From positions 12,162,465 through 12,226,464 of the forward strand of contig CM057149.1 of NCBI GenBank assembly GCA_029964075.1: a stretch of 64,000 nt of DNA, read 5' to 3'. Position numbers and translations under genes: made by a program. Below, in pieces: positions 1-64,000 of the stretch. The notes beneath the pieces are model-generated. The model was given only the letters and a program-made list of their open reading frames with translations. It was not told the origin of the DNA and did no database searches. This DNA is from Patiria pectinifera (taxonomy: Eukaryota > Echinodermata > Asteroidea > Valvatida > Asterinidae). Within the stretch, counting starts at the first letter, position 1. Each line of letters opens with the position of its first letter.

Positions 1-401
1 GACATGTGACCTGCGCGTCATCACGGTCATGACTCTGCAAGGTTTTAAACGGCCGTTAAGACTGATTCATTACTCTTTTATTACAGCTTAGAGATGGGTT
101 TTTTTTTTCGTTGAAAAGCGTAATGATGTAGGAAATTCTGTAAAAACTTATCTGTGTTGTAAACTTACAATTCCCGTCACTTGCTCAGGCTCCGTTTCGA
201 ATCACGAACGGTCGGATTGCATTATGCGACGCTCAAACTTTTGTCCACATGGTCCGCAATGAAACAGAAATCACATCCGGTATGGAATGTGCGCATTTCT
301 ATGGGAAGTTTTCAGATAGCATTTGCGCACATTGTCTAACTGTTGTCTTGAACAGCTTCAGCCAGATGCTTTATACATAGGTCATAGGCCACTTCCTTAA
401 C

Positions 402-612
402 AATGATTCAATACCAGGGTGAGAGAGCAGGTAGAGCAGGTAATGCACTATAGTGTTGGGTGCGTACTGCTCGACACCCCGGGGACGAGGTTGGAGCTTC
501 ACGGAATCATTCTGTGAAGCTCCAACCTCGTCCCCGGGGTGTCGAGCAGTACGCACCCAACACTATAGTGCATTACCTGCTCTACCTGCTCTCTCACCCT
601 GGTATTGGATCA
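402..612. repeat. Large palindrome at the left end of a MITE copy
   Basis: Two arms of about 100 bp (402-502 and 514-612) are reverse complements and flank an 11-base centre. The right arm is the start of the 9-bp-TSD MITE at 523. The left arm is an inverted copy of the same start plus the flanking target sequence (GAGCTTCAC). Because the target duplication is inside the palindrome, the inverted duplication probably arose after insertion. Short open frames here are symmetry artefacts. Confidence 0.85.
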
Positions 613-1048
613 TTTGCATATGCAAGATTTAACAAGTTTGCAAATGAGGAATAGTCTGGTGCCTGTGCGTTACATTTGCGTTTGTCTGAGGTGTCTGAGG
701 TAAAAAAAAAAAAAACAGAATCAATTCGTCGCAGCGCAAGCATGGCGTGAGTTACGAAAACACGATTTTATTTCAATTAAACTGTTACGATCGTAACGAG
801 ACAACATGCAGTGTCAAATTTCATATTAATATGAACAAATTGGAAAGGAAATGAATATTTTCGAGAAGGCATGGACGAATAATCGCGAAAATACGTACTG
901 CACGTTGTGAATAACAACACCAAGTACATGGTATATCCATTTCTAGCCAATTGTGGTATCGAATCAGGATACAGGAAGAAAGTTTCCTGTCCAGGGCTTA
1001 CTATTGGAAACGAGGTTGGAAATAAAGTAAGCACTGGGGACGAGGTTT
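523..1048 (+). mobile_element. Non-autonomous DNA transposon, 9-bp-TSD family, copy 1
   Basis: The element runs from CAACCTCGTCCCC to an end reading (G)GGGACGAGGTTT. It is flanked by GTGAAGCTC at 514-522 and 1049-1057, a perfect 9-bp target-site duplication. Three more copies in the window share the whole roughly 510-525 bp body (9909, 18815, 49389), each with its own 9-bp duplication. No coding capacity is visible. A 9-bp duplication with short inverted ends fits Mutator-like elements, but the superfamily is not proven. It lies upstream of the SLC16-like exon at 1218. Confidence 0.85.
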
Positions 1049-1217
1049 GTGAAGCTCATCAGCGTATCCCAGCGTCCTGATTGCAGGGCGGGGGTACGAG
1101 CGAACTAACGGAGATGAATTATTTATGCCGTACGGCAAGTGGTTCCCTTCTTCTGTTTTAAAAATATTTTTGGTAACAACTTACGCACGCGCTTTTTCTT
1201 ATTTCTGATTCATGCAG

Positions 1218-2036
1218 GAGTTGGTGTTGCAATGTCCCATGGCCCCCCAATTGTGGAAATGCTTCTGTATTTTCCAAATAACCCGGCACTGCCTTTTAGC
1301 ATTATTAGTTCCGGCGCCGGATTTGGAATGATGTTATGCCCTCCTCTGGCGGAATTCCTGATAGACATCTACGGTTGGCGTGGAGCCATGTTGTTATTTG
1401 CTGCACTGAGCGCTCATATCTGCGTTCTTGGTGTCATTATAAAGCCGTCCTCATCAGCCTACACGGCACTGGGAAATGGATGTTCTCGTTTTCAGAAAAT
1501 AGAGGACAATGACAACAAGTTAAGGAGATGTTGCACACTCGCTTTCAAGAGTTTCTGTGAGTTCTTGGCCTTGGACGTGCTGTGGTACGAACCGAAGTTT
1601 ATCATCCATGCTCTTGTTAGCTTTCTAGTTGGCGTCATGTACAGCGCTTGGATGATTTTCCTCGTTCCTCACGCAATTGCAAGAGGTATCGAGAGTCAAC
1701 TGGCAAGTTTCCTCTCTTCAGTGGGTGGAGTTGGGACTTTACTCGGACGGATAATACAAGGACCCGTCATGCACCGTAACTGGATCCAGGCGGTTCAGCT
1801 GTCCACCCTCCTTGCTTTCCTCAACGTACTTGCGTTCGTGCTAGACCCTATAATTTCAGACAACTACCCCGGATTGGCATGCCTGGCTTTCGTGAATGGC
1901 CTGAGTCTTGGCACGATGGCAGTTTTGTTAATCCTGGTGGCTAAGCAAGTCTTGAGTGAAGATCTAAGCGTCCAAGGTTGGGGAACACTACTTGTCTTCT
2001 TTGCCATCGGTGAATTGCTTGGTGGTGCTTTGGCAG
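1218..2036 (+). CDS. SLC16-like penultimate exon
   Basis: Acceptor CAG ends at 1217 and donor GTAAAA starts at 2037. The exon encodes about 272 residues, from the conserved helix 4/5 region through the central loop to helix 11. It begins with the last two bases of a glycine codon and ends in phase 1. Confidence 0.88.
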
Positions 2037-3339
2037 GTAAAAAAAAATTAAACACATTTTGTGGATCTTTACTATAGTCTTGCTCCGAGATGTGTTGGTT
2101 TTTTGTTCGCCCTAATGCAGTCCGTCCCGATTCCTGTTCCTAGCAAGCACAATCAAGTCACCTCGTCAGTAGAGAGTGCAATCAACCAGATCATGCATCT
2201 TTATTTGGTCTTGCTATGGGCAAGGGCGGATCCAGAACACAATTTTTTTGGGGGGGGCCAAAAATTTTTTGGACCCCCCCCCCCAAAAAGTGGGTCCAAA
2301 AAATTACGGCGTGGGGTTCGGGGCCCGCTTAAGGGCCCCGAAAAATTTTGGGATTCTAGATGCTCTGTGATGCGATCTGAGGCAATTTCTGACCACTTTA
2401 ACCAATGTTTTTTTAGGAAAAGATGGTGGTGTACTCAGTGCCTGCCTTTATTGCGATGTCACATTAAAAAAAAAAAAAATTGGTCTCGTTTTGGGGGCCA
2501 TGGCCCCTGCCCCTGGATCCGCCCTTGGCTATGGGGACTATAGCACTCGAGAAATTTCGAGAACAACTCACGCGCGCCCATTTGCGTGTCGGGTAGTTTC
2601 GGAATTTCTCTGGGAAAGTTCCCAAAAATCCCAGTTCTTGATTTAATTCGACTCGTTACTAGCGCCCTCCATCGCTGCGGCTGCTTGACGACGCTTGCCA
2701 TGAATCGGGACCGGTGTGGATGGTAATTCTGTCCCCCGGTAAAACTGTCCGAGGGACCCAATTACTTACGTAAAATTATGTCCCCCCGGCCCTTTAATTC
2801 TGTCCCCTCTAGGTATGTTGTCCTTCTAGTTTTGCCCAGCATGGGGTCCGTTTCATATGTGGCGTTGATAAATTCACTACACAGATATAGGCATACATTT
2901 TGGACTTTCCTGCCCTTCATGAAGCTATCAAAATGAAAATAACTTGATCTCTTTATTCAATTGGATGTGAAATAGATTGAAAGTTGTCGCAGCCCGGTAA
3001 ATCTGTCCGGGAGGGGGGACACCAGATTAAAGGGGGGGGGGGGGTGGGTTGGTTGGAATGATAAGCATGGGAAGCACAAAATTAACATAGTATAGTAATA
3101 AATGTTTCTATTACTTCTTTATTATCAACCCTAGCCTATAGATCGGAAAACACGTGAGTGATGAGGGGATTTATCTTCTTCACTGATATTATTTTTCATG
3201 TCCGTCTCCTAAACCAGGCCTGACCTACGACGCTACTGGAAGTTACGATATTTCATACTGGGTTCTTGGTGGACTCTCTGGCGTCGCTGTTGTCGTTCTT
3301 GTGGCGGAACGGATTCAGAACCTCTGCCGTGGCAACTGA
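1218..3339 (+). CDS. Monocarboxylate transporter-like MFS protein (SLC16-like), 3' part
   Basis: This is the C-terminal part of a major facilitator family membrane transporter, expected in the plasma membrane and moving small carboxylates or related solutes with protons. Two exons are visible, 1218-2036 and 3218-3339, joined in phase 1 (G|GC), giving about 311 residues and a stop at 3337-3339. The SLC16-type half-repeat junction is readable: a GVGVAM segment, YFPNNPAL, an alanine/glycine-rich helix (SSGAGFGMML) and the YGWRGAMLL turn. A hydrophilic central loop follows, then about six hydrophobic helices (for example FVNGLSLGTMAVLLILVA). The exon begins at a clean acceptor (CATGCAG|GAG). Earlier exons with the first transmembrane helices are outside the window. 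The particular substrate cannot be told, so no symbol is given. Confidence 0.85.
2221..2527. mobile_element. hAT-like MITE with 8-bp target duplication
   Basis: Termini CAAGGGCGGATCCAG and its exact reverse complement bound 307 bp. The target GCTATGGG is duplicated at 2213-2220 and 2528-2535. CA...TG ends with an 8-bp duplication are typical of the hAT superfamily. The interior is C/G homopolymer-rich and non-coding. It sits in the last intron of the SLC16-like gene. Confidence 0.85.
3218..3339 (+). CDS. SLC16-like terminal exon
   Basis: Acceptor AACCAG ends at 3217. The exon encodes the last 39 residues, including the final hydrophobic helix (ISYWVLGGLSGVAVVVLVAE) and a short basic cytoplasmic tail (RIQNLCRGN), then TGA. 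Confidence 0.88.
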
Positions 3340-3493
3340 CGCAACCACGGAGTGTTTTCATGCCGTTTTAGTCGTGTCTGCGATTCATTCACCTTTTATT
3401 TGAAACAGCTGATGTAAAATGTTACGCGTTCGTACGTTTAATTAGGCGTGGCAACCTGCTTAAAAAAATGAATTAGTGAGTTTTGAGCTCCCT

Positions 3494-3499
3494 AATAAA
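3494..3499 (+). terminator. Candidate poly(A) signal of the SLC16-like gene
   Basis: A canonical AATAAA lies 155 bases after the stop codon, before the first downstream repeat. It is the first such signal after the stop. Confidence 0.55.
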
Positions 3500-3610
3500 A
3501 CATCATACGAAAAAGTAGTGCATGATTACTAACAAATTCAATTTCAAAGTATCCAATTTTGAATTTTTAGTGTGAGCTCTGCAGTTTTAATACGTATCAA
3601 TCTTCGCTTA

Positions 3611-3987
3611 GGCCAAAAAAAAAAAGTCTCCGGTTTCTGGTATGCGCGCGCGTCGCCGTAGCCATGCGCGTCGGCAAAATAAAAAAAGTTTTTTTTTCAA
3701 TACAAGATGATGTTTCAAAACCGCCAAACTCACTGGTTTGACTGGAATTCTGCTGCTGCACAATTTTAACGTGTTTTTAGAAGGGGTTATGGTCGAGAAT
3801 AAGATTTATGTGGCCTCTCTGGACTCCCATATATTTGCACTAAGTTTAGTCGGGCACCATTTGCAGTCATCAGCCGACATTTGAAGCCAAAAAACAAAAA
3901 ACCCCAAGTAAAAAAAAAAAAAGCCGCGTCGCCGCACCACTTTTGGGGCAAGCTCCATACCAGAAACCGGAGACCTTTTTTTTGGCC
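3611..3987 (+). mobile_element. PIF/Harbinger-like MITE, family 1 copy 1
   Basis: GGCC plus an A-run, then GTCTCCGGTTTCTGGTATG, forms inverted ends of about 35 bp. The target TTA is duplicated at 3608-3610 and 3988-3990. A second, inverted copy lies at 43904-44283 with target TAA. A 3-bp TWA duplication is the hallmark of PIF/Harbinger elements. It is non-coding. Confidence 0.85.
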
Positions 3988-4426
3988 TTATGGATCTTTT
4001 TTTTATATCAAATAGCCCAGAGTGACGTTTATGCTTAGGGCCTGGTGTTTCTAATGTTAAAAAGAAATCAGCTTTCGATTTTGTCAATGATTTGTTCGAC
4101 CTTTTTTAATTCCTAAACTTATAGTTAATATTCTCTCTATATTACAAAGAAAGTTAAGCATCAGTTTTTTACCTTCACTTGTTATAGCCTTATGCTTAAT
4201 ACCTGATTAACTCTAGAAACAAAACAGTGCGGCTTTTTACGAATATTAGGTTTTTGAATATTATGAGGGTAAATATAAGTTTATTTTATGTCACCCCGTA
4301 ACATTTAGTTGGCTTTGTGAATATGTGAATAAAACATCCAATTATCATAAATTATGGCTTATCGTGCTCGCATCCGAGCCCTGATAAGAATTTATTATAT
4401 CGTACCTATATTCCAGTCGATTGATC

Positions 4427-4913
4427 AAACCGTGTCCGAATGACTTTGCTACGGTTTGAATTTACACACAAGAATAATGGAAAGTGGCTGCAGCCGCTGC
4501 CATATACTCCCGTGTGCAATTTCTCGCCGTAGTCAAGTAATTCGGGCGATTCACAATGCAGTGCGCCACCAAGAGTTTGCCACGGAGAGTCCATTTTTCA
4601 AGTTTATGGTCGACAGACAAAACATGGCCCATTTGAATGAGTGTTGGTATACAACTTGAGCTAATATGTCATAGATTTGGGCATAGCATTCTGCCGCCTT
4701 ACCAAAAACACCATATTGATAACAAAACACAAATGGGCAAACAGAACCTCGAATCATACGCTTACGAAACCACTGACCGGTAAAACTAACGATTTCAAAT
4801 GTCCCGCGCTGCGAATTTGTCGACCATCTCCCACAATGCACTGGGAAAAATGAACTCTCCGTGACAAACTTTTGGTTGCGCACTGCATTGTGAATCGCCC
4901 GAATTCGGACACG
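4427..4913. repeat. Palindromic MITE with a probable nested smaller MITE
   Basis: An outer inverted repeat of roughly 80 bp (left about 4529-4610, right about 4815-4905) shares TTCGGGCGATTCACAATGCA. The left flank is interrupted by about 90 bp (4441-4528) with its own ends, GACTTTGCTACGG and CCGTAGTCAAGT. Beyond that insert the outer repeat continues as GTGTCCGAAT. This reads as one foldback element interrupted by another. The superfamily is unknown. Confidence 0.6.
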
Positions 4914-5045
4914 ACCTTACTTGGTACTTGGATTTGGTCCTACTTGGTACTTGGTTGGTGGTCAAAATATTCCATCTAGGGAATTTAAACTGGAGGTGTG
5001 GTGTGGTGAGAGTGGTCGAGATTAAGTTTTGTCACAAAGAGCATT

Positions 5046-5228
5046 CTAAAGGGAGTCCCGGTTGGTGAGCGCCACTGTTGAGTCCGGGAGGTCATTCCAA
5101 TTTTTAAGTGTTTTTAGGAAAAAAAGAAGAAGCATATGCGTCGGTCCTGGCCTGGTGGAGTTGGAACTTTCTATTGTGTCCTCGTCGTGATCTTTAAGTT
5201 TTCGGGGTGATGTATTTAATATGGTCAA
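5046..5228 (-). pseudogene. LINE reverse-transcriptase C-terminal remnant
   Basis: The minus strand reads HMLLLFFLKTLKNWNDLPDS followed by TVALTNRDSL. This corresponds to the conserved RTI..WN.LP...V.A...F tail of jockey/CR1-like non-LTR retrotransposons. The usual PRT triplet is degraded. Only the tail of the second ORF is present, so this is a 5'-truncated, dead copy. Confidence 0.65.
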
Positions 5229-5557
5229 TGCCCATTAGTCCATGCATTCAGGATCAAAACAAGTACAGTGCTGTATTTGAGCATATTTGAGCTCTATTTT
5301 GCAATGGAGTGTAGGCACCCTTTTTCAAAATGGCAATGGGCTTCAGGACTATTTTTAAGGGGTGATCATCTTCGGATGGAAATTTCTTCTAAAAGTTATC
5401 AGATTAATCCCCCGAAAATTGAAAATAAAATAAAAGATAATGAAATAAGCTTTAATTTGATTTGTGTCTCGAATACCTTTATGACTTACATACGTTAATG
5501 GCTTCTACCAGCACTATAAACCAGGAAAGAAATTGATAAATTTAGAGACCTCATATC

Positions 5558-5632
5558 ACTGGTTAATTAGCTCAGTTTGTATAGCACCTGTACGTCGTGT
5601 ACGGCGATCCGAAGGTCCAAGGTTCAGTTCCT
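5558..5632 (+). repeat. tRNA-derived sequence (SINE head or tRNA pseudogene)
   Basis: An A-box-like TTAGCTCAGTTTGTATAGC is followed 35 bases later by a B-box-like GGTTCAGTTCC. No 7-bp acceptor stem forms, so this is not a working tRNA gene. It is best read as the pol III promoter region of a SINE or a decayed tRNA copy. Confidence 0.55.
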
Positions 5633-6383
5633 GTCAATAATTTTGGGACAGTCAATAACCTTGCTCCAGTCAATAACTTTTCTTTATCTAAATTTATCTA
5701 AATGAACCTGGTCAGTTTTCCTCTTGTGTGATATAATAATGCAATTTTAGTCTCTGGCACATGCTGGTGGAGAGGATATAGTTTGCTTTTGTGTGATAAT
5801 TGTGTGATAATAATAACAATAATAATAATGAGGCATGTGGATTATACTGATTTTTTTGCAAATCTCCTCAAACATCTCCACAGTTAATTACCACTGTTTA
5901 TCAGGCCATGAAATCAGCTTTTGAATTGTTCGAGATCAGTGCAATCTGTTCTCTACCCTACGTACAGGCACTATTTAAACTCCTAAATGGTGAGAAGCAA
6001 TTGTAGGAAAGTATCTACATACATGTACATGTACCATGTTCTTCATCAGATTTGAATCCTTACACCTCATGAGTCAGACCTCATAACCCTTAAGATTGAT
6101 ATTGGTCGATATATATATTAATTAAAACTGTTTGACAGACTTTTTAAATTTAATATTGTAATGTATTTTACAAGTAATATTTATAACAGAGTAATTTATA
6201 GACATTTGGAAACCCCACCCACTTTTGTGAAAGCTGTAAATGTGTATAGTGCATGGAAATAAATATTTTTTTGGTGGAAGTGTATTAAACTTGCATTTTG
6301 TTTATAGTTTCTTATTTTAGGTAAGTGCAAACCTCTGCAAAATTGTTCACATATTTCACGTAGGAGCTTTACATCAAAGTAGC

Positions 6384-6464
6384 TTCCTGTTCCATTCGTG
6401 CTAAGCTACACCATGTAAAGAACGCATGGTTGAATTGAGATGACGTCACACTAACGAACCGGAT
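6384..6464 (+). repeat. Dispersed 80-bp repeat carrying a TGACGTCA palindrome, copy 1
   Basis: It is about 85% identical by eye to 46864-46944 in the same orientation. The shared core is CATGGTTGAATTGAGATGAC followed by GTCACACTAACGAACC. The TGACGTCA within it is a perfect CRE/ATF-type octamer. The ends of the parent element are not visible. Confidence 0.7.
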
Positions 6465-6549
6465 ATCAGCATGGAGGAAGGACCCCTTAATTCCTCCATG
6501 ATATCAAGTTCACAACAGGCCAATAAAACCGGGCGGGTGTTTGCAGTCT

Positions 6550-7430
6550 ATGCACCTAATTAAGCCAGGGCCCGCCTCATGACTGGGCACGTGTGACCTG
6601 CAAGATTTTCGTCCACAGTAAATTTAAATCTAGTGTCTGCGCCGCGCGACGCCGAGGGTGCGGGGTATCTGCCCGACGGGACCTTTCTCCGCTCCTGTAT
6701 GATATTGTGGCAGTTCAGTTGTCTCGAGTCTGCTAACCAGTCAGGCAAGCCCACGTCAGAGAGCAGTCTAGCGTTTGAAGGACGGCGACGCCGATCCGTT
6801 TTGGCGGCAGGTTACCGCTTGGCCCGCAGCACACCACCCGATACAACCACACCCAAGCAATATAGTTCACTCAGTCGCAACACACCTCGACGGACGATGA
6901 TAATGACCTCAATAGCGGGGACGGACACAAATCATACAGAGCCAATATTCTTCTTTTATTATTACACCCCTCGCGCCTTCCTAAAGGCGCTTCACCTACG
7001 TATGACAAAGTCGAACTCTCACAGTACACCTTTAATTACAGTGAATGAGGATTACTGATCTGTTCAAGAGTCATGAATTGACAATCGCTAGATTAACCTA
7101 GTTTTTCCAGTGTGGTTCTATAATTAATGGTCTATGCTGTGAATGTGGTCTCGATTATTTGAGTAAATAAAACTCGCACTGCATATGAGGCTCCTTTCCT
7201 GGACTTCAACTGATTCACTAATTTGTTCGTCTGCTCAGGACGATTGCCAAACGGGAAAAGAGGACGAATAACGCCCGCGCTTTTTTTTTCTTCAAAAATG
7301 CCATGCTAAGCTGGTACCCTCCAACTGTGCGGAGCGCACAGGAAAGACGGCTGGAAATCAACCAGCGCGTAGCCTAGCAACCTAAAAACTCAGTTGTCGC
7401 ATTAATCGATTCTGCATTGCGCTACATTGG
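6550..7430. other. GC-rich and then AT-rich stretch without a recognised gene
   Basis: Bases 6550-6950 are GC-rich with open frames on both strands (141 aa plus, 64 aa minus), none with recognisable motifs or splice context. The stretch 6960-7430 is mixed. No host gene or repeat end could be assigned. Confidence 0.4.
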
Positions 7431-7679
7431 CGCCTTCTAGGTTTGGTCAGTCCCTGACCCATAAACCGATACAAACACAAAAACAATGCACCTACTTTAC
7501 GAAACTGTAAACCTCAAAACTTTATAAAATATAAACGCTTAATTTAAGAAGTAAACTGTAACAATAAACTTTAAGGAAACACTTTCGGGCAACGCTAATT
7601 AAGACTCTAGACGCGACAGCTCATAAACTCAACGGCAAGTGTCTGAAAATCAATAGAGTTAAAAAAAAAAATGGATCTC

Positions 7680-9480
7680 TGTTCGCCTTCTAACGGGTCC
7701 CGGCCACGAAGTTAGTTCGAAGATTCGCTGGGTGTGGTCCTTAGTGATGATCATTCTCTCGTGGAATACACTACGCATCACCACCTCTGTGAATGTCTTC
7801 ACGTCGGCGCTTTTCTCCAACTCTTCGTTAGTTATCCCTGGTCAGCATCGACCTTCAGCACCAACCTGCAGATCCGAGTGGCTTGTTTGGGTGCAGTACC
7901 CTCTGCGGTAGGCGGGGCTTTCAGGAAAACTACATCGTAATGACGTGCACGACGATTATGTACGGTCTGTGTTACACCATTGACTACAGTTGTGGAACCT
8001 TCCTCTGTGATTCTCACGGCCATACCAGAAATTTAAAAGCAAGTAATCGATCCGGTGCTCCGGAGGCGCAGCCTTTGGCGAAGGCACCTTCCTCTCTTCA
8101 TCCCGCGGGAGGGATCGTCCGCCAAACTCTCCTGCTGCTCATCAGCTCCTTGTTGTTGACTCGGATGCGTCATCGCAATTGGGGGTTCCCTTTCAGACTT
8201 CGGGACAGGCTCCTCGTCAGTCTCCCAATGAGACATCGACATCGTCGACAAAGCGATCTCTGCAACTTCTCCCTGTAGTATCCCATCAAACTGCTCAGAA
8301 GACTCGATCTCCAGTACTGCGGCGACTTCCCGCGGGTCCCTGCTGGCTTTTCAGGCATTTTTTGCGTCTCTTTCGCATTCACCACCTCACCTTGCAGAGG
8401 TACGTCTATACCTGGCCGTTGAGGGGAACCAGCCGACTCCTGAACGTTCATCCTCTCCTGCTCCAGTAGAAGAAACAGCTTCTTCGAAGCCTTACCACTC
8501 TTCTTCACTATTTTTTTAGATCTCTTCTCCCTCGCTTCTTCACCTCCATGCCTGGAACACCCTCAATGGCGTGACTTCCAGTGTCTTCAACACGTTTCCG
8601 CTTCCTATCTGGAGAGACCGTCACCTTTCCTAATCTCCTTTCACGACTTCAGGCGTCTCCTTACGCCTACACTTGCCTCCAAAACGGCTGTTGGGCGTCT
8701 CTTCTCGCTTACCGTCACCCTCCTCACTGCGGCATCTAGGCGTCTTTGATCGCCCTCAGTCACCTTCAGTCACCAGTCTGGTGTTTCTCACGCACATTAT
8801 CATCGCAGGTTGTAGCTTGGATAGTCTCAACCTCATCCATCCGCTTAGGGTGGCAGTCACGGTAGTGGGTATATATATACGAAGGTTGTCGAGTCTGTTG
8901 TTTTTATGTGAACATCTCCCACAGAAGTATAGGATTTTTGGGCCGTGCTCACTGATCATGTGTGGGTCGAGGCTTCTCTTGTGCAACGCCATCTTGCACT
9001 TTGGGCACTGAATCTTGTCTCCTCCAACATCCCGGGACGACTCCTCCGTCCGATCCCCCCCCCCCCCATTCTTGCCTGATGCTTGTCTGGCCTGCAGAAC
9101 ACACACAAAGAGAAGAACTGGTTACTGGTATGTGTCGTTATGTTGGTGGTGGTGCTGACGCAACGGTCCTTCGAGAACCCGTGCCCCCTTTCGGCTGCAC
9201 CCTCTGCGCACTATTTGTCCTTGTCTGCTCTAAAGGTCATATTGACGCATCCAGAGAGATTTCCTCAGGCGTCATGGTGTCAGCTCCAAAGGTCATATTG
9301 ACGTATCCAGAGAGATTTCCTCAGGCGTCATGGTGTCAGCACTGTCAAGTTTGCCCTGTTCATCGTCGTCTGGAGGTGAACTCGTTTCACTCTGCGGTAA
9401 TTCCTGCGGCACATCTTGCACAGCGGTTGCTTCATGACTCTGGCTAGGCGGTTTGTCAAGAACATAATCCCTAGGAATAA
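7680..9480 (-). pseudogene. Decayed minus-strand coding remnant with C2H2-like zinc fingers
   Basis: Reading the minus strand from 9480 downward, several open segments look protein-like: an acidic, proline/serine-rich stretch (SETSSPPDDDEQGKLDSADT), then at 8850-9010 a CPKC...H....H finger followed by FCGRCSHKNNRLDNLR. Next come a lysine-rich segment (8170-8508) and, near 7700-7855, a stretch containing ELEKSADVKTFTEVVMRSVF. The segments are in different frames and the whole is clearly broken. It may be a remnant of a mobile element or of a host zinc-finger gene; the family is not identified. Plus-strand frames over it look like shadows. Confidence 0.45.
9232..9343. repeat. 56-bp tandem duplication
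   Basis: Two adjacent 56-base units starting at 9232 and 9288 differ at very few positions. Both contain CAGAGAGATTTCCTCAGGCG. The period is not a multiple of three, which argues that the duplication arose after the surrounding minus-strand frame had ceased to be coding. Confidence 0.8.
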
Positions 9481-9527
9481 GTGCAACGGAGGGCTGCTCG
9501 TTTCGTAATGAGAGATTTATTCCAGAC

Positions 9528-9822
9528 TGAGCAGTGTGACCGACATGTTGACAACCCTAGGCTGGTCTTCACTGGAAGAGAGAAGGAAAGTTAACCAACT
9601 TACCTATACTTCTACAAAATAATACACAACATTCACAAGTTAACCCGTCATCCATAGTCCCCAAACCAGCACGGGCTCGTATAGATTTCACAACCACAAA
9701 TTGCAGCAAAGACAGACATCTATATGCAGTCATTCCTACCCAGAACTATCCAGAAATGGAACAAGCTCCATCAACACACCATAGAAGCCCCAAACCACAA
9801 CACCTTTAAGGATTTAATTTAG
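9528..9822 (+). pseudogene. LINE reverse-transcriptase 3' end remnant
   Basis: The plus strand reads DMLTTLGWSSLEERRKVNQL near 9540-9600, then at 9721-9822 MQSFLPRTIQKWNKLHQHTI and NTFKDLI before TAG. Both are hallmarks of the C-terminal domain of jockey/CR1-type reverse-transcriptase ORFs (LGW.SLE.RR and SF.PRTI..WN.L). The two pieces are in different frames with stops between, so the copy is dead and 5'-truncated. Confidence 0.75.
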
Positions 9823-9908
9823 TTCCACTTCCCCAAGGCTCGTTAGCCTGACTTCCCGCACGTGGAGTACATTCAGGAGGATACCGAGTATGCAAGTACA
9901 GTACACCC

Positions 9909-10469
9909 CAACCTCGTCCCCAGGGTGTCGAGCAGTACGCGCCCACCACTACCTGCAACCTCGTCCCCAGGGTGTCGAGCAGTACGCGCCCACCACTACC
10001 TGCTCTCTCACCCTGGTATTGGATCATTTGCATGTGCAAGATTTTTGCAGACGTATGCAAATGAGGAACAGTCTGGTGCCTGGATATGCGTTACACATTA
10101 GCGTTTGTTTTTGTATGCGATGTCTGGGGTAAAAACAGAGTCAATTCGTAGCAGCGCAAGCACGGCGTGAGTTACGAAAACACGATTTTTGAAATCAAAC
10201 TGTTACGATCTTATCAAGATAAGATGCAGTATCATATTTCATATTAATATGAGCAAATTGGAAAGGAAATTAGTATTTTCGAGAAGGCGTGGACGAATGA
10301 TCGCGAAAACACGTACTGCACGTTGTGAATATATAGCACCAAGTACACGATAAAAATCCATTACTAGCCAATTGCGGTATCCAATCAGGATACAGGAAGA
10401 AAGTTTCCTATCCAGGGTTTACTATTGGAAACGCGGTTGGAAATAAAGTAAGCACTGGGGACGAGGTTG
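9909..10469 (+). mobile_element. Non-autonomous DNA transposon, 9-bp-TSD family, copy 2
   Basis: It has ends CAACCTCG...CGAGGTTG with AGTACACCC duplicated at 9900-9908 and 10470-10478. The first roughly 49 bases are tandemly doubled (9909-9957 and 9958 onward), which other copies lack. It ends 170 bases before the TRMU start codon, so it forms much of the proximal upstream region of that gene. Confidence 0.88.
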
Positions 10470-10639
10470 AGTACACCCGTACCCGCGGCCGCGGTCGGTA
10501 TGCATAGCGCCACCAATCGACATTGAAACACGTTGAACGTTCATATCATAAACACAACTTATGCGCTAAAAGCATGCGTACTGTACGGGATCGGGAGTGT
10601 TGGTGTTTTTCAAATTAACTGAAATGTAAGATATTAAGT

Positions 10640-10727
10640 ATGCCTATAGCTCGTTTTAAACACATAGTATGTGCAATATCTGGCGGTGTTGACAGTAGTG
10701 TTGCTGCTTTGCTGTTGAAAAGCAAAG
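10640..10727 (+). CDS. TRMU: TRMU exon 1
   Basis: It encodes [20 protein letters not shown] and the following VAALLLKSK, the ATP-binding PP-loop. The donor is AAAG|GTAAGT and the phase is 1. Confidence 0.93.
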
Positions 10728-13700
10728 GTAAGTATAAATAAAGTAGCTTGTCATGCTTGTATAAGCCTCATAAGGAGCTGCGCTCGCGAGTGCAGCGCGC
10801 GGTAGGGCCATTTTTTTGCCTTTATTTTTAGGTAGTGGATATTTTGCCGGAGGTAACGCCGGCAAACTAACGTTTACTAAAGGTTTGCCGGCGGCAATCC
10901 ATATCAACAGAGGGCGCTGTACTCTTGGAGATAGGGCTGAATTATAAGATGTATTAAATTCCTACCAAAGTTTTTTAGCACAATCGGTGCAGTGGTTAAG
11001 CAATAAGGTTTATCGCAAATACAAACCGCAAAGGATCATGGGGCTGCAATCGGAGCAACAGCGCCATCACACGGCGGTGGGAAAACGTACACACGGCATG
11101 CACGGTGCGATGTGTACGATATTTCTTGGCTGTCCATTTTTCTGACGTTTTGTGTTCGATGGGAGGTGATTATTGTGCTGTTCTGGGTTGCAATAATGAC
11201 TGTTGTTATCCACAAAGGTATGACCTTTGTTATACATAAATTAAATTTTTTTTGATGTACAGGAAAAAAAATGTTTTCACGACAAAAAGTAGTAGCGTGC
11301 AGTTCCGACCCGACGCGATCGCGATGTGCCGACGACAGGCACGCGACCGGGGAAACACGGGACACCCTGCACTGTCATGACTGTGTCAGCCAATGCATTT
11401 AGAGTTTCTGTGCCCCTCAAAAGCTCCCTTTTATGACTCTTTTCTTACCGGAAAAATATGTGGCTTTCATAGTGATTAATGGTTTAACTGTTACTTCTGT
11501 CAGCGAACGATGTGTGACTTTTACAGACAATTTCATGATTGTTTATTTATATTCTGTTCACGAAAATGTGATAGAAATATACATGTACACATGTATATAT
11601 TTGTCCTAGTCAGCTAGTAATGTAGTAGGCCTAGCTAGCTAGCCTACTCCATTGTTTTACTCATAAAAATAATTGGGAAGTCTTATGTGGTTTATTTTTT
11701 CTCCGTCATCAAACAATAAATAATTCTATCTTACGTTTCCCCTTCTCTTGATAGATGAAAGAAGCATGTATAAAACACACTCGGATTCCACTCATACAGG
11801 GATAAGAAACACTTCCCTCTCTGGACCCAACTGACCCAACGGCAGGATTTCAAAGTAAAATCATCGACTACAGTCTGCAGCTACCACTTATGGCCAGCCA
11901 TATCCTGATGAACTTCACCCATCTTTATTTTTGAGAGGATACAACCTTTCTGAGACACTGAAAAGAGAACCGGTGAAGAGTCGAGCATTGGATCTCATGC
12001 ACTACACCACTGCCAGCCATCTGAGAAAATCAAAACTTTGCTGTACCTTTTCTTAAGTTATTATTTATTTTGTTCATTCTTACTCAAGTCAAGGTTTGTA
12101 TGCAAAATAAACCAAATTATAAATGGCATTAACCTACATGTACATGAACGGTCTTCACTTATGATATATCAATTGTAAAAGGTTTTACAGGTTCATAAAA
12201 ATGAGAGACATGTTTAATTAAAAATAATGTAAATAAAATTTGGAACAAAGTTGTACACAATAAGGATGAAGAAAATGCAAATTGAAATGATCAAGTCACG
12301 TTTTATAAAAGTACATTGTTTAAAAATGCAATTATGACCTGCATCTCTTGACGAGAGTTGAATTAATAGTAAAAAAAACCTGGAAAATTGAAAATAAAAC
12401 TGGCAAATGCAAGCCTACTCGAGTGTCATAACAAAAGTTGTATGAACAGTTGTCAAAATATTCAAGGAATATGGCCTATGTCCCTCAAATAAAAAAAGCC
12501 GAGTCTCAAAACAAGTCAACAGTTGGAATAAATAGGTGAAAGTAATTGGCAAATATGAGCTGTGTTTCTTAATTAAAAAACTGGCAATATTTGAGCAGAT
12601 TCTCGTAAAAAGAGTTGGATAAAGTTTAAAAACTTGGCAAATATGACCTGTGTTTCTTTATACATGTAACTGGTAGCCAACATTGGCACAAATTTACTTG
12701 GACGAATACAAGAAAACCGGTTTAACATAAAAAAAATAAATTATAAAATACACAACAGTTATTTACAAACATGTACAGCTGTACACCTGTAACTAGGTAG
12801 GCATGTTAGCTGAGAAATTTTGGCGATCATGTATCTACGGGCCCGGTTCCTGCATGGTTCCTGTAAGGGAACAAAATCCACTTTTAAATTATTTGACCTA
12901 CCAAACTAGTTTGTGATATTAAGAACATACAGGTATGTCATAGATAAAGGGCAGGGCTTTTAATTTTTAGGGAATTATTTTTTTTGGGGGGGGGGAGATG
13001 ATAACGACAAAACGCAACACGAAAATGATGGCGATCACTGCGCGATGTACCGTGAATGGCAAGGCGCGCTGAATCGGCGCACTGCACCACTGAAAGCCGC
13101 GCAGGAAAATCATCATTTCTACTCCGAGAAACTGTTCAAAAATTACACAAAAGTGCCAACTGTCATTATATTAAGAGAAGTCTGCTCTAGGTTGACAAGG
13201 TCATTTTGCATAGTAAAAAAGCACTCTTGACTCTAATTTTATCGAAACCAAACGGGCCCTACGCTACACGATCGCTGAAGTTCTCGTGTGTGATCGCAGC
13301 CATCATTTTGTGTTGGTTGCGCGATGCGCGCTTCAACATCCGGGACTGCAGAATTGTTATGCTCCGTTTTGCATCCCATGATGCTTTGCAACAGGGCGCC
13401 CTCTGTTGGTAGAAAGCTATTTGCGATAAACCTTATGGCTCTGGGATGTCCCGAGTTCGAGTCCTGATCCCCGCCACATTTTTGAGGTTTTTTTTCCCAT
13501 CCCCTAATGAATAATAATATTCTTCTTTTATTATTTTAATATGTCTCAAACATTTTATTGCAGAGTATTACTTTTTCTTTTTCAGATTTGTGGCTCTGGA
13601 GGATTTTTTTTAAAGGGAAATAAAGTCAAAATTATAAAATGGTCTGATTCCCATCTTGTAAATACGAAGTTACAACGATAATATTGGCATGGAGCCAGAC

Positions 13701-16700
13701 TAAAATTTGTCACCGGAAAATGTTTAAGTACAGAAAACAGTAACTGCGCATGTTCAGTGCATATCCGGCAAACTAACGTTTACTGAAGGTTTGTCGTCTC
13801 CGGCAAAATATCCACTGCCTTATTTTTATACAATGTTATATCAGCAGATCAGACACCACAATATAATTGTCTTTTTAAATGCTTGATTTCTAGTATAATT
13901 AGCCTACTGCCTGAAAGTCACAGAAAACTCACCAAAATGAAGAGGAAAACTTGCTTGTTTAATTGATGCTATTCATTTTGTAGCCCGACTGCGTCTGGCC
14001 GTACAGTACTATCGCAAGCTCTGTAGTACGGCCAGACGCCCGATGCTTCCACAGAGACTGAATTTTGTTGGCCGCCTATGTAGCGATTTTGCTACATCTT
14101 TCGATTGCGATTATCTTTTCATCCAGGACACAAATTTCCAAAGTTAAGGTTCGTAGTCGTAGAGCAACTCATACCTTTTCGAAAAAACGTTGTTTGGTCT
14201 CAATATTTTCATCCATCTGGCCACAAGACGAATTTCAGTCATCAGATTCCACAAATATCGTCCCCCATGCGATCCCCATGCGATTTCAAAATGGCGGCCG
14301 CGCTGTAATGTATGCAATATGCAGGCACGCCCGCGCAAACTCATGAATATGCATAAACAGTCTGTGATGTATGACCTCGTGTTTTTGGACGTACGGCCCC
14401 GCCGCACGCACGTCCAAAAATACGAGGTCATACGTCACAGACTAATTATACATATTCATGAGTTTGCGCGGCGCGCCTGCATATTGCATACATTACAGCG
14501 CGGCCGCCATTTTGAAATCGCATGGGGGACGATATTTGTGGAATCTGATGACTGAAATTCGTCTTGTGGCCAGATGGATGAAAATATTGAGACTAAACAA
14601 CGTTTTTTCGAAAAGGTATGAGTTGCTCTACGACTGCAAACCTGAACTTTGGAAATTTGTGTCCAGGATGAAAAGATAATGGCGATCGAAAGATGTAGCA
14701 AAATCGCTACATCGGCGGCCAACAAAATTCAGTCTCTGTGGAAGCATCGGGCGTCTGGCCGTACTACAGAGCTTGCGATAGTACTGTACGGCCAGACGCA
14801 GTCGGGCTATTCATTTTGATTCAATTTACGTGCAATTTGAAGGAAAATTTGATCGGTGAAATTCTATTTTGCGACAGAATTTTTTTTCGTGGAAGTGGCC
14901 ATTTTGTTTTTTCAACACTTGATCCGTGTTCTCGTTTTTATTCGTTGTTCGCGCGAGAGTTCAGTTTATGTAGTTTTTATTGTAAGATTTGGATAGAAAA
15001 TGAATGTGGCTTTCTGATGGTACCAAATTTGGCGATTGTGATGCATTTTTAAGATTAGAAAATGGACTTGTTTTAGTGAAAAAATGTGAAGCAAAAATTA
15101 AAATGGGGTTTACATGGTTTATGATTTAGGGAACTTTGGAGTCTTCCAAAGCCAATGGTGTTCTTTACTTTCATGTTTTTAATCAAATTTTTCTCTGATA
15201 AATAATTTTTTTAGTACCCAGTACTTTAAAAAATAGTAGGCCTAATCTGTGGCTTTAGAGGATTTATTTTTGAAATCTTGAATAAAGTCTGAGAACCATG
15301 CAATTGATAGTCTGGTTCCAACTGCCAAAGATCCTGACGTTGTGTTCCTTGAAGAATCCATAATGGTAGTTTTGGGGCAGAATGTGTGGGGCAGTACATG
15401 TGGGAGTGAAAAGCAGGGCAGTTTTGGGCAGTACACGGACTCTGTGTAAAGCTATGTAAGGCGAAGTAAAAAAAAACCAAGTTTCTCGTCCCCGCCCGCT
15501 TCCTTTTTGGAGGCCGCCTGGATTTTTTCATTATTTTTTATTTTTGAAAAATGTAGTAGAAAAACACCGAAAAAGTCTACAAATTCATCGGAAAATAAAT
15601 ACCAATACCAGTACAACTCTAAATGACACTGTAAATAATTTCAGTTCTCTTGTCCAACTTGTCTTTCATCTTTAAAAGTGTCTTTGAACAGTGGAACACC
15701 AACGGTTGCAGGAAATTTTGAAAAGCGGTCATCTTGAAAAAAATAAAAAATAAAAAATAAAAAGCCCCGCTTCCTCCCTTTTTAAAAAAAACCCTGGACG
15801 AGAAACTATTTTTTTTTTTACTCGGCCTAATCTTTGCCGTTTGCCCTAGGATACAGAGTGACGGGGCTCTTCATGCGCAACTGGGATGCATTGGATGAGA
15901 CGGGAGTGTGTACAGCAGATCAGGATGAGGAAGATGCCCAGTATGTTTGCCAGAAACTGCAGATCCCCTTCCATCAGGTCAACTTTGTCAAGGAGTATTG
16001 GCACGATGTCTTCAGGTATGATCCCTGACTACATTGTTAAATGTACCTGTCATACAGAGTTGTAACAAGTCACTGATTTTTGTGACTCGAGTTGAGTCAT
16101 TTTAAGGAAGTGACTCGAGTCAAGTCGAGTCATTAGATCCAGAAGGTTGAGTGAAGTTGAGTCGAGTCACAATGTGTGATTGAGTCGAGTCAAATTTATG
16201 CTCGAGTCAATTCGAGTCACTGATATTTGGACACCATCTAATGAATTACAGAATGGATGAAGGAACACAAGCAATCAGAATATTATGAAGATCAAAAGAC
16301 TTAAAATATGATGTGTGGTACCCAATGTGACAGTTTCTGGTGGATTTCTCAACCAACGATCGACGTAACAGTCAACAAGAAGTGAAACTGCGATTTTGTC
16401 TTGGATTTTTCTTATTCCCTTGCAATTTTCTCTTTTTGTAATAATTTGTACATCCCCAAGATATACCTTGGTCTCAAGTATTGATCCCTCCAATATTTTT
16501 ATGTTGGAATCATAATTTATGCTCAACACAGCTTTTTATGTTGTCTTATAATTGACAGTTTTGCTGAAAATTCCGCTGGCTTTTTTCACTGCTAAAAATT
16601 GCTGCAGTGTCATGCAAGCAAAAATGGGATTTTCAATGTTTTCCCCGAAAAAAAACATTATTTGGATATTGAGTGACCAAGACCTTTGAGAAGTGGCTGC

Positions 16701-19700
16701 AAAAACTTAGTTTTGGTGATATTCGGATAAATGCGCAGTATTTTCAACATTAAAGAACAATTTTTTGATCATTTGGTTGCAGTGAATTGCTGAAACAGTA
16801 CCAGGGAGGCATTACACCTAACCCAGACATCCTGTGCAACAAGCACATCAAGTTTGATCGGCTGTTGCGCCACAGCCGTGACGTACTCGGTGCTGATGCT
16901 TTGGCCACGGGCCACTATGCAAGGACCAATGTCGGAGAGACGATACTGGATCATGGCTGGGAGTCCAAGCCACAACGTAATTGATGCTGTTTTCTATAAA
17001 AATTGTCTCGATTTGACCATCATTGAAGGCAAAATATTATGCTGTACATGTACATGTACGTGTAGGATCATTTGCTTTTCATGTGTTTTGCTCATTTCCA
17101 ATAACTAGTGCAGTGCCCGTCTGTTACAACTGATAATGTAGTAACCGACCGATAACGTATCACCAACCGATAATGTATCACAAATTGACCGATATTGTAT
17201 CACTAACCGATAATGTACCAAAAATTGACTGATAGTGTAGTATAATTTGTATCCGATAATGTATCACGTGTTGACGGATAATGTAACTACAAAATAACTG
17301 TATCCGATAATGTATCACCACGGAACGGATACTGTATCAACCGATAATGTATCAAAAATCAACCGATAATGTATCAGTATGGGGAAAAGGTGTACACAAA
17401 TGTTTGTTTTATGTCCGATTATCCCGCCCCACGTTTTGACCAGGGAGGGGGGTCTGAGCAAGTTGATCACCACCACCCCCATTATTTTGTATTTAGAGAA
17501 AAAGGGCAGATTTTGAGGTATTTTTCAAACTTTCCAACCGACGAAATGTATTAAATAGTACTGAGAAAGGAAGAAAAAATACAAATAGCTTGAAATGCGC
17601 TGGGACGTCTGTATCATGAACAGCGCCCCCAGTGTCATGTGGTCTCCAGCAAGGCCCCCCCCCCCCCTTCGTTTGTATTTCACGGCCAGGACTTCTTTTT
17701 TTTTTAGCTATCCCCCATCCTCAAGTCCCAAGCACAGATTTACGCTACTGTTGCAGGGGCGTATCCAGGAATTTTCGCGGGGGGGGGGGGGTTCATCAGC
17801 AAAACAATCTGAAAATTACACGGGATTTTTTTCCGGACACTTTGCCTCCGTAAAATCAAAAACTTGGGGAAGGGGGGTATCATATTTCAATAGGGGACGC
17901 TGTTCAAATTTGACAATCATTAACACTGGATTACAGAATGGTGTAAAAATACACCCTAACTAAGCTGCCTCCGTCCGTATTTTGAACAAGCGGACATTAT
18001 ACCAGTATTTTTTTTGGGGGGGGGTGTCACAGCAGAGGGGGGGGGGTGTGCATTATTTTTTTAAGGAATTTGTATGCAATTTGTTTTGGGACACAGCTGG
18101 GGGAACCCCCCCCCCCCTGGGTCCGCGCCTGTGTTGGCCTCAAGGAAGCGGCAGGCTCGTGACGTTTGGACTCCAAACTGTGTGGGTTGAACAAACTGAA
18201 GTCAGTGGGTAGACAAATAACACATGACGTCACATGCCAACGGTGCCCCCCTAAAAAAAAGCTGGGGCATTATTTTGTACGGTACAGTAATATTGCGTAC
18301 ATGATTGTAGGATTTTATCAGCGCTCCCCGTTGAAAATATGGCACGACCCCCCTCCCCCCTCATCGACCCCCTCCCCCTCATCCCCTCCCCTCAGCCACC
18401 ATCCCCCCACCCCCATCCCCCAATAAGTGAGCAGTAATGCTGTGATTGTGCCCTTTTCAAATCTGTAAGAAAAAAAATCGACTGGGGTCGACAAGGGACC
18501 CATGAAGCTTGATCGCATCTAGTCTATCTTCGACGATTGCCGCCTAAATCCGGTAAACTTGTTACATTGTATCTTTTGTGACAGCTCAAGTTACATGATC
18601 ATTTAAGATGGTAGTTTTGCTATACACATGCCTCGCCACTCGTATGTGTTCCTGGTTCATGCACAGCGCGTATATTTTGAATGATGCAAAGTTATTGGGG
18701 AAGGGAATAGTCTGGGAGACCATCGCAAGTTAAATTGAACGTATGCGCGCGCCGACGTTGCCTGGCGCTCATGCGAAGACGCTGCTGCTAATGATGTAAT
18801 AGCCACATTCTGGCCAACCTCGTCCCCAGTGCTTACTTTATTTCCAACCGCGTTTCCAATAGTAAACCCTGGATAGGAAACTTTCTTCCTGTATCCTGAT
18901 ACCGCAATTGGCTAGTAATGGATTTTTATCGTGTACTTGGTGCTTTATATTCACAACGTGCAGTACGTGTTGTTCGCGATCATTCATCCATGCCTTCTCG
19001 AAAATACTAATTTCCTTTCCAATTTGCTCATATTAATATGAAATATGATACTGCATGTTGTCTTGATAAGATCGTAACAGTTTGATTTCAAAAATCGTGT
19101 TTTCGTAACTCACGCCGTGCTCGCGCTGCTACGAATTGACTCTGTTTTTACCCCAGACACCGCATACAAAAACAAACGGTAATGTGTAACGCATATCCAG
19201 GCACCAGACTGTTCCTCATTTGTATACGTCTGCAAAAATCTTGCACATGCATATGATCCAATACCAGGGTGAGAGAGCAGGTAGTGGTGGGCGCGTACTG
19301 CTCGACATTCTGGGGACGAGGTTGCATTCTGGCACATTCTGGAAGTGGTGTGGAACTTTGCGCGCGAACCAGTACAGTACAAGTACGCACACGCTGTGTC
19401 CCGTCCATTGATCTCCATACGGAGATCAATGGTCCCGTACGTCCATGGGGCTCTCAAAAGTGGTAAAACGCGCCCTCTTGTGTCGCAGCACGTAGCCCAT
19501 ATGGAGGCCAAGTGTCCGGAGAAAAGAACTTGTCCACATTTCGGCGCGGATGTGCGAGTGCGGTTACCCCCCCCCCTTGACATCAAAAGCTGGATACGCC
19601 ACTAGCCTAGGCCCACTTGGAAGTAGAGCGTCTCCAAACCAGAGCAACTCCCTACCTCCCAAATTAAAAAAAAAATTCTTAATGATAAACTTTCTCGAGT

Positions 19701-22700
19701 GGGGACTTATCATAGTAAAGGCACTTATTAGACTTTAATTAATTTGCAATATTTCCACCTTTTCCCAATACTGATACATTATCGGTTGATTTTTGATACA
19801 TTATCGGTTGATACAGTATCCGTTCCGTGGTGATACATTATCGGATACACTTATTTTGTAGTTACATTATCCGTCGACACGTGATACATTATCGGATACA
19901 AATTTTACTACACTATCAGTCAATTTTTGGTACATTATCGGTTAGTGATACAATATCGGTAAATTTGTGATACATTATCGGTTGGTAATACGTTATCGGT
20001 TGGTTACTACATTATCAGTTGTAACACCGTCTCAAATGTGCATGTTCGGGAAGGGCAAATTCCTTGGCCGCTGGTACTGCTTGCAGCGTTTTGGAGAACT
20101 TCTCGTGCAAACAACGCACGCGATTCAATGGTGTTTTTTTCACAGGTTGAACGCTTACGTACACTCACAGGTTGAACGCACATTTTTTAATGTGGACGGA
20201 ATTATAGTAAGAAACCGTAGAAAAAAACTGTGCTATTGTTTATCCCATTGTTGGTAATGGAATAGCCCCCCCCCCCCACAGTAAAGTGACCATTGTTGAA
20301 AATGGAATAGCCCCCAAGGTAGCTCTTTGCACACAATTGTGACATCACACAACTCAGTGGCGCCATACTCACGTGTGGTGTTGCGTCCTATGGTTGCGTC
20401 ATATTGAGCACGCGCGCTTTATAGCTTTACATGACGTAAACAATTGAAAAGAACGGCAGTGCGTGGTGTTATGTTCTACATCTAAGCTATACACTGCCAT
20501 GTTTGCCTCAGAAAATGCTGTTTTTTGGGCAGCTTTTTCGAGAACCGCTCGTCCAAACCACTTCAAACTTAGCACTGCATATTCTGTGGTCCCGAGCAAT
20601 ATACCCACCGATTTTCAACTTCATACGGTGCCCGGTTCTTGAGATAATCAAAATACAGACAGACACACAGACAGACAGACAGAGATTTCCGGAATTACAG
20701 TTAGATAACACCATCTTTCAAAATCCAAAGAAGAATGTTCAAAACCTAACCTGATGAAGTTTCAGTTCAGTGGCAGATATTGGAAAGCTGTGCACAAAAC
20801 ACAGGGACGTCACTTTTGGTAAATCATTTGAATTGGAGGATTTACAAGAGCAGTTTACGTTTTGGGAGGCAACATATAGATTTCACAGTTGTGAAATCTG
20901 AGCTTTAAAAGTTGATTTCAGCTTCTTTTTTTTGGGGGGGGGGATTTTCAGCTTGTTCCCCTCACTTGCTGTGTACAAAAGTGTAGGAGATTTCCAAAGT
21001 TCAGCTTTTTTTACACCTTTTTTCAGCTATTTTCAGCTATTTTCAGCTATATTTTTTATCAGTGGTCACTCACACCCCTGAATTTTTTTTTTATACATCA
21101 TAGTAATTGGATGACTTGAGTCTTCGGGACAATTTTTTTCACATTATTTCCTCTTGCAGTGATAAAAGTAAATTTCCGCTCCGTAGATAAAGGTATTTTG
21201 TTTTGTAGTTGGTTTAAAATTTGGCGAATCTGTGACCAGGAGCATGCAAGCATTGACGCAATACAACCGTGCACGGTTGCTCTTATTCGTCAGTTCAGTG
21301 CTTGACACTGTGTAGCTACAATCGGCTGAATGAGAACGTGTCCCGGACGCTGATTTCAGGTGCAAGACAAAACATGACTCGGCAACTTTGAATTGAACCC
21401 GAGATCCTAGAATATTGATTTCTCGGAATATATACACAGAGCTCAAACATAATCAGGTTAGTTGTTTAAGCACTGTCTTTAGATTTTGAGCACTTTTGTT
21501 GCTTCAAACCAAAAACAATTCACAAATGACAAATGATTAAACCTACCTTTATTAGGTATGCTGATGTTATGGGTAAAAAATGTGGGCTGTTCTTATTGTT
21601 TTCCATTGTGAACGATTTATATTCAGACATGTCAGAAGGCCATTGCCCAAACGTACATGTACATGTAGCTCAGACAAGGTGTGTGACTCATTTATATTGG
21701 CTTTGTCAGGATTTGATTCAAGGTTCAAAACTAACACAAATTGTTGATTCTTTCTGTCACATGAAGCGGTAAAGTTGCTACAAGCGGTTGACTCCACCAA
21801 AGACCAGACGTTCTTCCTCTCGCAAATGTCCCAGCATGCATTGCAGAGGACGCTGTTTCCGATTGGTGACTTGACCAAGGGTGTTGTCAGGGAGATTGCG
21901 AGGGGGGCGGGGCTGGAGCGGACTGTCAAACGGAAGGAGGTGAGTGTGGGGATTGTGAGTGACATTGAGTCATATGTTGAGTATCATCCGGGTAATTTGG
22001 TGGTTACTCACGTTACATTTAGATTTGTATTTATTTATTTTAATTTTATTTACGTCATCTTTAGTGAGGGTAGCTCCAATCAGTGCAGGGCACTGCTTTC
22101 CATGGAGGCCCTCAATATGAGAAATATGAAACCCATTATGTAGCACCTTTAAGGGTTACAAGGTGCTGCGGCGCATATTGCGGCCACTGCCAGAAACACC
22201 GGGGCAAACCCCTTCTCTTAGCGATAAGTGTTACTGGGGTCTTTAATGTGCATTACACAACACACGGGACCTACGGCTTTACATGTATGTCCCATCCGAA
22301 GGACTAAGCAATAATGGTTAAGTGCCTTGCTCAAGGGCACAAGTGTCCGGGCCTGGGCTCGAACCCACGTCATTGTTGCCTCTGAAACACCAGAGCATGA
22401 GTCCAGTGTTCTTAACCGCTAGGCCATGACACTCCAGTGATGGGGTCTTCCAAATTATAAAATCTCTAGCTAGAGGGATACATTCCTAACTCTTATTACA
22501 TGTAAATCAAACATGTATAAGAAACTTATAAATAACTCTTGTTACTTGCAAATCATACATGTATAAGAAACTGAAATAAAAAAACACTTTTGCATAAGGG
22601 TTCTTGTCAATAAAAAGTTCGCTGACTGTCAGTGAATGTATGCTGAATTCTGGCGTTGCCAAGGGCCAGCAGTTCGTGAACTTTCGCCACCGATGTGTAC

Positions 22701-25700
22701 TAATGCCTGACCAAGTTAATGCCACAATCCCCGCTCGTGTGATGTTTTTATTAAATTTAGCAAAGAAATTAGAATAACAAAGGCCCATTGTTATACCATG
22801 CAAATGAGATTCCAGGGCTTGCCGCTAACCCGTAACTAAAGGCCAAGTTTAGTCCGCGAGCTCAGCTGAGTCAGCGGACAGTCATTACTGATCAGAATAA
22901 TGAGCTTTTCTCTTGGCCTTAAAAACAAAAACTTCACAATAAAACTTGCATTTTGCGAGTAAAATTAAGGTGCCAAAATGACTATACATTTCCGTACATT
23001 GTAAAATCCATAATGGATAGGTGGTGTGTAAAGTGCCTGCCTCTCACCACTGTGGCCCGGGTTTGATTCTTGGCTCGGGCCATTTTTGAATAGAGTTGTG
23101 CGTTGATTCTCTTCTGTGCCACGAGGGTTTTTCTCCCTCTAAAACAAATCCAACACTTTTGTGCTCCGTGGTCATACATGGGTCATAAAGCAGCTGTCAA
23201 AGGCGCCTTTACATGCCTTCAGCTTGACCACGTTGTACCCGCCTCCTTAGCTGCGAGTCAGGATGATTAACCTTCCAAATTATTATTATTATTATTTTTT
23301 ATAATTTTAGCCCCCAAAAAGCATCGTTTTGGACAAAACATACACTTCACCTAATTCCATCTCTCTGGGACACCAGTCAATTGAAAGGGCTCATTCCCTT
23401 TAATTTGATACCACATTAGAAGTTGGGATGCCTGCAGTTTTGAAGATTTCATAAAAAAATTCAACTTTTCAGCCATGTCCATTTTCTCGTGAAATTGTCC
23501 ATCATCCTATTATCCTTATCACTATTGTCCCTGTTCAAATGCAGTGTTTTTTTTCTTTTAATGAGCAGTATTGTTTTTGTTCTTGCAGAGTATGGGAATC
23601 TGTTTCATTGGAAGTAGGAAATTCAAGCCCTTCATCAAAGAGGTATGCTGTTTACAATGTACACGTATCCATTTTGTATTGACTGTCATGGTATTAAACA
23701 ACCGTAGCCTACAAACTTGCCAATGATGATCTGTGATGCATCCCGTTTGTATACTTGAGAATTTGCAAGTGATACCTTGATTTGTTAATAAACCAGTTGG
23801 CGTTGGAGGACGTGATGACATGCACTGGCTGTTTTTATGCCCCGCGGCGAAGCCGAAGGGGCATACTGTTTCCGCCTTGTCCTTCTGTGGGTGGGTGGGT
23901 GTGTGTGTGGGTGTGTGTCTTGTCGGCGCGATAACTTGAGAAATACTTAACATAGGAACTTCAAATTTGGTTTGTGTATTGTTCTTGGTAATCCTAAGAA
24001 ACCTATTGCATTTGGGGCCGAAGGGTCAAGGTCACAGTGACAAAAACAAAAGAAATTTTGTCAGCGCGATAACTTGAGAAATACTTTACATATGAACTTC
24101 AAATTTGGTTTGTGGATTGTCCTTGGCAATCCTAAGAAGCCTAATGCATTTGGGGCCGAAAGGTCAAGGGTCAAGGTCACAGTGGCTGAAACAATAGAAA
24201 TTTTGTCAGCGCGATAACTTGAGAAATACTTTACATATGAACTTCAAATTTGGTTTGTGGATTGTCCTTGGCAATCCTAAGAAGCCTATTGCATTTGGGG
24301 CCAAAAGGTCAAGGGTCAAGGTCACAGTGGCTAAAACAAAAGAAATTTTGTCAGCGCAATAACTTGAGAAATACTTTACATGTGAACTTCAAGTTTGGTT
24401 TGTGGATCGTTCTTGGTAATCCAAATACATGTAGGCCTATCGCATTGGGGGTCGAAAGGTCAAGGATCAAGGTCACAGTGGCTAAAACAATAGAAATCTT
24501 GTATTTATCCTGAGATCATAGGGATTAGGGATTAATTCATATAAAACCTACAGAAGACACTAATGCTGTCATTGCGCACGGCCTATTGTTGTACAATTTA
24601 CGCTCCAGTGAATACCCCGAGTATCGAAACATAATATTATGAGGTTTCGGCAAGAAATATCGCACAAATACTGTTGAAATGACTCTTGCGAATCAGTATT
24701 TGTGGTGTTTGGCTGTATATCAGAAGTTGGCCGGAAAATGTTGCCTTTTGCCAAAATCAAAATTGTTTGGCAAAAATAATGCTGGTGCGAAGTGGTTAAA
24801 CAGTTCTTGCATGTGCACAGGTGCTAGAGACTTACATCTAACCTACATTCGGGATTTCAAAGACATTTAGCCAAGTTGTTGATAAATGATAAAGTTACAA
24901 TTGCTATTTTGTGATTGTTTTTTTTGGTCCTTTAGTATCTAGAGCCCACGCCAGGTAACTTTGTTTCTCTGGAAGACAACAAGGTGGTTGGGACACACGA
25001 AGGTGAGATAACAAAAAATATTTATTTATATCAAGACTTCTGGGGTAAAAATAAATCAATGTATTATATGCTTTTGTAAAAACTACCCGAATGACTGCAA
25101 TATTATGTTAGTACAAGTACATTGTACCCGGATGAGGACAATGTTATTTTTGATACTGTCCTCATCCAGACATTTGAACAAAAATTTGCTGGTTCTCACT
25201 CAGTCAGGAGTGCAGAATACTCATGGTTTGTTAACCAGTGAACAGAGCCCTAATGGTTGTGTGGCACGCGCATTTGATACTAAGTTTTGTCAGCAATAAT
25301 GGCTGCTTCAAGTGGCAAAAGGTAACGAACCAAATTATTGTTGAAAAACGTTACTTGGTTTAAAGACAGTAATGACACTATAAAACTCCCTGTCAAATTA
25401 TTCCCTCTGGCATGCTGTCATTTTGAGGAAAACAGTAACAGAAGCTCATTTTCAGAGTTGAGTCAAGTGATGCATTTTTGGAAATTTCCGTTAGTAGTTG
25501 GTCTGTCATTGAGCGAATCCGTGAATGGGTGCGCGCAAGCGTTGACACGACGCACAAGTGCACAGTTGCTGTTATTTGTAGGTTCAGTGCTGACAAGTGT
25601 TCAGGATGCTGATTTTGGGCGCAATTCAAACTATACTTCAGCAACTTTTGAATTGAAATAGAGATCCTAGAATATTGATTTTTTGGAGAATGCAGCACTT

Positions 25701-28700
25701 CATCAGGTTAGGCCAAGTTCGCGCAAGGACTATACTTGACCAATGGTTAACTAACGTTTGACCGAACTCTGTCTAGTCGACGGTGGTTGACTACGCTAGT
25801 CGACTATTTGGAACCAGCCTACTGGGGTTGGTTGCATCGCTGGTAACCAATAGCCGCGCGCATTCATAATGCTAGCAGGGAGCCAGGATCCAGAAGTTTT
25901 GCGATGACATTTTGACCAGCGTTTGACTAGAGACGTTCGCACGTTGCTATCAGTGCGCAGGCGTAAGGTACGTCACAAATCAACCACTAGTCGACTAATG
26001 GTCCTTGCCCGAACTTGGCCTTAGTTGTTAAGCATCGTCTTTAGATTTTGAGCCCTTTTGTTGCTTCAAACGGAAAAATACACAAATGACAAATGATCTA
26101 CCCTACCTTTAAGGACTTGGTAGTTTTAATTTATTTTTTATGTACGTGTTTTGAGTTTGAATTTTTGGAACATGGAGCCAAAAAATCCCAAAAGAATAAT
26201 GAGCATTCATGGAAATCCGAATATGTCGGGGGTGCAGGTAATATTTGTGTGATACAAAATAAAAACATTTAAGCATCATAAAGTTTTATTCCTGTGCATT
26301 CTTTATGTCATTCCTTTGAATATTTTGGTGTCTTTTAGGTTATTTTATTTATACTGTTGGACAGAAAGCAAAAATAAGCGGAATGAAGGAGAAATGGTAC
26401 GTCGTCGATAAAAACCCCACCTCGAATGAGGTCATTGTGGTGAGTGACTTGCTGTTGTACTGTTGACATGAAACAGTTATGTACAATTGATCCTAACGCA
26501 CCTGTCACATAGTATACAAATAATGAATGTTTGTGAGTGCAATGGTAGGAATAATTTCATCTGTCACCGAATGAAATTATTCTTTCCATTGCACGAACGT
26601 GAAATATTCATTATTTGTTTTATATAACACCTGAATACATTGTAAATCCTTGTCATCTGATTGGTTGACTTTTAATAGCCAATTTATTCAGGTTAAAAAC
26701 TGTTTGAAAGTTTGACAAAGAAGTTCATCATATTTAATTTATGCAAACTGTTCAACAGGTTGAGAGCCATCATTCAAGTAATCTCGATTTACAACAGCGC
26801 CACCGCCAGCAGCGATGACACCGTGCAATGGAAGTTCTACATTGTGTGTTCACCGTGCCTTGGAACTTCCATTGCACTGTGCACTGCATGCCGCGCGCGC
26901 GCCGTGCGTTGGGACGAATAATTCAATAACATGTGATCAATGATCCACCAATCAGATGACGGGGATTTATTCAGGTTTTGTATAATAGTGAATAGAGCTA
27001 ACTCATGCCTAACGTACAGAATTTTTTTCTGGAAATTTGGCAAAGTCCAGATACGTTCAAATTCTCGGCCAAAATCTGTTTGTTTAGTAACTTCTGACGT
27101 ACAAGACAAAGAGAAAGAATGCTGAGCGTATAACTAGCATCCATAGTAACGAATGACAGCACGTGCGTAGAGTCCATCCAATGAATGCTGAATGTACGCA
27201 ACGAATGGCCAATGTATGCCTAGCATGCTGCGGCCGGTCACGTGACGTGTCTCCGCTGACCCATAAATACCTTCTCCAAGTCCATGTCATCACATTCATT
27301 AACCATTTGTTAGACAAACTCTATGTATGTGTTGGGCATTCGCTGTATGACAAAGATTCTTGGGTTGGACGTATATGTTCGAACAGCTGGCAAAGAAGCA
27401 ACATACACCCAACGCGCGAAATGTTCACTCAGCGAATGCGCAACGTATACATGGTGTATTGATCACTACGTTGTCGTTTGCTCAAAATTTTGAACATGTT
27501 CAAAATTTTTCCTAGACCCCAGCGCACCTTTGTGAACCCCTACGAACCGCTAACAAATACAACTGATGCCAAACGTGTCACGAACGAATGACAACTTACA
27601 CAAACGTACACCGAAATTTCCAAAAACGTCGGGCACACGTTAGCTCTATTCGCAACATTTATGACAGGGCCTTACTGCATTTTTATTCCATGTTAATTTT
27701 CAATTCGTAATCTGCAACTGCTAAGAATAGTGTTCTGAGATTTCTCATGATCATGAATTTAAAGATGTATTCCCCGTGCCATTTTCAAGTTTCACCTCAA
27801 AAAAAAAAATAATTCAAAAAATGCCTGTACATTTTATCTGGTTGTTTCATTTCAATTGAAACAGTTTTACAATTATTTTCTGAAGGTCCCAAACACCAAC
27901 CACCCAGCTCTGTACTGCGAGACAATGTTGACAGGTCCAGTTCACTGGATACGGGAAGCGCCCAGGCAACTCCTGCAGGAACAAATGATGGACTGCCACT
28001 TTCGCTTCCAGAATACGGATCCGCTAGGTACACACTGAGGTTCCGGAAATAAAACTGTGACTAACATGACTTATGGGTAGCACAGGAACCTCCGGTTTTC
28101 CTCCCTCTGGAAAAATCAAACACTTTCGATCTCAGGCTGTGCTCCGTGGTCATATATGGGTTGATGTGGCCGGCAGCCATAGGCGCCTTTAAGTGCCAGC
28201 GGTCCGACCACGTTGTAGCTGCGTCCTTCGCAATTCAGCATACCAGCTGCGAGTAAGGATGATTAGCCTCCCAAATTATTATTATTATTCTCGGTAATTG
28301 TTAGTATTATTCTTATCATTTTTATTATTATTTTTAGTAATGGTTTATTTCGTATCAATTTAAAAAGAGATCTCACAGCTGGGGGCTGAATTGCATTTCT
28401 TATAACATTCCTATGAAAACTATTAAAATTGAAATAAATTCATGAATTAAAACACAATATAAAAATATAAACTAATGTTAAATCACATACTATTAAAATA
28501 GTAAAATAAAAAGTTAAACACACAGAACAATACAATGACATGTACAAATATGACATGATCAACATGGACAATGAGTAAATTGCCATCCAATTTTGAAATT
28601 GAAAATGTTGTGAACTTGTTGACACGCATTGCCGTTGTGCTTTTCTGCTTGAACAATGATGTACTTTTTCTATGTTGTTTTTTCTTTGTAGTACCCTGCA

Positions 28701-29706
28701 CGCTAACAATGAGCAGTATGGGATCTGTCATTGTGTCGTTGAGTCAGCCACTCAGGGCCATTACTCCAGGACAGGTCAGTTTAAACACTGTGGTAGTCTG
28801 GGTCCGAGACATGACTCGGAGTTTGTTTTCCCTAATGCAGCTGGTCCTGATCCCTGGCATGCATGAGCGTTATAGTAACCTCATGTGTGCTAAAATATAT
28901 TCATAAATACCCAAGACGGTTTAACCATTCCTATTGGTCGAGAGCCCGTCACGTGGCTGGCTTTAAACGGTTGATAAAACATCGGCTGGCTGGTCTATAA
29001 ACACTTTTCCAGAGTTGCATGAAATTTGGAGTCCTATGAATTCTGGCCCCTTTAACCCTTCTATTGACTAAACGTTAACAATCCTTACTTTGGCATGCAT
29101 TGTACTACCAAATGGTCCGTATTTCATAGTCCTAATTTCACATTACACTGGCACCGCTGCGTTCTGTGCCACATTGGGTATTTAATTTGCAGGATTCATG
29201 AATCATGACCACTGGACCTTTACAAAAACACACACTAGCTGAAATGTTGAAAACAAATGGCTTGAAGCTCTCTTAAAAGTCTTATGGGCAGACTATTTAT
29301 ATACATGTACCAAGAGGCCACTAGCGAGTGAATGCAGTTACAATCAGGGACCATGAAGCAAATTGGGAGATGTTCCAAGTGTTTTCTGTTAATAGCCTGT
29401 GTCACACAAAAAATTGCAGGTTTACATTTTTTGAAAGTTGGTTTCTAATATCCAGTTTCCAAAATTGAAACCGAGTAGTGGAATTCAAACCTAATTTTAA
29501 AAAATCTGGATTTAAATCCAACCATTAATGAAGATTTGTTTTTTCCTTTCTTGTGTGGACAGTATGCTGTGTTCTACCTCGGTGATGAGTGCTTAGGAGG
29601 AGCCGTTATAACAAAACCTGGGCCTTCTCTGTTCACGCTACGTAATAGACAATACAGACCTGTAGACGGCAGGGCTTCAGTTAAGACCCACAGCTCAAAG
29701 TCATGA
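10640..29706 (+). CDS. TRMU: Mitochondrial tRNA-specific 2-thiouridylase 1
   Basis: TRMU/MnmA enzymes use ATP and a sulfur relay to put the 2-thio group on the wobble uridine of mitochondrial tRNAs for Lys, Glu and Gln. Ten exons join in frame (10640-10727, 15850-16015, 16783-16976, 21767-21939, 23589-23642, 24936-25002, 26339-26439, 27886-28027, 28692-28774, 29563-29706) to give 403 aa; the human protein has 421. The PP-loop SGGVDSSVA lies at residues 14-22. The first catalytic cysteine is in [12 protein letters not shown] and the second in [24 protein letters not shown] and CHFRFQ blocks are all present. The start is the first ATG and has an in-frame TAA 24 bases upstream (10616-10618). All introns are GT-AG. 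The gene looks intact. Its introns are crowded with DNA transposons. Confidence 0.95.
10831..13819. mobile_element. 3-kb THAP-bearing DNA transposon remnant in TRMU intron 1
   Basis: Inverted ends of about 23 bp, GG(T/C)AGTGGATATTTTGCCGG, bound 2,989 bp. They are flanked directly by TTATTTTTA at 10822-10830 and 13820-13828. Just inside each end lies a CCGGCAAACTAACGTTTACT segment in direct orientation. The interior contains a two-exon THAP-like reading (11159-11990) and long AT-rich non-coding DNA. The THAP domain suggests a P-like element (usual duplication 8 bp); the 9-bp match may include one chance base. Confidence 0.75.
11159..11990 (+). pseudogene. Degenerate THAP zinc-finger exons of the element
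   Basis: ATG at 11159 opens [20 protein letters not shown], with the THAP C-x4-C start. A donor (CAAAG|GTATGA) can join to an acceptor at about 11800 (CATACAG|G). This continues [20 protein letters not shown] and VCSYH, the W...DF...C-x2-H second half of a THAP domain. Beyond CSYH the frame shifts before [15 protein letters not shown]. No transposase catalytic region was found downstream, so the gene is non-functional and the element was probably mobilised in trans. Confidence 0.6.
13981..14809. mobile_element. 829-bp near-perfect foldback element, 9-bp target duplication
   Basis: Arms of roughly 400 bp (13981-14390 and 14405-14809) are near-perfect reverse complements meeting at a short centre near 14385-14420. 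TTCATTTTG is duplicated at 13972-13980 and 14810-14818. Each arm end is itself a hairpin: GCGTCTGGCCGTAC recurs inverted 35-50 bases inward. A CpG-rich patch with AAAATGGCGGCCGCGC lies in each arm. Long inverted arms with a 9-bp duplication fit a Mutator-like foldback element. It lies in TRMU intron 1. Open frames on both strands here are symmetry artefacts. Confidence 0.88.
15460..15827. mobile_element. PIF/Harbinger-like MITE abutting TRMU exon 2
   Basis: Ends GGC(C)GAAGTAAAA and ...TTTTACTCGGCC share TTTCTCGTCC inside. TAA is duplicated at 15457-15459 and 15828-15830. It is 368 bp and non-coding. The right end lies 22 bases before the exon 2 boundary, so the pyrimidine-rich T-run upstream of the acceptor is partly supplied by the element. 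Confidence 0.8.
15850..16015 (+). CDS. TRMU: TRMU exon 2
   Basis: It encodes [20 protein letters not shown] through [10 protein letters not shown]. The acceptor is CCCTAG and the donor is CAG|GTATGA. It carries the conserved MxNWD and FVKEYW blocks. Confidence 0.93.
16066..16222. repeat. Cluster of TCGAGTCA / TGACTCGA motifs
   Basis: About ten overlapping GAGTCGAGTCA-like units occur in both orientations, several forming self-complementary TGACTCGAGTCA. The array is irregular rather than a clean tandem repeat. It lies in TRMU intron 2. Confidence 0.7.
16783..16976 (+). CDS. TRMU: TRMU exon 3
   Basis: It encodes [20 protein letters not shown], with the catalytic cysteine, then HIKFDRLL and [11 protein letters not shown]. 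The acceptor is TTGCAG and the donor is CAAC|GTAATT. Confidence 0.93.
17122..17391 (+). repeat. Left arm of the foldback element, 12 GATAATGTATCA-like units
   Basis: Units recur about every 15-26 bases; variants include GATAACGTATCA, GATATTGTATCA, GATAGTGTAGT and GATACTGTATCA. The order of variants is mirrored in the right arm, so the arms diverged little after they formed. Confidence 0.9.
17753..18131. repeat. Possible hAT-like MITE remnant
   Basis: CAGGGGCGTATCCAG at 17753 and CTGGGTCCGCGCCTG ending at 18131 are imperfect inverted ends resembling those of the element at 2221. Flanks share only TGTTG, so the target duplication is unclear. The interior is C/G-run-rich. Confidence 0.4.
18815..19324 (-). 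mobile_element. Non-autonomous DNA transposon, 9-bp-TSD family, copy 3
   Basis: A full-length reverse-oriented copy flanked by CATTCTGGC at 18806-18814 and 19325-19333. It is nested inside the foldback element 17122-20026, so it is younger than that insertion. Confidence 0.9.
19757..20026 (-). repeat. Right arm of the foldback element
   Basis: It is the reverse complement of 17122-17391, with the same 12 motif units in mirrored order and only scattered substitutions. Confidence 0.9.
20654..20684. repeat. (CAGA)n microsatellite
   Basis: An imperfect CAGACAGACACACAGACAGA run, embedded in an unassigned repeat-like stretch. Confidence 0.8.
21023..21052. repeat. Three tandem TTTTCAGCTA units
   Basis: A short 10-bp tandem repeat in TRMU intron 3. 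Confidence 0.8.
21210..21548 (+). mobile_element. TTAA-family MITE (family 1), 5'-truncated copy
   Basis: It matches the 3' two thirds of copies at 25320 and 50126 (shared blocks near CCCGGACGCTGATTTCAGG and GAGATCCTAGAATATTGATT). It is uninterrupted at ATCAGGTTAGTTGTT, the site where the 25-kb copy carries a Harbinger-like insertion. Confidence 0.75.
21767..21939 (+). CDS. TRMU: TRMU exon 4
   Basis: It encodes [20 protein letters not shown] and continues to [10 protein letters not shown]. The acceptor is ATGAAG, a weak AAG type without a strong pyrimidine run, and the donor is GAG|GTGAGT. Confidence 0.92.
22142..22435 (-). mobile_element. tRNA-derived SINE
   Basis: On the minus strand the A box TGGCCTAGCGGTTAAGA and B box GGGTTCGAGCC are followed by TGCCCTTGAGCAAGGCACTT, a block shared with the SINEs at 30005, 31478 and 47538. 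It is about 290 bp and non-coding. Confidence 0.8.
23012..23298 (+). mobile_element. tRNA-derived SINE with ATT tail
   Basis: A pol III-like head includes GGCCCGGGTTTGATTC. The body includes GCTCCGTGGTCATACATGGG and ends in an (ATT)n tail at about 23279-23298. A 5'-truncated relative lies at 28085. Confidence 0.75.
23589..23642 (+). CDS. TRMU: TRMU exon 5
   Basis: An 18-codon exon encoding [18 protein letters not shown], with the second catalytic cysteine. Acceptor TTGCAG, donor GAG|GTATGC, both in phase 0. Confidence 0.93.
23836..24497 (+). repeat. About 145-bp tandem repeat, four units, GGGGCATAC-type
   Basis: Units aligned on GCGATAACTTGAGAAATACT begin near 23930, 24068, 24213 and 24358 (spacings 138, 145, 145). 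The array starts with CCCGCGGCGAAGCCGAAGGG and a GT-rich run. Units carry TCAAGGTCAC. It lies in TRMU intron 5. Confidence 0.88.
24936..25002 (+). CDS. TRMU: TRMU exon 6
   Basis: It encodes [20 protein letters not shown] followed by HE. Acceptor TTTAG, donor GAAG|GTGAGA, ending in phase 1. Confidence 0.93.
25131..25168. repeat. Stem-loop in TRMU intron 6
   Basis: GGATGAGGACA and TGTCCTCATCC form an 11-bp perfect stem around a 16-base loop. The stem is too short for a typical animal microRNA precursor. Confidence 0.7.
25320..26108 (+). mobile_element. TTAA-family MITE (family 1), copy interrupted by a Harbinger-like MITE
   Basis: It ends in TACCCTACCT followed by TTAA (26109-26112), mirroring the start AGGTAGGGTA of the copy at 50126. 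The body matches the other two copies but is split at 25708-26023 by another element. Confidence 0.8.
25711..26020. mobile_element. PIF/Harbinger-like MITE nested in a TTAA-family MITE
   Basis: GGCCAAGTTCG(C/G)GCAAGGAC inverted ends bound 310 bp. TTA is duplicated at 25708-25710 and 26021-26023. The uninterrupted paralogue at 21210-21548 reads CAGGTTAGTTG across the site, so the empty site and the 3-bp duplication are both visible. Confidence 0.9.
26339..26439 (+). CDS. TRMU: TRMU exon 7
   Basis: It encodes [20 protein letters not shown] and [13 protein letters not shown]. Acceptor TTTTAG, donor GTG|GTGAGT. Confidence 0.93.
26517..26619. repeat. 103-bp foldback repeat
   Basis: CAAATAATGAAT...TGCAATGG...AATAATTTCAT is mirrored by ATGAAATTATT...CCATTGCA...ATTCATTATTTG. 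Related half-sites flank the element at 34962 (35200-35290 and 35428-35475), so these repeats travel or sit together. Confidence 0.75.
26621..26986. mobile_element. MITE with CCTGAATA...GTCATCTGATTGG ends, copy 1
   Basis: Inverted ends of about 45 bp share TATA-ACACCTGAATA and GTCATCTGATTGGT. The interior has CGTGCGTTGGGACGAATAAT, shared inverted with the copy at 34962. A GCGCGCGC run lies near 26890. Confidence 0.7.
26990..27651. mobile_element. 660-bp element with GAATAGAGCTAAC inverted ends
   Basis: GAATAGAGCTAAC at 26990 and its complement at 27639-27651, with a second matching block (TGGAAATTT) 30-40 bases inward. No target duplication could be fixed. It is directly adjacent to the previous element. 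The interior is non-coding. Confidence 0.55.
27886..28027 (+). CDS. TRMU: TRMU exon 8
   Basis: It encodes [20 protein letters not shown] through [14 protein letters not shown], the C-terminal beta-barrel region. Acceptor TGAAG, donor CTAG|GTACAC. Confidence 0.92.
28085..28292 (+). mobile_element. SINE, 5'-truncated, with ATT tail
   Basis: It matches the 3' half of the SINE at 23012 (GTGCTCCGTGGTCATA, AGGCGCCTTTA, GACCACGTTGTA, GGATGATTA) and ends in an (ATT)n tail. Confidence 0.75.
28692..28774 (+). CDS. TRMU: TRMU exon 9
   Basis: It encodes [20 protein letters not shown] and RAITPGQ. Acceptor TTTGTAG, donor ACAG|GTCAGT. Confidence 0.93.
29563..29706 (+). CDS. TRMU: TRMU exon 10 (terminal)
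   Basis: It encodes [20 protein letters not shown] then a short polar tail to TGA at 29704-29706. The conserved G-x-VFY-x-GDECLG motif closes the barrel domain. No close AATAAA follows; the first one is at 30313, beyond a SINE. Confidence 0.93.
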   Translation, partial: YAVFYLGDECLGGAVITKPGPSLFTLRNRQYRPVDGRASVKTHSSKS

Positions 29707-29799
29707 CGAACAATTGTAGAGGATCTGAAATTTTTAAGCAATGGACTCTACGCACGAACAGTAGATAGTTCTTCAAGCCGTGAAACCCTCTTTTAAGAC

Positions 29800-29832
29800 A
29801 AAACCCGAATACAGAGCTTATATTCGGGTTTT
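29800..29832 (+). other. Perfect stem-loop in the TRMU 3' UTR
   Basis: AAAACCCGAATA pairs with TATTCGGGTTTT (12 bp) around a 9-base loop, 94 bases after the stop codon. It may affect the mRNA 3' end; there is no direct evidence of function. Confidence 0.75.
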
Positions 29833-30004
29833 TGCCCGAGCCTGTACCAGGTTTTTTTTATCTCTGTTTATTAACAGATGAGTGGCCACCACCAGCAGGG
29901 AACAGTTGTAACTTAGCTGAATGGTGTTAGTTTTGCCTAAATCCTTTTTGCAGGGCCTGAACGCACACAGACTTAATATTTAATAATGGTTAATCAGTGA
30001 TTGT

Positions 30005-30306
30005 GGGCAGTGTGATCTAGCGGTGGAGCACAGGATTCGTGATCGAGAGGTGGTGGGTTCGAGCCCCACCGTGGCCATGCGTGTTGTGCCCTTGAGTAAG
30101 GCACTTTACCTCAATTACTCCTCTCAACCCAGGTGTTAAATGGGTACCGGCATTGTTCAATGCTGGGAAGGTAACAGACTCGCTGTGGAGGAGGTGTGGC
30201 GATCCCCCCACAGCAGCATATGAGTCTGGCCCAATCGCTAATGAAAGAGAGATGGGCACTCCGTTCCTGTAAACACAGGTTCGCCCCCCTTTACCTTTAC
30301 CTTTAA
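30005..30306 (+). mobile_element. tRNA-derived SINE with TTTACC tail
   Basis: A box TGATCTAGCGGTGGAGCA, B box GGTTCGAGCCCC, then GCCCTTGAGTAAGGCACTTT and a (TTTACC)n tail. A 257-aa minus-strand open frame runs through it by chance. Confidence 0.85.
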
Positions 30307-30777
30307 TCAGTGAATAAACACAATGTAATTCAATGATATGTCGTACAGGTGCTAATGTGTTAATTTTAATCTGAATATGCACAAACTTGTTGCGACTTTG
30401 TGTGAGAGCCAGAAGTATTCTGAACACCCGTTGTCCATCGGAGCCCTCCCGGTAACAACGTGTGATATGTGAGCAATGCAAATTATGCGACCCCGCGCAC
30501 CAGCCAATTGGAGTCGACTTTAGAAAACCTGATGTCGTTTCGATCAGTGGACTAAGCTGTTGATTGGTTAATTTGGCTGCCATTTTTTTGTAACAACGGG
30601 TTACCGAGGACCAGATAGAAGGCACCTGCTGAATGGTCAGAAGCTCGAGGTCAAGACATAGTCTTTGTTTTGCATAATTAATCCCCGAATCTGCTCGCAT
30701 ATAATAGACCCTTGCTGTGGTAGGGGATATTTCATAGACTAGGAGTATGTCGGCAATGCATTCCAAAGTGTTGCTTA

Positions 30778-30917
30778 AAGGCCGGTTCAATGCGAATTTG
30801 TGACGTCAGGTCAAGTTTCACACAGCAAATTTGCAAAAGTTGAACACCGGCGTATTTCGCAGCGATTGCTTCGTGACGTCAAATTCGAATCGTGTTCGCA
30901 TGAAGTATGAACCGGGC
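30778..30917. mobile_element. 140-bp MITE, probably PIF/Harbinger-like
   Basis: GCCGGTTCA near the left end and TGAACCGGGC at the right end, flanked by TTA on both sides (30775-30777 and 30918-30920). TGACGTCA occurs in inverted positions inside. The two ends differ by two bases in length. Confidence 0.65.
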
Positions 30918-31137
30918 TTACATTGTAACTCTCTCTTTATAACTGTTGACGAGGGTTTAATATTTTGTCTTCCCCTTTGCCGATGTATTTTCATAAAATA
31001 CGGTGTTCTCGGATCTGATGTACATTTGTAGCAGCGGGTACTGTAAACCATCACTACATTTTATTTACATAGAATTGTGTGTAGAGTCGCCCTTCACAGA
31101 TGTTATTTTATAATTGAAACATTCAGGGGTTATACTG

Positions 31138-31163
31138 ACATGTACATGTACATGTACATGTAT
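31138..31163. repeat. (ACATGT)n microsatellite
   Basis: Four tandem ACATGT units. The same palindromic hexamer recurs in short runs across the window. Confidence 0.9.
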
Positions 31164-31477
31164 GCATCAAGTCAATAGACTCTCCAGTCATTGTGATGGA
31201 GCATCATTGTATTAGCAGAAAACTGTATTTTATAGACTCTGTCAGGAACAAATTGTATGGCTACTGCATGACAGTTTGTGCATCGGTGGCATGACTTGGG
31301 GGGGGGGGGGCTGGTGGCACAGTTCCACTGTTCATCAAGGCATGTGTGTCTCTTGTCTTGGGGTATATGAGACACAGATACACAGCAATATTCTGTTTCA
31401 CACAACCTTGTGGGATAACCAACATCTTTTGGCCTTCGGTGTAGAAAAAACCATGATGGCTCCCGTGGAGTGCTGTG

Positions 31478-31827
31478 GCCTCGTGGTTAAGGGCACTGAT
31501 TCGTGGTCTGTGGGTAAAGCTGCAGGTCGTGGGTTCGAGTCCTGGCGGGGTCATGGTGCGTGTGCCCTTAGCAAGGCACTTTGTCACTCATTACTTCTCT
31601 CCACCAAGGAGTAAATGGGTACCTATGAGGGCAGTGATGGTTATTGTGATTGAATTAGCTTCCTTGCGCCTAACAGGCAGCATCCGGCTGTATACTCCCC
31701 AGGGAGCTGAGATGGTATATGGAATGTTTAATTGGCCCAATGATTAGGAGTAATAATAATGTAAAGCGCTTTGATCTTAGTTAAAAGCGCTATATAAGAA
31801 CCTGTTATTATTATTATTATTATTAAT
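31478..31827 (+). mobile_element. tRNA-derived SINE with ATT tail
   Basis: A box TGGCCTCGTGGTTAAGGGC, B box GGGTTCGAGTCC, then GTGCCCTTAGCAAGGCACTT, a TAAAGCGCTTTGATC block and an (ATT)n tail from 31805. Confidence 0.88.
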
Positions 31828-31859
31828 ATGTTTTACATGTAGTTTACACAGGGCATACA

Positions 31860-32785
31860 CACTGGCAGATCCTTTTTTGGGAGAAGGGAGGGTTGGGAGC
31901 TGGACCTTGTGTAATGCTAGAGGCACTACCCCTTTTTTATTTCTATTAATAATTAATATTAAGTTTGCCCAAGAAGATATAAATGACCAAGTTACTACGT
32001 CGAATAATCCATTTATTTCTTGACATCCTGCAACATTTATTACATCATAATTCTTCCATTGTTTATGCATACAACAAAAATGCATTGATTTTTATTGGAC
32101 AGTAATGTCTTATTTCCCTTCAAACTAAATCCATCAGCAGACTACTTCACATTATTAAAATATTACAGGACTATAGTGTTATCTGTTCTGCATTGGTAAG
32201 ACTACTACAAAAATAGCTTTTTTTACACAATTTTAAATTCATATTTTCTCCAGCAAGCGAAATATACATGTAAAATATGCTAAAGGTGATGTTATTCATG
32301 ATTTATTATTTAAAATTACAATTGTGACAGATACTTTGAAGTATTGATTTTTGCTATATATCTCAATTATCTACCGGGTACTTGTACCGCATGGACCAAT
32401 TAAAAGAACTGTTTGTTTTTGTGCTATTGTTAAGGGGAGGGGGGGGGGGAGAGGTTACTCTTTTAAACATGAATTTTTTTTTTTTTTGGAACACTACACA
32501 TACCGAAACCCCTAACTCTGTAACTATTGCTTAAACGTGTACAAAGCACTGACAAATATATAAATATAAAAATTGATACAACATGGTTCTGGCTTTTTTG
32601 TGTTTTTTGTGTGTGTGCTAATACAGAACTGAGCTTTTACAAAACTTTGTAACCAAATTTGACTCTTTCATTCTATACAAGGATCATATGCTATACTGCT
32701 TTCGTTTGAAACGATACTATGTCAGAAACACAGACCAGCCTAAAGAATCTTACTATAATGTTTACATATGTACAAATTTTAAGTA
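31860..32785. other. AT-rich intergenic stretch, nothing recognised
   Basis: Between the SINE tail and the next repeat there is no open frame with motifs, no RNA gene and no paired inverted ends. It includes a G-run near 32437 and a T-run near 32473. Confidence 0.5.
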
Positions 32786-32790
32786 TTCAT

Positions 32791-33265
32791 AGGTGCGTTC
32801 GATTAGCTCACCCCGGTTGACATGGGTTAGCCCTGTGCCGTTGGATTAGCTCCGACGTCATTCTCAGGCTCACCCGGGCCAGCCACCACAGACCCTGCTT
32901 GTAGAGCATAGTCGGTGGTGGAAATACATCACACGTATGTGTTGGTCATTCCAATAAACGGACAAATATTGCAGCTGCATGGACAGCGGAAAAGATCACG
33001 GAAAAGTTTATCTCATTGCGACTTTACAAGAGGCTATCATTCCAGCCCGCTGTTACTCTTTGCGATTAACGTAAATGCACTAGATTTGAAAAAAAACAAG
33101 ACTCAGTCCGAACAGGGCATTATGTCAATGGCTACGTACGGCCGTGGCTATGGAGGTCATTTGAGGATTATAATGCTGGCCCGCATTTGAGCGTTCGATT
33201 AGCCCTGCTATCGTGGCTACCTGTCTGCGTTTACCCGAGTCGACCCAAAGCTACTCGAACACAAC
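32791..33265. repeat. Possible MITE with GTGCGTTCGATTAGCT-like ends
   Basis: AGGTGCGTTCGATTAGCT at the left and AGCTACTCGAACACAACC at the right are imperfect inverted ends. A second copy of GCGTTCGATTAGCCC lies at 33191, within the element. Target duplication not clear. Confidence 0.5.
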
Positions 33266-33689
33266 CTTTTGTAATCATTTTATCTTTCCAATCCAATAAT
33301 ACGTTTTTGAATGTGAAAATAATATTTCCCTCAGTACATTATTCCCACCACCCCCCCCCCTTCCCCCATTTTCCAGGCTGACCAATGTGAAACACTTCTT
33401 ATCATACAATTTGGCATGACAAATGCTTGTGATTCTCTGGTTTTCGGAACACAAAGATTTGGAGAGAATGACTAACATACGTGCACATGCACATGTAAGT
33501 CACATCCAAATTACTTGGCAACAACTTGCAAACACACATTCGCCCACTGAAGCGTCTGAAGTCATTTTCCCAACACAAAATGTGTCACCAATATAACCAT
33601 GTACCGTGTACGCAAAGAAATTGTACACCGCCACAGTCTGCAATATGATTGTACTTTCCCTTGGATAGGGTTTCTTCAAATGCAATGTA

Positions 33690-34140
33690 CACGGTGGTGC
33701 AAAAAGAAGGAGACCCACTTGTGACAGGAATTTTAACCTACTTAACTTATTTGAACTTTTTTTCTTTCATGTAGTGAAGTATACTGGTGAAATATTAAAA
33801 AAAAAAAATAGTAAGAATAGTTATATGCCAATTTGAATACAAGTCACCAAAATCACTGTCGTCTATGTGTAAGTCTAGTCTAGTGTTTTTTGTCTTCAAA
33901 TAAAGCTCCGGAGCTCTGTCAAGCAGTTGGAATAAAGCCGTCAGTGGGCAAACAGGTTTGGCACATGAAATTTGTAATACAATATCTCAAAAACAAAATA
34001 TGCATTTGCAATCATTTTTTCGTCACTTATTTTTAAAGATCAATATTTTAATACCGTTAAATTGAATTTTTGAAATATGCTCAACAAGTAGGTGAAAATT
34101 GCTGTAAAAAGAGAGTTTTCCTTCTTTTTGCACCATCCTG
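33690..34140. mobile_element. mariner-like MITE with TA target
   Basis: Ends CACGGTGGTGCAAAAAGAAG and the complement of CAGGATGGTGCAAAAAGAAG bound 451 bp, flanked by TA on both sides (33688-33689 and 34141-34142). TA targets and CA(G/C)G starts fit Tc1/mariner-derived MITEs. Confidence 0.78.
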
Positions 34141-34186
34141 TAGTACAGGTGCTATGCCCCTCAAAATCCATGCCAACTGCATGAAA

Positions 34187-34271
34187 ATATGTTGCTCACT
34201 CCCCTTGTAGTAAAATTATAGGAATTGTTTCATAAGAATTCCTATAGTTGTACTACAAAGGGAGTGAGCAA
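34187..34271. repeat. 85-bp imperfect hairpin
   Basis: TTGCTCACTCCCCTTGTAGTA pairs with TACTACAAAGGGAGTGAGCA-like sequence around a centre containing AAGAATTCC. It could be a small MITE; no target duplication was fixed. Confidence 0.6.
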
Positions 34272-34961
34272 AGTAGTGAAATTATAGCAATTCTTATGAA
34301 ACTTCTGAAATCTGTGGAATGTTTCACAACTTTCCGTGAGCAGGGAAAATGTTCTGCTGGTTTGTTCCGGTCTTTTATGGCAGTAGATATTGATGCACAT
34401 GAAGTATACCTACATAAATTTAATATTCTACCCTACTGTTGACACAAGTTTGACCTACACATTCTACAAACCAAAATGTTTGTTTTAGTTAGCACACCTC
34501 GCACAGGAAGCAGTGTTGCGACAAAAGTGTGCCCTGATATTTACATTTACATGGCATGACAAAAAACAATACTGAAGGTTTTCTATTGGAAGTAAGAAAT
34601 TCTTTATTATTTTCCTGTAAGTTATTCTTTATTCTTTATTTTTTTTAAAATACAAAACGACAAGAAACCCTGTTTAAGGTCCATGTGTATTTATAATGCA
34701 AGCGGAATGGTTTGTTAAAACGGCAACGATTGACACTTTATTCTATGACGATCCTACATGTATACTCGCTGTTTTAATGCACATGATTAATTTGAAACAT
34801 TACTGTAAATGCTTAATTTAAAAAAAAATTTGTTCATTGCCACAAAAAAATAAATATCCTTTTAATAATCACAATTTCTCATGGTGATAAGCTGCTATTA
34901 TGTGAAAATATATATGGAATATTCTATTTATATCGCGGCATGAAATGTAGATATTCGGAAT

Positions 34962-35179
34962 TATACAACGCCTGAATAAATCCCCGTCATCTGATTGGCT
35001 GGTCGTGGATCACGCGTCATTGAATTATACATCATTGAATTATTCGTCCCAACGCACGGCGCGTCCGCACAGCAGAAATAGAAGATGTATTCCACGGGAA
35101 ATTTGAAGTTCCACTGCACGGTCACACTTTTTACAGCTCTGACCAATCAGATGATGAGGATTTATTCTGGTGTTGTATA
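34962..35179. mobile_element. MITE with CCTGAATA...GTCATCTGATTGG ends, copy 2
   Basis: Ends match those of 26621-26986 (TATACAACGCCTGAATAAAT, GTCATCTGATTGG) with a shorter interior. It is flanked by halves of the foldback repeat also found next to copy 1. Confidence 0.7.
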
Positions 35180-35479
35180 AAACAAATCCGTGAAACGGAA
35201 AGAATAATTTCATCCGGTGACAGATGGAATGTTCCAACCCACTCGGCTTTGCCTCAGGGAATGAAATTATTATATATTTTTAAAATATATTTGCAACTGT
35301 GAACAATAGCCAGGTCGTCTGATATTCCAATCAAATGGTTCACTGGAGCTCAGAGATAAAAAAAAAAATTATGAAAATATGTACAACTACAGATTCGCGC
35401 TTGTTGAACACTCCATCCGTCAGCTGATAAAATTATTCTTACCATTGCACTCATAAACATTCATTATTTGTATACTGTT

Positions 35480-37088
35480 GATCAGCTGGGAATGATTCAA
35501 TACGTAACAAATTGGAATGAACATGATCTGTTTTCTATGGGGGTTTATATGCACCCAACTCGGCCAAGGAATGCAAATGAAACTTTCTGTATGGAATTTA
35601 AAATCTAAAGCAAACATCCAAATAAGTGCTAATGATGCAGAGTGTATCTGCTTTTCCTTGAAACGTATTATTTCAAAGCAAAAACAAAACAAAAAACCTT
35701 GCTTTTAACACATTACACTGCAACAATCGTCAGATACTATGTTGTGCAAGAACAACATGAGCGAGGCAGAGAGAATAAGATTACCGGAAATACAAAATAT
35801 ATATTTGCAACGTAACCGTAATACTGGGTAAAATATATACACACATATTAACAAATGATAAACTATAAGTACATACATGAGGAAAGATAAAATATTAAAG
35901 ATTAACAAATACTCGTGAGCAGCGTTTGGAATCGTGACTGTCAAACCACCCAAATGCAATCAAGTTGGAAACAACATTAAAAAAACAATTGGAAAGATTT
36001 CCATATACGAAGTTCACTCAACACTCTGTGTACAAACCCTATGAGAGTGGACTGAAAAATTCTAAGTGTTTTCTAAGAAAATGCTTGTATTTTCTCACTG
36101 CTCAAATTGACTTTGATGACATGAAATTGCTATCTGGGGGCTTGTTAGTCAATACAGAGGAAAATTAGTGAACTTCGCATATGGTAATCTTGCCAAACAA
36201 TTAATCAGCGCTACATGTGTGATTTACTGATCCATATTTTTTTTATACACAATCACATGAGAAAATATGAAATGCTATACTTGATTGCATTTTTTGCAGT
36301 GCATTGCCAGTGCCAGCAATGCTGCCTAGCGAAATGTGGTTCCGACTATTTCATTTTACAATCGAATGCTGCTACAACGATCACTGTTTATACGGAACAA
36401 TCTTCTGATTGCATTGTCATCCTCATGGAATTTGCATCACGTATCCCATCACGGTTACACTCTGGTATTTAGCATTTAAAATGAAAAAGAGTCTGGAAAA
36501 CTACCCTTTTGAAATGTCGAAGACTGCGTCTGGAAGAATTACATATCCTAAGCATGATAGACTTTTGACATCATCATCATCCAAGACAATACATGCATTT
36601 TAAAATGCACGAGTTAGGAGGGTGTAAAAGAGGAAGTCTACTTTCTACATTGGAAATGTTTGTTCTTTAACTGTTTGCTCTCCAGATTAATTCGAAAGTT
36701 ATCACGATCAGTCTTTGTAAACCAAAAAAAAAAAGGAGAAAAAAAAACCCCAAACCAAGAAGTGAAACCAAAAGTATAAACAGCTCTTTAACAACTGCCG
36801 GATTTATACAACATAAATATACCATTATACAACACTGTGTTAAATTTGTCTTGAAACTGTACAAATGAAATATTAATACGACAACAGTCGGGCTACTTTC
36901 TACCACTGTTAGACTGTGTTCCAGCCACCCCCTAGTCTAACATCACTTGAATGCTAAAAAGTATGTAAATTCGTTGGTTAGACTCACACTATAGCTACAC
37001 ATGATCATTGTTGGTAAGACTCGCTTCCAGCCTCCCATTGTCTGTTGCTTTGTTTAAATGAGTTTAGTCTCCTGTCCAGCCGTTAAAA
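35480..37088. other. AT-rich stretch downstream of the PKC stop codon
   Basis: No coding motif, SINE or paired inverted ends were recognised. Part of it is expected to be the 3' UTR of the minus-strand kinase gene, but no convincing poly(A) signal could be chosen. Confidence 0.4.
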
Positions 37089-59026
<21,938 letters not shown>

Positions 59027-59522
59027 CTGTAAATAAAAAGGGAAAAATATACTTTGTATCATTTCAAAACCAATCTTAACCCTCCTACTGTTTAACAATT
59101 ACTGACAGTCAAACGTTCCATCCACTTCCCCTGCTATGCCTTTTACACAGGCTAGTCACAAACAATCAGATCATATCTCAAGCAAGCACTCTGACTAGTC
59201 ACATCCAGTCAATGGACAAAAGCAGGAAGCTGTGGCCAAAGCTGTCTTATTATCATCATCAAAGCTACGGTCATGACGGTAAGCTACAGGCCCATGCACA
59301 AATGTGCATTACAGTCACAGCTACGGTAGTCAGTCTTACCGGTAGGCCTATATAATGGTATGTGGCTGGGAGCTCTTAACTGTTGAAAATAGTCACTTGA
59401 TTGATTGTGACAGAGAGGATAACTTGGCACAGAATGTATGTTTGCATAGGAGGGTTAAAGATGCTTTTACTGTAATTCATTTGTAATGATTGCGATATTG
59501 TATCCAATTTGTGCTGATGTAC

Positions 59523-61499
59523 GTGGGCAATTCCACACCAAAGTGGACATGACACCAAAAAATTCAAATACATGTGACTTAAACAAATTTGGCATCAAAT
59601 GAAAGCTAAAAGCCTATATTTTCAAGATTTGAAGTCGGAATTTAATTTTTTATACATTTCGGTACCAAAAACTAGGATTATGTAACAATCCTGTTTTAAT
59701 CCTAAAAATGTGATTAATAGTGATATGAAAGTATTCTACCAATAGACACACAAAAATATGTACTAATGCCATCAGTTTCTGTCATGAGAAAGTATTTGTC
59801 TTGAAAAACCGACTAAAACTTGTTTTGAACATTTTGCGTAATTTGTTTCGCTTCAGTGACTTCTAATATTTCAGCCTTCAAAAATGTCCTTCCGTTACCG
59901 AAAAAATACATATTTTTAATTTATTTTTAAAACTTGCAGTATGAATGCATTGAAAGTTATTGTGCAAAGCAAGTTTAGGTAGGCCTTCAATATGACATTA
60001 TAACTGACACTGCTGTACTTCTCGTTTTTTAATTACAATTAATTAAATCACGTCCTTCCGTTACCAAATTGGTAACGGAAGGACGGTAACGGAAGGACAA
60101 ATCGTATTTTTATCAAATGTTACGAAATTTGCGCTCATGTTTGAAAAATGAAAATCACTGCAAATACATGCATGTATAATGAGCATTGAAAGGACATTCA
60201 TGTGACCCACCTTCACAAAAGCGGGATAAGCAGGGCAAGGTGTTTATTACAATTTGAAGGCACAGGCATGTACAACATGTACAATGTACATGTACATATA
60301 TGCCGATGTACCAGTACTTGTACATGTATGGAGTTGTTGCAGAAAATCAAATCATAAAGTTGCTGCCATCAGCATTCATGGACAATAGAGAAAGATATGA
60401 ATTCTGTGAAGCCATTCCAGAAGCAAATTAAGTCAAAAATGAGATGGCAGAAAGTTACGGTACTTTGGGGCACTTTCATTCAATTTACATGTGCAAGATA
60501 TGTGAGGTGCAGTCTTTGACAAATTATGCCCAAGTTAACAACTTCAGTTTGGATGTGTATAAATTAATTGTTACTACTCTAAATCATTGTAATTTGATTT
60601 CAAACATTGATTTTAGAGTTCAATTAAAAGCAACACCTAACTGAAGCCATCAGTTCTACCGGTAGATGTTTTGACCTTAAATGTACATGTAGGCTGGTCG
60701 CCCCCCCCACCCTTTAGGTAAACCTTTGAACCTACCGGTATTATTATTAAAAGTTGTTGGTGAACATGTAACCAATATACTCAAGAGTTCAAATACTGTG
60801 TATTTAAACTTTTAAGGATTGAGGTGATGGGTTTGAAGTCTATTTCTGTAGTAGTCTTGTGTTCGTGAATTATGTGTTTTGGGTTGTTTTCGTTTTTCTT
60901 TTGTTATCATTAATTACTAGGCTTCTATCTTTATCTCAATAGTTTCTTGGGTATAATTATTTATGCCAGGTCTGCATATTGTTGATTTCACATTCAGTTA
61001 CACATTTAAGCAATTTGTTGCACTTGTATAATTAGTATAAATTCACATTTTGTTCATGCTATAATTGAGTAAACCTTTTGTCCTTCCGTTACCGTCCTTC
61101 CGTTACCAAATTATAATCTGCTTAAAACGTTGTAATTATATAACCGAAACACTTAAAGTCAAATGAAAGGCGGTATAGTATAGATAAAGCTTCAGGGATT
61201 CCATTTCCTACCTTTAAAATATAATTGCCCCACAAAAATCACAGAGTTTTTGCAAAACGCGAGTAAGTTGGAAAACCCTTGTCCGTTTTACCGTCCTTCC
61301 GTTACCGACCTCATTAATATTCATAATTCATAAACGGGAGGCATTCATGCCCCCCAAAAGTGTGGAAAATGAAAGAAGCATTATAGCAATACAATTGTGA
61401 AATTTGTTTGCTGTAACTATGAACAGTGTCTGTGATACACACATTTGAAATTTTGTTTAATGAGTGAAAACGTCCTTCCGTTACCGTGGAATTGCCCAC
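59523..61499. mobile_element. 2-kb non-autonomous element with GTGGGCAATTCCAC ends and eight internal 14-mers
   Basis: Identical inverted ends GTGGGCAATTCCAC at 59523-59536 and 61486-61499. GTCCTTCCGTTACC occurs eight times: plus at 59887, 60052, 61080, 61094, 61293 and 61472; minus at 60071 and 60085. No coding region. Target duplication uncertain (ATGTA on both sides, offset by one base). Confidence 0.75.
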
Positions 61500-61529
61500 A
61501 TGTAATAAGGTTAAGTACGAATGGATATT

Positions 61530-61577
61530 GTGACATGTACATGTGCATGTACATGTACCGGTACATGTGCATGTACA
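61530..61577. repeat. ACATGT/CATGTAC-rich run
   Basis: GACATGTACATGTGCATGTA continues through TACCGGTACATG to 61577 and forms a palindromic low-complexity tract. Confidence 0.85.
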
Positions 61578-61579
61578 AA

Positions 61580-62630
61580 TGTAGTAGAATCTCTGACGCA
61601 GGTACATTTCTATGTTGTAGCTGCCTTCCCATTGTAAGACATTCCCTCTGAATCCAACTGAATACGAACAATGTATGTACTGTACTACACATGTTTGTAG
61701 CAATAGGGCTTGAACAATCTTCATCCATCAAATTCCATCAAAAGAAGGGTAATGTGTCAAGTATACAATGTACATGTACATTAATACACTGGAAGTATTG
61801 TGTGGCATGTGCCACGTACGTGCCCAAAATCTGCAAAATATAACTTTTCGTAAATGGCTACATGTATAGCCTGATAGCACGGGCAATATTCCAAAACAGA
61901 CAACAGATTTTTGAAATGTTGGTGAGGTTCTGAATTACATTCTTCGATCCGTCCCCAGGTGGAGATTTTGCCCGATGTGTCATAATATCTGCACCCCTGG
62001 ATGCGGAGCGAATATATATCCCTGAAACTCTGAAGCAATATTCTCCCAGACTGTTTTTGTGCGTGGGCGTACATGCAGATTTCAGCCAGCCCAGTGTGTA
62101 TGTTCTCCGCTTGTCAGATTTCATCTTTCACCCAGTTATCGTATCTGCAGCCCACGGCTCTCAGGGATATTGTTTCTGACCGTGTCGCCCAGTATGCTTC
62201 ATTTGTTTTCCTCCTTTTGGGTATTTACATTTTAGTTCCCCCTGCATTTTTTTCCTTCTTCTGAAAATCTTCCTTTCCACTCGCACCTGTTGTAGTGCTG
62301 CATGGCCTTTGCTTGATCAGATTGTCAACTCCAATAGGTTTTGAATTTAAACAAAAAAATGCCTCGCTCTTGATTGAATCAGATATTTCTTGTCAATATG
62401 CATTGACGTCTTCTGCATGTATGCACGCATAAATTTTGTTTCCACTTTTATGCGCAAATGGCTGAATGCAGTTTTGGATATTGACAAAGTTGGAAAGGTT
62501 TCAAGGAAAAAAGCCCGTTGTTGAACTTTTGCAGACATGAAAATGGCACCATGTTCATCCAAAACGTAAAAAAGCCATATGACTTCCAAGCATGTGATGT
62601 GAACAACGTAAATTGTATGTTTGACAAATT
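61580..62630. other. Intron/upstream stretch without a recognised feature
   Basis: Minus-strand open frames of 88-136 aa here have no family motif and no match to the missing PKC C2 start. No paired inverted ends were found. Confidence 0.4.
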
Positions 62631-62633
62631 ATA

Positions 62634-63160
62634 CAGGGCGAGTCAGAATGATCACCATATCTTTTGGTGGCAAATAGAGAATAACTACAATTTGAGTATC
62701 TCATATGAATGGTTATTACAAATGTACCTTGTCTTCCATCAGGACTTTGAATTTTTCAAATTAGTGGCTGTGGTGAAGAGTTATGCCATTTTCATTGAAG
62801 TGGCTTATTTTCCAGTCTGCACACGGAATTGGTTTTGCCTTTTTTACATACATGTACTGGTACATGTATGTGTCAATAATTTCAAATTAGTACAGCCACC
62901 ATGACTACATGTAGGTGTTTATTACACTGCTTCTATCAGTACGCGATTTCAATTACTTTGTTGAATCAATGGAGCCAATTGGTCAGAGTGTTTGTTAGCG
63001 TGTTTTCTTCGCTCATGCTTTTATTTTTAACTTTCTCCAAATTATGTCCAAAATACCAGCCCCCCCCAAAAAATATCTCATTTGCACTTGTTTTGATAAT
63101 TGCTTCATATGTTAAATATTTTCTTTAATTTGGGGCCAGATCACACTGACTCACCCTATG
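62634..63160. mobile_element. mariner-like MITE with CAGGGCGAGTCAG ends
   Basis: CAGGGCGAGTCAGAATGATC and the complement of CATAGGGTGAGTCAGTGTGA bound 527 bp, flanked by TA (62632-62633, 63161-63162). The GGGTGAGT core is shared with the foldback at 41667. Confidence 0.75.
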
Positions 63161-64000
63161 TATGACAAATGTGACATGCCATATTGTAATGAGGAATAGC
63201 CCCCACCTTTGACTTTTCAAGTTATGTACATCATGTCAAAGCGTTTTATAATTGGCTTTCCAATGATACCAAATTTATTTATGTAGCTTTATTTATTCCA
63301 AAGATATGACGCAGAAACTTCAACAGTGTCCTGCTGAACTTCGCCAACCTCATTTCGAGAAAAACGGCTTTGAACATGTTGAAAAAAAGAAATACGCATT
63401 GCGCCGCCAACGACAGTGGAAAACGTTCTTCAGTTTCCAACTTTTGGGGATATTTTTTTCCAACAAAAAATGCATTGTGTGAATCTTGGATACCTTGGCT
63501 ACTCAGAAATAACAAAAAATAATATTGGTTTTGACATAAATTTTCTAGTGTATCCAAATCTAGGCGTTGATTACTCAAACCATGGTTTTGGGGGACATTC
63601 CTCATTTTGCCACAGTAGGTCACAAATATAGTATAACGTTTTGACCCTGCAAAAACTCAAACAACATGAATGTCTCTGTTTCCCCCCCCCCCCACCCCCC
63701 AAAAAATCCCAAAATTTGCAAAATATTGTATTCAGTGTTGACAGATCAGACAAAAAAAGATTGATATGTAAAGTACATGTATCTTTGAACACCTGCAAAG
63801 GTGATCTGGATTTAGACCTCCTTGAGACAAACATAGCAAATTATTCATGTTTATATAGGGCCTACTGCACGTTTAATAATAAATTCTGGTTTTTGACACA
63901 ACTCAGCTGAATGGGCTGCTCAGACCTCAAACAAAGAATGCAGCTCCACTCTACAGGGTATTGAAAAATAAATCCTGGGGGACCAAAGTGGATGAAACGA

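Follow-up and report, generated by a model that had tools for sequence, protein, structure and literature searches.

Overall organization of the element

The window, a stretch of 64,000 nucleotides from Patiria pectinifera, contains a foldback element. Its two arms are 271 nt each, are 97% complementary and are separated by 2,363 nt (Table 1). Each arm has 12 short units, at arm positions 11, 30, 48, 70, 88, 110, 134, 156, 185, 207, 222 and 244. The unit offsets are shared by the two arms, and seven sites differ between them. The original prediction of a foldback with mirrored 12-unit arms, TG..CA ends and a CCGTC duplication is thus confirmed by re-measurement.

Table 1. Features of the foldback element, in window coordinates.
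Feature	Position	Strand	Remarks
Left target-site duplication CCGTC	17117..17121	.	Sequence read
Left arm	17122..17392	+	TGTTACAAC terminus and 12 GATAATGTATCA-type units pointing inward
Left-arm unit starts	17132, 17151, 17169, 17191, 17209, 17231, 17255, 17277, 17306, 17328, 17343, 17365
Interior, non-coding	17393..18650	.	Alignment to 10.4-kb C4 copy
Deletion junction (approximate)	18651..18672	.	Alignment to C4 copy
Interior, non-coding	18673..18792	.	95% match to other end of C4 autonomous copy
Left 9-bp duplication CATTCTGGC of nested MITE	18806..18814	.
Nested 510-bp MITE, inverted ends CAACCTCGTCCCCAG	18815..19324	.	Not foldback proper
Right 9-bp duplication CATTCTGGC of nested MITE	19325..19333	.
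Interior, non-coding	19330..19755	.	Alignment to C4 copy
Right arm	19756..20026	-	Mirror image of left arm, 12 minus-strand units, terminus GTTGTAACA
Right target-site duplication CCGTC	20027..20031	.	Sequence read

The interior aligns to both ends of a gene-bearing copy on C4 (see below). Positions 1-1224 and 1275-1529 of the element show an 83-86% match to the end upstream of the transposase gene in the C4 copy, and window positions 19330-20026 a 92% match to the downstream end. Roughly 8.1 kb of the C4 copy, including the transposase gene, is missing at the deletion junction of the window copy. The short copies likewise align to both flanks of the C4 gene region. The earlier claim that the element has no coding region also stands: no stop-to-stop frame is longer than 163 aa, and a genome search with the transposase (56 candidates scored) gave no match at the window copy. 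The element thus very probably belongs to a family of cut-and-paste DNA transposons whose long members are gene-bearing, and is itself non-autonomous through an internal deletion.

The MITE in the interior is a feature that was not part of the original prediction. It is missing at the same point in the other copies compared. As it is nested inside the element, the foldback proper is about 2.39 kb in length.

The arms and their unit arrays

With up to three mismatches allowed, 11 units are found in the arm when its first 17 bases are set aside, whereas 1,000 dinucleotide shuffles give 0.7 on average and never more than 4. With up to four mismatches there are 12 units, and 1,000 plain shuffles average 1.8, reaching 7 at most. 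In the three autonomous copies measured, both arms have 12 units, and the offsets are identical; one of the ten arms counted has 11 instead of 12. We infer that these units are transposase-binding sites. In a literature search with the letters of the unit motif, the 10 papers listed of 34 are unrelated, judged by title.

The arms are better conserved than the interior, with divergences of 1.6% and 3.9%, respectively, and this holds for 21 of 21 copy pairs. Among near-identical arms, conservation is not clearly higher in the units than in the spacers, since 40 of 270 circular shifts give as good a result. Twelve arms were dropped from this set (4 duplicates and 8 that are broken or of another size class), and in a few cases both arms of a single copy are present as separate best-match loci and were counted as different copies. 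In the older arms of the shorter elements, 10 of 109 circular shifts match the conservation of the units, which again is not clearly above that of the spacers.

An origin of the units as copies of the terminus was also considered. There is one good case, a terminus-like 17-mer at arm position 212 with three mismatches (equalled in 3 of 1,000 shuffles). The other terminus-like places match only at six or more mismatches, and such an origin is therefore not claimed.

A 14-mer version of the unit has 2,249 matches in the genome, compared to 2 for a control. The tandem-like appearance of the arms could suggest an ordinary 12-mer satellite that chances to flank something, but we give this idea practically no weight. 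Among the 100 of the 2,249 matches that were listed, the largest cluster has at most five units and at least 97 units lie, by reading, in arms adjoining an end already seen; the other three (C1:11379210-11379311), whose own end is unread, are opposite a listed end at a distance of about 2.1 kb. Moreover, the arms are located at ends that have target duplications.

The family in the host genome

The foldback family is large and mobile. The terminal 19-mer has 1,060 matches with at most one mismatch in the 613-Mb genome, and the reversed pattern has 2. The size of the family is a point beyond the original prediction. No published description of the family is among the papers listed in the literature searches (for example, 20 listed of 560 and 25 of 97).

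Both flanks were read for 37 copies, and the target duplication is 5 bp in 22 of them and 6 bp in 7. The remaining 8 show no perfect duplication, with matches up to 8 bp looked for. This count leaves out L035:658 and L047, whose second end is not clear, the second members of duplicated loci (L036:6465, L043:44 and C5:4289405), and copies already present under another name; the autonomous copies on C22, C7 and C20 (two) are also outside it, as they were read later or had one end read at that time. The original prediction was right in that the element is a foldback-type DNA transposon, with real ends and a 5-bp duplication unlike those of the usual foldback groups.

The center of the duplication is G or C in all 22 of the 5-bp cases, and both central bases are G or C in all seven of the 6-bp cases. 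Two duplications read later, ACACA and GGTGCG, break this rule, which then holds for 22 of 23 and 7 of 8, respectively. The insertion-site preference is palindromic, nASTn or nASSTn.

The empty site of one copy outside the window was found, with 116 of 120 identity across the junction and the site present once. The search for empty sites that had been proposed was thus successful for this copy, but the window copy's own empty site was not found.

Several seemingly long copies (L031, L032/L033, L034 and L047) proved to have nested insertions or to be eroded. L034 is one copy inserted into another, and a C-rich tract makes its CCCCC duplication ambiguous.

Gene-bearing copies encode an integrase-type transposase

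The search for transposase-bearing relatives suggested by the original prediction finds seven gene copies in the host genome, with match pieces that are 93-99% identical. The end regions of all seven were read, and each gene is flanked by both window-type arms, in elements of 9.2-11.2 kb; the arms lie no more than about 1.2 kb from where they were predicted. Perfect duplications are present in five of the seven (AAGGG, GAGGTG, AGCTC, GGTGCG and ACACA). The copy at C20:16734307 has an imperfect duplication only. The copy at C20:31788651 has none; it may be that its left arm, which is 98% like the arm in the window, comes from another copy.

The transposase consists of a DDE integrase domain without an HHCC zinc finger, fused to a domain like that of the OTU cysteine proteases, a tail of acidic repeats and a segment with weak similarity to an F-box. 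The 806-aa ORF of the C4 copy has Pfam matches to rve (1.8e-10) and OTU (3.9e-9), both above cut-off. The NCBIfam matches to IS481 (7.5e-29; 101 bits against a family cut-off of 224) and IS3 (1.8e-14) are both below the cut-offs of those families. The best PDB match is the PFV integrase (3.2e-12), and the OTU part has no significant match in the PDB (best 0.14). The catalytic residues are D113, D176 and E211, and the Cys and His motifs of OTU are present. The zinc ligands are missing where the gypsy row has them, and there is no Pfam H2C2 match. Matches to HTH and to F-box (0.003-0.02) are below the Pfam cut-offs. Judged by eye, the gene has an exon further upstream, with candidate boundaries of the GT..AG type. 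The structure model, with a mean pLDDT of 41.7, is of too low a quality for use.

No uninterrupted, complete transposase gene is seen in any of the seven copies. The C4 copy has a frame change within the acidic repeats, the C14 copy has one in-frame TGA, and in four of the seven the match is split into two or three pieces. In a plasmid search (212 records), the 15 matches listed are 23-32% identical.

An integrase profile finds at least 150 places in the genome, many with frames above 1,000 aa as in gypsy. On C1, C2, C3 and the first 2.2 Mb of C4, none of the places listed is closer than 10 kb to a listed end, as judged by eye.

With this integrase-type gene between the same arms, the foldback is most likely moved by the enzyme encoded in the long copies, and thus by one of the integrase class (Ginger/IS481-like) and not by a Mutator or P enzyme. 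A rival reading is a classical foldback with a Mutator or P (Galileo) transposase, since long inverted arms of iterated motifs around a variable middle, as present here, are also seen in FB, Tetris and Galileo (PMC4079207 and PMC3688188, in the parts available). We regard it as highly improbable, since all seven copies found by the transposase search have an integrase between their arms; in addition, the duplications are 5-6 bp, compared to 8-10 bp for Tetris in the available part of PMC4079207.

Arm identity within and between copies

In eight short copies, the arm identity is 0.9829 within a copy and 0.9830 between copies (112 pairs); the level is biased upward, because the 40 best arm matches include six of the eight. 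In three autonomous copies, the identity within a copy (0.970-0.974) is higher than the mean between copies (0.948, 7 arms), so that conversion may operate there. The original prediction had offered recent activity or arm conversion. The near-identity of the arms looks family-wide and is consistent with recent spread from a source having near-identical arms, whereas the short copies do not support conversion at the level of the copy.

The arms might instead be homogenized by ongoing arm-to-arm conversion, or form a slippage palindrome, without being transposon ends. The 97% arm identity of the window copy, the values for the three autonomous copies and the presence of further palindromes in the window would fit this. 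It is nonetheless very unlikely, given the equal identities in the short copies, the target duplications and the empty site.

Comparison with known transposons

A detailed comparison can be made with Ginger1 (Bao et al. 2010), the sole group with integrase and OTU in the available part of PMC2836005. That part describes TGT..ACA ends, TIRs of up to 270 bp, an integrase-type transposase with an H2C2 zinc finger, a 4-bp duplication (CCGG, CCGT), lengths of 2.6-7 kb and non-autonomous copies; several of the families have a C-terminal OTU, and some of the genes have introns. The ends of the window element (TGTTA) agree with the TGTNR termini of Ginger1, and the C-terminal OTU agrees with its OTU or Ulp1 domain. 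The arm length, the candidate intron and the non-autonomous copies are also similar. Candidate residues for the YPYY motif, which in Ginger1 lies upstream of the zinc finger, can be picked out by eye in the upstream exon, and the region of the GPY/F motif did not align cleanly with gypsy.

There are clear differences, however. The duplications are 5-6 bp, mostly nAS(S)Tn, and none of 29 contains CCGG; CCGT or ACGG occurs in 3 of the 29, and the CCGTC of the window contains CCGT. An assignment to Ginger1 from this resemblance was ended by the varied duplications. The ligands of the H2C2 (HHCC) finger are missing, and the long copies are 9-11 kb. Iterated units are not mentioned in the available part of PMC2836005, compared to 12 per arm here. 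A small tree without a Ginger1 sequence separates the transposase (99/99) from its six gypsy-like rows, all from this genome. With these points on both sides, a plain member of the Ginger1 superfamily is a serious but unlikely reading. The family has neither the 4-bp CCGG-type duplication nor the zinc finger of Ginger1.

Other integrase-type groups also show partial agreement. Ginger2/TDD elements duplicate 4 bp, or 5 bp in the case of TDD, and by length alone the 5-bp duplications would agree with TDD. However, the H2C2 finger of this group is missing here and all 29 duplications in the 37-copy set are G/C-centered, compared to the AT-rich RTATAY target. IS481EU, reported from parabasalids, has duplications of about 4, 15 or 25 bp (PMC10045372). 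Its IS481-like DDE domain without HHCC is found here as well (though under the IS481 cut-off), and part of IS481EU has TGT..ACA ends; its duplication lengths do not agree with the 5-6 bp here, found with matches up to 8 bp looked for. The IS3EU ends are TA..TA, and GingerRoot has 6-bp duplications and occasional TG..CA ends (PMC10045372). The IS3-like DDE core without HHCC and these GingerRoot features are similar to our element, but its ends are TG..CA and only 7 of 37 copies have 6 bp. OTU has no occurrence in the text of PMC10045372 on IS481EU and IS3EU/GingerRoot.

Taken as description, the long inverted arms of iterated short units are a foldback architecture. Most foldback elements seem to be of the Mutator type, with exceptions such as Galileo, and Tetris has 8-10-bp duplications, a presumed Mutator transposase and no autonomous partner found (PMC4079207, in the part available). 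FB and Tetris share with our element the array-built arms, the non-coding middle and a MITE relative with shared ends. The 5-6-bp duplications and the integrase gene between the arms distinguish it from Mutator/Foldback elements, and the gene-bearing partners from Tetris. Galileo, of the P superfamily, is foldback-like, with a P-type THAP transposase, arms of 0.5-1.2 kb and several binding sites per end shown by EMSA (PMC3688188, in the part available). Both have long, internally repetitive inverted ends, but an integrase gene is present here and Pfam gives no THAP match in proteins P0001 and P0002. The TU elements of sea urchin are foldback elements with short tandem repeats in the arms and 8-bp duplications. 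By this description, the repeat-built arms are similar and the duplication length is different. A sea urchin foldback is cited in the available part of PMC4079207.

It is a possibility of somewhat less than even weight that the family represents a distinct lineage of eukaryotic integrase transposons, perhaps of superfamily rank, with an HHCC-less DDE domain, OTU and an F-box-like tail, 5-6-bp duplications of palindromic sites, and foldback ends that evolved independently.

Possible mechanism and implications

The transposase would cut at the TG..CA ends and join with a 5-6-bp stagger, in the fashion of an integrase. The 12 units in each arm could be repeated sites at which its N-terminal helix-turn-helix-like region binds, with several subunits on the units marking the element ends and bringing them together. 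The TG..CA end and the first unit may form the cleavage site, and the inner units may serve as enhancer sites. Multiple binding sites per end have been shown for the Galileo transposase and are also noted for Sleeping Beauty (PMC3688188, in the part available). The short copies have kept both ends and lost the transposase gene, and the transposase may act on them in trans.

Foldback elements are often orphans, whereas the one in the window has gene-bearing partners with the same arms in the same genome. As the enzyme of these partners is of the integrase class, the array-built ends arose around an unrelated enzyme. The role of iterated end sites thereby becomes testable with a retroviral-type integrase. 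With an OTU domain in the transposase, it can also be asked whether transposition is subject to control by ubiquitin.

A relative of the transposase is found on C11, as a single copy with an unbroken frame of 685 aa and no F-box match in the protein. It may be a gene retained by the host, a candidate for domestication. A catalytic Asp is changed and a stretch after the core is missing, so that the integrase is altered, while the Cys and His motifs of OTU are kept.

Structure of the foldback element

The element has two mirrored arms of 271 bp each, spaced 2,363 nt apart and 97% complementary, with seven differences between them. Each arm carries 12 inward-pointing GATAATGTATCA-type units, located at the same 12 offsets in both arms. 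In the arm body 11 units are observed, compared to a mean of 0.7 and a maximum of 4 in dinucleotide shuffles. The termini are TGTTACAAC..GTTGTAACA, and CCGTC is repeated in both flanks. The original prediction of a foldback with 12-unit arms and a CCGTC duplication is confirmed. No long frame, read from stop to stop, was found in the window copy (maximum 163 aa), in agreement with the claim that it has no coding region. A 510-bp MITE is nested in the interior of this copy and explains the segment that the other copies compared lack.

Locations of features in the window and in the host genome
Feature	Location	Description
Left arm	window 17122-17392	
Nested MITE	window 18815-19324	inverted ends CAACCTCGTCCCCAG; 9-bp duplication CATTCTGGC
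Right arm	window 19756-20026	
Frame	window 1139-2074	frame with Major Facilitator Superfamily match, 2.4e-15
Tandem repeat	window 9909-10003	47-bp repeat, includes MITE-like end sequence
Palindrome	window 13981-14809	near-perfect; 293-nt arms, 97%; further inverted arms within
Other long close inverted repeats	window 402-614, 38638-38842, 41677-42144	arms 61-120 nt, 95-99%
GTCCTTCCGTTACC region	window 59886-61331	14-mer repeated in both orientations
Arms of paired GTCCTTCCGTTACC copies	window 60066-60101, 61077-61112	inverted, 36 bp, 975 nt between
Split family copy (L032/L033)	C1:5908279-5925699	~14.6 kb of inserted DNA; outer GGCTG duplication intact
Diverged repeat (L042, L043)	C4:1178500-1188400, 1426000-1431000	insertion target of at least two family copies
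C11 relative	C11:6622600-6626900 (frame L060:1272-3329)	transposase-related frame

Family size and insertion sites

The foldback is a member of a mobile, multi-copy family. In the host genome (613.5-Mb assembly, window at C21:12162465-12226464), the terminal 19-mer has 542 + 518 matches with at most one mismatch, compared to 2 + 0 for the reversed pattern, and the 14-mer unit has 2,249 matches, compared to 2 for its control. Most pairs among the 100 listed 19-mer places measure ~0.3, 1.3-1.45, 2.2-2.4 or 2.75 kb, and a few are longer.

Both flanks were read for 37 copies: 22 have a perfect 5-bp duplication, 7 a perfect 6-bp duplication, and 8 none (about 0.04 five-base matches are expected by chance, by arithmetic). 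The center is G/C in all 22 five-base sites, and both central positions are G/C in all 7 six-base sites; ACACA and GGTGCG, duplications that were read afterwards, break this pattern (22/23 and 7/8). With both strands read, the preferred site is nASTn or nASSTn (A in second place in 23/44 and 9/14). An empty site, a check suggested by the original prediction, exists for one copy located in repeated sequence: an unfilled paralogue matches straight through the junction at 116 of 120 positions, with a single site.

Autonomous copies and the transposase

A 10.4-kb copy in contig C4, with the duplication AAGGG, has the two interior flanks of the short element on either side of ~8.1 kb that the short element lacks. 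Within this stretch is an 806-aa frame in which an integrase core is combined with an OTU domain. Its best profile matches are IS481 transposases, followed by IS3, both under the cut-offs of those families, and PFV integrase is the best match among solved structures. D113, D176 and E211 are the catalytic residues, D176 and E211 being separated by 34 residues, and both the Cys and His motifs of OTU are present. A candidate upstream exon could be joined through GT..AG boundaries identified by eye, and a second frame has a weak F-box-like match. In C14 a single continuous frame spans the OTU part, the acidic repeats and the F-box-like segment, and one TGA separates this frame from the integrase part.

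Matches to the C4 frame at 93-99% identity occur in seven genomic copies, in four of which the match is split into 2-3 pieces. All seven lie between both arms (the right arm of C20:16734307 was seen only after a second, wider fetch), which supplies the transposase-bearing relatives that had been sought, and five have perfect 5- or 6-bp duplications. Unit counts in three autonomous copies gave 12 for both arms, at the offsets of the window copy. Among the matches listed, and by eye, C7 at ~0.9-23 Mb seems rich in integrase and OTU matches compared to other contigs.

Of the sequence on either side of the gene, the short element retains the upstream region and part of the downstream region, and the stretch it is missing holds the candidate start codon and the gene frames. 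The short element is an internal-deletion derivative. Internal deletion is the usual origin of non-autonomous elements.

Beyond the observed structure, duplications, linkage to the gene and derivation from a long copy, we propose that the transposase would mobilize short copies in trans, cleaving at TG..CA with a 5-6-bp stagger. Its N-terminal region, with a weak HTH_21 match (0.0013, below cut-off), may recognize the arm units as putative binding sites. The model for the iterated sites is Galileo, in whose arms further transposase binding sites were demonstrated by EMSA (PMC3688188).

Arm conservation

Among seven copies from the 2.3-2.75-kb size classes, divergence is 1.6% in the arms and 3.9% in the interior, and the interior is the more divergent part in 21 of 21 pairs. 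This is consistent with selection for mobile ends; homogenization could also be the cause. In the short copies, the arm-to-arm conversion originally suggested is not borne out, as identity is no higher within copies (0.9829, 8 copies) than between them (0.9830, 112 pairs), both values being possibly high as six of the eight also figure in the 40 best arm hits. With 26 best-hit loci included, the values in an earlier comparison were 0.983 within and 0.989 between copies. Conversion may have occurred in the three autonomous copies, because their within-copy identity (0.970-0.974) exceeds the between-copy mean (0.948, 7 arms). Unit positions were not significantly better conserved than spacers in either of two tests, which does not help the binding-site reading.

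Classification

The architecture is that of a foldback, and by its enzyme the element belongs to the integrase-like transposons. Termini, arm length and the OTU domain are common to Ginger1, but the 4-bp CCGG-type duplication and H2C2 finger described for it (PMC2836005) were both looked for and are absent here. IS481EU, IS3EU and GingerRoot are without HHCC, as here, but have duplications or ends unlike those of this family (PMC10045372, PMC12730594). In a 15-row tree of cores, which carries a long-branch warning and includes no Ginger sequence, the transposase and the C11 relative group weakly (80/83), outside six gypsy-like rows (99/99). The family is therefore filed as a new variant among integrase-like transposons, apart from Ginger1.

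The C11 relative is a single unbroken 685-aa frame, 42% identical to the transposase. It has the integrase and the OTU motifs, and its C-terminus ends in a similar way. Another residue takes the place of the second catalytic Asp, and a stretch of roughly 100 residues following the core is absent. No arms were found in the 4.3 kb read around it. It may be a domesticated gene, like crustacean Imagin, which is reported to be domesticated and Ginger1-derived (PMC12863088).

Elsewhere in the window, the GTCCTTCCGTTACC region may be a further element whose ends carry iterated motifs.
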